A stretch of DNA of 51,204 nucleotides from Euzebya sp. (lineage in GTDB: Bacteria; Actinomycetota; Nitriliruptoria; Euzebyales; Euzebyaceae): assembly GCF_964222135.1 (NCBI RefSeq), contig NZ_CAXQBR010000086.1:1-51204 (forward strand), read 5' to 3'. The notes under the pieces were generated by a model. It was not told the origin of the DNA. It did no database searches and saw only the letters and a program-made list of their open reading frames with translations. Shown here in pieces: positions 1 through 51,204 of this stretch (positions are counted from its first letter, which is position 1; the number at the start of each line of letters is the position of its first letter). Position numbers and translations under genes: made by a program.

Positions 1-2
1 TG

Positions 3-827
3 GTCGTCGACGACCACCTGGTCGTGGGCGGCGAGAACAGCCGCCTGTTCGTGGCCGCCCTCGACCGTCACACCGGCCCCGACGGCTTGGTCGCCCTCGA
101 CGCGAGGGTCGTGGCCGACGTCGCCTCGTGGGACGACGAGCTGATCGCCGACCTCGGCGACCGCAACACCTCCATCGAGTCCTCGGTCGCCGTCCACGAC
201 GGGGTGGTCTGGCTCGTGAACTCCGGCGGGCTCGTGCAGGGCTGGGACCTGTCGAGCCTGGTGGGGGAGGGGGAGCCCCGGCAGGTGTTCCGGTGGTGGG
301 TGGGCGACGACGCCGACGCCACCGTCGTGGTCGACGAGGCCACCGGCGACCTGGTCGTGGCCGCGGAGTACGAGCGCCACACCGCCCGCAGCCGCAAGGT
401 CGGCCAGGTGGTCCGCCTCGATCCGGACGCGGCCGACCCGCTCGTCTGGGGCGTCGCCGACCCGCGGGTCGCCGAGGGTGCGGACGTCGCCGGGGTCTGG
501 GGCACCCCTGCTCTGTGGCGCGACGTCGTGATCGTCCCGACAACCGGCGGCAGCCTGCTCGGCCTGGACGCGGACACCGGGGCGGTGCGCTGGTCCGTCG
601 AGCTCGGCGACCACCTCTGGTCCTCCCCCGTCGTCGTCGACGACGTCCTGATCCAGGGCGCCTGCGACGGTGTGCTCCACGCCTTCGACCTCACCGAGGA
701 CGGTCCGCCGGTCCCGCGGTGGGACCTCGCCCTCGACGGCTGCATCGAGTCGACGCCCGCGGTGTGGGACGGCCGGCTCTACGTCGGCACGCGCGCCGGC
801 CAGGTGGCCGCGGTCGACCTCCGCTGA
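3..827 (+). CDS. PQQ-like beta-propeller repeat protein, 5' end outside the window
   Basis: The reading frame is open from base 3 with no convincing start, so the N-terminus lies outside the window; about 274 residues are visible. The protein is built of repeated blade-like units. Each has a hydrophobic strand ending in a glycine- or aspartate-rich turn, such as LLGLDADTGAVRW, LHAFDLTEDG and LYVGTRAGQVAAVDLR. This is the pattern of PQQ-binding-like (YncE/BamB-type) eight-bladed propellers, often exported or envelope-bound proteins. Without the N-terminus I cannot tell whether there is a signal peptide or a fused kinase or enzyme domain. The C-terminal blade ends at the stop, so the 3' end looks complete. 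The substrate is unknown. Confidence 0.75.
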   Translation, partial: VVDDHLVVGGENSRLFVAALDRHTGPDGLVALDARVVADVASWDDELIADLGDRNTSIESSVAVHDGVVWLVNSGGLVQGWDLSSLVGEGEPRQVFRWWVGDDADATVVVDEATGDLVVAAEYERHTARSRKVGQVVRLDPDAADPLVWGVADPRVAEGADVAGVWGTPALWRDVVIVPTTGGSLLGLDADTGAVRWSVELGDHLWSSPVVVDDVLIQGACDGVLHAFDLTEDGPPVPRWDLALDGCIESTPAVWDGRLYVGTRAGQVAAVDLR

Positions 828-864
828 CCGTTTGCCCCGTGACGGCCGCGGGCACGAGGGGGGC

Positions 865-1527
865 ATGACTCGCATCGCCATCGCCGGAGGCCACGGCCAG
901 ATCGCCCTGCACCTGACGCGGCTGCTCGCCGCGGACGGCCACGAGGTCCGCGCGCTGATCCGCAACCCCGATCACCGCGCCGACGTGGAGGACGCTGGCG
1001 GGTCCCCGCACCTCATCGACCTCGAGGACGCTGGAGCCGACGAGCTCGCGTCCGCCCTCGAGGGCTGCGACGTCCTCGTCTTCGCCGCGGGGGCCGGCCC
1101 GGGCAGCGGCGCGGCCCGCAAGGAGACCGTCGACTACGGCGCCGCGGTGGCGCTGCGGGACGCCTGCTCAGCAGCCGGTGTCCGGCGCTACGTCATGGTC
1201 AGCGCCATGGGGACCGACGACCCGCCGGACGGCGACGACGTGTTCGACGTGTACCTGCGGGCGAAGAGCCGCGCCGACGCCGCCCTGGCGGACAGCGACC
1301 TCGACTGGACGATCATCCGCCCCGGTCGGTTGACCGACGAGCCGTCCACGGGCCGCGTGGCGCTGGCGCGGCACGTCGATGCGGGTGAGATCCCGCGAGC
1401 CGATGTCGCGGCCGTCCTGGCCGCCGTGATCGAGCGTCCCGCCTCGGCGGGGTTGACCCTCGAGGTGGTGTCAGGCGACGAGGACGTGGCCGACGCCGTC
1501 GACCGGGTCGCCCGCCCGTCGAGCTGA
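865..1527 (+). CDS. NAD(P)-binding atypical SDR (NmrA/YwnB-like)
   Basis: A 220-residue Rossmann-fold protein of the atypical short-chain dehydrogenase group (NAD(P)H-binding, YwnB/HSCARG-like). The N-terminal beta strand and glycine motif, IAIAGGHGQIA (residues 4-14), has alanine where the third glycine is usual. A Y-x-x-x-K pair sits at Y130/K134, and the WTIIRPGRL segment (148-156) is typical of the family. Such proteins are often redox sensors or reductases with unknown substrate. The ATG at 865 was chosen because a GAGGGGGG purine run lies just upstream; a longer frame further upstream overlaps the propeller gene and looks spurious. It follows the propeller gene by 37 bases and may be cotranscribed with it. 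Confidence 0.85.
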   Translation: MTRIAIAGGHGQIALHLTRLLAADGHEVRALIRNPDHRADVEDAGGSPHLIDLEDAGADELASALEGCDVLVFAAGAGPGSGAARKETVDYGAAVALRDACSAAGVRRYVMVSAMGTDDPPDGDDVFDVYLRAKSRADAALADSDLDWTIIRPGRLTDEPSTGRVALARHVDAGEIPRADVAAVLAAVIERPASAGLTLEVVSGDEDVADAVDRVARPSS

Positions 1528-1573
1528 GACGTCGGGCCGGCGCAAGCGGCCTGACCACACGCGAGCACGACAG

Positions 1574-1602
1574 CGGCCCCGGCGGCGGCGCGTCCGGGGC
1601 CG
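1574..1602. terminator. Stem-loop between convergent genes
   Basis: A perfect 9-bp stem (CGGCCCCGG with its complement) closes an 11-base loop. It lies 47 bases after the SDR stop and 35 bases from the end of the convergent DUF6131 gene, so it could terminate transcription from both sides. There is no T tract, which is common in GC-rich actinobacteria. Next to it a 13-base sequence (GTCGGTCAGTAGA) is repeated directly, at about 1614 and 1632. The second copy contains the DUF6131 stop codon, so the gene end has been duplicated locally. Confidence 0.5.
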
Positions 1603-1636
1603 GCTGGTTCGTCGTCGGTCAGTAGAGGCCGGTCGG

Positions 1637-1828
1637 TCAGTAGAAGCGACGCCCGCTGAACGCGCGGCCCGTCGAGGAGAGGACCCACAGCACGAGGCCG
1701 ATGACGGCCAAGATCGCGCCGATGGTGTAGAGGATGCCGATGTCCAGGAGGGCACCGGCGATGATCAGGATGATCCCAAGTATCAACATGACGAGGTCAT
1801 AGCCCTGGTCGGCACGGGTGAAACCCAT
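1637..1828 (-). CDS. DUF6131-like small two-helix membrane protein
   Basis: A 63-residue protein with two hydrophobic helices (about residues 14-32 and 36-52) and the pattern LILGIILIIAG...LYTIGAILAVIGLVLWVL...GR, ending in GRRFY. It matches the DUF6131 family of tiny actinobacterial membrane proteins of unknown role. Family members often begin at the first helix, so an internal ATG at 1789 (50 residues) is a real alternative. I kept the upstream ATG at 1828 because GAAGG lies just before it. The gene is convergent with the SDR gene and separated from it by a stem-loop. Confidence 0.7.
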   Translation of the reverse strand: MGFTRADQGYDLVMLILGIILIIAGALLDIGILYTIGAILAVIGLVLWVLSSTGRAFSGRRFY

Positions 1829-1896
1829 GCGCCTTCACACTCCGTGATCGGACGGCGTCCAACGGTCATCGCGTGTTCTGAGCTATGGCGGCCGGA

Positions 1897-2402
1897 GGTG
1901 TCGTTCTCGATCCGGCCGCCGGCGAGGGGGACGTAGGGGAGGAAGGCGAGCCCGGCATCTGCGCAGGCGTCCAGCACCGGGTCGGACGACCGGTCGGTGA
2001 GGTTGTAGCGGTTCTGCACGCTCGCGATCGGGACGATGTCCCGCGCCTCGGCGAGCTGGTCCGCCGAGACGTTGGACAAGCCGACGTGGCGGACCTTCCC
2101 GGCGTCCCGCAGCTCGGCGAGGGCGCCGACGGTCTCGGCGAACGGCACGTCCGGATCGGGGCCGTGCAGCTGGTACAGGTCGATCACGTCCAGGCGGAGC
2201 CGGCGGAGGCTCGCCTCGCACGCCTCCCGGAGGTGGGCTGGGGACCCGTCGCGTCCCCACGCCTGCGGCGACGGGCGGGTCGACCCGCCCTTGGTCGCGA
2301 TGACGAGCTCCTCTGGGCCCCGAAGCCCATGCGTCGGACGGTCATGTCGCCGCCGATGTCGAACGTGCCGTGCTCGTCGGTGATGATGCTGCCGCTGCTC
2401 AT
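1897..2402 (-). pseudogene. Aldo/keto reductase remnant with internal deletion
   Basis: A good start (ATG at 2402 with AAGGTGGAG upstream) opens an aldo/keto reductase N-terminus with the MTVRRMGFGAQ segment. At about 2311 the homology jumps to another frame and resumes at ELVIATKGG, then runs through YQLHGPDPDVPFAET and VRHVGLSN to FLPYVPLAGG. The missing part, roughly 45-60 residues by family comparison, carries the catalytic Asp/Tyr region. The usual C-terminal section (PxAxxxAxAW...IPG) is also absent; the frame runs on into unrelated sequence. An out-of-frame internal deletion plus 3' loss means no active reductase can be made. It is divergent from the DUF72 gene. Confidence 0.75.
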
Positions 2403-2433
2403 GGGCTCCACCTTCCCCGGGTAGGGGGAGCCC

Positions 2434-3168
2434 ATGCTCCGGATCGGGACCAGCGGCTGGCACTACGACGACTGGCGAGGGGTGGTGTACCCCGACGATC
2501 TGGCGAAGAGCCGGTGGTTCGGCCACTACGCCACCCTCTTCGACACCGTCGAGATCAACGCGTCGTTCTACCGGTTGCCGACCGAGCGGATGGTCGACGG
2601 GTGGCGGGAGCAGGCCCCCGAGGGGTTCTGCTACGCGGCCAAGGGCAGCCGGTTCACCACCCACAACCTCAAGATCGGCGGGGACCGGCTCGAGGGGTCG
2701 GTCGAGCTCGTCACGGGGCGGCTGCGCGGGCTGGGTGCCACCCTCGGGGTGATCCTGTGGCAGCTCCCCCCGAACCTCCACCACGATCCGGCCCGGCTGG
2801 CGCGCTTCGCCGGCACCCTGCCGGGGTGGACCCGGCACGCGGTGGAGTTCCGCCATCCGTCCTGGACCGCCGACGACGTCGACGAGGTCCTCGCCGCCCA
2901 CGGCATCGCGCGCGTGTGGACGTCGGCAGCCGACGTGCCGCAGCCCGCGCGGGCCACCACCGCCTGGGGGTACCTGCGGTTCCACGGCCTGGGCGAGGAC
3001 CCCTACCGGTGGGACTACGCCGACGACGAGCTGCGCCCGTGGGCGGAGCGGGTCGCCGCGATCGTGGCGGGAGGTGAGGACGCGTTCGTGTACTTCAACA
3101 ACGACTACGACGGCCACGCGGTCCGCAACGCCCAGCGCTTCGCCGAGCTCGTCGACGCCTGCCGGTGA
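2434..3168 (+). CDS. DUF72 family protein (YecE-like)
   Basis: A 244-residue protein covering the whole DUF72 (YecE) TIM-barrel family. It starts with the hallmark IGTSGWHYDDW (residues 4-14), followed by EINASFYRLP (about 36-45), the AAKGSRFTTH strand, the VEFRHPSW block and a C-terminal YFNNDYDGHAVRNA segment. The family's function is not established. The ATG at 2434 follows the GTAGGGGGAG purine run closely. Upstream is the divergent, broken aldo/keto reductase. Its stop is three bases from the convergent lipase maturation factor stop, and the junction holds an 11-base motif also seen at two other minus-strand gene ends. Confidence 0.88.
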   Translation: MLRIGTSGWHYDDWRGVVYPDDLAKSRWFGHYATLFDTVEINASFYRLPTERMVDGWREQAPEGFCYAAKGSRFTTHNLKIGGDRLEGSVELVTGRLRGLGATLGVILWQLPPNLHHDPARLARFAGTLPGWTRHAVEFRHPSWTADDVDEVLAAHGIARVWTSAADVPQPARATTAWGYLRFHGLGEDPYRWDYADDELRPWAERVAAIVAGGEDAFVYFNNDYDGHAVRNAQRFAELVDACR

Positions 3169-3171
3169 CGC

Positions 3172-4620
3172 TCAGGCGGTGTGCCGGCGGGTGGGCGGTC
3201 GACGGATCGGCGGCAGGAACTCCCCGACCGGCTCGACCACCCAGAAGTCACCGGTCGCACGCCGCTCGTCGGGGGTGGTGAAGCGGTAGCGGCAGCGGCG
3301 CGCGCGGATCCACCGCGGCTGGCTCGGGCTGAAGGGATCCAGGGCGAGGAGACGGCGGATGGCCGGCCGCCCCTCGAGGAGCCCCTCCACCAGGCGGCGG
3401 AACCAGACGTCGTGACGTCCGGCGTGCGGCGTCATCGCGGCGAACCACATCAGCCAGTCGAGGCGCAGGTGCCAGGGCGCGACCTGCGGTGGGCGGCGTG
3501 CCGGGTCGCCGGGCTTGCCCTTGAACGCATACGTCCGCCACTCGGTGTCCGGTGCGTCGGGATCCTCGGCGTCGGTGCCCTCCAGCACGATCTCGTAGCG
3601 GGTCCGGGTGACGGACCCGAAGGCTCCGTAGGTGCCGACGAGCCTGAACCGGTTGAACGCCGCGTTCATCAGCTGGTCGGGACTCATCATGTTCCGCACC
3701 GGGCGCCACGACATCACCAGCACCATCGCGGCGACCGCCAGGGTGACGGCCCCGAGCCAGGCGGGCAGCCCGCCGTCGCCCGCGGTGTCGACGGGCAGCC
3801 AGCCGAGCCACGCATCCGGCACCGCGCTGAGGGCGAGGACGACGGTCACCGCGTTCAGCCACGCGAAGTTCCCGGTCAGGATCAGCCAGCCCTGCGTCGC
3901 GATCACCGACACCGCGGCGATCCCGGCGACCGGTTGGGGCAGAAACAGCCCGACGGGCATGACGAGCTGGGTCACGTGGTTGCCGGCGACCTCCACGCGG
4001 TGCCACCAGCCCGGCCGGGTGTGCGCCCACCACGACAGCGGGCCGGGGATCGGTTGGGTCTCGTGGTGGAAGTCGAGGCAGGTGAGATCACGCCAGCAGG
4101 CGTCGCCGCGCAGCTTGATCAGCCCGGCCCCGAACTCGATGCGGAAGAGGAGCCACCGCACCGCGAGGATCGCCGCCCAGGAGGGGACGTCGGCATCGCT
4201 GCCGAGGAAGGCGGCGACGAACCCCGCCTCGAGGAGGATGGTCTCCCACCCGAACGCGTACCAGATCTGGCCGATCGTCACGATCGAGAGGTACAGCGCC
4301 CACAGGACCAGCCAGAGGGCCAGCGGCACCCAGGACGGTCCTCGCTGGGGGAGCCCGAGCGCCATGGCCAGGGACACCGCGGCCGCAGCCCAGCAGGTGC
4401 GGACCACGAGGTCGTCGGAGTACCGCCACGCGAAGACCGTGAGCTGGTGCCGGGGGTCGAGCCGCTCCACGACCCGACGCGCGGGCAGGAGGCCGTCGTC
4501 GCCGAGGAGGCCACGCCACCCCAGGGCCGCGTTCGCGAAGGCGAGCGCGTAGAGGGCCCCGACCAGCCGTGTGAGCAGCCAGCGGGCTCCCTCGTACCCC
4601 TCGGCGGCGAGCCAGTCCAC
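3172..4620 (-). CDS. Lipase maturation factor family membrane protein
   Basis: A 482-residue polytopic membrane protein related to lipase maturation factor (LMF1). Family blocks include GWETILLEAGF (124-134) and the RIEFGAGLIKLRGDACWRDLTCLDFHHETQP region (160-190, described by its key residues), then several membrane segments and a soluble C-terminal domain with WHLRLDWLMWF. In animals LMF1 helps lipases fold in the ER; the bacterial role is unknown. The start is a GTG at 4620 with AAGGAG seven bases upstream; the frame continues much further without homology. The rhodanese gene is divergent, 125 bases away. Confidence 0.88.
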   Translation of the reverse strand: MDWLAAEGYEGARWLLTRLVGALYALAFANAALGWRGLLGDDGLLPARRVVERLDPRHQLTVFAWRYSDDLVVRTCWAAAAVSLAMALGLPQRGPSWVPLALWLVLWALYLSIVTIGQIWYAFGWETILLEAGFVAAFLGSDADVPSWAAILAVRWLLFRIEFGAGLIKLRGDACWRDLTCLDFHHETQPIPGPLSWWAHTRPGWWHRVEVAGNHVTQLVMPVGLFLPQPVAGIAAVSVIATQGWLILTGNFAWLNAVTVVLALSAVPDAWLGWLPVDTAGDGGLPAWLGAVTLAVAAMVLVMSWRPVRNMMSPDQLMNAAFNRFRLVGTYGAFGSVTRTRYEIVLEGTDAEDPDAPDTEWRTYAFKGKPGDPARRPPQVAPWHLRLDWLMWFAAMTPHAGRHDVWFRRLVEGLLEGRPAIRRLLALDPFSPSQPRWIRARRCRYRFTTPDERRATGDFWVVEPVGEFLPPIRRPPTRRHTA

Positions 4621-4745
4621 GTCCCGCTCCTTCCCCCATGTGGGGGTGTGGTCACGCCATCCGACCCGGCGCTCGGAGCATCCGGCGCACGTGGTCCGTA
4701 CGATCCGAGGTGCCGCACCCCGCGGTCCAGACGAAGGGAGCCACC

Positions 4746-5069
4746 ATGGAGCACGTCGACGTCCACACCGCGCACGCCGCCGGGGAGGACGCCGTCCTGG
4801 TCGACGTGCGCGAGCAGGACGAGTGGGCCGCGGGACGCGCGCCCGGCGCGACGCACGTGCCCCTGTCGGCCTTCGGCGCGGCCACGTGGGACCCCGAGGT
4901 CCGGTACCTGTTCGTCTGCCGCAGCGGCGCGCGGTCCGGACAGGCGGCGATGGCCCTCTCCCGGGCGGGTTACCGGGCGGCGAACGTCGAGGGCGGCATG
5001 CTCGCCTGGGCCGCCGCGGACCTGCCGATGGAGGCTGATGACGGCGAGCCGCACGTCCTGAGCCACTGA
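4746..5069 (+). CDS. Single-domain rhodanese-like protein
   Basis: A 107-residue single rhodanese domain (GlpE/PspE size). It contains LVDVREQDEW (18-27), the HVPLSAF substrate loop and an active-site loop CRSGARS starting at Cys58, so the catalytic persulfide-forming cysteine is present. It probably moves sulfane sulfur between thiols in the cytoplasm. The start is well set by AAGGGAG six bases before the ATG. It lies 25 bases upstream of a TauE/SafE transporter gene and a DUF1634 gene, which suggests one sulfur-handling operon. Confidence 0.9.
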   Translation: MEHVDVHTAHAAGEDAVLVDVREQDEWAAGRAPGATHVPLSAFGAATWDPEVRYLFVCRSGARSGQAAMALSRAGYRAANVEGGMLAWAAADLPMEADDGEPHVLSH

Positions 5070-5094
5070 GCCCCGCGCCACTGACGGGGACGGC

Positions 5095-5910
5095 GTGCTC
5101 TCCCTCGTGCTCGTCGCGGCGGCGTTCGCCACCGCTGGCATCGGCGCGCTCGGCGGCCTCGGCGGCGCGGTCCTCCTGGTCCCGGCGCTGGCGGTCGCCG
5201 GGATGCCCGCGGCGGAGGCTGCGCCGCTCGGGCTCGTGTCGGTGGCGGCCGGGTCGATCGCGGCGGGCGGGCTGCAGCTCCGCGAGCGGACGGTCAACCA
5301 CCGCCTCGGCGTGACGACCGAGGCCGCCGCGACGCTCGGCGCCACCACGGGGGCGCTCGGCTCGGGGATCGTGTCGGAGCGCGTGCTCACCTGGGGTCTC
5401 GCCACCGTCGCCGTCCTCGCCGCCGCGGCGATGCTGCGGACGCGCGGGCGCCGGGGGCCGGGCGCGACGGTGCAGGACCAGACGGTGGGGGAGTGGCCGG
5501 GGCAGATCGCCGGGGTCGCGCCACCGGAGGACGAGCCCGTCCCGTACCGCGCCGCGCGCCTGCCGGTCGCCCTCGCGCTCATGTGGGTCTCCGGCGTCAT
5601 CGCCGGTGTGGCCGGGGCCAGCGGCGGGTTCCTGAAGACCCCGGTGACCACCGACGTCATGCGCATCCCGCTCAAGGTCGCCGCGTCGACGACCACGTTC
5701 ACGATCGGGGTCACCGCCGCGGCGGGGCTCGTCGTCTTCGTCCTCCAGGGGCGCGTCGACCCCCAGGCCGCGGCCGCGGTGATCGCGGGCAGCCTCCTCG
5801 GCGGGCAGGTCGGCGCGGCCCTGCAGTCCCGCGCGCCGGTGGCGGTGATCCGGACGGGCCTCGGGGTCCTGCTCGTCGGCGTCGCCGTCGTCCTGGTGGT
5901 GACGGGCTGA
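5095..5910 (+). CDS. TauE/SafE family sulfite/organosulfur anion exporter
   Basis: A 271-residue integral membrane protein with about eight hydrophobic segments in two repeats of the TauE/SafE fold. The first repeat has the glycine-rich GIGALGGLGGAVLLVPAL. The second has GVAGASGGFLKTPVTTDVMRIPLKVAASTTTF, here named by its key GASGG and ASTTTF blocks. Members move sulfite, sulfoacetate or related anions across the membrane. The GTG start follows the rhodanese stop by 25 bases, and the stop overlaps the next ATG by one base (TGATG). The gene order supports a role in clearing oxidised sulfur. Confidence 0.88.
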   Translation: MLSLVLVAAAFATAGIGALGGLGGAVLLVPALAVAGMPAAEAAPLGLVSVAAGSIAAGGLQLRERTVNHRLGVTTEAAATLGATTGALGSGIVSERVLTWGLATVAVLAAAAMLRTRGRRGPGATVQDQTVGEWPGQIAGVAPPEDEPVPYRAARLPVALALMWVSGVIAGVAGASGGFLKTPVTTDVMRIPLKVAASTTTFTIGVTAAAGLVVFVLQGRVDPQAAAAVIAGSLLGGQVGAALQSRAPVAVIRTGLGVLLVGVAVVLVVTG

Positions 5911-6218
5911 TGGTCCGCCAGGACCGGCCCTTCGACGTCCAGCCCCGGGCCAACGGGGTGATGGCCGCGGTGCTGCAGCGCGCGGCGCTGGTCGCGCTCG
6001 TGCTCGGCGTCGCGGGCGCGGTGGTGCCGGGGCTCCCGGGCGAGGTCCTGGCCTGGGCCGCCGTCGCGGTCGTGGTCGTCGTGCCGCTCCTCAGGGTCCT
6101 GTGGCTCGGGATCCGCTGGGTCGACCGCCGCGACTACCGCTTCGCGGCGCTGGCCTTCGGGCTGCTGGCGATCGTCGTCGTCGGGGGCGCCCTCGCGGTG
6201 CTCGGGGCGTCGGGCTGA
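5910..6218 (+). CDS. DUF1634-like membrane protein
   Basis: A 102-residue protein with three hydrophobic helices. The last two are joined by the conserved-looking pattern VPLLRVLWLGIRWVDRRDYRFA, in which P-x-L-R-V and R-D-Y match what I remember of the DUF1634 family. DUF1634 genes are repeatedly found directly after TauE/SafE genes, as here, where the ATG shares one base with the upstream TGA. It may be an accessory subunit of the exporter. The family call is from memory of the motif and the neighbourhood. Confidence 0.7.
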   Translation: MVRQDRPFDVQPRANGVMAAVLQRAALVALVLGVAGAVVPGLPGEVLAWAAVAVVVVVPLLRVLWLGIRWVDRRDYRFAALAFGLLAIVVVGGALAVLGASG

Positions 6219-6309
6219 CGCGCCTCGTCGAGGGCGCGGTCATGGTCGCTCGCGCGACCCCGGTCGTGGCCCCGGGAAGGCGCGGCGATGGCCACCGGCT
6301 CGGCGCGGT

Positions 6310-6348
6310 CTGTCGTCTTCGTTCCGATCTGCGCAACGAAGACGACAG
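6310..6348. repeat. Palindromic repeat, copy A
   Basis: CTGTCGTCTTCGTT (6310-6323) pairs perfectly with AACGAAGACGACAG (6335-6348) across an 11-base loop, giving a 14-bp stem. The right arm and part of the loop (GCGCAACGAAG then CGACAG) recur in copy B. There is no T tract, so a simple terminator is possible but not the only reading; it resembles a REP-type palindromic element. Confidence 0.75.
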
Positions 6349-6379
6349 GGCTCCATGCCACCCGGGACCGCACGGCCGA

Positions 6380-6424
6380 GGTCTGTCGGGAATGTCTCGA
6401 AGGGCGCAACGAAGTCGACAGACC
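6380..6424. repeat. Palindromic repeat, copy B (diverged)
   Basis: GGTCTGTCG (6380-6388) pairs with CGACAGACC (6416-6424). The interior again contains GCGCAACGAAG followed by one changed base and CGACAG, as in copy A, and copy A is also preceded by GGTCTGTCG. The two copies therefore look like related palindromic elements rather than independent hairpins. Confidence 0.6.
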
Positions 6425-6469
6425 CGTCCTGGCTCAGACCCCGTCCTGGCTCGACCCCCGTCCTGGCTC
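6423..6469. repeat. Three tandem copies of a 13-base unit, period 17
   Basis: CCCGTCCTGGCTC occurs at 6423-6435, 6440-6452 and 6457-6469 with exact 17-base spacing. The linkers are AGAC-like or GACC-like. The array begins inside the right arm of palindromic copy B. There are too few copies for a CRISPR array, and the unit is too short. Confidence 0.8.
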
Positions 6470-6565
6470 GCCGGCGTGCCGCGAGCCCGTCGCGGGCGGG
6501 GTGTCCCACCGGACGATGGCGCACCACTTCAGCAGACCCCGCCAGGTGACGACCAGTTCGGCGCC

Positions 6566-7144
6566 ATGACCAGCGCACCGCTCTTCCCCACCCTCCCCCC
6601 CGACCTCGTCGCCCTGATGGCGGACGTCCTCGTCCCGATGCTGGTGGTCGTCGTCCTCAAGACCTCCGAGGTCCTCCTCCAGACCTTCCGCACGGTGTTC
6701 GTCGTGTCGGGCCGTCGGTTGCCGGCGGGCATGATCGCCCTGGTCGAGGCCTCGGTGATCATCACCGCCCTCAGCCTGGTGCTGACCGACCTGTCCCCGC
6801 CGCGCATCGCCGGCTTCATCCTCGGCATGGGCCTCGGCACGGTGGTCGGCATGGAGGCGGTCTACCGCCTGCGGCTCGGCATGGTGACCGTCCGGGCCTT
6901 CGTCCCGCCGGCCCACGCCGCCCGGTCCGCAGACGCGATCCGCGCGCTCGGCCACGGCGCGACGGTGTTCCTCGGTGAGGGGCGGGACGGTGAGGTCGCG
7001 ATGGTGCTCTCCTCGGTCCGGCGCCGCGACGCCCGCCGCGTCGTCACGGCCATCGAGGCCGTCCACCGCCCGGCCTTCACCACCGTCGACAACCTCCCCG
7101 CGCCCGGTTCGGCCATCGGCGGCATCCTCGGGGCGCGGGTCTGA
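6566..7144 (+). CDS. UPF0316 / DUF5698 membrane protein
   Basis: A 192-residue protein with three N-terminal membrane helices and a C-terminal soluble domain (about 105-190) of the DUF2179 type. The family pattern is clear: SEVLLQTFRTVFVVSGRRLPAG, a helix with VEASVIITALSLVL, then GMGLGTVVGMEAVYRLRLG and VRAF. The molecular role is unknown. The ATG at 6566 has only a weak AGGTGA about 15 bases upstream. Possible in-frame starts occur further in, so the first 10-15 residues are uncertain. It is preceded by the repeat-rich gap and followed by an iron-regulated gene. Confidence 0.82.
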   Translation: MTSAPLFPTLPPDLVALMADVLVPMLVVVVLKTSEVLLQTFRTVFVVSGRRLPAGMIALVEASVIITALSLVLTDLSPPRIAGFILGMGLGTVVGMEAVYRLRLGMVTVRAFVPPAHAARSADAIRALGHGATVFLGEGRDGEVAMVLSSVRRRDARRVVTAIEAVHRPAFTTVDNLPAPGSAIGGILGARV

Positions 7145-7179
7145 TCCACGGCGGGACGGGCCGACTTGCTCGGCGGTAG

Positions 7180-7198
7180 GCAGGTTAGGTATACCTAA
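7180..7198 (+). promoter_or_regulatory. Iron box (DtxR/IdeR/DmdR-type operator)
   Basis: The 19-base site GCAGGTTAGGTATACCTAA matches the consensus TTAGGTTAGGCTAACCTAA at 14 of 19 positions by my hand alignment, and it contains the perfect palindrome TTAGGTATACCTAA. It lies 36 bases before the ATG of the siderophore-binding protein gene and overlaps -10-like sequences (TATACC, TAAGAT). Iron-loaded repressor bound here would block transcription, so the gene should be induced when iron is scarce. Confidence 0.8.
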
Positions 7199-7234
7199 GA
7201 TTGCCTGCCAGCCCCTCCCCGGAGACACCGTCCA

Positions 7235-8326
7235 ATGCCACGCCCGTTCACGGGGGCACGCCGTCGCGTGCGCCCCGTCACCGCCCTCGCCCTGCTGTTG
7301 GCCCTCACCCTCCTCGCCTCGGCCTGCGGTGGCGACGACCCTGCCGGCGAAGCCGAGCCGGGCACCGACCCCGCACCCACCACAGGCGCGACGGAGGATG
7401 CCGGCCCGACGGAGTCCGCCGCCGGCGACTTCCCCGTCACGATCGAGCACGCCTTCGGCGAGACGACGATCGAGGCCGCGCCGGAGCGCGTGGTGACCTG
7501 GGGCTGGGGGACCGCCGATGCCGCGGTCGCGCTGGGCGTCGTCCCCGTCGCGATCCCCCACCAGGCCTACGGCGGCGACGAGCAGGGCCGCCTGCCCTGG
7601 GTCGTGGAGGCGGTGGAGGCCGCGGGCGCGGAGTTCCCCGAGGTCCTCCCCAACTCCGAGGAGGTCCCCTTCGAGGCGATCGCCGCGGCCGACCCCGACG
7701 TGATCCTCGCCCAGTACTCCGGCATCACCGCCGAGGACCACGAGCTGCTCTCGGCCATCGCGCCGACCGTCGCCTACCCCGGCGAGGCGTGGTCCACCCC
7801 GTGGCGGGACGTGGTCGCGAGCACCGGCCAGGCCCTGGGTCTCGACGCCGAGGCGGAGGTCCTCCTCGCCGACATCGAGGCCACGATCGCGGACGCCGCG
7901 GAGTCGCACCCGGAGCTCGCGGGGCTCACCGTCGCCAACGTCGTCGACGCCGACGGGACGTTCTACGTCTACCGGTCCGCCGACCCCCGGGTGGAGTTCC
8001 TGACCGACCTCGGCATGGAGGTCGCACCGAGCGTGGACGAGCTCGACACCGAGGAGTCGACGTTCTTCTACACGCTCAGCTACGAGCAGATCGGCGAGAT
8101 CGAGAGCGACGTCCTGGTCGTGTACGCCGAGACGCCGGAGGACACGACGGCCTTCCTCACCGACGGGCCGACGGCTCAGATGGCGCAGGTCCAGGACGGC
8201 CGCGTCGCGGTGATCGAGGGGGCCCCGCTGGTCGCGGCCGTCTCCCCGCCGACCGCGCTGTCGCTCACCTGGGGCCTGGACGACTACCTCGCCGCGCTGG
8301 GCGAGGCGGCGGCGGCCGTCGGGTAG
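7235..8326 (+). CDS. Iron-siderophore ABC transporter substrate-binding lipoprotein
   Basis: A 363-residue class III periplasmic-binding protein of the FecB/FepB type. It has a lipoprotein signal peptide with lipobox LLASAC (Cys31), an acidic, alanine-rich linker to about residue 65, the family opening FPVTIEHAFGETTIEAAPERVV, then the two lobes ending with LTWGLDDYLAAL. It should capture ferric siderophores at the cell surface. A GGAG motif lies 11 bases before the ATG. An iron box directly upstream indicates iron repression. No permease or ATPase gene is adjacent: the next gene is a convergent DedA gene. It must work with a transporter encoded elsewhere. Confidence 0.92.
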   Translation: MPRPFTGARRRVRPVTALALLLALTLLASACGGDDPAGEAEPGTDPAPTTGATEDAGPTESAAGDFPVTIEHAFGETTIEAAPERVVTWGWGTADAAVALGVVPVAIPHQAYGGDEQGRLPWVVEAVEAAGAEFPEVLPNSEEVPFEAIAAADPDVILAQYSGITAEDHELLSAIAPTVAYPGEAWSTPWRDVVASTGQALGLDAEAEVLLADIEATIADAAESHPELAGLTVANVVDADGTFYVYRSADPRVEFLTDLGMEVAPSVDELDTEESTFFYTLSYEQIGEIESDVLVVYAETPEDTTAFLTDGPTAQMAQVQDGRVAVIEGAPLVAAVSPPTALSLTWGLDDYLAALGEAAAAVG

Positions 8327-8346
8327 GCGCGGGCCGCAGGCGGTGC

Positions 8347-8982
8347 TCAGCTGCCGATGCGGTCCCGCCGTCGCCAGACGAAGCGGGCCACCAGGGCGAC
8401 GAGCGCCGCCCACATCGCGTAGCTGATCCAGTCGGAGTACCGCGCCGCCTGCTGCCAGCGGCTGCCGAGCAGGTAGCCCGCCCACACCCAGATGGTGTTC
8501 CACACCGCCGACCCGACGGTCGTGAGCGCCAGGAACTGCCCGCGGTGCATGCCGGCGGCGCCGGCGGGCAGGGACACCAGGCTCCGCACCACGGGGACGC
8601 AGCGACCGACCAGGACCGACCCCGTCCCGTGGCGTCGGAACCAGTCGATGGAGCCGTCCACCTCGTTGGCTTCCACCAGCGGCAGGCGGACGAGCCAGTG
8701 CCGGGTGCGCTCCAGCCCCGCCCAGCGACCCAGCTCGTACAGCACGACCGCCCCGGCGACCGCCCCGAGGGTGGAGGCGAGCACCATCGTCCACGGGGTC
8801 GACCCCTCCTGGCCGATCACGAAGCCCGCGAAGGGCAGCACCAGCTCGCTCGGGATCGGTGGGAACACGTTCTCGAGCGCCACCATCGCGGCGACGCCGA
8901 TGGGTCCCAGCGCCTCGATGACGTCGAGGATCCACCCGAACAGCCCGCTCGCCTGGGTCTCGGCTTGCGCGGCCAGCAGCAT
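8347..8982 (-). CDS. DedA family membrane protein
   Basis: A 211-residue DedA/SNARE-associated (VTT) protein. Hallmarks are ALENVFPPIPSELVLPFAGF (33-52), the G-x-x-x-G-x-x-x-x-Y-x-x-G-R segment before the amphipathic region, and FRRHGTGSVLVGRCVPVVRSLVSLPAG (named here by its R-x-x-P-x-x-R-S-x-x-S-x-P-A-G core). The domain acts in scrambling or recycling lipid carriers such as undecaprenyl phosphate. It has 4-5 membrane spans. It is convergent with the siderophore-binding gene, and a stem-loop at 9002-9023 lies just upstream of it. Confidence 0.92.
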   Translation of the reverse strand: MLLAAQAETQASGLFGWILDVIEALGPIGVAAMVALENVFPPIPSELVLPFAGFVIGQEGSTPWTMVLASTLGAVAGAVVLYELGRWAGLERTRHWLVRLPLVEANEVDGSIDWFRRHGTGSVLVGRCVPVVRSLVSLPAGAAGMHRGQFLALTTVGSAVWNTIWVWAGYLLGSRWQQAARYSDWISYAMWAALVALVARFVWRRRDRIGS

Positions 8983-9001
8983 TCGGTCTCCTCGTGACGG
9001 G

Positions 9002-9023
9002 GTCCGTGGACGGGTCCACGGAC
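9002..9023. terminator. Stem-loop between XRE gene and dedA
   Basis: GTCCGTGGA pairs perfectly with TCCACGGAC around a four-base CGGG loop (9-bp stem). It lies 45 bases beyond the end of the XRE-type gene and 20 bases before the dedA start, both read on the minus strand. It probably terminates the regulator transcript. Confidence 0.55.
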
Positions 9024-9067
9024 GTCATGCCCGTCCCGGGACGCCGCGCACCGCGGCGCCGACCGCG

Positions 9068-9616
9068 TCAGGTCCGCGCGAGGCGGTCGAGCGCCAGGTC
9101 CTCGAGCCGGGCGACCCGGCGCCGCAGGTCGTCCAGGTCCCCTCCGGGGTCCCCGGGCCGCTCGTCCCCGACGAGCCGCTCCAGGCGGGCGATGCGGCGC
9201 ACCAGGTCGTCGTCCACGACCTGGTCGCGGTCGTCGGCGTGGTCCGCTCCCGTCGCCGGCTGCGCCTCGGCGTCGACGTCGTGAGCGTCGGCCGGGTCGG
9301 GGTGGGCGTCGACGGTGCCGGGGTCGGCAGGGTCGGCGTCGCGGGTGGTCGCCGCGGCCCACGGACGCCGCGGGCGGTCGGCCCAGGGGTTGTCGTGCCC
9401 GTCGAAGAGCCGCTCGAGGGCGTCGGGCGGCCAGCCGAGGGCCTGGGACAGCGACGAGAGCGTCAGCCGGCGGAAGGACTGGCCCTCACCCCGCAGGACC
9501 TTCCGGACGGTGTCGGCGCTGATGCCCGCCTCCCGCGCCAGGGCGCTCTGGCTGAGGCCGAGCTCGTGCAGGCGTCGCATGATCAGGTCGGCCAGGTCGT
9601 CCTCACGGTCGTGCAT
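9068..9616 (-). CDS. XRE-family DNA-binding regulator with C-terminal coiled coil
   Basis: A 182-residue protein. The N-terminal helix-turn-helix (about residues 8-60) contains LSQSALAREAGISADTVRKVLRG (positions 21-43; key Q, R and S in the recognition helices), a typical Cro/CI-type domain. The middle is a low-complexity Asp/Ala/Pro linker (about 85-138). The last 40 residues hold two leucine/arginine heptad stretches (VRRIARLERLV and LRRRVARLEDLALDRL) that should form a coiled coil for multimerisation. The start is the ATG at 9616. It is divergent from an unknown gene at 9701, and the 84 bases between them hold two palindromes, so it probably controls both. Confidence 0.85.
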   Translation of the reverse strand: MHDREDDLADLIMRRLHELGLSQSALAREAGISADTVRKVLRGEGQSFRRLTLSSLSQALGWPPDALERLFDGHDNPWADRPRRPWAAATTRDADPADPGTVDAHPDPADAHDVDAEAQPATGADHADDRDQVVDDDLVRRIARLERLVGDERPGDPGGDLDDLRRRVARLEDLALDRLART

Positions 9617-9635
9617 GCCGACGACAGTACACGAC

Positions 9636-9645
9636 TTCGGCCGAA
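9636..9645. promoter_or_regulatory. Palindrome TTCGGCCGAA in divergent promoter
   Basis: A 10-bp perfect palindrome 20 bases upstream of the XRE-type gene. It is flanked by a wider inverted pair ACACGA (9629-9634) / TCGTGT (9657-9662) that is not concentric with it. Its position suggests an operator for the neighbouring regulator. Confidence 0.45.
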
Positions 9646-9670
9646 ATCGGGTGAGTTCGTGTGATGGCGC

Positions 9671-9688
9671 GACCGCTCGCGAGCGGTC
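9671..9688. promoter_or_regulatory. 18-bp perfect palindrome upstream of unknown gene
   Basis: GACCGCTCGCGAGCGGTC is a perfect, spacer-free palindrome 12 bases before the GTG at 9701. It may be an operator for the divergent XRE-type regulator, or a hairpin in the 5' leader that covers the start region. No clear ribosome-binding site is visible for the downstream gene, so translation control is also possible. Confidence 0.6.
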
Positions 9689-9700
9689 ATCCTCGGGCAG

Positions 9701-10672
9701 GTGACGACCCCGACGAGCGACGTGCCGCGCCTGGACGACCTCCCCCGCGAGCGGGTCGCCGAGGCCGCGGCCCTCCTGGACCTGCACGCCGTGGCCGGCC
9801 GTGCAGGGGATCGCAGCGACCCCGCGACCGTGGCTGCGGTCGTCGGGGCCGAGCAGCTGCGGCTCCTCGTCGACGCGCGACCCGACCAGGCCGGTCCGGT
9901 CGCGGCGTGGCTGCGGGCGCTCGGGGCCGATGGGCCGGTCGAGCCGCCCCCCGCGCTGGCCGGCGACCTGGCTGGATGGGTCGCGGAGGCGGTCGCCCAC
10001 GTCGTGGTCGGACTCGGACGGCGTGACGACGAGCGGCGCGCCGACGCCCGGGTGGTCAACGTCGAGGCGGGCCGGCACGTCATCGCCACCGACGAGCCCC
10101 TCCTGCGCGCGGCCATCCGCGCCGGCCACCGGTCCCTGGCGGCGATGCCGTACTACGAGATGCGCTACGGCTCCCGCGGCCGGCGCTTCACCGGCAGCGA
10201 CAGCGCCTGGCTGGCCGGGCTCGTCACCCGCCCGGCCGGCGTGGTCCGCGAGCAGGTCGAGTGGCTGGCGGTGGTCCTCGCCGTCCGCGGGATGCCCTCG
10301 TGGCTGCTCGAGCGCCACCTGGTCGAGCTCGGTGGGGAGATCGCCGCCACCGTGCCCGCGGCGGACGCCGGGGTCCTCCTGGCGGCCGCCGACCACCTGG
10401 CGGCACGGCGGCGGACCGCCGTCGACGACGCCGCCCTCGACGACGCGGACCGGGTCCTGGTCGGCCACCTCGACGGCGCCCCGGTCGCGGTCCCGCGCGC
10501 CGGCGCGCTGCTGGCCGCCGCGGCAGCCGACGTGGCGACCGGCGTGACCGAGGACGACACCGCCTGCGCGGACTGGCTCGCCGACCCGCACCGCGGAGGC
10601 GGCACCTGGTCGCGTGCGGTCGCGCAGGTCAGGGCCCAGCTGTCCGCGACCGTCGGGCGTCGAGCGCGCTGA
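9701..10672 (+). CDS. Hypothetical helical cytoplasmic protein
   Basis: A 323-residue protein I do not recognise. It is rich in Ala, Arg, Asp and Val, with no signal peptide or membrane helix. It looks mostly alpha-helical with repeated amphipathic segments, for example LLRAAIRAGHRSLAAMPYYEMRYG (around 135-158) and QVEWLAVVLAVRGMPSWLLERHLVELGGEIAA (around 185-215; key W, RGMPxxLL). The latter looks conserved. It starts at a GTG behind an 18-bp palindrome and is divergent from an XRE regulator that probably controls it. Its 3' end overlaps the convergent BrkB gene by 44 bases. It could be a sensor or partner of the regulator, but nothing in the sequence fixes a function. Confidence 0.7.
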   Translation: MTTPTSDVPRLDDLPRERVAEAAALLDLHAVAGRAGDRSDPATVAAVVGAEQLRLLVDARPDQAGPVAAWLRALGADGPVEPPPALAGDLAGWVAEAVAHVVVGLGRRDDERRADARVVNVEAGRHVIATDEPLLRAAIRAGHRSLAAMPYYEMRYGSRGRRFTGSDSAWLAGLVTRPAGVVREQVEWLAVVLAVRGMPSWLLERHLVELGGEIAATVPAADAGVLLAAADHLAARRRTAVDDAALDDADRVLVGHLDGAPVAVPRAGALLAAAAADVATGVTEDDTACADWLADPHRGGGTWSRAVAQVRAQLSATVGRRAR

Positions 10673-11498
10673 CGAGGTGGTGGCCGGTCAGCAGGACGAC
10701 CTGGAACGCGAGGAGGTAGATCCCGATCAGGACCAGGCGCCCCACCGCCTCGGATCCCCCGAACGCCCGGCCCACCCCGACCCCGAGCCGCAGCACCGGG
10801 ACCCAGCCGAGCGACATGCCGGCGAGGAAGGACGCGGTCGCCCCCGCCCCCCACGCGAGGGCCCGGGAGGACGGCGACCCCGGGGCGAACACCCGGTAGA
10901 GGAAGGCCAGCTGCAGCGTGAGGAGGGCCCAGCCGACCAGGAAGGTGAGGTAGGTGCCGAGCACCCAGGCCCCCGCCCCCTCGCCCACCAGCCGGTCGAC
11001 GCCGTCGACGGCCAGCAGCGCCACGGCGGCCAGCCCCGGGTAGACGAGCACGTAGGGGACGACCATCGCGCGCCCGCGCCAGGCCGAGCCCGAGCGCGGC
11101 GCCGCGTCGTGGTAGGTCGAGATCGCTCGGAGCAGTCCCTCGCCGTACGTGAGGGCGGCCAGCAGCGACGCGGCGAGGGAGCTGAGGCCGAGGCCCGGGC
11201 CCATCCGCGCGAGCTCCTCCACGAGCTCGTCGATGCCGAGGGGCCCCTCGAGGAAGCGGGACAGGTCGTCGGCGATCGCGATCACCCGGTCGGGTCCGAG
11301 GAGGACGCCGGCGCCGTAGAAGGCCCACAGCGCCAGGGGCACGAGGGTGAGGGCGGCGTAGAAGGTGAGGCCGGCGCTGATCAGGGCGAGGTCCGCGCGG
11401 CGGGAGCGGTGCAGGGCCTCGAGTCCCGCGGCGCGCGCGACCTGCAGTGCCCGCCGCCAGCCGCTGCCCCCGTGCGCGAGCGGTGGCTCCTCGCTCAC
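10629..11498 (-). CDS. YihY/BrkB family inner-membrane protein
   Basis: A 289-residue polytopic protein with about six membrane helices. It carries the family's opening RRADLALISAGLTFYAALTLVPLALW (about 29-54; key SAGLTFYA-LxxxP) and the later YGEGLLRAIS-like conserved segment. BrkB/YihY proteins are widespread membrane proteins of unsettled function. The GTG start at 11498 overlaps the upstream hydrolase stop (GTGA), so the two genes are translationally coupled. The 3' end overlaps the convergent hypothetical gene. Confidence 0.85.
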   Translation of the reverse strand: MSEEPPLAHGGSGWRRALQVARAAGLEALHRSRRADLALISAGLTFYAALTLVPLALWAFYGAGVLLGPDRVIAIADDLSRFLEGPLGIDELVEELARMGPGLGLSSLAASLLAALTYGEGLLRAISTYHDAAPRSGSAWRGRAMVVPYVLVYPGLAAVALLAVDGVDRLVGEGAGAWVLGTYLTFLVGWALLTLQLAFLYRVFAPGSPSSRALAWGAGATASFLAGMSLGWVPVLRLGVGVGRAFGGSEAVGRLVLIGIYLLAFQVVLLTGHHLVSALDARRSRTAGP

Positions 11499-12415
11499 CC
11501 GCGTGTCGCGCCGGCCTGGACGTCGGCCCCGGCCGTCGCCTCGGCCTCGGCGCGGAGCACAGCCGCCCACTCGGCGGACGTGATGTCCGACGGGTCGGTG
11601 GCGTCGACGAACGTGAGGATGCGCGCGGCCACGCGGTCCGGCTCGTCGAGGTGGGGGAAGTGGCCCGCCCCCTCGATGACCTCGATCTCGCTGCCGGCGA
11701 TCCGCTCGTGGGCGGCGCGCCCGTGCGCCAGGGGGATGACCGGGTCGTCCGCGCCCCACAGGAGCAGGGTGGGCACCTCCCGGGCCAGGTAGAGCTTGTC
11801 GGTGGCGGAGACGCGCTGGCCGCGCGGACCGATCGTGGCGCGGACGGTGCCCACGAACGCGCGTCGCGCGTCGGGGTCGACGAGGCCCGCCAGGCCCTGG
11901 CGGATGCCGTCCAGATCGGTTCCACGACCCCCGGGCAGGCGGCCGGCGGCACGGGCGACCCGCGCGAGCCCGGCGATCACCGGGCTGGCCAGGGGCAGGG
12001 ACGCCGCCCGCAGCAGCGGGCTGACCTCAGGACCCAGCCCGCCCGCGTCCACCAGCACCAGGCGGTCCACCATCTCGGGGAACTGGTAGGCGAACTGCAG
12101 GGCGACACCGCCGCCGAGGGAGTGCCCGACCACGGTCGCCGACGGCCGCCCGAGCAGGTGCATCAGGTCCCGCAGCGTCGAGGCGTACGCCCCCATCGAG
12201 TGGTCGCCCGCGGGGTTGTCCGAGCCGCCGTGGCCGGGGAGGTCGACGGCGACGACCCGGGTCCGGGAGGCCAGGCGGTCGATGATCGGGGTCCACGTGC
12301 CCGAGTCCTGGGTGATGCCGTGCACGAGGAGCGCCGTCGGCGTCCCGGGGTCGTCGTCGCCGGCGACGCGGAACGCCACCTGCCTGCCGTGGATCACCAC
12401 CGAACCGCTCTGCAC
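11495..12415 (-). CDS. Alpha/beta hydrolase
   Basis: A 306-residue alpha/beta-hydrolase. It has oxyanion-hole VHGITQDSGTW (31-41), VVAVDLPGHGGSD, nucleophile elbow GHSLGG with Ser99, acid GADDPVIP (Asp223/224) and GAGHFPHLDEP with His252: a complete Ser-Asp-His triad. The layout resembles esterase or C-C hydrolase relatives; the substrate cannot be told. There is a C-terminal acidic/alanine extension of about 35 residues. Its stop overlaps the BrkB start by four bases, so the pair forms an operon. The GntR gene is divergent, 120 bases away. Confidence 0.88.
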   Translation of the reverse strand: MQSGSVVIHGRQVAFRVAGDDDPGTPTALLVHGITQDSGTWTPIIDRLASRTRVVAVDLPGHGGSDNPAGDHSMGAYASTLRDLMHLLGRPSATVVGHSLGGGVALQFAYQFPEMVDRLVLVDAGGLGPEVSPLLRAASLPLASPVIAGLARVARAAGRLPGGRGTDLDGIRQGLAGLVDPDARRAFVGTVRATIGPRGQRVSATDKLYLAREVPTLLLWGADDPVIPLAHGRAAHERIAGSEIEVIEGAGHFPHLDEPDRVAARILTFVDATDPSDITSAEWAAVLRAEAEATAGADVQAGATRG

Positions 12416-12465
12416 CGCTGCGCTCCTCTCCGCTCGTCCGTCTGGCGGGGACCTACCCGTCAGCC

Positions 12466-12482
12466 GGGGGCGCGATGCCCCC
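12466..12482. promoter_or_regulatory. Small hairpin in divergent promoter region
   Basis: GGGGGC pairs with GCCCCC around GCGAT between the divergent hydrolase and GntR genes. It could be an operator or a leader hairpin. A TAGCCT -10-like hexamer for the GntR gene follows at 12507-12512. Confidence 0.3.
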
Positions 12483-12535
12483 GCGCCGACCGCGCGGGCC
12501 GACGGCTAGCCTGGCACGCCGACGAGGAGGTGCTG

Positions 12536-13288
12536 GTGCCATCCGCTGCTGAGAAGGTGCCGCTGTGGCGACAGGTGCTCGACGACCTCGAGCGCCGTCT
12601 GACGGCCGGGGAGTTCGAGCAGCGGTTCCCGACCGACCGGGAGCTCGTCGACCACTACGGCACCAGCCGGCACACCGTCCGCGAGGCGGTCCGGCACCTG
12701 AAGGCCCGCGGGGTGGTCGAGCGCGAGCGGGGGAGGGGCAGCACCGTGACGCGCAGCAGCGTCACCCAGCCCCTCGGCGCCCTCTACAACCTGTTCGCCG
12801 CGGTCGAGGACGCCGGGCACACCCAGCACAGCCAGGTGCTCGCGCTCGACCTCCGGCCGGACCCGCACGCAGCCGGCCGGTTCGGCTTCGACCCGGCCAC
12901 GCCGCTGGTGCACCTGGAGCGGCTCAGGTTCATGGACGACATCCCGCTCGCCCTCGACACCGCGTGGCTGGCCCCCGACATCGGACGGCCGCTGCTCGAC
13001 GCGTCGTTCGAGCACACCTCCCTCTACGACGAGCTCGCAGCTCGGACCGGCATCCGACCCGCCGCCGGGCGTGAGCACATCCAGGCGGTCACGCCGGACG
13101 CGTCGATGCGCGACGTGCTCGAGCTCGATGACGACGAGGCCCTGCTCCGCATCGAGCGGGTCACGAGCCACGCCGACCGGGTCATCGAGTGCCGGCTGAC
13201 GCTGCTGCGCAGCAGCCGGATCGCGGTGACCACCACGTGGCCGGCCGCCAGCCCGATCGGCGCGGAGGTCCTCGACCCCAGCAGCTGA
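12536..13288 (+). CDS. GntR/HutC-family transcriptional regulator
   Basis: A 250-residue regulator with an N-terminal winged helix. The KVPLWRQVLDDLERRLTAGEF opening is followed by FPTDRELVDHYGTSRHTVREAVRHLKARG (named by key P-T-D-R-E-L and R-H-T-V-R-E-A) and VERERGRGSTV. The C-terminal UTRA ligand-binding domain (about 90-245) contains LVHLERLRFMDDIPLALDTAWL and ends near LTLLRSSRIAVTTTW. The GTG at 12536 was chosen because GAGGAGG ends five bases before it; another GTG at 12530 is possible. It sits between a divergent hydrolase operon and a downstream MBL-rhodanese gene, and may control either. Confidence 0.88.
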   Translation: MPSAAEKVPLWRQVLDDLERRLTAGEFEQRFPTDRELVDHYGTSRHTVREAVRHLKARGVVERERGRGSTVTRSSVTQPLGALYNLFAAVEDAGHTQHSQVLALDLRPDPHAAGRFGFDPATPLVHLERLRFMDDIPLALDTAWLAPDIGRPLLDASFEHTSLYDELAARTGIRPAAGREHIQAVTPDASMRDVLELDDDEALLRIERVTSHADRVIECRLTLLRSSRIAVTTTWPAASPIGAEVLDPSS

Positions 13289-13292
13289 TTGC

Positions 13293-13309
13293 CCGGACCA
13301 AATGTCCGG
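13293..13309 (+). promoter_or_regulatory. Inverted repeat upstream of the MBL-rhodanese gene
   Basis: CCGGAC (13293-13298) and GTCCGG (13304-13309) form a 6-bp inverted repeat with spacer CAAAT, in an unusually AT-rich patch (TATATTTG follows). It lies 49 bases before the TTG start at 13358, directly after the GntR stop. It is a candidate operator for the GntR protein or a thiol/persulfide sensor. Confidence 0.45.
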
Positions 13310-13357
13310 ATATATTTGCACACACCGCGGATCGTCGACAGGGGAGCGGAGCGCACG

Positions 13358-14716
13358 TTGCGGATCACCACCATCTCGACCGAGGGGCTGGGTGACCGGT
13401 CCTACGTCGTGGACGACGGCCAGGTCGCGGTGGTCGTCGACCCCCAGCGCGACGTCGACCGCGTCCTGGCCACCCTCGCGGACCTGGACGTGCGCTTGGT
13501 GGCGGTGCTCGAGACCCACATCCACAACGACTACGTCAGCGGCGGGTTGGCGCTGGCGCGGATGACCGGCGCCCGGTACCTGGTGAACGGCGACGACCCG
13601 GTCACCTTCGACCGCGAGCCGATCGCCGACGGCGGGGTGGTCGCAGTGGGGGATCTCGCGGTCCGCGCCGTCAGCTCGCCGGGCCACACCCACACCCACC
13701 TGTCCTACGTCGTGGCCCACGACGGCGACGAGGCGGTGTTCACCGGCGGGTCGATGCTGTACGGCACGGTCGGTCGCACCGACCTCCTCGGACCCGCGCA
13801 CACCGATGCCCTGAGCCGGGCTCAGCACAGCTCGGTGCGGGGCCTCGCCGGCTCGCTCGACGGCACCACCGCGGTGTACCCGACGCACGGGTTCGGGTCG
13901 TTCTGCGCCTCCGCCGGCGGCGGTGACCGCGACGCGGGGACCATCGCGGACGAGCGGCGCGAGAACATCGCCTGCACCACCGACGACGAGGACGCCTTCG
14001 TCGAGACCCTCCTCGCCGGGCTGACCGCCCACCCGCCGTACTACGCCCACATGGGACCGCTGAACCTCGCCGGCCCGCAGGCCCCTGACCTGTCGCCTCC
14101 GCAGACCTGCGACCTGGCCGAGGTCCTGGCTCGCATCGACCGCGGCGACTGGGTCCTCGACGTCCGCGACCGCCGGGCGTTCGCCGCAGCGCACGTCGCC
14201 GGATCGATCAGCGCCGAGGCGTCCGGGAGCATGGCGACCTACGTCGGCTGGGCGATCCCCTGGGGCACCCCGATCACGCTCCTGGCCGACACCGCCGAGC
14301 AGATCGCCACCGCCCAGCGCGAGCTGGTCCGCATCGGGCTCGACCGGCCGCTCGGGATGGCGGTCGGCGTGCCGGACGCCCTCGGCCCCGAGGCCCCCGT
14401 CACCACCTACCGGGTCGCGTCGTTCAGCGACGTGCCCGCCGCGGACGACGTCCTGGTGGTCGACGTCCGCCGTCCCGACGAGTGGGCGCAGGGGCACCTC
14501 GAGGGTGCGGTCCACCTGCCGCTCGAGCGGATCGCCGCCGAGGCGCACCACCTGCCGGACGACCGGGAGCTGTGGGTCCACTGCCAGTCCGGCTACCGGT
14601 CCTCGATCGGTGCGTCCCTGATGGCCCGGGCGGGCAAGGACGTGGTCCTGATCGACGACGACTGGGACAGCGGCGCGCCCCGTGCGCCACGTCCCGTCGT
14701 CACCCCCGACAGCTAG
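13358..14716 (+). CDS. MBL-fold persulfide dioxygenase-like / rhodanese fusion
   Basis: A 452-residue three-part protein: metallo-beta-lactamase domain (1-240), degenerate rhodanese (about 250-345, no cysteine at the active loop) and active rhodanese (350-445, CQSGYRS with Cys409). The layout is that of ETHE1/CstB-like persulfide dioxygenase-sulfurtransferases. Metal-site oddities: the His motif reads THIHNDY (H54, H56, D58, then Tyr) and the segment aligned with ETHE1 TGDALL reads TGGSML, so the usual Asp iron ligand is absent. H110 and H177 are present. The TTG start has GGGGAGCGG upstream; a longer frame to another TTG at 13289 is less likely. DUF302 follows after nine bases. Confidence 0.85.
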   Translation: MRITTISTEGLGDRSYVVDDGQVAVVVDPQRDVDRVLATLADLDVRLVAVLETHIHNDYVSGGLALARMTGARYLVNGDDPVTFDREPIADGGVVAVGDLAVRAVSSPGHTHTHLSYVVAHDGDEAVFTGGSMLYGTVGRTDLLGPAHTDALSRAQHSSVRGLAGSLDGTTAVYPTHGFGSFCASAGGGDRDAGTIADERRENIACTTDDEDAFVETLLAGLTAHPPYYAHMGPLNLAGPQAPDLSPPQTCDLAEVLARIDRGDWVLDVRDRRAFAAAHVAGSISAEASGSMATYVGWAIPWGTPITLLADTAEQIATAQRELVRIGLDRPLGMAVGVPDALGPEAPVTTYRVASFSDVPAADDVLVVDVRRPDEWAQGHLEGAVHLPLERIAAEAHHLPDDRELWVHCQSGYRSSIGASLMARAGKDVVLIDDDWDSGAPRAPRPVVTPDS

Positions 14717-14725
14717 GAGCGACGC

Positions 14726-15115
14726 ATGTCCACCTACGCCATGACCGTGTCCCTCACCGACGACCCCGCGACCGCCGAGTCCCGCGTCCGCGACGCGCTC
14801 GCCGCCGAGGGCTTCGGCATCCTCAGCACCATCGACGTGCGCGCCGCCCTGCTCGAGAAGCTCGGCGAGGACGTCGGCCACTACACCATCCTCGGTGCGT
14901 GCAACCCGCCGCTCGCGCACCAGGCGCTCGCCGCGGACCGCGACATCGGGGCGCTGCTGCCCTGCAACGTGGTCGTCCGGGCAGCCGAGGGCGGCGGCAG
15001 CGAGGTCGCGGCCGCCGATCCGCGGGCGATGGTCGAGCTCGCGGGCGACGCCCTCGCGCCTGTGGCCGCAGACGCCCGGGACCGGCTGGAGCGGGCACTG
15101 GCCGCGCTCGGCTGA
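14726..15115 (+). CDS. DUF302 domain protein
   Basis: A 129-residue protein made of one DUF302 domain: LTDDPATAESRVRDALAAEGFGILSTIDVRAALLEKLGEDVGHYTILGACNPPLAHQAL is described here by its key features, E-G-F-G-I-L then I-D-V near 33-40 and L-G-A-C-N-P-P-L-A around 57-65. A downstream block has LPCNVVV. DUF302 proteins have no agreed function, but they often accompany sulfur or heavy-metal oxidation genes. A GGAG site precedes the ATG. It is nine bases after the MBL-rhodanese gene, so it is surely cotranscribed. Confidence 0.9.
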   Translation: MSTYAMTVSLTDDPATAESRVRDALAAEGFGILSTIDVRAALLEKLGEDVGHYTILGACNPPLAHQALAADRDIGALLPCNVVVRAAEGGGSEVAAADPRAMVELAGDALAPVAADARDRLERALAALG

Positions 15116-15160
15116 TCACCGACCACCGCACCCAGCCCCCCGACCACCGCTGCGAGCAAC

Positions 15161-15179
15161 AACCGTATGGTGTACGGTT
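15161..15179 (+). promoter_or_regulatory. TetR-type operator before the DrrAB-like genes
   Basis: AACCGTATGGTGTACGGTT: seven-base arms AACCGTA and TACGGTT are perfect complements around TGGTG. The form matches operators commonly bound by TetR-family repressors. A -10-like TATGGT lies inside it (15165-15170), so binding would block the promoter. No TetR gene is adjacent; the nearest one in the window is at 45968-46615 and has a different palindrome. Confidence 0.65.
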
Positions 15180-15214
15180 CCCTGCCGTGTCGGCAGGGGG
15201 TGGAGGAGGTGGTG

Positions 15215-16189
15215 ATGGCAGGAACGGCGATCGAGGCGTCGGGGCTGGTCAAGACCTACGGCGAGACCGAGGCGCTGTGCGGCCTGGACCTGTCGGTCCC
15301 CCGGGGGAGCGTCCTCGGGCTGCTGGGACCGAACGGGGCCGGCAAGACGACGGCGGTGCGGATCCTGGCCACGCTGCAGCCCGCCACAGCGGGCACGGCC
15401 CGCGTGGCCGGCTTCGACGTCGCCGCGCAGCCGGCAGAGGTCCGCAAGCGGATCGGCCTCACCGGGCAGTACGCCGCGGTGGACGAGCACCTCACCGGGG
15501 CGGAGAACCTCACGATGATCGGGCGGCTCAACGGCCTGGCGAAGGCCGATGCCCGCACCCGTGCCCGGCAGCTGCTGGCCCGGTTCGGGCTGACGGAGGC
15601 CGGCGGCCGCCCGTCCCGGACCTACTCGGGTGGCATGCGCCGTCGCCTGGACCTGGCAGCGTCCCTGGTCGCCCGGCCGGACGTGCTGTTCCTCGACGAG
15701 CCGACGACCGGCCTGGACCCCGCCAGCCGCCGGTCGTTGTGGTCGGTGATCGGTGAGATCGTCGCGGACGGGACCACCCTCCTCCTCACCACGCAGTACC
15801 TGGAGGAGGCCGACGCCCTGGCCGACGAGATCCTCGTGATCGACCGCGGTCGGGCGATCGCGCAGGGCACCGCGCGCCAGCTGAAGGACCAGGTCGGCGG
15901 TGAGCGGATCGAGTTCACCGTGCTCGACCCCGCCCGCACCGAGGAGGCGCACCGCCTGGTGGCACCGTTCGCCGCAGGCGAGGTCAGCGCAGACGCCGAC
16001 CGGGGGACGATCAGCTTCCCGGTGGACGCCGACGACGACCACCTGGTCGACACCGTCCGGGTGCTCGACGACGCGGGGATCCGCCTGGACGAGCTCTCCC
16101 TCCGCCGGGCCAGCCTGGACGACGTGTTCCTCAGCCTGACCGGCCGGACCGCCGAGGGCTCGGCTGCGGAGATGGAGGCGGCCCGGTGA
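15215..16189 (+). CDS. DrrA-like ABC transporter ATP-binding protein
   Basis: A 324-residue ATPase of the daunorubicin-resistance (DrrA/CcmA-like) group: Walker A GPNGAGKTT (38-46), signature YSGGMRRRLDLA (137-148), Walker [14 protein letters not shown] (157-169), then TQYLEEAD and a C-terminal domain (about 225-320) with the LDDVFLSLTG motif of this exporter family. It energises export of drugs or other hydrophobic compounds with the permease encoded next. The ATG at 15215 has GGAGGAGGTG just upstream. Transcription is probably controlled by the palindromic operator 35 bases before the start. Confidence 0.92.
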   Translation: MAGTAIEASGLVKTYGETEALCGLDLSVPRGSVLGLLGPNGAGKTTAVRILATLQPATAGTARVAGFDVAAQPAEVRKRIGLTGQYAAVDEHLTGAENLTMIGRLNGLAKADARTRARQLLARFGLTEAGGRPSRTYSGGMRRRLDLAASLVARPDVLFLDEPTTGLDPASRRSLWSVIGEIVADGTTLLLTTQYLEEADALADEILVIDRGRAIAQGTARQLKDQVGGERIEFTVLDPARTEEAHRLVAPFAAGEVSADADRGTISFPVDADDDHLVDTVRVLDDAGIRLDELSLRRASLDDVFLSLTGRTAEGSAAEMEAAR

Positions 16190-16259
16190 GCGCGAGCCTG
16201 CGAGCGGTCGGCGGACCGGCCGGGGGGCGACCTCGGCGCGTCAGCGCGGAGGTCGGGCG

Positions 16260-17108
16260 GTGAGCGTCCCCACCGCCATCCCCGCCCCGACGATCCCGCG
16301 GGAGGGTCTCCGCGCCGCGCTCCACGACTCGGTCGTGCTGATGGGGCGCAACCTGCGGCGCTACCAGCGCCAGCCGCAGATCGCGGTGTTCATCTTCATC
16401 CAGCCAGTCATGTTTGTCCTGCTGTTCCGCTACGTGTTCGGCGGGTCCATCCCCACCCCTGGCGTCGACTACGTCCAGTACCTGATGCCCGGCATCATCG
16501 TGCAGTCGGTGACCTTCGCGACGGTCGGCACGGCCATCGGCATCGCCGAGGACCTGAAGGCCGGCATCATCGACCGCTTCCGGTCCCTCCCGATGGCGCG
16601 GGCGGCCGTGCTGGCCGGCCGGGTCCTGTCCGACGCGTTCGTGAACCTGCTGTCGTTGCTGGTGATGCTCGCCGTCGCCTACGTGGTCGGCTTCCGGATC
16701 ACCACGTCGGTCGTCCAGGCAGTCGCCGCCCTGGGGCTGATCGCCGCGTTCAGCTTCGCGTTCGCGTGGATCGCCGCCTTCATCGGGTTGGCGCTGAAGG
16801 AGCCCGAGGCGGTGCAGGGGGCGGGCTTCGTCTGGCTGTTCCCGCTCGCGTTCGCGTCCAGCGTGTTCGTCGTCCCCGCGACGATGCCCGGCTGGCTCAC
16901 CGCGTTCGCGACGCAGAACCCCCTCTCGCGCGTGGCCGACGCCGTCCGGTCCCTGACCGTCGGCGGCCACCCCTGCGGCACCTCGGCCGACGCGATCGAC
17001 TTCTGCACCGGCGTGCAGACGAACCTCCTGTGGGGGCTCGGGTGGGCGGTCGTCATCGTGGTCGTGTTCCTGCCCCTCGCGGCGCGCATGTGGCAGCGGC
17101 TCGAGTGA
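16260..17108 (+). CDS. DrrB-like ABC-2 type permease
   Basis: A 282-residue ABC-2 membrane protein with about six helices. It shows the family pattern RNLRRYQRQPQIAVFIFIQPVMFVLLFRYVFGG (about 29-61; key R-x-P and Q-P), YLMPGIIVQSVTF, the D-R-F-R-S-L-P-M sequence near residue 100 and ATQNPLSRVADAVRSL towards the end. It pairs with the preceding ATPase as an exporter. The GTG start has only a weak GGAGGTCGG purine run in front, and 70 bases separate it from the ATPase gene. Confidence 0.92.
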   Translation: MSVPTAIPAPTIPREGLRAALHDSVVLMGRNLRRYQRQPQIAVFIFIQPVMFVLLFRYVFGGSIPTPGVDYVQYLMPGIIVQSVTFATVGTAIGIAEDLKAGIIDRFRSLPMARAAVLAGRVLSDAFVNLLSLLVMLAVAYVVGFRITTSVVQAVAALGLIAAFSFAFAWIAAFIGLALKEPEAVQGAGFVWLFPLAFASSVFVVPATMPGWLTAFATQNPLSRVADAVRSLTVGGHPCGTSADAIDFCTGVQTNLLWGLGWAVVIVVVFLPLAARMWQRLE

Positions 17109-17122
17109 CCTGCCCGCGGCGC

Positions 17123-17128
17123 TAGTCT
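17123..17128 (+). promoter_or_regulatory. Leaderless-type -10 (TAGTCT)
   Basis: TAGTCT lies six bases before the GTG of the kinase gene, and no ribosome-binding site is seen. A TANNNT hexamer at this distance implies that transcription begins at or next to the start codon. Confidence 0.5.
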
Positions 17129-17134
17129 GACCGC

Positions 17135-18019
17135 GTGCTGGGACCGGTCGGGGACGTGGACGAGGGCGTGCCGGTGCTCGAGGAGTTCACCGACCTCGTC
17201 GAGCTCGGCTCCGGCGGCTTCGGCACCGTCTACCGGGCCTGGCACGACGAGCTGCAGCGCGCCGTCGCCATCAAGGTGCTCAGCCGCGCCTGGGACCCCG
17301 CGGGGGCAGCCGCTCGGTTCGCCCGGGAGGCCGCGGCGATGGGCCGGTTGTCCGGGCACCCGAACGTGGTGGTCGTCCACGACATGGTCTCCGCCGCGGA
17401 CGGTCGCACCTGCCTGGTGATGCCGTTGCTCGAGGGCGGCTCCCTCGGGGATCGGATCGCGGCGACCGGGGCCCAGCCCTGGCCGAACGCGATCGAGGTC
17501 GGGGTGGAGATCGCCGGGGCCCTGCAGACCGCCCACGACGAGGGGATCCTCCACCGCGACCTCAAGCCGGACAACGTCATCTTCGACCGCTACGGGCGGC
17601 CGATGCCCGCCGACTTCGGCATCGCACACCTGGTGGACGGCGTCGACCAGACGAGCCCGGGGATGGTGATGGCGACGGTGGCCTACGCGCCGCCGGAGGC
17701 GTTCGACGGCGCTGAGCCGGCCCCGACCGCCGACGTCTACGGCCTCGCGGCCACGCTCGTCGCGGCGATCCGTGGGTGCGCGGCCTTCTGCGACGACGAC
17801 CCAGGGTTCAGCACCCTCATGCGCCGTCTGGCGGAGGAGCCGCCGCCGGACCTGGTCGGGACCGGAGTGCCCCGGGCGATCGCCGACGTCCTGCACGCCG
17901 CGATGGCCAAGGACCCCACTGAACGGCCGCCGACGCCGCAGGCCCTCGCGCGCCTGCTGCAGGCAGGCCAGCACGCGGCGGGGCTGGCGGTCACGCACCT
18001 GCCGTACGCGCCGCGCTGA
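17135..18019 (+). CDS. Soluble serine/threonine protein kinase
   Basis: A 294-residue kinase made of the catalytic domain alone: glycine loop GSGGFGTVY (25-33), AIKVL with Lys47, HRDLKPDN with Asp142 and Asn147, DFG at 160-162, and APPEAF in place of APE. All catalytic residues are present. There is no transmembrane helix or sensor domain, unlike PknB-type kinases. It is apparently translated from a leaderless transcript. The next gene, 102 bases on, encodes a lipoprotein with its own leaderless promoter; a functional link is only suggested by position. Confidence 0.9.
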   Translation: MLGPVGDVDEGVPVLEEFTDLVELGSGGFGTVYRAWHDELQRAVAIKVLSRAWDPAGAAARFAREAAAMGRLSGHPNVVVVHDMVSAADGRTCLVMPLLEGGSLGDRIAATGAQPWPNAIEVGVEIAGALQTAHDEGILHRDLKPDNVIFDRYGRPMPADFGIAHLVDGVDQTSPGMVMATVAYAPPEAFDGAEPAPTADVYGLAATLVAAIRGCAAFCDDDPGFSTLMRRLAEEPPPDLVGTGVPRAIADVLHAAMAKDPTERPPTPQALARLLQAGQHAAGLAVTHLPYAPR

Positions 18020-18035
18020 GCGGCCCGCAGACAGG

Positions 18036-18078
18036 CCCGGCTGACCGGCCTGGCCGACCGGCCTGGCCGACCGGCCGT
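18036..18078. repeat. Short tandem repeat of CCGGCCTGGCCGA-type units
   Basis: Between the kinase and the lipoprotein gene the sequence repeats a roughly 13-base unit (GACCGGCCTGGCC) two to three times, giving overlapping GGCC palindromes. It may act as a terminator for the kinase transcript or be simple repeat expansion. Confidence 0.5.
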
Positions 18079-18109
18079 GCGGCGTTCGCCGCCCCACGCG
18101 ACGAACGGC

Positions 18110-18115
18110 TAGCGT
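18110..18115 (+). promoter_or_regulatory. Leaderless-type -10 (TAGCGT)
   Basis: TAGCGT is six bases before the GTG of the lipoprotein gene, with no ribosome-binding site between. It matches the arrangement seen before the kinase gene. Confidence 0.5.
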
Positions 18116-18121
18116 CTCGGC

Positions 18122-19228
18122 GTGCACGTGCCCTCACCCGCAGTCACCCTCGTCGCGCTCACGCTGGCCGTCGTCCTCGCCGCCTGCGGGGGCGGGTCCG
18201 ACGACATCGCCGACGAGGGGTCCCCGTCCGCGCCGCCGCCCGCCACGTCAGCGGCACCCACCGCGGCAGCGCCGTCCGAGACGGTCACCGCTGACGGCAC
18301 GCCCAGCGCCGGGGGAGGGGAGCTGCGGCCCGCCTCGCCGTCGACATCCGGGCCCTCGACATCCGGGCCCTCGACACCCGCGCCCTCGACACCCGCGCCC
18401 TCGACCGAGGCCGCCGGCGGGCAGGGGGAGGCGGGGATCCTGCTGCCGGCCGAGGAGTCGCAGTCGACGGAGGAGAAGGATCCCACCACCGGCCTGACGC
18501 TCACCTTCGCCCTCGACTTCGTGGACCTCACCGGATCGCAGCAGCGCATCCCGCCCCAGGAGCTGCCCGCTGACTCGATCGTGCTCGAGGAGCACTTCGA
18601 GGACCGCGACGCCGCCGTGCTGCGGCCGTTCTCGGACCCGCCGGCGGAAGGCCTCTTCGGGAACTTCGACGACGTCTTCTTCTACGACATGGTCGTCGGG
18701 CAGCCGGACTCCATCGTCACCAGCCCGATCACCGGGGTCCCGGCCAGCGACCTGGTCGACGTCGGCCTCATCACGGCCAGCTTCTCGACGAACTTCCAGG
18801 GCGCGGAGGACGTCAGCAGCGGGCTCTTCTGCTGGGGCGGCGCCGGCAAGGGCCTCAGCGCCGCCGACCAGAGCCGCTACGAGCTGCGCGTGCAACCCGA
18901 CCGGCGCCTGGTCGTCGACCGGATCAACGCCGGCGGCCAGATCAGCGCCCGGTTGCTGGAGCTCGAGCTCGCCCGCCCGCCGGACACCGCCACGTTCGCC
19001 CGTCTGCTGTGCCGCCGCGGCGACGGCGGCGAGGTGCAGATCGGCGCCGGCTGGACCCAGGGGGACGAGGGTGAGTCCGCGTGGGTCGCCGACCCCGACC
19101 CGCTGCCGGCGGGCGGCTCGGCCGGCATCCTCATGCGCTCCGGGGAGAACCCCACGTCGGCGGACACGTTCATCAGCTTCGTCCAGCTGCTGATCTTCGA
19201 CGCGACCGCGATCGACTTCGGCGCCTGA
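18122..19228 (+). CDS. Predicted lipoprotein of unknown function
   Basis: A 368-residue protein with a lipoprotein signal peptide (hydrophobic stretch 8-20, lipobox VLAAC with Cys22). A long disordered Ser/Thr/Pro/Ala linker follows, with a repeated PSTSG / PSTPA unit four to five times around residues 72-97. The folded C-terminal domain is about residues 120-368. I do not recognise that domain. It has two cysteines (about 239 and 297), aromatic-rich strands (NFDDVFFYDMVVGQPDS) and FISFVQLLIFDATAIDFGA at the end, and looks beta-rich like a ligand-binding or glycan-binding fold. Its stop and the stop of the convergent gene lie in one small hairpin. Confidence 0.8.
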   Translation: MHVPSPAVTLVALTLAVVLAACGGGSDDIADEGSPSAPPPATSAAPTAAAPSETVTADGTPSAGGGELRPASPSTSGPSTSGPSTPAPSTPAPSTEAAGGQGEAGILLPAEESQSTEEKDPTTGLTLTFALDFVDLTGSQQRIPPQELPADSIVLEEHFEDRDAAVLRPFSDPPAEGLFGNFDDVFFYDMVVGQPDSIVTSPITGVPASDLVDVGLITASFSTNFQGAEDVSSGLFCWGGAGKGLSAADQSRYELRVQPDRRLVVDRINAGGQISARLLELELARPPDTATFARLLCRRGDGGEVQIGAGWTQGDEGESAWVADPDPLPAGGSAGILMRSGENPTSADTFISFVQLLIFDATAIDFGA

Positions 19229-19238
19229 CGCTCAGGCG
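19222..19238. terminator. Symmetric hairpin holding two convergent stop codons
   Basis: CGCCTGA and TCAGGCG pair around CGC. The TGA of the plus-strand lipoprotein gene and the TCA (TGA on the other strand) of the minus-strand gene are the inner bases of the stem. It may act as a compact bidirectional terminator. Confidence 0.4.
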
Positions 19239-20257
19239 GACCACCGGACGGAGATCGCGCCGGCGTCCGGGAGCGGCAGCGCGGCCGCAGCCGCACCGGT
19301 CGCCTCGCGCTCGGCGTCGGTGAGCGGCCGCCACGGCTCCACGTCCAAGGTGGTCCGCGCCCGCCGCCAGGTCCCGGCCACCCGTCCGTCCACCAGGAGC
19401 GCCCCCGGCCACACCCGCGGCGTCCACAGCCGGTCCCTGAGCGCGGGGTCGTCGACCAGCAGCTCGCGGTCGGCGCCGTGCAGCAGCCAGTGGGCGTCGC
19501 CGCTCGGCAGGAGCCGGACGCCGTCGACCTCCCCGTCAGCCGGAGCCCGCAGCGACGCCTCGTCCGCGGCGAGGGCCCACCCCTCCCCGATGGGGGTGGT
19601 GACGCGCACGAGGTCGGGCGACAGCTCGCCGAACGTGGTGCGGGCCTGGCGGACGCCGACGGCGGCCCACCGCCCGAACCGCTCGGGCGGGGTGGGGCCG
19701 TAGACGTGCAGGTACCGACGGACGAGCTCGTGGCGGGCCTCCCGCTCGTCACCCTCCGGCGGTGGCGCGAGCCGCACCGTCGGTTGGCGCGCCCCGTCCC
19801 AGCGGACCAGCAGCGTCCCGGTCGGCGCGGCGTACCGCAGGGCGTTCGGGTCGATGCCGAGAGCCCGGCCGATCGTGGCGAAGGGCACCTCCCCGAGGTC
19901 CTCGAGGACCGACCGGGCCCGCCGCGCGGTGTCCTCGGCGCGGCGGCGGCCCCGGCTGTCGGTCGGCAGCCGGCCGAGGGTGAACACCCAGAGGTCGGCG
20001 GCCGCCACGACGTAGAGGTTGTGGCGCGGACCCCAGATCTGGACGAGGGCGGGATCGTCGAGGACGTCGGCGTCGACATCGGCCAGCCGGGCGTGGAGGG
20101 ACAGCAGGGCGGCGCGCGGCATGCTGTCCTGCGCGCCGGCCCAGGCCGCCCGGCGCAGCCCGTCGGCGGTGCGCGGCAGCCGCCGATCGAGGTGGCCGGC
20201 CCGCAGCCGGTGGCGGCGCACCGCGTCGGCGTCGACCACGAGCGGCGTCCCGTCCAC
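19232..20257 (-). CDS. Winged-helix DNA-binding domain protein (HTH_42 / AlkZ-related)
   Basis: A 341-residue protein of the HTH_42 (DUF1006) family, related to AlkZ/YcaQ interstrand-crosslink DNA glycosylases. Visible blocks are AWAGAQDSMPRAALLSLHARL near the start, IWGPRHNLYVVAAAD (the H-N-L-Y block), YLHVYGPTPPERFGRWA in the middle, and LLVDDPALRDRLWTPRVWPGALLVDGRVAGTWR (key L-W, P-G-x-x-L-V-D-G-x-x-x-G-x-W-R) near the end. AlkZ members use a Q-x-Q or related motif that I cannot place with certainty. The GTG at 20257 is a best guess; starts upstream overlap the divergent AraC gene. Confidence 0.75.
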   Translation of the reverse strand: MDGTPLVVDADAVRRHRLRAGHLDRRLPRTADGLRRAAWAGAQDSMPRAALLSLHARLADVDADVLDDPALVQIWGPRHNLYVVAAADLWVFTLGRLPTDSRGRRRAEDTARRARSVLEDLGEVPFATIGRALGIDPNALRYAAPTGTLLVRWDGARQPTVRLAPPPEGDEREARHELVRRYLHVYGPTPPERFGRWAAVGVRQARTTFGELSPDLVRVTTPIGEGWALAADEASLRAPADGEVDGVRLLPSGDAHWLLHGADRELLVDDPALRDRLWTPRVWPGALLVDGRVAGTWRRARTTLDVEPWRPLTDAEREATGAAAAALPLPDAGAISVRWSA

Positions 20258-20321
20258 GGCCGGGCAGCCTAGCCCTGCCGGCCGCTGTGGGGCAGGCCCA
20301 CGACGTGGCAGGATCGCCGCG

Positions 20322-20780
20322 GTGAGCGACCGACCGACCACGACCCCGCCCCTCGAGGACCTCGCGCGGCTGCGACGCGTGCGCGACCGGATCGACCGGG
20401 ACTACGCCAAGCCGCTCGACGTGGACGCGCTGGCACGCGGGGTGCACATGTCCTCGGGGCACCTGAGCCGCCAGTTCAAGCAGGCCTACGGCGAATCGCC
20501 GTACTCCTACCTCATGACCCGACGCATCGAGCGCGCCATGGCGCTGCTGCGACGTGGCGACCTGAGCGTGACCGAGGTGTGCTTCGCGGTGGGGTACGGC
20601 TCGCTCGGCACGTTCAGCACCCGCTTCACCGAGCTGGTCGGCGTGCCCCCGAGCACCTACCGGGACCGGACCACCCGCGCGGCGGAGGGCATGCCGCCCT
20701 GCGAGGCGAAGCGGGTCACCCGGCCCCTCAGATCGATCAGGAACGGAGAAGCGCCGGCCGCCCCCGCGGACCTACCGTGA
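20322..20780 (+). CDS. AraC-family regulator, DNA-binding domain only
   Basis: A 152-residue protein consisting of the two-helix-turn-helix AraC domain: LARGVHMSSGHLSRQFKQAYGESPYSYLMTRRIERAMALL (named by key S-x-x-H-L-S-R-x-F-K and P-x-x-Y) followed by VTEVCFAVGYGSLGTFSTRFTELVGVPPSTYR. There is no separate ligand domain, as in short SoxS/Rob-like regulators. The GTG start has CAGGAT seven bases ahead and may be leaderless. It is followed at once by a VOC protein gene, a common pairing with a regulator controlling its neighbour. Confidence 0.88.
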   Translation: MSDRPTTTPPLEDLARLRRVRDRIDRDYAKPLDVDALARGVHMSSGHLSRQFKQAYGESPYSYLMTRRIERAMALLRRGDLSVTEVCFAVGYGSLGTFSTRFTELVGVPPSTYRDRTTRAAEGMPPCEAKRVTRPLRSIRNGEAPAAPADLP

Positions 20781-20785
20781 CCGCC

Positions 20786-21196
<411 letters not shown>

Positions 21197-21201
21197 CGCC
21201 C

Positions 21202-23556
21202 GTGCACGTCGCCGACAGCCACGACCTGATCCGCGTCGTCGGGGCGCGCGTCAACAACCTCCGGGACGTCTCGGTCGAGATCCCGAAGCGTCGGCTGACG
21301 GTCTTCACGGGCGTGTCCGGCTCGGGCAAGAGCTCCCTGGTGTTCCACACCATCGCCGCGGAGTCCCAGCGCCTCATCAACGAGACGTACAGCGCCTTCC
21401 TGCAGGGCTTCATGCCGTCGATGGCGCGCCCGGAGGTCGATCTCCTCGACGGGCTCACCACCGCGATCATCGTCGACCAGGAGCGCCTCGGCAGCGACCC
21501 GCGGTCGACCGTCGGCACCGCGACCGACGCGAACGCGCTGCTCCGCATCCTCTTCAGCCGCCTGGGCGACCCGCCGATCGGGTCGCCCCGGGCGTACGCG
21601 TTCAACATCCCGTCGGTCACCGCGGTGGGATCGATCAAGAAGGGGAACAAGAAGGCGGAGACGGCCACCTTCGAGGTCGCCGGGGGGATGTGCCCGCGCT
21701 GCGAGGGGAGGGGGCAGATCTCGGGATTCGACCTGACCCAGCTGTACGACGACGCGAAGTCGCTCAACGAGGGCGCCGTGACCGTCCCCGGCTACAGCAT
21801 GGACGGCTGGTACGGCCGGATCTTCCGGGCCTGCGGGTTCTTCGACCCCGACACGCCGATCCGCGACTTCACCGCCGACGAGCTCGACGCCCTGCTCCAC
21901 AAGGAACCGACCAAGGTCAAGGTCGAGGGGATCAACGTCACCTACACCGGTCTGATCCCGACCATCGAGAAGTCGATGCTGTCGAAGGACCGCGAGGCGA
22001 TGCAGCCCCACATCCGGCGCTTCGTCGACCGCGTGGTGACCTTCACCGACTGCCCCGAGTGCGACGGCACCCGGCTCAGCAAGGCCGCCCGGTCCTCACG
22101 GATCGCCGGGGTCAGCATCGCCGACTGCTGCGCGATGCAGATCAGCGACCTGGCCGAGTGGGTCCGCGGCCTCGACGAGCCCTCCGTCGCGCCGCTGCTC
22201 GAGACGCTCCAGCGCACCCTCGACTCGTTCACCGCCATCGGCCTGGGGTACCTGTCCCTCGACCGGCGCTCGGGCACCCTGTCGGGCGGGGAGTCCCAGC
22301 GCACCAAGATGATCCGCCACCTCGGGTCGGCCCTCACCGACGTCACCTACATCTTCGACGAGCCCACCATCGGGCTGCACCCCCACGACGTGCAGCGGAT
22401 GAACGACCTGCTGCTGCAGCTGCGCGACAAGGGCAACACGGTCCTGGTCGTCGAGCACGAGCCCGAGACGATCGCGATCGCCGACCACGTCATCGACATC
22501 GGGCCCGGTGCGGGGACCGCCGGGGGCACCATCTGCTACGAGGGGTCCGTCGAGGGCCTGCGGGCCAGCGACACCGCGACCGGGCGGCACCTCGACGACC
22601 GGGGCGCCCTCAAGGACGCCGTGCGGACCCCCACCGGCACCCTCGAGATCCGCGGGGCGGACGTCCACAACCTCGTCGACGTCGACGTCGACATCCCCCT
22701 CGGGGTCCTGGTCGTCGTCACCGGCGTCGCCGGGTCGGGGAAGAGCTCGCTGATCCACGCCTCGATCCCACCGGGCGAGGACGTGGTCAGCATCGACCAG
22801 AGCCCGATCCGCGGGTCGCGTCGCAGCTCGCCGGCGACCTACACGGGGCTGCTCGACCCCATCCGCAAGGCCTTCGCGAAGGCCAACGGCGTCAAGGCCT
22901 CGCTGTTCAGCGCCAACTCCGAGGGGGCGTGCGAGGTCTGCAAGGGCAACGGCGTCATCTACACCGACCTGCCCACGATGGCGGCCGTGGCCACGCCGTG
23001 CGAGGAGTGCGAGGGCAAGCGGTTCAAGGCCTCCGTGCTGGACCACCACCTCGACGGCCGGGACATCGCCGAGGTCCTCGCCATGTCGGTCACCGAGGCC
23101 GAGCCGTTCTTCGCCGACGGTGACGCCCGCACGCCGGCTGCGCACCGGATCCTGCGGCGTCTGGCCGACGTCGGGCTCGGCTACCTCCGCCTGGGCCAGC
23201 CGCTCACCACGCTGTCCGGCGGCGAGCGCCAGCGGCTGCGCCTAGCCAGCCAGATGGGGGAGGGGGGCGCGGTCTACGTCCTCGACGAGCCCACCACCGG
23301 GCTGCACCTGGCCGACGTCACCCAACTCCTGGCCTTGCTGGACCGGCTCGTCGACGACGGCCGGTCCGTGATCGTGATCGAGCACAACCAAGCCGTCATG
23401 GCCCACGCGGACTGGATCATCGACCTCGGCCCCGGCGCCGGTCACGACGGCGGGCGGATCGTGTTCGAGGGCACCCCGGCGGACCTGGTCGCCGCCCGGT
23501 CGACGGTGACGGGGGAGCACCTGGCGACATACGTCGGCGAGCCGGCGGTGGCCTAG
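21202..23556 (+). CDS. Short UvrA-like ABC ATPase (UvrA2/drug-resistance type)
   Basis: A 784-residue protein with two ABC ATPase halves. Walker A motifs are GVSGSGKSS (37-45) and a second GVAGSGKSS near residue 511; signatures are LSGGESQR and LSGGERQR, and there are zinc-binding CxxC pairs (CPRC, CPEC, CEVC, CEEC). It is much shorter than the housekeeping UvrA (about 940-960) and appears to lack the UvrB-binding insertion, the form seen in UvrA2 and self-resistance proteins. It may protect DNA from a bound drug rather than run excision repair. It starts with a GTG five bases after the VOC gene, suggesting a small resistance-type operon with AraC and VOC. Confidence 0.88.
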
Positions 23557-23559
23557 GGT
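23554..23559 (+). promoter_or_regulatory. Leaderless-type -10 (TAGGGT)
   Basis: TAGGGT includes the UvrA stop codon (TAG) and ends six bases before the ATG of the YdeI-like gene. It gives that gene a possible own promoter. Confidence 0.4.
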
Positions 23560-23565
23560 CGGGGC

Positions 23566-24147
23566 ATGGAGCACCACGCCGACGTCGACGCGTACCTGGC
23601 CGCCAGCGAGCTGTGGCCCGAGGAGGCCCGCGCGCTCTGCGAGGTCCTGCGGGGCTGCGGCCTCGAGGAGACCATCAAGTGGGGCAAGCCCACCTACGTC
23701 CACGACGGCGCGAACGTCCTGATCGTGCAGGAGTTCAAGGACTTCCTGGCCCTCATGTTCACGAAGGGCGCGCTGCTCGACGACCCCGAGGGCGTGCTGC
23801 ACAGCCAGGGCGAGCACACCCGCTCGGCCCTGCGGATGCAGTTCACCTCCGTCGAGGAGGTGACGTCCCGCGCGGCGGTGATCGCGGACTACGTCGACCG
23901 GGCCGTCGCGGTCGAGGACGCCGGCCTCGAGGTCGGCCCCGCACCCGAACCCGACCTGCCCGAGGAGCTGCGCGAGCGGCTGGCGTCGGATCCCGAGCTG
24001 AGCGAGGCGTTCGACGACCTCACCCCTGGCCGCCGGCGCAGCTGGGCGATCCACATCGGCGATGCGAAGAAGCCCGAGACCCGGGTGTCGCGGGTCGACA
24101 AGGCGGTCCCGAGGATCCGCGCGGGCAAGGGCCACAACGAGCGCTGA
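23566..24147 (+). CDS. YdeI/OmpD-associated family protein (DUF1801 plus OmdA)
   Basis: A 193-residue protein. The N-terminal DUF1801-like domain (about 5-115) has ETIKWGKPTYVHDGANVLIVQEFKDFLALMFTKGALL, here key K-W-G-x-P-x-Y and F-K-x-x-x-x-L-x-F-x-K-G. The C-terminal OmdA-like region (about 125-193) has LTPGRRRSWAIHIGDAKKPETRVSRVDKAVPRIRAGKG, key P-G-R-R-R and A-K-x-x-E-T-R. These proteins occur widely; links to bacteriocin or host-peptide tolerance in a few species are not evidence here. It probably shares the operon with the hydrolase gene that starts directly after its stop. Confidence 0.88.
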   Translation: MEHHADVDAYLAASELWPEEARALCEVLRGCGLEETIKWGKPTYVHDGANVLIVQEFKDFLALMFTKGALLDDPEGVLHSQGEHTRSALRMQFTSVEEVTSRAAVIADYVDRAVAVEDAGLEVGPAPEPDLPEELRERLASDPELSEAFDDLTPGRRRSWAIHIGDAKKPETRVSRVDKAVPRIRAGKGHNER

Positions 24148-24996
24148 GTGCCCGCCCAGACGATCCGCCGCATCGACGTCGGCGACACGACCCTCCCGCT
24201 GGCCGACGACGGCGGTGACGGCCCGCCGGTGCTGTTCGTGCACGGCGCGGTGGCGGACCTGCGGCTGTGGGACCGCCACCGGGCGCTGCTCGGGGGCCGG
24301 CACCGCGGGATGGCGCTGACCCTCCGGTACCACGGGCTGGACCCGTGGGCCGAGGGATGGCCGCCGTACGGCGTCGGCACGCACGCCGATGACCTCATCG
24401 CCGTGCTCGAGCAGCTCGGACCGGTGCACGTCGCCGCGTGGTCCTACAGCGGGCAGGTGGTCCTCGACGTGGCGCTGCGCCGGCCCGACCTGGTGCGGAG
24501 CGCGCTGGTGCACGAGCCGGGCGTGCCGAGCGCGGTGACCGATCCCTCGGCCCTGGCGGCGTGGCGGGCGGCGGCCGCGGCCGCGTTCGCCCCGGTGGAG
24601 GCCGCCCTGGCCGCTGGCGACGACGTGGCGGCGATGACCGCGCTGCTCGACAGCTCCGGCGGTGGGCCCGACTACGTCGCGTCCCAACCGGCGGCCTCCC
24701 GGCGGGTGCAGGTGGAGAACGCCCGGACCGTGCGGTTGCTGTTCGCCCAGCAGCCGCCGCCCCGGATCGGTCCCGCCGAGCTCGCGGACCTCGCGGTCCC
24801 GGTGCGGATCACCCTGGGGGAGCGGAGCGGTCCCCTCTACGCGGTCCCGGCCGCGGCGATGCAGGTGGCGATCGCCACCGCGACCCACCGGGTGGTCCCC
24901 GGGGCGGGCCACATGTGGCCCGACGAGGACCCGGCAGCGTTCAGCGACGCGGTCGTCGCGCTGATCGCCGAGGTCGGGTCCCCGCCGGGTTTCTGA
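24148..24996 (+). CDS. Alpha/beta hydrolase
   Basis: A 282-residue alpha/beta-hydrolase. Oxyanion motif LFVHGAVADLRLW (28-40), strand TLRYHGLDPWAEG, nucleophile elbow AWSYSG with Ser99 (S-Y-S-G instead of the common G-x-S-x-G), late His in VVPGAGHMWPDEDP. The acid residue is probably in the ITLGERSGPLY region, where the usual Asp is replaced by Glu-Arg-Ser-Gly, as in some family members. The GTG start follows the YdeI stop with no gap. The substrate is unknown. Confidence 0.85.
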   Translation: MPAQTIRRIDVGDTTLPLADDGGDGPPVLFVHGAVADLRLWDRHRALLGGRHRGMALTLRYHGLDPWAEGWPPYGVGTHADDLIAVLEQLGPVHVAAWSYSGQVVLDVALRRPDLVRSALVHEPGVPSAVTDPSALAAWRAAAAAAFAPVEAALAAGDDVAAMTALLDSSGGGPDYVASQPAASRRVQVENARTVRLLFAQQPPPRIGPAELADLAVPVRITLGERSGPLYAVPAAAMQVAIATATHRVVPGAGHMWPDEDPAAFSDAVVALIAEVGSPPGF

Positions 24997-25005
24997 GCTG
25001 AGTCC

Positions 25006-25532
25006 TCAACACCGCCCGAGGCTGTCGGTGAGGCCGTCGCCGACCTGCGCGGCGGGGACGAGGAGGAGGGTCGGGACGGGGGCGCCGGTCGCGCAGATCG
25101 CCGCGCCGGTCTCGGTGGGCAGCCGGTCGAGCTCGGTCAGCAGGATCGGCTGCTCGGTCGTCGCGGCCAGGCTGGCGCCGGTGAGGGCGAAGGCCCAGCC
25201 GTCCTCGGTGCCGCCCGGGGTGATCAGGAACCCCGCGGGCTCGACGGGCCAGAGCTGGTCGGCGATGGCGGCGGCGGTGGCGAAAAGGTTCGGCCCGGCG
25301 ACGCGGGTGTGCGCAGCGCCGAGGGCGGTCGCGGTCGCATCGGTGACGGCGGCGTCGCCGCCGAGGACGACCAGCTCCGCGTCAGGCCGGTCGCTGAGCC
25401 ATGCCTCGGTGGCCGGGTGGGGGGCGTCGGTCGCGGTGAGGAGGATGGGGGCTCCGCGCGGAGGCCGACCCAGCCGGCGGCGAGCAGCGTCGCGACCGCC
25501 CCCACGGCCATGGCAAGCCGCCGCGGGGGCAT
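25006..25532 (-). pseudogene. Cell-wall-binding repeat 2 protein, deleted and frameshifted
   Basis: A signal peptide (MPPRRLAMAVGAVATLLAAG, start 25532) is followed in a different frame by a cell-wall-binding repeat (CWB2): GAPILLTATDAPHPATEAWL, AELVVLGGDAAVTDA, RVAGPNLFATAAAIAD, then GGTEDGWAFALTGASLAATTEQPILLTELDRLP, named here by their key P-I-L-L-T and V-L-G-G. The switch is near 25450. The first half of the repeat is missing, so an out-of-frame deletion joined the signal peptide to the middle of the repeat. The 3' end looks complete. Such proteins anchor to secondary wall polymers. The remnant overlaps the toxin-like gene on the other strand at its 5' end. Confidence 0.6.
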
Positions 25533-25544
25533 CGACCTCGACGA

Positions 25545-26006
25545 GTGACACGGGGCCGGCCGACACGGCCGCAGTTCACCAAGGCCGCCGCCGCCGACAT
25601 CCGCCGCCTCGCGACAACCGACCGGGCCCTCGCGGAGATGGCGCTCCGTCTGGCAGTCCGGATCCACGACGGCCACGTCGACGGCGTCCCCCTCAACGAC
25701 CGGACCAAGACCGGTGACCTCCGCGACTGCTACAAGGCGCCGTTCGGCCACGACCCGCTCAACCCCACCCACCGACTCGTCTACCGGCGAGTCGGCGCGG
25801 CCCTCGAGGTGGTGGAGGTCATCGCCGTCGGACCCCGCCAGGACGACGCGGCCTACCTGATGGCTGGACTGCGGATGGACCGGATCACCGACCCCCGCCG
25901 CTCCCTCGCCGAGAGGATCGTCCACCGCGTCCTCACCCGCTTCAGCGCGCCGACCGACGGCCCAGTGTCAGGTCTCAGTGAATCTGCGCAATGGGTAGGC
26001 CGATGA
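25545..26006 (+). CDS. RelE/ParE-family toxin-like protein, no clear antitoxin
   Basis: A 153-residue protein with the RelE/ParE-fold pattern. An N-terminal helix pair (FTKAAAADIRRLATTDRALAEMALRLAVRI) leads to LRDCYKAPFGHDPLNPTHRLVYRRV (key T-H-R-L-V-Y-R) and VVEVIAVGPRQDDAAYLMAGLRM (key V-I-A-V-G-x-R-x-x-x-x-Y). It probably is or was an mRNA-interferase-type toxin. The last 13 or so residues are encoded by the left end of the inverted-repeat element, so insertion replaced the native C-terminus. A 79-residue frame ending in GTGA overlap just upstream lacks antitoxin features. It may therefore be an orphan, or decayed. Confidence 0.65.
   Translation: MTRGRPTRPQFTKAAAADIRRLATTDRALAEMALRLAVRIHDGHVDGVPLNDRTKTGDLRDCYKAPFGHDPLNPTHRLVYRRVGAALEVVEVIAVGPRQDDAAYLMAGLRMDRITDPRRSLAERIVHRVLTRFSAPTDGPVSGLSESAQWVGR
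25966..26001 (+). repeat. Left terminal inverted repeat
   Basis: Begins TGTCAGGTCTCA, then with one gap matches the right repeat at AA-CTGCG, AATGGG and GCC. By hand alignment, about 28 of 36 positions agree. It contains the stop codons of both the toxin-like gene (plus strand, just after) and the unknown minus-strand gene. Confidence 0.65.
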
Positions 26007-26690
26007 GCAGGAGTTGTGCTGCGCATCTCTGTTGCGGGGACGGCTACGACGGTGTGGGCTCCCGGGGTGGCCACACCATCTCCCCTCCCTCTCCAGGTCT
26101 CCCCGTACCCAGAGGGGTACTGAGGGCACCCGGTCTGCCTTGCTCTCGAGGTCGCCGCGGACGGGCCACCAGGCGCGCTTGGTGAGCGGCCGGCCGACGA
26201 TGGCTTCGCCCGCCGCCCGCAAGCGCTGCGGGATCCGCGTGCCGTCTCCGAACGGGCGTTGGAGCAGTGCCTCGGTGAGCTCGGCGATCTCCGGAGCGAG
26301 AAGAACCGTGGGGAGGGCTGGGAGGACCGGTCGACCTCGGAGCGCCGGTGCGGCTTCCAGCACCCGCTCTTCGGCGACCGTTGCGAGGTTGCCCCACGTG
26401 CGCCAGTGTTCGACAGTGCGAAGGGCGAGGAGCACGTCGTGTTCGACATGGCGCCAGGCGTGGCGCTGAACGATGACGTTCAGACGGCGCTGGGCGTCGG
26501 CGATCGCGGGCCGCACGCTGCGCGGGCCGTTGACGAGTATCCGTTCGTGAGTGTCGCCGGCGAAGAACCAGGGCCTGAGCCAGGCGGCCCTGTGGGCATC
26601 GTCTCGTTCGATGAGGCAGTCCGTGCATGGATTGCATCGCCCGAACGGCCCGACCGGGACGTGTCGTCGTTGGATGCCGTTGGTGAACGG
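25968..26690 (-). CDS. Unknown protein fragment with Cys pair, no start codon
   Basis: About 240 residues in a frame with natural codon use (mostly G or C in third positions). It has a CNPCTDC cysteine cluster near the visible N-terminus, aromatic and Arg-rich helices (LRPWFFAGDTHERILVNG; QRHAWRHVEHDVLLALRTVEHWRTWGNLATV) and a central LLAPEIAELTEALLQRPFGDGTRIPQRLRAAG region. I do not recognise it. No ATG, GTG or TTG lies between the upstream hydrolase fragment and CNPC, so its 5' end was probably lost at a junction near 26695. Its stop codon lies inside the left terminal repeat, as transposase genes often do, but no catalytic DDE pattern is evident. Confidence 0.4.
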   Translation of the reverse strand, partial: PFTNGIQRRHVPVGPFGRCNPCTDCLIERDDAHRAAWLRPWFFAGDTHERILVNGPRSVRPAIADAQRRLNVIVQRHAWRHVEHDVLLALRTVEHWRTWGNLATVAEERVLEAAPALRGRPVLPALPTVLLAPEIAELTEALLQRPFGDGTRIPQRLRAAGEAIVGRPLTKRAWWPVRGDLESKADRVPSVPLWVRGDLEREGRWCGHPGSPHRRSRPRNRDAQHNSCSSAYPLRRFTET

Positions 26691-26695
26691 ATCGC

Positions 26696-27053
26696 TCAGG
26701 TCAGCGCGGTACGGGTCACGGGGTTGCCGAGCAGGGTGGGCAGCGCGCCGCGGATGGCCCGGACCAGCTTGACCGACGCGAACAGCGTGCTGTGGAAGAC
26801 CTTGGCCTGCACGTCGGTCCAGAAGCCACCTGGGTCCAGTGCCACGACATCGCGGCCGAGTCCCCGCCGGGCCATCCCGAGGACCAGGCGGGCACCCATC
26901 GACGAGCCGGCCATGTCGACGTCCTCGAGCCGCTGCGCACGCATCCACTGCTCGAGCGCGTCCGCGGTGGCGGCCACCGTCTCCTCCGACAGCGCCGGGG
27001 TCCGGCCGTGGCCCGGCAGGTCCGGCGCGATGACCGTCCGGTGGGGTCTGGTC
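26696..27053 (-). pseudogene. Alpha/beta hydrolase fragment, truncated at both ends
   Basis: The frame starts inside the fold at RTVIAPDLPGHGRTPAL. It runs through a nucleophile elbow GSSMGA and VVALDPGGFWT, and stops after LLGNPVTRTALT, which in relatives continues for another 80 or so residues. The oxyanion-hole strand and the catalytic His region are missing. The 5' edge abuts the stop of the monooxygenase gene, and the 3' edge abuts the unknown Cys-pair frame. Both edges are likely recombination junctions within the inverted-repeat element. Confidence 0.6.
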
Positions 27054-27056
27054 TGG

Positions 27057-27365
27057 CTAGGGGAGCTTGACCGCGAGAACGTCGGCCGGGAGGATCTCCG
27101 GGGCTGCGCCGAGGAGCTGCTGGTTCGACGTCAGGGCTTCGACGATCGCGCCGTTGGCGTGGGCGTTTCGAGCGTCCTCATCGCGGAACGCGTCGAAGAT
27201 CCAGAAGGTGTCGGGGTCGGTTCGGACTGCGAACCAGACGATGGTGCCCTCCTCCTGGTTCGCGAGGTCCACCGCGCTTGCCAGCAGGGTGGCGAGCGCG
27301 TCGTGCTGGCCATCGGCCGCGACGATCTTCGCAACGAAGGCGTAGGGGAGTGAAGGGGCGGACAT
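27057..27365 (-). CDS. Antibiotic biosynthesis monooxygenase (ABM) domain protein
   Basis: A 102-residue ABM/YgiN-like ferredoxin-fold protein: YAFVAKIVAADGQHDALATLLASAV (8-32), NQEEGTIVWFAVRTDPDTFWIFDAFRDEDARNAHANG (named by key E-x-G-x-x-x-x-x-V-x-x-D-P-x-x-F-x-x-F-D-x-F-x-D), then LQ-like C-terminal helix and strand ending VLAVKLP. Members are cofactor-free monooxygenases or quinol/aldehyde-handling enzymes. AAGGAGA sets the ATG at 27365. It is divergent from a GlxA-type regulator, 103 bases away, which probably controls it. Both genes are intact inside the inverted-repeat element. Confidence 0.85.
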   Translation of the reverse strand: MSAPSLPYAFVAKIVAADGQHDALATLLASAVDLANQEEGTIVWFAVRTDPDTFWIFDAFRDEDARNAHANGAIVEALTSNQQLLGAAPEILPADVLAVKLP

Positions 27366-27455
27366 CGGGGTCTCCTTGGGTGTCGAGTGGTTGTGGTGCG
27401 ACGCCAACGTACGCGGAGCTTCCGGGCAGGACGATGGCGCATGCGACTGGTTTGC

Positions 27456-27461
27456 TATCGT
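27456..27461 (+). promoter_or_regulatory. Leaderless-type -10 (TATCGT)
   Basis: TATCGT ends seven bases before the ATG at 27469, with no ribosome-binding site. It gives the regulator gene a leaderless-type promoter facing away from the monooxygenase gene. Confidence 0.5.
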
Positions 27462-27468
27462 TTGCGTC

Positions 27469-28410
27469 ATGCGACTTGGCATGATCGCCCTCGACGGCTG
27501 TTTCGGTTCGGCCGTCGCATCGATGATCGACATCGTGCGGGTGGCTGACGGAGTTCGGGGCGACGTCGACGCAGGCGCCGGCCCGATCGAGCTCGCCATC
27601 GTCGGGCCGAAACGACGGGTGACGACGTCGACGTCGATGATCCTGCCGGTTCGGCATTCGCTGTCGGAGCTGGGTGACTTCGACGTGATCGTCGTCCCTG
27701 CCCTGGGCACCCTGACCGCCGAAGCCACCTTCGACGCACTGCGAAGCCGAGGTGCGCGTTCGGTCATCCAGGCGCTTGGCCGGCTCGATGGTGCATCCAC
27801 CCGGATCGCTGCTGCATGCACCGGTGTGTTCGCAGTGGCCGAATCCGGACGTGCGCACCGCCGGCGGGCGACGACCAGCTGGTTCCTGGGCCCGGAGTTC
27901 CGGCGGCGCTACCCGACCGTGGACCTCGATCTGGACACCATGGTCGTCGTCGACGGAGGTCTTGTCACTGCGGGGGCCGCCTTCGCCCACATCGATCTCG
28001 CGCTGTCACTCGTGCGATCGATCAGCCCCGACCTCGCGCAGCACGTCGCCCAGCTGCTCCTGATCGACCACCGCCCATCGCAGGCTGCCTTCGTCGCCTA
28101 CGAACACCTGCAACACGAAGATCCGATCGTCGTGGACTTCGAGCGCTACGTCCGCGCCCGCCTGGACGAACCGTTCGACGTCGCGTCCGCAGCCCAGTCG
28201 ATCGGCACCAGTCGGCGAACCCTCGAACGACGAACACGATCGGCGCTCAACCTCACTCCGCTCGGCTTCGTCCAACGGCTTCGCATCGAACGAGCTCGTC
28301 ACCTCTCGGCGACCACCGACCTCACCTCCGCTGAGATCGCCCTGCGGGTCGGCTACGCGAACGCCGAGACACTCCGCTCCCTCCTGCGCAGAGATCGACA
28401 CCGAGCCTGA
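27469..28410 (+). CDS. GlxA-family transcriptional regulator (DJ-1/PfpI plus AraC HTH)
   Basis: A 313-residue regulator. The N-terminal DJ-1/PfpI-like domain (1-185) contains IVVPALGT, the nucleophile-elbow region AAACTGVFAVAESG (key A-x-C-T-G) and TTSWFLGPEFRRRYP. The C-terminal AraC domain (about 215-310) has SAAQSIGTSRRTLERRTRSALNLTPLGFVQRLRIERARHLL-like sequence (key S-x-R-T-L-x-R and P-x-x-F-x-x-x-x-R) and IALRVGYANAETLRSLLRR. The start is set at MRLGMIALDG; a longer frame upstream looks unnatural. Codons carry more A/T than neighbouring genes, in line with acquisition by transfer. Its stop is eight bases from the right terminal repeat. Confidence 0.88.
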   Translation: MRLGMIALDGCFGSAVASMIDIVRVADGVRGDVDAGAGPIELAIVGPKRRVTTSTSMILPVRHSLSELGDFDVIVVPALGTLTAEATFDALRSRGARSVIQALGRLDGASTRIAAACTGVFAVAESGRAHRRRATTSWFLGPEFRRRYPTVDLDLDTMVVVDGGLVTAGAAFAHIDLALSLVRSISPDLAQHVAQLLLIDHRPSQAAFVAYEHLQHEDPIVVDFERYVRARLDEPFDVASAAQSIGTSRRTLERRTRSALNLTPLGFVQRLRIERARHLSATTDLTSAEIALRVGYANAETLRSLLRRDRHRA

Positions 28411-28417
28411 GCGCAGT

Positions 28418-28452
28418 GGCTGCCCCATTCGCAGGTTTCGTGAGACCTGACA
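28418..28452 (-). repeat. Right terminal inverted repeat
   Basis: Read on the minus strand it begins TGTCAGGTCTCA and then matches the left repeat through AA-CTGCG, AATGGG and GCC with one single-base gap. It lies between the regulator stop and the dif-like site. Confidence 0.65.
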
Positions 28453-28493
28453 GGCCCCAGACCGTTGACTCGGCCCCAGCCTGGATCCGCCCG

Positions 28494-28521
28494 GTGCCAC
28501 ATAACGTAGATTATGTAAACT
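28494..28521 (+). promoter_or_regulatory. dif: dif-like XerC/XerD recombination site
   Basis: Arms GTGCCACATAA and TTATGTAAACT flank a six-base centre CGTAGA, the exact 11-6-11 layout of dif. Compared with E. coli dif (arms GGTGCGCATAA and TTATGTTAAAT, centre TGTATA) I count 7/11, 9/11 and 4/6 matches. The near-invariant inner bases CATAA and TTATGT are intact. It sits as an AT-rich island in a convergent intergenic region. XerCD would resolve chromosome dimers here during division. Confidence 0.7.
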
Positions 28522-28542
28522 GCTCCTGGATCGCACGTCCAG

Positions 28543-28582
28543 GATGTGCAGGTCGGCCACCTGAGCGGCCCACCTGCACATC
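28543..28582. terminator. Long hairpin next to dif, between convergent genes
   Basis: GATGTGCAGGT (28543-28553) pairs perfectly with ACCTGCACATC (28572-28582). After a C/C mismatch, GGCC pairs with GGCC, leaving an eight-base loop. It lies between the ends of two convergent genes (stops at 28410 and 28601) and so can serve as a bidirectional terminator. Its closeness to dif (22 bases) also allows a role in terminus biology. Confidence 0.6.
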
Positions 28583-28600
28583 GGACGAGCCAGCCCGCGG

Positions 28601-29272
28601 TCAGTCGTCCGCGCGGTCGGTGCCGGCGAACTGACGGCCGGCCCGCTCGACCTGGAGCCCGTCGTGCAGCTGGTCCTCGGTCAACCACACCGTCAGGGTC
28701 CCGTCGGAGCTGACGTGGTCGACGCGGATCGGGTCGTAGGCCGCGAGGCGCTGGACGTGGGACTCGTCGTCGTCCCACACCGCGACGGTGACGCCGCGCT
28801 GGGCGGCCGGGACGGTGTTGGACATCCGGGAGCCGATGATCCCGCCGACGAACCAGGCCCCCGTGGCCCCGAGGATCGCGCCCGTGATGACCATCCACAT
28901 GATCCGCATCCACAGGGGCTGGCCCCCGAGGTCGATGGCCCACGCGAGCGGGATGAACAGCGCGCCCACGACGATGGCCGCGAGCACCGTGATGGGCACG
29001 GCGCCCCACAGCATCTCCTTGGTGTGCGCCGGCAGGCCGGGGCCCATCAGCAGGCCCTCGCTCTCCTCCTTCATCTCCGACCGCAGCTCGGCGACGACGT
29101 CCTCGCGCACGTCGACGCGCGTCTCGATGCCGTCGCGGGCGAGGTCGGCACGCAGCGCGTCGGCCGTGGGCTCGTCACGGACGACGACCAGCAGGTGGGC
29201 GGGGTCACCGACCGCGCGCGGCTGGCCTGACATCCGCTGCTCGGGTGTGGGGCGTGCGTCGTCGATGCTCAT
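28601..29272 (-). CDS. Membrane protein with stress-protein-like N-terminus, unknown
   Basis: A 223-residue protein. The N-terminal soluble part (about 25-70) has HLLVVVRDEPTADALRADLARDGIETRVDV, resembling the ferredoxin-like start of general stress protein 17M-type domains. Two glycine-rich membrane helices follow (about 93-115 and 130-152), then a C-terminal soluble part (about 160-223) with VTVAVWDDDESHVQRLAAYDPIRVDHV, a second domain of similar type. It may sense or respond to stress at the membrane; the function is unknown. The ATG at 29272 has AAGG nine bases ahead. It ends 19 bases past the dif-side hairpin. Confidence 0.75.
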   Translation of the reverse strand: MSIDDARPTPEQRMSGQPRAVGDPAHLLVVVRDEPTADALRADLARDGIETRVDVREDVVAELRSEMKEESEGLLMGPGLPAHTKEMLWGAVPITVLAAIVVGALFIPLAWAIDLGGQPLWMRIMWMVITGAILGATGAWFVGGIIGSRMSNTVPAAQRGVTVAVWDDDESHVQRLAAYDPIRVDHVSSDGTLTVWLTEDQLHDGLQVERAGRQFAGTDRADD

Positions 29273-29371
29273 CTGGGGGGCCTTCCGGTCGTCCTCCTCG
29301 TGACCGTGGCCCTACCCGGCACCGTCCCGGCGATCACCACCCGACGGTGACCCCGGCTCCGCCCCGACCGC

Positions 29372-30016
29372 TCAGGCGGTCAGCTGGTACCGCTTCGGCG
29401 CCCGGCCGGCGGCGCCGGTCTCGACCGGGTCGAGCTCGGTGAGTCGCCCCATCTCCTGCAGCTTGTCGAGCACGGCGCGGACCGTCGACCGGCTCGCATC
29501 GGCGCGGTCCACCAGGTCGTTGATGGTGAAGGGCCCCTCCCCCATCGCCTCGTACACCTTCTCCATCGCGCTGCCGGCCTCGAACGGCCCCTCCCCGTCG
29601 CCACCCGGTGCGGCTGCCACCGGCGCATCGGCCGCCGGGACCGCCGCCTCGTACGCGAGCTCGGCATCGGGGTCGGCGTAGGCGCGGGCCTCCTCCGAGA
29701 TCCCCATCCCGGCCTCGCGGAGCACCTGGAGGGGCACGCCCTCGTAGAAGAAGTCGTCACCCGTCACGCGGTTCGCCTGCGACCACTGCCCGGCGAAGGC
29801 GATGAAGTCCGCCTCGAGGTCCGGCAGGTAGGTGGCGGGGTCGGAGGCGCGGCGCCACTCGGCGCGGAGCAGGACGCGGCGGACGGGGTCGGTGGCCTCG
29901 GCGATCTGCGAGGCGAGCTCCTCCACCTCGTCCCAGTCGACCGCCGTGTTGGGGTCCTGCAGCGCTTCCAGGTACGCGCGCACCGCTTCGTCGGCGACTC
30001 GAGCTCCCCGAACCAT
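29372..30016 (-). CDS. Winged-helix domain protein of unknown function
   Basis: A 214-residue protein starting with the helix MVRGARVADEAVRAYLEAL, followed by an acidic helical region (about 20-100), an Ala/Pro/Gly-rich linker (about 110-143) and a C-terminal winged-helix domain. That domain contains MEKVYEAMGEGPFTINDLVDRADASRSTVRAVLDKLQEMGRLTEL (key I-N-D-L and S-R-S-T-V-R). It looks like a small DNA-binding regulator, but the N-terminal domain is not one I recognise. AGGAGG five bases upstream sets the start. Its stop codon lies inside the recurring 11-base motif CGCTCAGGCGG. Confidence 0.75.
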   Translation of the reverse strand: MVRGARVADEAVRAYLEALQDPNTAVDWDEVEELASQIAEATDPVRRVLLRAEWRRASDPATYLPDLEADFIAFAGQWSQANRVTGDDFFYEGVPLQVLREAGMGISEEARAYADPDAELAYEAAVPAADAPVAAAPGGDGEGPFEAGSAMEKVYEAMGEGPFTINDLVDRADASRSTVRAVLDKLQEMGRLTELDPVETGAAGRAPKRYQLTA

Positions 30017-30040
30017 CCGTTCCTCCTGTCGACGTGGCGT

Positions 30041-30054
30041 CACCCGGCCGGGTG
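30041..30054. promoter_or_regulatory. 14-bp palindrome upstream of winged-helix gene
   Basis: CACCCGGCCGGGTG is a perfect palindrome 24 bases before the winged-helix gene start, with a -10-like TAGCAT (read on the minus strand near 30072) behind it. It is a candidate operator, perhaps autoregulatory. Confidence 0.4.
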
Positions 30055-30112
30055 GGGCCGACGGGATGCTAGCAAGACCCCGGTTCGCCCACCGCCTGGC
30101 GCGACGGAGCGG

Positions 30113-31573
30113 TCAGCTGCCGCCGATCTCGACCTGGATCTCCCGCGTCACGCCCTGCAGCGCGTCGAGGAGGGGGCGCAGCGCCACGTCGGTGATGTCG
30201 AGGCGGTCGATGCCGTCGCGGACCTCGGCGGTCATCTCGACCGCGGACTGCAGGGCGCGCTCCCACCGGTCCTCGTTGACCGACTCGACCAACCTGAGGG
30301 ACAGCGTCCGCAGGCGCCGTTGGAGGGAGGGGTCGGTGGCCCGGAGGGTCTCCGACGCCTCGAGGACGCGCAGCACCTCGCGGGTGGCCTCGTCGACCGG
30401 CTCATCGCCGCGCACCGGGTCACCGTCGTCGTCGCGCAGCAGCGCCATCGCCGCGAGCGCGATGGCTGCCACCAGCGCGAGGCCCAGGACGCCGGCGACG
30501 AGCGCCACGAGCACCGCCCGCACGTCCCACCGCGAGCCGGCCGCTGTCGGCTGCTCCCCCGAGGTGACGTCGTCGGCGAGATCCGGTGGGGGTGCGCCTG
30601 GCGGGGGCGTCGGCGGGGGGACGCGGTGGCGGGCGCCGGAGTCGTCAGACGGCGGATCCCACGGGGACGGGCTGCTCGGGTCCGCGGTCGGGGTCACCGC
30701 CGTGGGCAGCTCGTCGGACGCGATCGCGGACGCCGTCGAGCGGGCCGTGAGCTCGAGCGGATCGAGGGGGGGCGGGGGGACCTGCCCGCGGAGGACCTGC
30801 TCGACGAACGCCGCGGTCGGTCGGCGGGCGGGGTCCCGCCGGGTCATGGCCAGCAGCAGGCCGATCCAGTTGTCGGGCATGTCCTCGGGGACGGCTGGGT
30901 CCCGACCCAGCCTGGCCATGGCCGCCTCGACCCCGGTGCCGCTGAACGCCCGCCGCCCGGTGAACGCCTCGATCAGCACCAGGCCCAGGGAGTAGACGTC
31001 CGCCGCCGGACCGACGGCGGAGTCCTGCAGCTGCTCCGGTGCCAGGTACGCCGCGGTCCCGATCGTCGTGCCCTGCCGCGTCACCAGGGTCGCGTCCACC
31101 AGCCGGGCCACGCCGAAGTCGGTCAGGTAGCCGTCGCCCGACTCGTCGATGAGGATGTTGGCCGGCTTGATGTCGCGGTGGACGACCCCCCGGTCGTGGG
31201 CGTGCGCGAGCGCCCCGGCGACCCGGGCGGCGATGCGGACCACGTCGGACTCCGCCTGCGGTCCCTCCTCGCGCAACCGGGTGGACAGCGACTCCCCCTC
31301 GACCAGCTGCATCACGAAGTAGGGGCTGTCGTCGGGGGTCCGACCGGTGTCGAAGAGGCGCACGATCGCCGGGTGCGACAGGCGCTCGAGGATCGACATC
31401 TCCGCGACGAACCGGTCGGGGTCCGCGGCCTCGCCGACCCGCATGACCTTGACGGCCACCATCCGCCCGGACTGGGTGTCCTCGGCGGAGTAGACATCGG
31501 CCATGCCACCGCGGCCGATGGAGTCGGTGAGCCGGTACCGGTCAGCGAGGACCTCGGGACGCCCCTCGGTCAT
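30113..31573 (-). CDS. PknB-type transmembrane serine/threonine protein kinase
   Basis: A 486-residue kinase. The catalytic domain (12-262) has GRGGMADVYSAE (20-31), Lys42, HRDIKPAN (Asp134, Asn139), DFG (152-154) and GTAAYLAPE activation-segment end. A Pro/Ser/Thr-rich juxtamembrane linker (265-345) leads to one transmembrane helix (352-379) and an extracellular helical domain of about 107 residues without PASTA repeats. The ectodomain has leucine/arginine heptads and is of unknown ligand. All catalytic residues are intact. The ATG at 31573 was chosen at the family's natural start. The gene is divergent from the frameshifted membrane-protein gene. Confidence 0.92.
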   Translation of the reverse strand: MTEGRPEVLADRYRLTDSIGRGGMADVYSAEDTQSGRMVAVKVMRVGEAADPDRFVAEMSILERLSHPAIVRLFDTGRTPDDSPYFVMQLVEGESLSTRLREEGPQAESDVVRIAARVAGALAHAHDRGVVHRDIKPANILIDESGDGYLTDFGVARLVDATLVTRQGTTIGTAAYLAPEQLQDSAVGPAADVYSLGLVLIEAFTGRRAFSGTGVEAAMARLGRDPAVPEDMPDNWIGLLLAMTRRDPARRPTAAFVEQVLRGQVPPPPLDPLELTARSTASAIASDELPTAVTPTADPSSPSPWDPPSDDSGARHRVPPPTPPPGAPPPDLADDVTSGEQPTAAGSRWDVRAVLVALVAGVLGLALVAAIALAAMALLRDDDGDPVRGDEPVDEATREVLRVLEASETLRATDPSLQRRLRTLSLRLVESVNEDRWERALQSAVEMTAEVRDGIDRLDITDVALRPLLDALQGVTREIQVEIGGS

Positions 31574-31743
31574 CGCCCTGGCCCAGACCGTGTCTGAGGG
31601 GGCATCGACCGTAGTCTGGCAGAAGACGTCCGGGGAGATCGCCAATCGCCCCGGCCTCGTGCGACGTCCACGCCGCCGACGAGGGCGGCGTGGCAGGATG
31701 TCCCCGGCGCACGCGAGCCCCGCTCCGAGCGGCAGAACCACCC

Positions 31744-32734
31744 ATGTCCGACGACGTCAGCGACGACCGCCTGGATCGCCTGCGGGGCGATCTCGCCGCG
31801 TTGCGCGCCAAGACGGCCGAGGAGTTCGGCGTGGAGCTGGTCGGCCGCTCCCCGGCCGCCGGCGAGGCGCCGGTCAGCGACGTCCGCACCCGCCGTCCGC
31901 CCCCAGACCGGTCACCGTCCCCGCGGGGTGCCGACCCGGACGCGACCCCGAGGGCCACCGACGTCCCCCCGATCCTCGAACCCCCCCACCCCCACCCCCC
32001 CCGCCCCCCCCGCGCCCGCGCCGGTCGTCGGCGGCCCCCGGCCGGTGGACGCGGACGAGGCGGGCGACGCGGACCACCGGGCACCGCCGCGACGGCGATG
32101 GCGCGCCGGCACCCCCCGACCGCCGCGGCCCCCGCGCCGGTCGCCGTTCCGACGACGGCCCACCCGCCCGCCGTCACGGCTCGCCGTCCCCGCCCCCATC
32201 GAGGTGCGGCGCCGTCCCGGCTACCTGGCCGGTCCGCGCTGGCCCACCTGGACGTGGGTGTCCGGCGTCGCCGTCGCGCTCGTCGCCCTGCCGTCGGTGG
32301 CCCAGCTGGCGTACCGGCTGGCGAAGGCGATGGAGCAGACCTCGTTCCTGCTCGGCGCCGACCCCACCCGCACCGACCACCTCAGGGCGGCCGCCGGGGT
32401 CGCCGGCGGCGGTATCACGATCGCCCTCGCGATCGCCGCCCTCGCCGTGGTCCGGGGACGACCGGGCTACCTCACCGCCGCGGCGAGCGCGCTGGTCCTC
32501 TTCGGCGTCTTCCCCTTCGTGGCCGCCTCCGCGAACGCCGGGATCGTCGCCGCACCGGTCCCGCCGTTCGAGGAGCTGCTGCGCCCCGTCGGCTGGGGCT
32601 ACCACGGCGCCCTCACGGCGACGTTCTGGGTGTGCGCGGCGGCGCTCGTCGCGGCCGTCGCCGACCTGGTCTACCGGAGCGTGGCCGCGGTGGCGCACCA
32701 CCAGGGGTCGCGTCGCCGGGAGCGCGGGCGCTAG
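31744..32734 (+). pseudogene. Membrane protein gene with apparent frameshift in a C-rich tract
   Basis: The 5' part (ATG 31744, MSDDVSDDRLDRLRGDLAALRAK, acidic helix then Pro/Arg-rich sequence) is in one frame. The 3' part, from about TPTPPAPPAPAPVV to the stop at 32734, is in the next frame and encodes three to four membrane helices (LAYRLAKAM; ITIALAIAALAVV; ALVLFGVFPFVAASANAGIV; FWVCAAALVAAVADLVY). The switch must occur in C7-A-C5-A-C8-G-C8 at 31981-32011; one fewer C there would join the parts. It could be a sequencing error, a real mutation or a slippage-controlled gene. It is divergent from the membrane kinase, and otherwise unknown. Confidence 0.6.
31981..32011 (+). repeat. Poly-C tract C7-A-C5-A-C8-G-C8
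   Basis: A homopolymer-rich run within the coding sequence, encoding prolines in either frame. Such tracts change length by slipped-strand mispairing and are also error-prone in sequencing. Confidence 0.9.
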
Positions 32735-32737
32735 GCG

Positions 32738-33286
32738 CTAGAGCCGGAACCACACCGACCCGCCGCCGGTCCCCGCGACCTCGAGACGGATCTTGGCCAG
32801 CTCCTCCTCCGGCACCACCCAGCACCACTGGCCGCGGATCTCCTGGGACTCCCTGACGGGCTGGCCGGTGTCGAGGGGGTCGGGGAGGATCCCGCAGTCC
32901 TGCCCCAGCGGGAAGGTGCGGCCCGCCGGCGTGCCGAGGGCGGCGGTGATCGTCCCGCGCACCACGGCCGGTCCCCGTCCGCGCCGCTCGAGGACGACCT
33001 CGACCATCACCTGGCGGTGCCCCTCCGGCGGCGGGGCGTTGAACTGGTTGGCCGCCGCGATGCGCTCGGCGGCGTCGTCGTCGGAGTCGACCACCCGCAG
33101 CGCCCACACCCCCACGTCGGCGGAGCGGCCCCGCGGGATCGGGTCGACCACGCTGCCGGGGGTCGGGGGCGCCGCGGCGACGTCCTCGGCCTCCGGCCCG
33201 CTCCCCCGCTCCAGCCACAGGCCGGTCGCCACCCCGGCGCCGAAGACGACGAGCAGCACGACGATCGCCGCCGCGACGCGCGGCAC
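32738..33286 (-). CDS. Membrane-anchored DUF4352-like protein
   Basis: About 182 residues: an N-terminal membrane anchor (VAAAIVVLLVVFGAGVATGLWL), a short acidic linker, then a beta-sandwich domain (about 45-182) resembling DUF4352/immunoglobulin-like extracellular domains. It reads VVDPIPRGRSADVGVWALRVVDSD, GHRQVMVEVVLERRG and FPLGQDCGILPDPLD, with two cysteines. Role unknown; probably surface-exposed. The GTG at 33286 is the likeliest start by topology, but no strong ribosome-binding site is seen and upstream in-frame starts would add a basic tail. It is convergent with the frameshifted gene, three bases apart. Confidence 0.65.
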   Translation of the reverse strand: MPRVAAAIVVLLVVFGAGVATGLWLERGSGPEAEDVAAAPPTPGSVVDPIPRGRSADVGVWALRVVDSDDDAAERIAAANQFNAPPPEGHRQVMVEVVLERRGRGPAVVRGTITAALGTPAGRTFPLGQDCGILPDPLDTGQPVRESQEIRGQWCWVVPEEELAKIRLEVAGTGGGSVWFRL

Positions 33287-33743
33287 GTCTACCGGGGTCC
33301 CGTCGGCGTCGGCACGTGCACGACGGTGAGCGTATCCGGTGGCTCCGTCGCGGCGGCCGACCGTGGGCGCAGCCGAGCGTCGGCGCGATCGGGGCCTCCT
33401 TCGCCTCACGGCGACGTCGGGCGCGATCCTGGCGCGAGCTGGCGAACCCCGACTGACCGGCCAGACTGTGATTTCCACAAGGTGAGACCCCGTCCCAGGT
33501 CCCGGGACCCCCTGAAGTTGCGCGACAAGTCGTGGATTTGTGATTAGTCTCCCTCAACCGGTTCGCGCGATGTCCAGGATCACACCCCCTGGGCGGAGCC
33601 GGCAGGCGGCCACCACCCCCCGGCAGCCGACCCGTGGGATGAGCCGATCCGTCCCGCACCCCCAACCGGATCACCACAGGCGCCGCACCGTCGACGCCAC
33701 GGCGATCCCGCACAGCACGGACCGCTTGACATGTGGAGGGCGC
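33287..33743. other. Promoter region of the Liv-type operon, no gene seen
   Basis: These 457 bases separate divergent genes. I see no convincing coding sequence. They contain the palindrome GGTCCCGGGACC (33498-33509), a -10-like TAGTCT at 33545-33550, and two related stretches TGTGATTTCCACA (33467-33479) and GTGGATTTGTGAT. Upstream extensions of the first ATPase frame across this region look unnatural. Confidence 0.55.
33498..33509. promoter_or_regulatory. Palindrome GGTCCCGGGACC upstream of the Liv-type operon
   Basis: A perfect 12-bp palindrome 36 bases upstream of a -10-like TAGTCT. GGGACC/GGTCCC elements recur in the palindrome before the operon's substrate-binding-protein gene (39512-39526), in the opposite half-site order. 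A shared regulator is possible. Confidence 0.4.
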
Positions 33744-34529
33744 ATGCTCGAGGTGTCGAACCTCGAAGTCGTCTACGACGACGTCGTACTGGTCCTGCGT
33801 GGCGTGAGCCTGCAGGTCCCCGAGGGCAAGATCGTGGCGCTGCTCGGCGCCAACGGAGCGGGCAAGACCACCCTGCTCCGAGCCATCTCCGGGTTGCTCG
33901 ACGTCCACGAGGGCGAGATCACCAAGGGGACGATCACCCTCGACGGCCAGCCGATCGCCGGGCTGGCACCCGAGAAGGTCGTGGAGGCGGGGGTGAAGCA
34001 GGCGCTCGAGGGACGGCGGATCTTCGCCGAGTTCACCGTCGAGGAGAACCTCCGCGTCGGCGCCCACACCGACACGAGCGCGCTCAAGGAGAACATGGAG
34101 CGCGTCTACGACCTGTTCCCGGTGCTGCGGGACCGGCGGCGGTCGACGGCGGGCTACCTCTCCGGCGGCGAGCAGACGATGCTCTCGATGGGGCGGGCGC
34201 TGATGTCCAACCCCAAGTACCTGCTGCTCGACGAGCCGAGCCTGGGCCTCGCCCCCCAGCTCGTCGACCAGATCCGCGACCTGATCGTCGAGATCAACGG
34301 CCAGGGCGTCACCGTGCTGCTGGTGGAGCAGAACGCGACGATGGCCCTCGGGGTGGCCGAGCACGGCTACATCATGGAGACCGGGAAGGTCGTCATGGAC
34401 AAGCCGGCGAAGGCGCTGCTCGAGGACGACGACGTCCGGGAGTTCTACCTCGGGCTGGCCGAGGAGGGGCACGCGAAGTCGTTCCGCGACGTCAAGCACT
34501 ACAAGCGCCGGAAGCGGTGGCTGTCGTGA
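33744..34529 (+). CDS. Branched-chain-type ABC transporter ATPase (LivF-like)
   Basis: A 261-residue ATPase of the LivF group: Walker A GANGAGKTT (35-43), the ALEGRRIFAEFTVEENLRVGA region typical of LivF, signature LSGGEQTMLSMGRAL, and Walker B YLLLDEPSLGLAP. The C-terminal basic tail HYKRRKRWLS is an oddity compared with common LivF proteins. GGAGGG three bases ahead sets the ATG. It is the first gene of an operon with LivG-, acyl-CoA ligase-, LivH- and LivM-like genes. The cargo is probably a carboxylic acid rather than an amino acid, given the ligase. Confidence 0.92.
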   Translation: MLEVSNLEVVYDDVVLVLRGVSLQVPEGKIVALLGANGAGKTTLLRAISGLLDVHEGEITKGTITLDGQPIAGLAPEKVVEAGVKQALEGRRIFAEFTVEENLRVGAHTDTSALKENMERVYDLFPVLRDRRRSTAGYLSGGEQTMLSMGRALMSNPKYLLLDEPSLGLAPQLVDQIRDLIVEINGQGVTVLLVEQNATMALGVAEHGYIMETGKVVMDKPAKALLEDDDVREFYLGLAEEGHAKSFRDVKHYKRRKRWLS

Positions 34530-34542
34530 CGGGGGGTGCACG

Positions 34543-35436
34543 GTGAGCGCCACGACCGCGGAGACCACGCAGTCGGCCACGTCCGCGCCCACGAGCGCGG
34601 CCCCGATCCTCTCCTTCGACGCGGTGCGCCTGTCCTTCTCCGGCGTCACGGCCATCGACGGGGTCTCCTTCACCGTCGGGCCGAAGGAGCTGTTCGCCAT
34701 CATCGGGCCGAACGGCGCCGGCAAGACGTCCATCTTCAACGTCCTGTCGGGGGTGTACCGACCTCAGGAGGGCGCGGTCACCTTCCGCGGCGAGTCGATC
34801 CTCGGCCTCTCCCCCCACCAGGTCGCCGAACGGGGGCTGGCGCGGACGTTCCAGAACATCGAGCTGTTCAGCAACCTGACCGTCCTCGACAACCTGATGC
34901 TGGGCCGCCACCAGAAGATCGGGTACGGCTTCCTCGCGAGCATGCTCTACGTGGGCCGTGCCCGCCGGGAGGAAATTGCCAACCGGGCGGTCGTCGAGGA
35001 CATCGTCGATTTCCTCGAGATCGAGCAGTACCGGAAGATGCCCGTGGGGCTCCTCCCCTACGGCATCCAGAAGCGCATCGAGCTGGGCCGAGCGCTCGCG
35101 ATGGAGCCGAAGCTGCTGCTGCTCGACGAGCCGGTCGCCGGCATGAACGTCGAGGAGACCGAGGACATGGCCCGGTTCATCCTCGACATCCGCGACGAGC
35201 TCGACATCCCGATGATCCTGGTCGAGCACGACATGGGACTGGTCATGGACCTCGCGGACCGCGTGATGGTCGTCGACTTCGGCCAGCACGTCGCGACCGG
35301 ACCGCCCGCCGAGGTCCAGTCCAACCCCGACGTGATCCGGGCCTACCTGGGCTCGAGCGACTCGGCCGCCGCGAGCACCCCGGACACGAGCACCCCGGAC
35401 GTCAGCTCCACCGCCAAAACGGAGGACCCCCAGTGA
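34543..35436 (+). CDS. Branched-chain-type ABC transporter ATPase (LivG-like)
   Basis: A 297-residue ATPase: LSFSGVTAIDGVSFTV start, Walker A GPNGAGKTS (about 54-62), the LivG hallmark RTFQNIELFSNLTVLDNLMLG, LPYGIQKRIELGRAL in place of a canonical LSGG signature (a known LivG-type variant), and Walker B LLLLDEPVAGMN. There is a Ser/Thr/Asp-rich C-terminal tail of about 25 residues with a repeated STPD unit. The GTG start is 13 bases after LivF. The stop overlaps the ligase start by four bases. Confidence 0.92.
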   Translation: MSATTAETTQSATSAPTSAAPILSFDAVRLSFSGVTAIDGVSFTVGPKELFAIIGPNGAGKTSIFNVLSGVYRPQEGAVTFRGESILGLSPHQVAERGLARTFQNIELFSNLTVLDNLMLGRHQKIGYGFLASMLYVGRARREEIANRAVVEDIVDFLEIEQYRKMPVGLLPYGIQKRIELGRALAMEPKLLLLDEPVAGMNVEETEDMARFILDIRDELDIPMILVEHDMGLVMDLADRVMVVDFGQHVATGPPAEVQSNPDVIRAYLGSSDSAAASTPDTSTPDVSSTAKTEDPQ

Positions 35437-37472
35437 GCCCCTTCCCCGCCATGCCGACCGGCGCCGGCCTGCCGTTCGCGAGCGTCGCCGAGTCGACCCT
35501 CACCCGCCCCGACGCCGGTGAGGGGACGACCACGACGGCGAGCCGCATCCGCGACTGGGCGGCCCGTCGCCCCGACGCCGTCGCGATGCGCGAGAAGGAG
35601 TTCGGGATCTGGCAGGAGATCACCTGGGCGCAGTACTGGGACGCCGTCCAGGACGTGGCCCACGGGCTGATGGCCCTCGGGGTCGAACCCGGTGACCGGG
35701 TCGCGATCCACGCGGAGAACCGCACCGAGTGGCTCTACACCGACCTCGCCACGGTCGCGTGCCGGGCCATCACGGTCGGGCTGTACCCCACGAACCCCGC
35801 GGACGAGGTCCGCTACCTGCTGAGCGACTCCGGCTCGAAGGTGCTGGTGGCCGAGGACCAGGAGCAGGTGGACAAGGCCCTCGAGGTCGCCGACGACCTG
35901 CCGGACCTGCGCCACATCATCTACCTCGAGCCGCGCGGCATCCGCCACCGCTACGACGACCCGCGCCTCATCTCCTGGACCGACTTCCTGGCCCGCGGCG
36001 CCGAGCACCGGGCCGCCGACTCCGGTGAGCTGGCGAGGCGGATGGCCGAGGCGCAGCCCGACGACGTGATGACCCTGGTCTACACGTCGGGCACGACCGG
36101 ACCGCCGAAGGGCGTGATGCTGACCGTCGCGAACGCCGAGTTCGCCATCGACGTGCTCGTGACCGGTGGCGGCTTCACCGACCCGCCCCCGAGCGACGAC
36201 GACCTGATCCTCTCCTACCTGCCCCTGTGCCACGTCGCGGAGCGGATCTTCACGATCTGGTTCAACGCCGCGGTCGGCGTGCAGGTGAACTTCGCCGAGT
36301 CGATCGAGACGGTGCAGCAGAACCTGAAGGAGGTCCAGCCGACCATCCTGTTCGCGGTGCCGCGCATCTGGGAGAAGATCCTCGCCGGCATCAACATCCG
36401 CATGCAGGGCGCGAGTCGCGTCAAGCGGGCCACGTTCCGCTTCTGGATGCGGATCGCCGACCGCATCGGCGACCAGCTGGTCGCGAACGGCGGCACGCAC
36501 ACCACCAGCACCCGCCTGCTGTACGCAGTCGGCTGGCTGTTCATGTTCCGCGCCCTCCGGGAGCGCATCGGCATGCGCCGGGTGCGCTACGCCGCCTCCG
36601 GCGCGGCACCGATCGCACCCGAGGTCCTCAAGTTCTTCATGGGCATCGGCGTGCCGATGCACGAGGTCTACGGGATGAGCGAGAACTCCGCCGTGGCGAC
36701 GGGCAACAAGCCGGGGCGGATCAAGCTCGGCACGGTCGGGGAGCCGCACGACCGCGTCGAGGTGCAGCTCGACCCGGACACCAACGAGATCCTCACCCGC
36801 CACCCCGGCACCTTCGCCGGGTACTGGGGCAAGCCGGAGGCCACCGCCAAGGTCATGACCGACGACGGCTGGCTGCGGACCGGTGACGTCGGCGAGTGGG
36901 TCGACGGCACGCACCTGAAGATCGTCGACCGCATCAAGGACATCATCATCACGGCGGGCGGCAAGAACATCTCCCCCAGCGAGATCGAGAACTCGCTGAA
37001 GGCCTCGGAGTACATCAAGGAGGCCGTCGTCATCGGCGACCGCCGCAAGTACCTCACCGCGCTGATCGGCATCGAGCTCGACACCGTCGGCGACTGGGCC
37101 CAGCGCAGGGGCATCCCCTACACGACCTACCGGGACCTGTCGGAGAAGCCGGAGGTCGTGGCCCTGGTCGCGGATCTCGTGGAGAAGACCAACGCGAAGT
37201 TCGCCCGGGTGGAGGGGATCAAGAAGTTCCGCATGCTCCCGAAGGAGCTCGACCACGAGGACGGCGAGATGACCGCCACCCAGAAGGTCAAGCGGTCCGC
37301 CCTCTACGACATCTTCACCGACCTGGTGGAGGGGATGTACGACGGCCCCGCCAGCGGGGTCGGCGCCGACGGCACGCAGTACGTCGCCGCGGACGCACCC
37401 GCGGCCGCCCCGGAACCGGCCAACCCCCTGGCTGCCGACGGCGACGCGGGGAAGGCCTACGGCGGTGAGTGA
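35433..37472 (+). CDS. AMP-dependent long-chain-type acyl-CoA synthetase
   Basis: A 679-residue adenylate-forming ligase of the FadD15-like group. AMP/P-loop motif YTSGTTGPPKGVM (about residues 214-226), VYGMSENSA (A5 region), GWLRTGDVG (A7) and KDIIITAGGKNISPSEIE (A8/A10 area). It activates a carboxylic acid with ATP and CoA. Placement between the transporter ATPases and permeases, with overlapping start and stop codons (GTGA before, eight-base overlap after), implies that the imported acid is trapped as a CoA thioester. GGAGG seven bases before the GTG sets the start. The chain length of the substrate is unknown. Confidence 0.92.
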   Translation: MSPFPAMPTGAGLPFASVAESTLTRPDAGEGTTTTASRIRDWAARRPDAVAMREKEFGIWQEITWAQYWDAVQDVAHGLMALGVEPGDRVAIHAENRTEWLYTDLATVACRAITVGLYPTNPADEVRYLLSDSGSKVLVAEDQEQVDKALEVADDLPDLRHIIYLEPRGIRHRYDDPRLISWTDFLARGAEHRAADSGELARRMAEAQPDDVMTLVYTSGTTGPPKGVMLTVANAEFAIDVLVTGGGFTDPPPSDDDLILSYLPLCHVAERIFTIWFNAAVGVQVNFAESIETVQQNLKEVQPTILFAVPRIWEKILAGINIRMQGASRVKRATFRFWMRIADRIGDQLVANGGTHTTSTRLLYAVGWLFMFRALRERIGMRRVRYAASGAAPIAPEVLKFFMGIGVPMHEVYGMSENSAVATGNKPGRIKLGTVGEPHDRVEVQLDPDTNEILTRHPGTFAGYWGKPEATAKVMTDDGWLRTGDVGEWVDGTHLKIVDRIKDIIITAGGKNISPSEIENSLKASEYIKEAVVIGDRRKYLTALIGIELDTVGDWAQRRGIPYTTYRDLSEKPEVVALVADLVEKTNAKFARVEGIKKFRMLPKELDHEDGEMTATQKVKRSALYDIFTDLVEGMYDGPASGVGADGTQYVAADAPAAAPEPANPLAADGDAGKAYGGE

Positions 37473-38352
37473 GTTCCTCCAAGCCGTCAGCGCAGGGCTC
37501 GGCAACGGGTCGATCTACGCGCTGATCGCCCTCGGGTTCGTCATCATCTACAAGTCGACCCTGGTGGTCAGCTTCGCCCAGCCGGCGCTGATGATCACGG
37601 GTGGCCTGTTCATGGTCTTCCTGAACGGCGCGATCGGGTTCTGGCCTGCGCTCGCCGTCGCGGTCATCGGCACCGCGGCGATCGCGATGACCGCCGAGCG
37701 GGTCGCGCTCCGGCCGATGATCGGCGAGCCGGTCTTCGTCGTCGCGATCATCACGATCGGCATCGACATCGTCCTGCGGGTCGTCCAGAACCGGCTCATC
37801 GGCACCAACCTCCGCTACGTCGGCGACCCGTGGGGGCTCGCCAGCATCGACGTCGGCGGGGTGCTCGTGTACCAGCGCGACATCGCGCGGCTGGTGGCGA
37901 CGCTGATCATCGTCGGCATCCTCTTCGCGTTCTTCAAGTACAGCCGCTTCGGGCTGGGCATGCGGGCGGCGGCCTTCGACCAGGAGACCGCGCTCGCGCA
38001 GGGCATCAACGTCGGGCGGGTCTTCGCCGTCTCCTGGGGCATCGCCGGCGCCCTCGCCGCGGTGGCCGGCATGTTCGTCGACGGCGGGTCCGGCATCAGC
38101 CAGCAGACCTGGATCATCGCCCTGAAGGCCCTGCCGGCGATCATCATCGGCGGGCTCGACTCCGTCGGCGGGGCCGTGCTGGGCGGCCTGGCCGTCGGGC
38201 TGGTGGAGGCCCTCGTCGGCACCTACCAGGCCGAGTACATGCCGTGGCTCGGCAACAACTTCGCGCCCGTGTCCCCCTACGTCCTGCTGCTCATCGTCCT
38301 GATCATCAGGCCCTACGGCCTGTTCGGCACCCCGGAGGTCGAGCGTGTTTGA
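37465..38352 (+). CDS. Branched-chain-type ABC permease (LivH-like)
   Basis: A 295-residue permease with about eight membrane helices. LivH features are GLGNGSIYALIALGFVIIYKST at the start, FAQPALMITGG, MRAAAFDQETALAQGINVGRVFAVSWGIAGALAAVAG (named by key A-x-x-x-G-I-N), and KALPAIIIGGLDSVGGAVLGGL. It forms the translocation pore with LivM. It starts on a GTG eight bases inside the ligase gene and itself overlaps LivM by eight bases. Confidence 0.92.
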   Translation: MSEFLQAVSAGLGNGSIYALIALGFVIIYKSTLVVSFAQPALMITGGLFMVFLNGAIGFWPALAVAVIGTAAIAMTAERVALRPMIGEPVFVVAIITIGIDIVLRVVQNRLIGTNLRYVGDPWGLASIDVGGVLVYQRDIARLVATLIIVGILFAFFKYSRFGLGMRAAAFDQETALAQGINVGRVFAVSWGIAGALAAVAGMFVDGGSGISQQTWIIALKALPAIIIGGLDSVGGAVLGGLAVGLVEALVGTYQAEYMPWLGNNFAPVSPYVLLLIVLIIRPYGLFGTPEVERV

Positions 38353-39490
38353 TCTGGTCTCGGGCTCGCTGCTCGGCGGGTCGGGCGTGGGCAAGCGCCC
38401 GGAGCTGTACACGTCCTACGACGCGGACATGGCGCTGTTCAACACCCGCGCCAAGGCCGTCGGGGTGTACGCCCTCCTCGCGGCGACCGCGCTCCTCCCC
38501 TTCGTGCTCACCGACGAGCTCCTCGTGCTGCTGTCCCAGGCGTTCGGGCTGGCGATCGGCGCGATCGGGCTGAACCTCGTCACCGGGTACGCCGGCCAGG
38601 TGTCCCTCGGCCACGCGTTCTTCGTGGGGCTCGGCGCGTTCACCGCCGCCGCGCTGAGCGGCGACCCGGAGGGCCGCACCCTCGGGCTCGGACTTCCCAT
38701 GGCCGTCTGGCTCCCCGCGGCCGCGCTGCTCCCCGCGCTCGTCGGCGCGCTGGTGGCGCCGCTGGCTACCCGGCTGCGGGGCCTCTACCTGGCGATCGTC
38801 ACCCTCGGGCTCGTGTTCCTGGGCGACCACTTCTTCCGCGAGATCGAGTTCATCACCGGTGGGTTCGGCGTCGGCCGGCCGGGTGTGCAGGCGTCGATCT
38901 TCGGCATCTCCATCACCGGCAACGGGCCGTCGTTCACCGGCCAGCAGAAGACCTTCTGGTACGCCCTCGCCATCCTCGTGGTCGTCGCCCTCCTGGGGCG
39001 CAACATCGCGCGGAGCGCGGTCGGGCGGGCGTTCCAGGCGGTCCGGGACCGCGACATCGCCGCCGAGGTCATCGGCGTGCAGGTCTTCCGCCAGAAGGTC
39101 CTCGCGTTCACCGTCTCCTCGGCCTTCGCCGGGATCGCGGGCGCGGTCCTGTACACCATCACCCGCCAGATCGTCCCCGAGGCGTTCAACCTCCAGCTCA
39201 GCGTCGAGTTCATCGCGATGATCCTCATCGGCGGCGCATCGACGATCAGCGGATCCATCGCGGGAGCGGTGTTCCTGACCGTCGTCCTGCGGCTCGCCGA
39301 GGAGCTCAGCCGCTGGACCTCCTTCATCCCGCCGCCCGGTCAGGCCGGCGGCCTCCTCAACACCGCGCAGGTGTCCACCATCCTCTACGGGTTCCTGATC
39401 GTCGGCTTCCTGCTGTTCGAGCCGCGCGGCCTGTTCGGGGTCTGGATCCGCATCCGCAACTACTGGAAGGGCTGGCCCTTCAGCTACTGA
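38345..39490 (+). CDS. Branched-chain-type ABC permease (LivM-like)
   Basis: A 381-residue permease. An extended N-terminal segment of about 35 residues precedes the first helix. Then come the LivM signatures LNLVTGYAGQVSLGHAFFVGLGA, RLRGLYLAIVTLG, the RDRDIAAEVIGVQV cytoplasmic loop that contacts the ATPase, and LIGGASTISGSIAGAVF. It is the partner of the LivH-like permease. The stop is directly followed by a hairpin, so the core operon probably ends here. Confidence 0.92.
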   Translation: MFDLVSGSLLGGSGVGKRPELYTSYDADMALFNTRAKAVGVYALLAATALLPFVLTDELLVLLSQAFGLAIGAIGLNLVTGYAGQVSLGHAFFVGLGAFTAAALSGDPEGRTLGLGLPMAVWLPAAALLPALVGALVAPLATRLRGLYLAIVTLGLVFLGDHFFREIEFITGGFGVGRPGVQASIFGISITGNGPSFTGQQKTFWYALAILVVVALLGRNIARSAVGRAFQAVRDRDIAAEVIGVQVFRQKVLAFTVSSAFAGIAGAVLYTITRQIVPEAFNLQLSVEFIAMILIGGASTISGSIAGAVFLTVVLRLAEELSRWTSFIPPPGQAGGLLNTAQVSTILYGFLIVGFLLFEPRGLFGVWIRIRNYWKGWPFSY

Positions 39491-39505
39491 GCCGCCCCGC
39501 GGCTC
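39489..39505 (+). terminator. Hairpin at the LivM stop codon
   Basis: GAGCCGC and GCGGCTC pair around CCC, beginning within the LivM TGA codon. It probably terminates or attenuates transcription between the permease operon and the substrate-binding-protein gene. Confidence 0.5.
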
Positions 39506-39511
39506 GGAAGT

Positions 39512-39526
39512 TGGGACCCGGTCCCA
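39512..39526 (+). promoter_or_regulatory. 15-bp palindrome before the substrate-binding-protein gene
   Basis: TGGGACC and GGTCCCA pair around one C, with further symmetric GAAGT/ACTTC flanks a few bases out. It lies 101 bases before the ATG. The half-sites recall the palindrome before the Liv-type operon, suggesting joint control. Confidence 0.45.
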
Positions 39527-39627
39527 GACGACTTCGCAGAGATATCCCATCCCCTCGTCCTACATCGGTAGTAGGTTGCACCCACGTGGCGGTGGAGGGA
39601 ACCGCCGGAACACAAGGAGCTCGAACG

Positions 39628-41076
39628 ATGAGGTTGCACTCGCGTTGGACCACGTTGGTCCTGATGCTCGCGCTGCTGTCGCTGCTCGCGACCGCCTGCC
39701 GCGGGTCCGATGACGACGGGGCGGAGGGCGGCGACGCCGATGCCACGGAGGACACCGCCGCCGAGGAGGAGGAGCCGGCCGAGGAGGAGCCCGCCCCCAC
39801 CGAGGAGGAACCCGCGGCCACCGAGGAGGAGCCCGCGGCCACCGAGGACGAGGGAGGGGAGGCGCCAGCCGGTGACGTCACCTTCGACGTGGGTGTGACC
39901 GAGGAGGCCTGCCCCGACGCGGTCAACCCCGACAACGGCTGCATCTACCTCGGGACGCTGTCAGACCTGACCGTCGGGCCCTTCGCCGCGCTGGCCGTGC
40001 CGATCACCGACGCGCAGGCCGCGTTCTGGAACCGCGTGAACGAGGAGGGCGGCGTCGGCGGGTTCGACGTCAACGTCAGCGAGTACGTCCGCGACAACCA
40101 GTACAGCCCGGACGTCCACTCCCAGCTGTACGAGGAGATCAAGGGCGAGGTCCTGGCGCTGGCCCAGACCCTCGGCTCCCCCACCACCTTCGCGATCCTC
40201 GACGACATGGAGGCGAACGACGTGGTCGGGGCCCCGGCGTCGTGGACCTCCGCGTGGCTGTTCAGCGACGTCATCGTCGAGTCCGGTGGCACCTACTGCG
40301 TCGAGTCGATGAACGGCCTCGACTACCTCGCGAACGAGGGGGGTGCGGAGATCGGCACGGTCATGGCCGTCCACTACCCCGGTGACTACGGCGACGACGG
40401 CGCGGCCGGGGCCCGCATCTGGGCCGAGCAGAACGGCGCGGAGTTCATCGACGTGCCGAGCACGCCAGGCCAGGACAACCAGGGCGAGGCGATCGGCCAG
40501 ATCGTCGGGCAGTCGCCCGACGCGGTCATCATCACCACCGGTCCGGCCGAGGCCGGCACGCTGGTCGGCCAGGCGGCCGCCCAGGGCTTCCAGGGCCGCT
40601 TCATCTTCAACGGCCCCGCCTGGAACCCGGCGCTGCTGCAGTCCCCGGCCGCACCCGCGGTCGAGGCGCAGGTGATCGTCGCCGGTCCGTGGCAGCCGTT
40701 CGAGTCCGACACGCCGGGCCACCAGGCGATGCGCGACGCGCTCGGCGACGTCGAGGGCAACGACGGCTACACCTCGGGGTGGGCGTGGTCCTACCCGCTG
40801 CTGGCCGTGCTCGAGCAGGCCGCCGAGAACGGCGACCTGACCCGCGCCGGCCTCCGCGAGGCCATCAGCCAGATCACCGAGGTCGACTACGAGGGCATGC
40901 TGCCCGAGGGCGCCGGCAACCTGTCCGGTGACCCGAACGGGTCCGCGGTCCGGATCTCCTCCATCGGGACGCCCAGCACCGAGGTCGGCAGCGGCCTCGA
41001 GAGCACCGGCTTCTACGAGGGTGAGACCGCCGCCGCGTTCGAGTTCGGCGACGTCCCCTGCTACGAGGCCGGCTGA
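39628..41076 (+). CDS. Branched-chain-type ABC substrate-binding lipoprotein
   Basis: A 482-residue type I periplasmic-binding protein. Signal peptide with lipobox LLATAC (Cys22), a Glu-rich repetitive linker (EEEPAATEEEPAATE, about 45-75), then a LivJ-type two-lobe domain with YLGTLSDLTVGPFAALAVPITDAQAAFWNRVNEEGG (key G-P, Q-A-A-F-W-x-R-x-N-x-x-G-G) and VPSTPGQDNQGEAIGQIVGQSPDAVIITTGPAEAG. It should deliver ligand to the LivFGHM-like transporter just upstream. AAGGAG eight bases before the ATG sets the start. It has its own promoter region with a palindrome, and a strong hairpin follows. Confidence 0.92.
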   Translation: MRLHSRWTTLVLMLALLSLLATACRGSDDDGAEGGDADATEDTAAEEEEPAEEEPAPTEEEPAATEEEPAATEDEGGEAPAGDVTFDVGVTEEACPDAVNPDNGCIYLGTLSDLTVGPFAALAVPITDAQAAFWNRVNEEGGVGGFDVNVSEYVRDNQYSPDVHSQLYEEIKGEVLALAQTLGSPTTFAILDDMEANDVVGAPASWTSAWLFSDVIVESGGTYCVESMNGLDYLANEGGAEIGTVMAVHYPGDYGDDGAAGARIWAEQNGAEFIDVPSTPGQDNQGEAIGQIVGQSPDAVIITTGPAEAGTLVGQAAAQGFQGRFIFNGPAWNPALLQSPAAPAVEAQVIVAGPWQPFESDTPGHQAMRDALGDVEGNDGYTSGWAWSYPLLAVLEQAAENGDLTRAGLREAISQITEVDYEGMLPEGAGNLSGDPNGSAVRISSIGTPSTEVGSGLESTGFYEGETAAAFEFGDVPCYEAG

Positions 41077-41103
41077 CCCGCCGACCGACCACCTGACCAC
41101 CGC

Positions 41104-41132
41104 GACGCCGTCCCCACACCGGGGGCGGCGTC
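41104..41132 (+). terminator. Hairpin after the substrate-binding-protein gene
   Basis: GACGCCG pairs with CGGCGTC, and the inner CCCC pairs with GGGG around a short ACACC loop, with a small internal mismatch. It lies 27 bases after the stop and 40 bases before glgC. Probably the terminator of the transport genes. Confidence 0.6.
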
Positions 41133-41159
41133 CGGCGTTGGAGGCCCAGGTCCCTGGGG

Positions 41160-41165
41160 TAGGGT
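41160..41165 (+). promoter_or_regulatory. Leaderless-type -10 (TAGGGT) for glgC
   Basis: TAGGGT ends seven bases before the glgC ATG and no separate ribosome-binding site is evident, so the mRNA probably begins at the start codon. Confidence 0.45.
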
Positions 41166-41172
41166 CCCGGCC

Positions 41173-42402
41173 ATGCGGAACTCGAAGGTCCTGGCCATGG
41201 TCCTCGCCGGCGGCGAGGGGAAGCGCCTCGCCCCCCTGACGCGGGACCGGGCGAAGCCGGCGGTCCCCTTCGCGGGGATGTACCGCATCATCGACTTCGT
41301 CCTGTCGAACCTGGTCAACGCGGACTTCACCCGCATCGTCGTGCTGACCCAGTACAAGAGCCACAGCCTGGACATCCACCTGAACCAGACGTGGCGGCTC
41401 TCGCCCCTCCTCGGCCACTACGTCACCCCGGTCCCGGCCCAGATGCGTCGTGGGAAGCACTGGTACGCCGGATCAGCTGACGCGATCTACCAGAACCTCA
41501 ACATCATCGGCGACGAGAAGCCCGACCACGTCATCGTGTTCGGCGCCGACCACATCTACCGGATGAACCCGCGGCAGATGCTGCGCCAGCACATCGAGTC
41601 CGGCGCCGGCGTCACGGTCGCCGGCATCCGGGTCCCCCTCGACGAGGCGACGGCGTTCGGCGTGATCGAACCGGCGGAGGACGGCCGGAGGATCGCCGGG
41701 TGGCTCGAGAAGCCCGACGACCCGCCGCCCACGAACGACGACCCGGAGATGGCGTACGCCTCGATGGGGAACTACATCTTCTCGACCGACGCGCTGGTCG
41801 AGGCCGTCCGCCGGGACGCGAAGGACGAGGGGTCCGACAACGACCTCGGCGGCGACATCATCCCCTACCTCGTCGACAAGGGCGAGGCGGCGGTCTACGA
41901 CTTCTCCGCCAACTCCTGGCCCGGTCAGACCGATGCGGACAAGGGCTACTGGCGCGACGTCGGGACCATCCGCGCCTACATGGACGCCTCCCTCGACCTG
42001 GTCAGCATCAACCCGACGCTGAACCTCTACAACGAGCGCTGGCCGATCCTCACCTGGATGCCCCCGCGGGCGCCCGCCAAGTTCGTCCACGCCGAGGAGG
42101 ACCGGACCGGGCGGGCGGTCAACTCGATGGTGTGCCCCGGCGTGGTCGTGTCCGGCGGCAGCGTGTCCGGCAGCATCCTGTCTCCCGGCGTCCACGTGCA
42201 CAGCTTCTCCGAGGTCACCGACTCGGTGCTGATGCACGGCGTCAACGTCGGCCGCCACGCGATCATCCGCAACGCGATCATCGACAAGAACGTCAACGTC
42301 CCCGCGGGGGCCCGCATCGGCGTCGACCTCGAGGCCGACCGCGAGCGCTTCACCGTCACCGACGACGGCATCGTCGTGATCGGCAAGAACACCAGGCTGT
42401 AG
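41173..42402 (+). CDS. glgC: Glucose-1-phosphate adenylyltransferase
   Basis: A 409-residue ADP-glucose pyrophosphorylase, the committed enzyme of glycogen synthesis. Nucleotide-binding [26 protein letters not shown] at the start (key G-G-x-G-x-R-L-x-P-L-T and K-P-A-V-P), [30 protein letters not shown], and WLEKP are present, with a C-terminal left-handed beta-helix of hexapeptide repeats (about 295-405). Full length for the family. It stands alone; no other glycogen gene is in the window. Confidence 0.95.
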
Positions 42403-42440
42403 CGCCTACGGCGCCGCCGGCCCCGGACGGGCGTGGACCG

Positions 42441-43382
42441 TCAGTGCGCGGCGACCCCGTCGCCCCGGCGGGACGTCCAGGCCTGCTGGGCGGCGACCAG
42501 CGGGATGCCGACGATCAGGCCGAGGATGGCCGAGGCGATGGTGTTGACGATCCAGGCGAGGATCCCGCCGGCGCCGTCGACGGCCTCGCGGATCGCCTCC
42601 TCCCAGCCGTGCACCAGGTCGTACGGGGCGTGGAACCCGAGCTCGTCGAGGCCGATCAGCTCGATGTGCCCGCCGACCCACAGCATGGCGGCGGTGCCGA
42701 TGATGGACAGGGCGGTCAGGACGCGCGGCATCGCCGTCACGAGCGAGCGCCCCAGCCTCGCCGACGCCCCCTCCCCGGAGGAGGCCAGCCGCACGCCGAC
42801 GTCGTCCATCTTCACGATCAGGGCGACCGCGCCGTAGACCACGACGGTGATGGCGATCGCGACGATGACGAGGATCGCGAGGCGGCTGAGGAACCCCTCC
42901 TCGGCCACCTCGTTGAGGGCGATGACCATGATCTCAGCCGACAGGATCAGGTCGGTGCGGATCGCCCCGGCGACGACGGTGTCCTCCGACGGGGGCTCGT
43001 CTCCCTCCTCCCCGCCGTGCCCGTGCCCGCTGATCGCGCCCCAGATCTTGTGGACGGCCTCGTAGCACAGGTAGGCGCCGCCGACCATCAGGATCGGGGT
43101 CAGCAACCCGGGCAGGAACTCGCTGAGCAGCAGCGCGGCCGGGAGGATGATCAGCAGCTTGTTGCGGAACGACCCGACCGCGATCCGCTTGATGATCGGC
43201 AGCTCGCGCTCGGCTGCCAGGCCGTGGACGTACTGCGGGGTGACGGCGGCGTCGTCGATGACCACGCCGGCGGCCTTCGTCGCCGCCCGGCCGGCGGCGG
43301 CGCCCACGTCGTCGATCGAGGCCGCCGCCAGCCGCGCGAGGGCGGCGACGTCGTCCAGCAGGCCGAACAGCCCGCCGGCCAT
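42441..43382 (-). CDS. DUF808 family membrane protein (YedI-like)
   Basis: A 313-residue membrane protein. DUF808 signatures are MAGGLFGLLDDVAALARLAAASIDDV at the start (key L-D-D and A-S-x-D-D), a middle ALAAERELPIIKRIAVGSFRNKLLIILP region (key E-L-P-I-I-x-x-I-A-x-G-S-x-x-N-K), the TDLILSAEIMVIAL helix and a Gly/His-rich loop (GHGHGGEEG). Five to six membrane helices are predicted by eye. Function unknown. It is convergent with glgC and 63 bases from glpD on the same strand. Confidence 0.92.
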   Translation of the reverse strand: MAGGLFGLLDDVAALARLAAASIDDVGAAAGRAATKAAGVVIDDAAVTPQYVHGLAAERELPIIKRIAVGSFRNKLLIILPAALLLSEFLPGLLTPILMVGGAYLCYEAVHKIWGAISGHGHGGEEGDEPPSEDTVVAGAIRTDLILSAEIMVIALNEVAEEGFLSRLAILVIVAIAITVVVYGAVALIVKMDDVGVRLASSGEGASARLGRSLVTAMPRVLTALSIIGTAAMLWVGGHIELIGLDELGFHAPYDLVHGWEEAIREAVDGAGGILAWIVNTIASAILGLIVGIPLVAAQQAWTSRRGDGVAAH

Positions 43383-43445
43383 CAGCGGACCCCGCCGTCG
43401 GAGGGGGCGGGGGTGGGCACAGCAGCGCGGTCCATCGGGGGGAGG

Positions 43446-45179
43446 TTAACCGCTCGTCGGCGTGCTGGCGGCACCGGTGCGCACGTCCGGCGCGCCGAGC
43501 CGTGCGGCGTCCGCCGTGCGGTCGTCTGCCTGTGCCTGGGAGTCCCGCTCGGCCTCGACGCGGGCGCGGTAGTGCCACAGCTCCCGCTCGACGTCGTCGT
43601 CGTCCCACCCGAGCACCGGGGCGACCACGTCGATGACCGACTCGGCCGCGCGGATGCCGCGGTCGAAGGTCTCGATCGAGATCCGCGTGCGGCGGGTGAG
43701 CAGGTCGTCGAGGTGGAGCATCCCCTCCCACGCCGCTGCGTACCACGCCTCCACCAGCAGGTGGTCCGGGGCGCCGGGGATCGGCTCGGCCAGCTCCGGG
43801 CGGTCCGCGACCTCGTCGAGCAGCCGCGTGATCTCCGAGCCGTAGCGGCGCAGCAGGTGCTCGATGCGGGCCACGTGCAGGCCTGACGCGGTCGCCAGCG
43901 CCTCACGGCGGTTCCACATCGCGTGGTAGCCGTCCGCGCCGATCAGCGGCAGGTGGTCGGTGGGCGACGGCGGGACCGCGCGGTCCAGCCCGCGGGCGGC
44001 GGCGTCGACGGCGTCGGCCGCCATCACGCGGTACGTCGTGTACTTGCCGCCGGCGACGGTCAGCATGCCCGACACGCCCTGGACGACCGCGTGCTCGCGG
44101 GACAGCTTCGACGTGGCCTCGGACTCCCCCGACAGCAGCGGGCGCAGGCCGGCGTACACGCCCTCGACGTCCGCGCGGGTCAGCGGCACGTTCAGCCACT
44201 TGTTGGCCTCGCCGAGCAGGTAGTCGATGTCCGCGGCCGACGCCGCGGGATGGGCCTTGTCGAGCTCCCAGTCGGTGTCGGTCGTCCCGATGATCCAGTG
44301 GCGGGTGTGGGGCGGCGCCATCCACGGGATGACGAACAGCACGCTCGAGGCGGTGCGGGTGATGAAGCCCGCATCGGAGTGGATGCGGTCGCGCGGAACC
44401 ACCAGGTGGATGCCCTTGGACGCCCGGACCTTGATGCGCCCCCGCCCCACGAGGGACTGCACGTCGTCGGTCCACACCCCAGTCGCGTTGATCACCTGCC
44501 GGGCGCGGACGGTGAACTCGTCTCCGCCCTCGAGGTCGCGGACGACGGCACCGACCACCCGCTCGCCCTCGGTCGCGAGGTCCACCACCCGGGCGGAGTT
44601 GGCGATCAGCGCGCCGTGGCGCGCCGCGGTGCGGGCCACCGCGAGGGTGTGGCGGGCGTCGTCGACCTGCGCGTCGTGGTACCGGATGGCCCCGACGAGG
44701 GCCTCTGCTCGCAGGGACGGGGCGATCTCGAGGGTCTTGCGGCGGCTGAGGTGGCGGTGGCGCGGCATGCCCGTGCGGCCGGCCATCAGGTCGTACAGCG
44801 CGATGCCCGCGCCGACGTACGCGCGCTCCCAGACCGGGTGGGCGAGGGGGTAGAGGAACGGGATGGGCCGGACGAGGTGCGGGCACAGCCGGTCGAGCAT
44901 CAGCGTCCGCTCCCCCAGCGCCTCGTGCACCAGGGCGAAGTTGAGCTGCTCGAGGTACCGCAGGCCGCCGTGGATCAGCTTGCTCGACCGGCTGGACGTG
45001 CCCGCGGCGTAGTCCCGCGCCTCCACCAGCCCGACCGACAGGCCGCGGGAGGCCGCGTCGAGCGCGGTCCCGGCGCCCGTCACCCCTCCCCCGATGACGA
45101 GGACGTCGAGCTGCTCGGTGGCGAGGCGGCGCAGCGTCGCGCGGCGCACCTCCGGTGACAGGCGGCCGTCAGCGGGCAC
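43446..45179 (-). CDS. glpD: Aerobic glycerol-3-phosphate dehydrogenase
   Basis: A 577-residue FAD-dependent enzyme that oxidises glycerol-3-phosphate to dihydroxyacetone phosphate and passes electrons to the quinone pool. FAD-binding VIGGGVTGAGTALDAASRGL (28-47), the RSSKLIHGGLRYLE motif (about 65-78), GIHLVVPR, and a late GGKYTTYR block are present. The C-terminal DAO_C-type domain (about 410-545) is intact. I prefer the GTG at 45179 because GAGGTG lies four bases upstream; the GTG at 45191 gives four more residues. A 10-codon upstream ORF overlaps this start. Confidence 0.93.
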   Translation of the reverse strand: MPADGRLSPEVRRATLRRLATEQLDVLVIGGGVTGAGTALDAASRGLSVGLVEARDYAAGTSSRSSKLIHGGLRYLEQLNFALVHEALGERTLMLDRLCPHLVRPIPFLYPLAHPVWERAYVGAGIALYDLMAGRTGMPRHRHLSRRKTLEIAPSLRAEALVGAIRYHDAQVDDARHTLAVARTAARHGALIANSARVVDLATEGERVVGAVVRDLEGGDEFTVRARQVINATGVWTDDVQSLVGRGRIKVRASKGIHLVVPRDRIHSDAGFITRTASSVLFVIPWMAPPHTRHWIIGTTDTDWELDKAHPAASAADIDYLLGEANKWLNVPLTRADVEGVYAGLRPLLSGESEATSKLSREHAVVQGVSGMLTVAGGKYTTYRVMAADAVDAAARGLDRAVPPSPTDHLPLIGADGYHAMWNRREALATASGLHVARIEHLLRRYGSEITRLLDEVADRPELAEPIPGAPDHLLVEAWYAAAWEGMLHLDDLLTRRTRISIETFDRGIRAAESVIDVVAPVLGWDDDDVERELWHYRARVEAERDSQAQADDRTADAARLGAPDVRTGAASTPTSG

Positions 45180-45201
45180 GGGGCACCTCACGCAGCTGCA
45201 T
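45169..45201 (-). CDS. Possible 10-residue leader ORF overlapping glpD
   Basis: ATG at 45201 begins a frame encoding MQLREVPRAR and a stop at 45169-45171. It overlaps both possible glpD start codons in another frame. A -10-like TAGGCT (minus strand, 45215-45210) ends eight bases before this ATG, as if the mRNA starts here. It could couple or limit glpD translation, or be chance. Confidence 0.3.
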   Translation of the reverse strand: MQLREVPRAR

Positions 45202-45225
45202 GCGCCCGCAGCCTAGCCACGCCCG

Positions 45226-45822
45226 TCACGCGGCGGTGAGGACGTCACCCAGGTAGGTCTCCCACTCCGGGCGGACGGTCCCGACCGCGACGACCATCCA
45301 GAAGGCGGCCTTCGGCGCGAACGGCCGGCGGGTGAGGGACATCCCCGCCTCGCCGGGCGTGCGATCGCCCTTCTTCGAGTTGCACCGCATGCACGCGGCG
45401 ACCACGTTCTCCCACTCGTGCGCGCCGCTGCGGCTCCGGGGGTGGACGTGGTCGATGTTCTCTGCGGGACGGCCGCAGTACTGGCACGTGTGGCCGTCGC
45501 GTATGAACACCCCGCGGCGGGTCAGCGTGGCGCGACGTCGGTACGGGACGCGGACGTAGCGCCGGAGCCTGACCACCGACGGGCTGGACATCTCCAGGTG
45601 CTCGCTGCGGTACAGGGTGCCCCCGACGTGGAGGATCTCGGCCTTGCCGGTGAGGGTCAGGACCAGCGCCCGGCGGGCCGGGACCACGCAGAGAGGCTCC
45701 ATCGAGGCGTTGAGGACCAGCGACTTCTGGGGCTCCGCTCCCCGCCGGCACGTGGCCGCGGGCGGCCCGATCCGCCCCGGGATGTCCGGGGAGGTGGGTG
45801 GCGGGGTGAGGAGCGCGCTCAA
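45226..45822 (-). CDS. HNH endonuclease domain protein
   Basis: About 198 residues. The conserved core LVLNASMEPLCVVPARRALVLTLTGKAEIL (key L-N-A-x-x-E-P-L-x-V-V) is followed by VRLRRYVRVPYRR and an HNH domain with two zinc CxxC pairs, CQYCGRP and CMRCNSKKGDRTP, around IDHVHPRSRSGAHEWEN. This is the widespread actinobacterial HNH family often linked to DNA repair; the target is unknown. The TTG at 45822 with GGAGGT just before it is my start choice. The first 35-40 residues are proline-rich and uncertain, and a shorter start is possible. Confidence 0.82.
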   Translation of the reverse strand: MSALLTPPPTSPDIPGRIGPPAATCRRGAEPQKSLVLNASMEPLCVVPARRALVLTLTGKAEILHVGGTLYRSEHLEMSSPSVVRLRRYVRVPYRRRATLTRRGVFIRDGHTCQYCGRPAENIDHVHPRSRSGAHEWENVVAACMRCNSKKGDRTPGEAGMSLTRRPFAPKAAFWMVVAVGTVRPEWETYLGDVLTAA

Positions 45823-45967
45823 GGGACCTCCGACCCCCTCGGCTGGTGCGCGAGCCCACCGGGCGGCGGGCTCGGACAGCGTCGCGGGCCGCGCCCAACG
45901 TACCCCGGTCGGGAGGGGGGAGCCATCAACAGCCGACGCCCCGCCCGGGTTCCCCGCGCAGCGGCCG

Positions 45968-46615
45968 TCAGGTGCGGTGGGCATCACCGAGCGCGGTCAG
46001 GTCCATCACGTCGAAGCCGGCGAGGCTGTTGATCGTGCTGCCCCAGACCAGCACGAGGCTGTCGAGTGCGGACTCCCGGTCGTAGGCGTCGCCGAGCACG
46101 AAGTGGCAGTACGCGAAGTGCTCGACCATGGCGGCCAGGGCGGCGGCGATCGACGCGGGCGGTGGCACCTGCCCGCGTCGGCCCGACACCAGCAGCACCC
46201 CCTCGACCTGCTCGGTGATCCGGTCGACGAAGCGCTGGCGCAGGTCGAGGTACAGCGCGCCGAACTCCGGGTCCTCCCGCGACGCCTGCATCCAGGTGTG
46301 CATGACGGGGGCGTCACCTTCGTAGGTGTCGAGGAACCCGCCGATGACCTTCTGGAGGGCGGTCTTGACGTCCTCGCCCTCCCACGGCTGGCTGACCAGC
46401 TCGATGAACGCCGCCATCGTGTCGGTCACCAGGTCGACGAGGACGGCGTTGCGGTTCTCGTAGTAGGTGTAGAAGGTGCCGTGGCTGACGCCGGCCCGCT
46501 CGGCGATGTCCTGCACCCGGGTGCCCTGCCAGCCGAGCTCGTCGAACGCCTCACGCGCCGCAGCCCGGAGGCGTTCACGCGTCCGGGCTGCACGAGACGT
46601 CTTGGCAGGTGCCAC
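45968..46615 (-). CDS. TetR-family transcriptional regulator
   Basis: A 215-residue regulator. The N-terminal helix-turn-helix (about 10-60) is RTRERLRAAAREAFDELGWQGTRVQDIAERAGVSHGTFYTYYENRNAVL, named by key G-V-S-x-G-T-F-Y-x-Y-Y-x-x-K-like pattern with N-R-N in place of K-E-A. The C-terminal helical ligand domain includes LDTYEGDAPVMHTWMQASREDPEFGALY and a late EHFAYCHFVLG helix. The GTG at 46615 is chosen by family length. A perfect 10-bp-arm palindrome 37 bases upstream suggests autorepression. It lies directly after the peptide transporter operon and may control it. Confidence 0.92.
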   Translation of the reverse strand: MAPAKTSRAARTRERLRAAAREAFDELGWQGTRVQDIAERAGVSHGTFYTYYENRNAVLVDLVTDTMAAFIELVSQPWEGEDVKTALQKVIGGFLDTYEGDAPVMHTWMQASREDPEFGALYLDLRQRFVDRITEQVEGVLLVSGRRGQVPPPASIAAALAAMVEHFAYCHFVLGDAYDRESALDSLVLVWGSTINSLAGFDVMDLTALGDAHRT

Positions 46616-46652
46616 GCAGCCGATCCTGCCAGTCCCCGAGCCGGCGGCCAAG

Positions 46653-46676
46653 GGACCTGACATGCGTGTCAGGTCC
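46653..46676 (-). promoter_or_regulatory. TetR operator, 24-bp near-perfect palindrome
   Basis: Arms GGACCTGACA and TGTCAGGTCC are exact complements around TGCG. It lies between the end of the dppF-like gene (46690) and the tetR start (46615), in the position expected for autoregulation. Confidence 0.75.
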
Positions 46677-46689
46677 GGCGCACGCCCGG

Positions 46690-48009
46690 TCAGGTCGACT
46701 CGCGGGGGACGATCCCGTGCAGGTGGCAGGCGACCATGCGCCCCTCGACGGGCTGGAGGGCGGGGGCCGGGCCGTCGCCGAAGCGCACGACGACGTCGCC
46801 GCCGTCGGTCGTGATGTCGGTCACGGCGGTGAAGATCCGGTGCTCCCCGGTGGTGCGGAGCGACTCGAGGAGCGCGAGCAGGTCGCGGTCCTCTCCGGCG
46901 GTGAACCGGGCGGTGTGCCGGTCGACCTCGACGGCGGTCAACGGGCCCGTCGCGGCGATCTCCCGCTCGAAGGTCGCCACGTCGGTCTCGGTCCAACGCC
47001 GCTCGAGGAAGTCGACAAGGTCCGCGCCCTCCCAGCCGCACGGCTCGAACCCGCGGGGGCACCGGGGGTGGAACTGGCACCCGGCCGGCGGATCGAGCGC
47101 ATCGGGGATCTCACCGACCGGCAGCTGCTTGTCACGGCCCTTCCGGGAGGGGTCGGGCAGGGGCACGGCGCCGAGCAGCGCGTCGGTGTAGGGGTGCTGG
47201 GGATCATCGTAGATCGCCGCCGCGTCGCCCCACTCGACCAGCTCACCCAGGTACATGATCCCGATCTGGTCGCACACGAACCGGCCGCTGGTCAGGTCGT
47301 GGGTGATGTACAGGTAGGTCAGGCCGAGCTGCTCCTTCAGGTCGAGCATCAGCTCGAGCACCTTCGCCCGGACGCTCATGTCGAGCGCGGCGACCGGCTC
47401 GTCCGCGACGACCAGCTCCGGCTCGGTGATCAGCGTGCGGGCGATCACCACCCGCTGCTTCTGGCCGCCGCTCACGTCCTCGGGGTAGGTGTCGAGGTAG
47501 CGCTCGGCGGGGGTCAGACCGCAGCGCTCCAGCATCTCGGCCACACGGCGGCGGACCTCGGCGCGGTCGGTGGCGATGCCGTGGATCCGCAGGGGGTGGC
47601 CGACGCCCTGGACGATCGTCATCGCCGGGTTCAGCGACGCGTTCGGGTCCTGGAACACCATGCCCATCCGGCGGCGCAGCGGTCGGAACTCCCGCTCGGG
47701 GATGGCGGCGAGGTCGATGCCGCGCCACCACACATGGCCGGCGGTGGCCGGGGCCAGGCCCAGGATGGTGCGGCCGAGCGTCGTCTTGCCCGACCCCGAC
47801 TCGCCGACCAGGCCGAAGATGTCGCCCTTGCGGAGGTCGAACGTGACGTCGTCGACGGCCTTCACGACCTGGGGCGCACCCCGGCGGAACAGGCCGCCGC
47901 CCTGGCCGAAGTGGGTCTGGAGCCCGCGGACGCGCAGCAGGATGCCGTCCTCCTCGGTCGTGTCACGTCCGGCCAGGTCCTGGTCGGCCAGGGCGGTCCT
48001 CTCGCTCAT
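46690..48009 (-). CDS. Peptide ABC transporter ATPase (DppF/OppF-like)
   Basis: A 439-residue ATPase, longer than typical DppF (about 330) owing to a C-terminal extension of roughly 90 residues. Walker A GESGSGKTT (about 70-78), Q-loop MVFQDPNASLNP, signature VSGGQKQRVVIARTL, Walker B LVVADEPVAALD, and the oligopeptide-ATPase C-terminal block CQFHPRCPRGFEPC (iron-sulfur-type cysteine pattern). The extension has a second short beta-rich region ending VEGRMVACHLHG, which resembles a detached CxLH-type closing segment. The ATG overlaps the DppD stop (ATGA). Confidence 0.9.
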   Translation of the reverse strand: MSERTALADQDLAGRDTTEEDGILLRVRGLQTHFGQGGGLFRRGAPQVVKAVDDVTFDLRKGDIFGLVGESGSGKTTLGRTILGLAPATAGHVWWRGIDLAAIPEREFRPLRRRMGMVFQDPNASLNPAMTIVQGVGHPLRIHGIATDRAEVRRRVAEMLERCGLTPAERYLDTYPEDVSGGQKQRVVIARTLITEPELVVADEPVAALDMSVRAKVLELMLDLKEQLGLTYLYITHDLTSGRFVCDQIGIMYLGELVEWGDAAAIYDDPQHPYTDALLGAVPLPDPSRKGRDKQLPVGEIPDALDPPAGCQFHPRCPRGFEPCGWEGADLVDFLERRWTETDVATFEREIAATGPLTAVEVDRHTARFTAGEDRDLLALLESLRTTGEHRIFTAVTDITTDGGDVVVRFGDGPAPALQPVEGRMVACHLHGIVPREST

Positions 48010-49010
48010 GACGCGACCTCGGTCCGGGCGGGGTACGCGGTCGGGTGCAGCAGGCAGGCCGCCCGCGTCGCCGGGGTGACCTGGCCGAGGACCGGGTCCA
48101 CGACCGGGCAGTCCTCGAAGCGCTGGTCGCACCGCGGCGCGAACCGGCAGCCGTCCGGCGGGTCGATCAGGTTGGGCGGGGACCCGTCGATCGAGGCCAG
48201 CTCGGTGGTGTCGACCGAGATGACGCTGCGGAGCAGCCCCTGGGTGTAGGGGTGCGCCGGGGCGGCGAACACCTCCTCGACCGGCCCGATCTCCACGATC
48301 CGGCCCGCGTACATCACCGCCACGCGGTCGCAGGTCTCCGCGACGATGCCGAGGTTGTGGGTGATGAGGATCAGGCCGACCTCCTCGTCGCTGCGCAGGC
48401 GGTCGAGCAGGTCGAGGATCTGGGCCTCCACGATCACGTCGAGCGCGGTCGTCGGCTCGTCGGCGATCACGACCGCCGGCTGCATCACGATGCCGAGGGC
48501 GATCATGATCCGCTGGCGCATGCCGCCGGAGAACTCGTGGGGGTAGTTGTCGGCGCGCGTCGGCGGGATCCCCATGTTGGCGAGCGCCTCGCGGGCCATC
48601 CGGCGGGCATCGGCCTTGGGCGTGCGGGGCCGGTGGGCGCGGATCGCCTCGACGAAGTGGTCCGAGACCTTCATCAGCGGGTCGAGACGGGTCATGGGCT
48701 CCTGGAAGACCAGCGACATGCGGTCGCCGCGGACCCGGCGGAGGGTCCGCGCGGACGTGCCGACCAGCTCCTCGCCGTCGAGGACGACCGAGCCGGACAT
48801 CTCCGCGCCGGGCGGGAGCAGCTGCATCAGCGCCTTGCCCATCGTCGACTTGCCGCAGCCGGACTCGCCGACCACGCCGAGGGACTCGCCGCGCGCGAGG
48901 TCGAAGGACACCCCGTCGACCGCGCCGAGCATGCCGCCCGGCGTGGCGTAGGCCACGTGGAGGTCGCGGACGCTGAGGGCGGCCTCACCGCCCGAGGAGG
49001 TGGGGGCCAC
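48006..49010 (-). CDS. Peptide ABC transporter ATPase (DppD/OppD-like)
   Basis: A 334-residue ATPase: Walker A GESGCGKST (about 48-56), MSLVFQEPMTRLDPLMKVSDHF, signature FSGGMRQRIMIALGI, Walker B VVIADEPTTALDV, and the C-terminal CRFAPRCDQRFEDC cysteine block ending CLLHP. It pairs with the DppF-like ATPase to drive peptide or related import. The GTG start comes one base after the upstream stop. Confidence 0.92.
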   Translation of the reverse strand: MAPTSSGGEAALSVRDLHVAYATPGGMLGAVDGVSFDLARGESLGVVGESGCGKSTMGKALMQLLPPGAEMSGSVVLDGEELVGTSARTLRRVRGDRMSLVFQEPMTRLDPLMKVSDHFVEAIRAHRPRTPKADARRMAREALANMGIPPTRADNYPHEFSGGMRQRIMIALGIVMQPAVVIADEPTTALDVIVEAQILDLLDRLRSDEEVGLILITHNLGIVAETCDRVAVMYAGRIVEIGPVEEVFAAPAHPYTQGLLRSVISVDTTELASIDGSPPNLIDPPDGCRFAPRCDQRFEDCPVVDPVLGQVTPATRAACLLHPTAYPARTEVAS

Positions 49011-49011
49011 G

Positions 49012-50109
49012 TCAGCGATCCCCTGCGCCCGTCCCGGCGGTGCTGCCGGCGTCGGCGGCCGGCCCCTCGTCGCGGGTCAGCGGCCCGTCGTACGCGGCGT
49101 CGCGCGTGCGCTCCCCCGCGAGCGCCATCGCCTCGCGGGCGCGCACCTTCACCTTCCCCTTGTAGCCCTTGACGCGCAGCAGCGGGTTCACGATGTCGTT
49201 GAGCCCCTCCCCCATCAACGTCAGGCCCGTCACGAGGACGGTGATGGCCAGTCCCGGCCAGAACGACGTCCACCAGAAGCCGCTGACCGCGTCGCCGAGC
49301 GCCTGGGAGACGTCGAGGCCCCACTCGGCGGAGGGGAACTGGATGCCGTAGCCGAGGAAGCCGAGGGACGCCATCGTCAGGACCGCGTCGGCGGCGTTCA
49401 GGGTGAACAGGACCGGGATCGAGCTGACCACGTTGAAGAAGATGTAGCGGCTCATGATCGTCCGCGGCTTGGCGCCGAGGGAGCGCGCCGCCTCGACGAA
49501 CGGCTCCTCCTTCACGCTCAGGGTGTGGTTGCGGATGACCCTGAAGTACTGCGGGACGTAGACGGTCCCGACGCTGATCGCCGCCGGGGCGAAGGGGGCG
49601 TCGATGCCGATCTCCTCGAGCCTCGTGCGCAGCACGAAGGCGACCATGATGGCGAGGAGGAGGGACGGGAAGGCGTAGATCGTGTCCATCACCATCACGA
49701 GGACCCGGTCGACCTTGCCGCCGACGTACCCGCTGAACAGCCCGAGGGGCACCCCGATGAACATGGCGAACGCGGTCGCGAAGATGACCACCGCGAAGGC
49801 GATGCGGGACCCGATGATCACGCGGCTGAGCACGTCGAAGCGCGAGTCGGTCGTGCCGAAGGGGTGCTCGGAGGACGGCTCCCCGCGGCGCGGGATCTGC
49901 TCCTCGACGTCGCCGATGCAGGCGCGGTTCTCGGGGTTGTAGATCGCGTCGCTGCAGTACTGCGCCTCCTCGTACGGCGCGATGGTGCCGCTGAAGACGG
50001 CGAGGACGCCGAAGGACGCGACGATCAGGAAACCGGTCACGACCAGCCAGCGGGCCCCGCGGTTCGCGCGGCGCCACGGGCGGAGGGCCTTCTCGACGCG
50101 GGCGCGCAT
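49012..50109 (-). CDS. Peptide ABC transporter permease (DppC/OppC-like)
   Basis: A 365-residue permease. Typical N-terminal helix, then a periplasmic loop of about 65 residues with two cysteines (CSDAIYNPENRAC), which is longer than in most DppC proteins. HPFGTTDSRFDVLSRVIIGSRIAF is followed by five helices with EEPFVEAARSLGAKPRTIMSRYIFFN, the ATPase-contact EAA loop, and a basic/acidic C-terminal tail of about 55 residues. Its ATG shares one base with the DppB stop. Confidence 0.92.
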   Translation of the reverse strand: MRARVEKALRPWRRANRGARWLVVTGFLIVASFGVLAVFSGTIAPYEEAQYCSDAIYNPENRACIGDVEEQIPRRGEPSSEHPFGTTDSRFDVLSRVIIGSRIAFAVVIFATAFAMFIGVPLGLFSGYVGGKVDRVLVMVMDTIYAFPSLLLAIMVAFVLRTRLEEIGIDAPFAPAAISVGTVYVPQYFRVIRNHTLSVKEEPFVEAARSLGAKPRTIMSRYIFFNVVSSIPVLFTLNAADAVLTMASLGFLGYGIQFPSAEWGLDVSQALGDAVSGFWWTSFWPGLAITVLVTGLTLMGEGLNDIVNPLLRVKGYKGKVKVRAREAMALAGERTRDAAYDGPLTRDEGPAADAGSTAGTGAGDR

Positions 50110-51143
50110 CAGTACCTCACCCGCGGGTCGATCAGGCCGTGGATGACGTCGATGAGCAGGCTGACCGCGACGATCACGATGGCGATGACGGTCACCAGCC
50201 CCTGCACGCCGACGTAGTCCCTGGCGTTGATGAAGTCGACGAGCTTCGTCCCCATGCCGGGCCAGGAGAACGTCGTCTCGGTCAGGATCGCGCCGCCGAG
50301 CAGCAGGGCGAACTGCAGGCCCATGATGGTGATGACGGGGACGAGGGCGTTCTTGAACGCGTGGCGGAAGAGGACCGGCCGGTCCCGCACGCCACGGGCG
50401 TGGGCGGACTCGACGTAGTCCGCGCGGAGGGTCTGGAGCATGTTGACCCGCACCATCCTGACGAAGACGCCGGAGATGACCAGGCCGAGGGTCACGCCGG
50501 GCAGGATCAGGTGCTCGAGCGCGGCGAGGGTGAACTCGGAGTTCCCCGCCAGCAGCCCGTCCAGGACGTAGAAGCCGGTCGGCCCGTCCACCGGCGCGAT
50601 CCGTGCGGAGATCCGGTTGCCGGTGGGCAGCCACCCCAACCCGTTCGAGAACACCAGCTGGGCCTGGATGCCCAGCCAGAAGACCGGCAGGGAGTACGCC
50701 ACGATCCCGAACAGGCGCCCGCCGACGTCGAGGGGGGTGTCGCGGTACCGCGCGGAGAACGACCCGACCACGATGCCGACCGGGATGGCGACGAGCATCG
50801 CGAAGAGGGACAGCTCGAGCGTCGCCGGGACGAGGTCGCCGACCAGCTCGCCGACGCTGCGGGCCTCGGTGACGGGCTGGCCGAAGTCGCCCTGGACGAT
50901 GTCGCCGAGGTAGCCGACGTACTGGACCAGGATCGGCTCGTTCAGGCCCGACGCCTCGCGGACCTGCTCGATCCGCTCGGGCGTCGCCCGACCGCCGAGC
51001 GCCACCGTGACCGGGTCGCCGGGGAGGATCCGCAGCAGCACGAACAGGAGCGTCAGGAGGAGCAGCAGGAACAGCGGCGCGAGCGCCACCCGCGTCAGGA
51101 TGTAGCGCCGCAGCCCCGCCGATGAGGAGCTGGTCGAAGCCAT
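50109..51143 (-). CDS. Peptide ABC transporter permease (DppB/OppB-like)
   Basis: A 344-residue permease: LRRYILTRVALAPLFLLLLLTLLFVLLRILPGDPV at the start (key R-Y-I-x-x-R and L-P-G-D-P), ATLELSLFAMLVAIPVGI, the EAA loop MLQTLRADYVESAHARGV, and a closing TFSWPGMGTKLVDFINARDYVGVQG block. Six helices. The ATG at 51143 is chosen for family length. It is the first gene of the minus-strand operon within the window; the substrate-binding protein gene is probably just beyond the right edge. Confidence 0.92.
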   Translation of the reverse strand: MASTSSSSAGLRRYILTRVALAPLFLLLLLTLLFVLLRILPGDPVTVALGGRATPERIEQVREASGLNEPILVQYVGYLGDIVQGDFGQPVTEARSVGELVGDLVPATLELSLFAMLVAIPVGIVVGSFSARYRDTPLDVGGRLFGIVAYSLPVFWLGIQAQLVFSNGLGWLPTGNRISARIAPVDGPTGFYVLDGLLAGNSEFTLAALEHLILPGVTLGLVISGVFVRMVRVNMLQTLRADYVESAHARGVRDRPVLFRHAFKNALVPVITIMGLQFALLLGGAILTETTFSWPGMGTKLVDFINARDYVGVQGLVTVIAIVIVAVSLLIDVIHGLIDPRVRY

Positions 51144-51183
51144 CGAGGTCTCAGTCTTCCACAGGTCCGGTGAACGACGTCGG

Positions 51184-51204
51184 CCGGGCACGCGGGGTGC
51201 CCGG
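51184..51204. terminator. Hairpin at the right edge, upstream of dppB
   Basis: CCGGGCAC and GTGCCCGG pair perfectly around GCGGG. It lies 40 bases before the dppB start. Between a binding-protein gene and permease genes such hairpins often lower downstream expression; here the upstream gene is outside the window. Confidence 0.45.

Follow-up and report, generated by a model that had tools for sequence, protein, structure and literature searches.

The locus raises the question of whether a 28-bp element in an intergenic gap is the chromosomal dif site of this actinobacterium, and whether it marks the replication terminus, as an earlier note had proposed. We analyzed the whole 51,204-nt stretch (the window), which is an entire contig (C86) of a draft assembly (111 contigs, 5.06 Mb, 97% complete). 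The element at 28494–28521, GTGCCACATAACGTAGATTATGTAAACT, reads on the plus strand as GTGCCACATAA (28494–28504), the central hexamer CGTAGA (28505–28510) and TTATGTAAACT (28511–28521), which confirms the proposed 11-6-11 layout and the close match to XerCD dif sites. By comparison with relatives, the left arm is the XerC-side arm and the right arm the XerD-side arm. The latter is identical to the right arm of B. subtilis dif, and it matches the right arm of E. coli dif at 9 of 11 positions. The 28-mer is AT-rich (36% GC vs. 65% in the surrounding intergenic DNA).

The gap that holds the site is 190 b long (28411–28600) and, as had been noted, lies between convergent genes, the plus-strand gene ending at 28410 and the minus-strand gene at 28601. 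To the left is an AraC-type regulator with a DJ-1/PfpI domain (27376–28410, plus strand; Pfam HTH_18 and DJ-1/PfpI) and to the right a hypothetical protein (28601–29272, minus strand) that gave no match in the Pfam search. The earlier count of gene orientations (22 of 29 plus-strand to the left, 12 of 20 minus-strand to the right) was only partly reproduced by our GC3-based gene calls: the plus-strand excess on the left was recovered (19 plus, 6 minus) and the minus-strand excess on the right was not (9 of each). Further to the left, a plus-strand ORF at 25545–26006 has a weak match, below the cut-off, to ParE toxin.

The dif-like consensus CATAA-N6-TTATGTNAANT has one exact match in the window, where 0.02 would be expected even with 3 mismatches, and this is the single match in the whole draft genome with up to 2 mismatches allowed. 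The full 28-mer is likewise unique in the genome at up to 3 mismatches (control, 0), so the search for a second copy came out in favor of the dif reading. The exact 28-mer was absent from the viral contigs searched, no plasmid record covered the greater part of a 201-b stretch containing the site, the only hits being partial ones of 37 b in Rhodococcus plasmids, and an Rfam search of the window found no family. Among the relatives, two genomes of the same genus (G002 and G003) and one of the same family (G004) have exactly one site each, with at most 1 mismatch. An order-wide scan at this threshold gave one site each in 11 of 19 genomes and no match in the other 8. The congener Euzebya pacifica (G001) is among these 8, and its best dif, with 2 mismatches, is at 3,133,063–3,133,090 of the complete 5,799,875-b chromosome, i.e. 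54% of the way round from a numbering in which dnaA is at position 394. The central hexamer varies, being CATAGA in E. pacifica and G002, GAAAGA in G003 and TATATA in G004. A location in the terminus region, opposite oriC, is thus seen directly in E. pacifica. The genome under study is a draft, and the position of the window contig relative to oriC is known only through this relative, by way of the octamer polarity and synteny described below.

According to the earlier note, GC skew should turn at the site, and this was not borne out, as the cumulative skew in the window peaks at 6291 and reaches its minimum at 43042. In E. pacifica the GC skew follows the coding strand, on which it is negative, and not the replication strand; leading- and lagging-strand genes have much the same 4-fold GC skew. 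Since the skew tracks the coding strand, cumulative GC skew is unusable as a terminus test in this lineage and was rejected, and we therefore searched for leading-strand-biased words instead. The gene strand bias of E. pacifica does change over around mid-chromosome, with its best break at 2.8–2.9 Mb (56% plus before, 41% after). Separately, the 4-fold AT skew of its leading-strand genes was about −0.135, vs. −0.07 to −0.08.

In an unsupervised search of 0.9 Mb sampled from E. pacifica, with all 7-mers ranked by leading-strand bias, GGGGGAG was the most strand-skewed word (180:42, z 9.3; others 6.5 and lower), and TGGGGGAG was found at 58:6. The best change point for GGGGGAG polarity was 3,130,959–3,134,437, an interval that brackets dif within 3.5 kb. 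GGGGGAG forms the core of the AIMS octamers published for actinobacteria, (T/C)GGGGGAG and G(A/T/C)GGGGGA, which are credited to Hendrickson and Lawrence (2006) and place dif in C. aurimucosum with a leading:lagging ratio of 856:61 (PMC2830990). The same octamers locate dif in C. pseudotuberculosis and C. variabile (PMC3022926, PMC3219685). As in Corynebacterium, these octamers converge on dif, and their core emerged unprompted from our search; the bias is weaker than 856:61 and is seen here in Nitriliruptoria. As with E. coli KOPS, GGGNAGGG, the octamers are polar, favor the leading strand and converge on dif. GGGGAGGG was skewed 76:26 in the E. pacifica sample; unlike in E. coli, however, GGGCAGGG was not skewed toward dif (52:73) and the preferred core is GGGGGAG. 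The KOPS motif GGGNAGGG itself, B. subtilis-like SRS and Lactococcus motifs were tried as well and had no clear or consistent polarity across E. pacifica.

The window and the sequences of G002, G003 and G004 were not used to find GGGGGAG and served as held-out data. In the left arm of the window (1–28493) the plus strand prevails, with 12 plus and 4 minus matches to GGGGGAG and 5:0 for TGGGGGAG, and in the right arm (28522–51204) the minus strand, with 2 plus and 12 minus matches and 0:5, respectively. Thus 24 of 30 GGGGGAG matches agree with a flip at dif (permutation p 0.0014; change point 24816–29537), the left arm being the noisier one with 4 of 16 reversed. The counts to the left and right of dif were 21:1 and 1:11 in G002 (32 of 34 agree), 17:1 and 1:11 in G003 (28 of 30) and 11:0 and 0:7 in G004 (18 of 18). 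The polarity of TGGGGGAG agreed throughout (window 10/10, G002 11/11, G003 11/11, G004 9/9). In other families the polarity of GGGGGAG also flips at dif in G010 and G016, and on the sides that are available it is the same in G010, G012, G013, G016 and G018. With the published octamer set the counts in the window were 16:6 on the left and 1:15 on the right, and the best change point (24815–25687) falls one match away from dif, which, like the noise in the left arm, speaks against the dif reading. Congeners at first seemed to differ in the orientation of dif relative to the AIMS, but this idea was abandoned, as reverse complementation leaves a convergent pattern unchanged.

Polarity of this kind could reflect mutation bias alone, with no guiding of FtsK, and the shifted AT skew in the leading-strand genes of E. 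pacifica does indicate some mutational asymmetry. We consider this explanation rather unlikely, as GGGGGAG stands out from all the other 7-mers. Moreover, per-stretch counts in E. pacifica, judged by eye, showed both a higher density and a higher bias of the word within about 1 Mb of dif, and AIMS are defined by strand bias together with an abundance that rises toward the terminus (PMC5993296). Even if mutation bias were the whole cause, the assignment of the 28-mer as dif would stand.

Synteny bears on a different alternative, namely that a mobile element that exploits Xer (IMEX) left the 28-mer behind as its attachment site, or that the contig is a plasmid with a dif/cer-like site of its own. 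From about 29.4 kb up to its right end, the window has largely the same gene order as the dif flanks of E. pacifica, G002 and G003, whereas to the left of dif the gene order is shuffled relative to the congeners, except for the gene adjoining dif. This AraC-type neighbor has a 94% identical homologue in G003 (tblastn) that also adjoins dif there. The segment at 26259–28410 shares 90–94% identity with the corresponding place in G003, and nothing in the dif flanks of E. pacifica, G002 and G004 matches it, a pattern that, from the sequence comparison, suggests a recent exchange or insertion beside dif. Material may thus have entered next to the site, and this is what speaks for a mobile element. 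Integration would, however, leave two dif-like copies, whereas one exists and no second was seen in the 97% complete draft, and gene order in the right arm follows that of the E. pacifica chromosome beside its own dif, which makes an IMEX or plasmid origin very improbable. That the 28-mer fits the dif consensus by chance, the site being short and degenerate, is the least credible alternative of all and is refuted by an expectation of about 5e-5 exact consensus matches in 5.06 Mb at the base composition of the genome, by the single copy, by conservation in relatives where AIMS polarity flips and by the convergence in held-out genomes.

Taken together, the 28-mer is almost certainly the chromosomal dif of this actinobacterium of Euzebya (or its GTDB equivalent), with the XerC arm on the left, the XerD arm on the right and FtsK presumably steered by polar octamers. 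This reading is supported because the site is unique, is conserved as one copy per congener, lies mid-chromosome opposite dnaA in E. pacifica and coincides with the switch in AIMS polarity. Its two 11-bp inverted arms, 6-bp center, conserved XerD arm, single copy, intergenic location and place in the terminus region are those of the XerCD/dif systems of E. coli, B. subtilis and Corynebacterium. The left arm and the central hexamer differ from those of the model species, and no functional difference was seen. The claim that a replication terminus is marked here holds for the terminus region, and should be read as a region and not as the point where the forks meet; a 2011 survey argued that fork meeting need not fall exactly at dif (PMC3025954). 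The same survey predicted dif in all 66 single-chromosome Actinobacteria it covered (PMC3025954). Dif is a standard part of most bacteria, and the site is correctly assigned but ordinary, another case of a known element. Its value is that a reliable dif and terminus marker is now placed in a draft genome of the little-studied class Nitriliruptoria, that the Corynebacterium AIMS octamers are polar around dif in a distant class too, and that in these high-GC genomes they mark the terminus better than GC skew does.

As in the model systems, two Xer recombinases and an FtsK with a gamma domain are encoded. XerD (contig C24) and XerC (contig C97) each score above the NCBIfam cut-off, and both translations show the catalytic R-K-HxxR-H-Y motifs. 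Which protein is XerC and which XerD is our reading of the translations, not of family searches; on the same basis xerD appears to adjoin a thymidine phosphorylase-like gene and xerC to lie between dprA-like and sigma-factor genes. FtsK (contig C70) has alpha, motor and gamma domains, the last of which can be aligned to the solved FtsK gamma structure 2ve8/2ve9. KOPS-type octamers load FtsK and orient it toward dif, where its gamma domain activates XerD and so starts recombination between two dif copies (PMC5357621). All that was seen in this genome agrees with this scheme. By analogy, the left arm would be bound by XerC and the right arm by XerD, and septal FtsK would be steered to dif by the GGGGGAG-type octamers pointing at it from both arms. 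Activation of XerD by FtsK would then let a chromosome dimer recombine between its two dif copies, giving two monomers. We infer XerC/XerD binding, cleavage and dimer resolution at the 28-mer from these parallels, and GGGGGAG is the putative word read by FtsK gamma.

A side observation made outside the window is more interesting than the window's dif. The second replicon of E. pacifica corresponds to plasmid NZ_CP031166.1 (571,580 b; 100% identity over the 8 kb tested), and AIMS polarity on it converges at 302,597–303,876, with 78 of 93 octamers in agreement in samples taken from 70 to 530 kb. Inside this interval is a palindromic dif-like site, GTCATAATGGGGATTATGAC, and a tyrosine recombinase gene (301,924–303,117, minus strand; Pfam Phage_integrase) starts about 75 b away from it, gene and site together occupying positions 1924–3217 within G001:C2:300001-320000. 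No palindromic dif-like site of the GTCATAATGGGGATTATGAC type was found in G000. It is conceivable, if somewhat short of probable, that the 572-kb replicon has a private single-recombinase dif module at which FtsK would resolve it, the chromosome being resolved via XerCD and dif. Among other plasmid recombinases, the nearest share about 30% identity with that of the megaplasmid.
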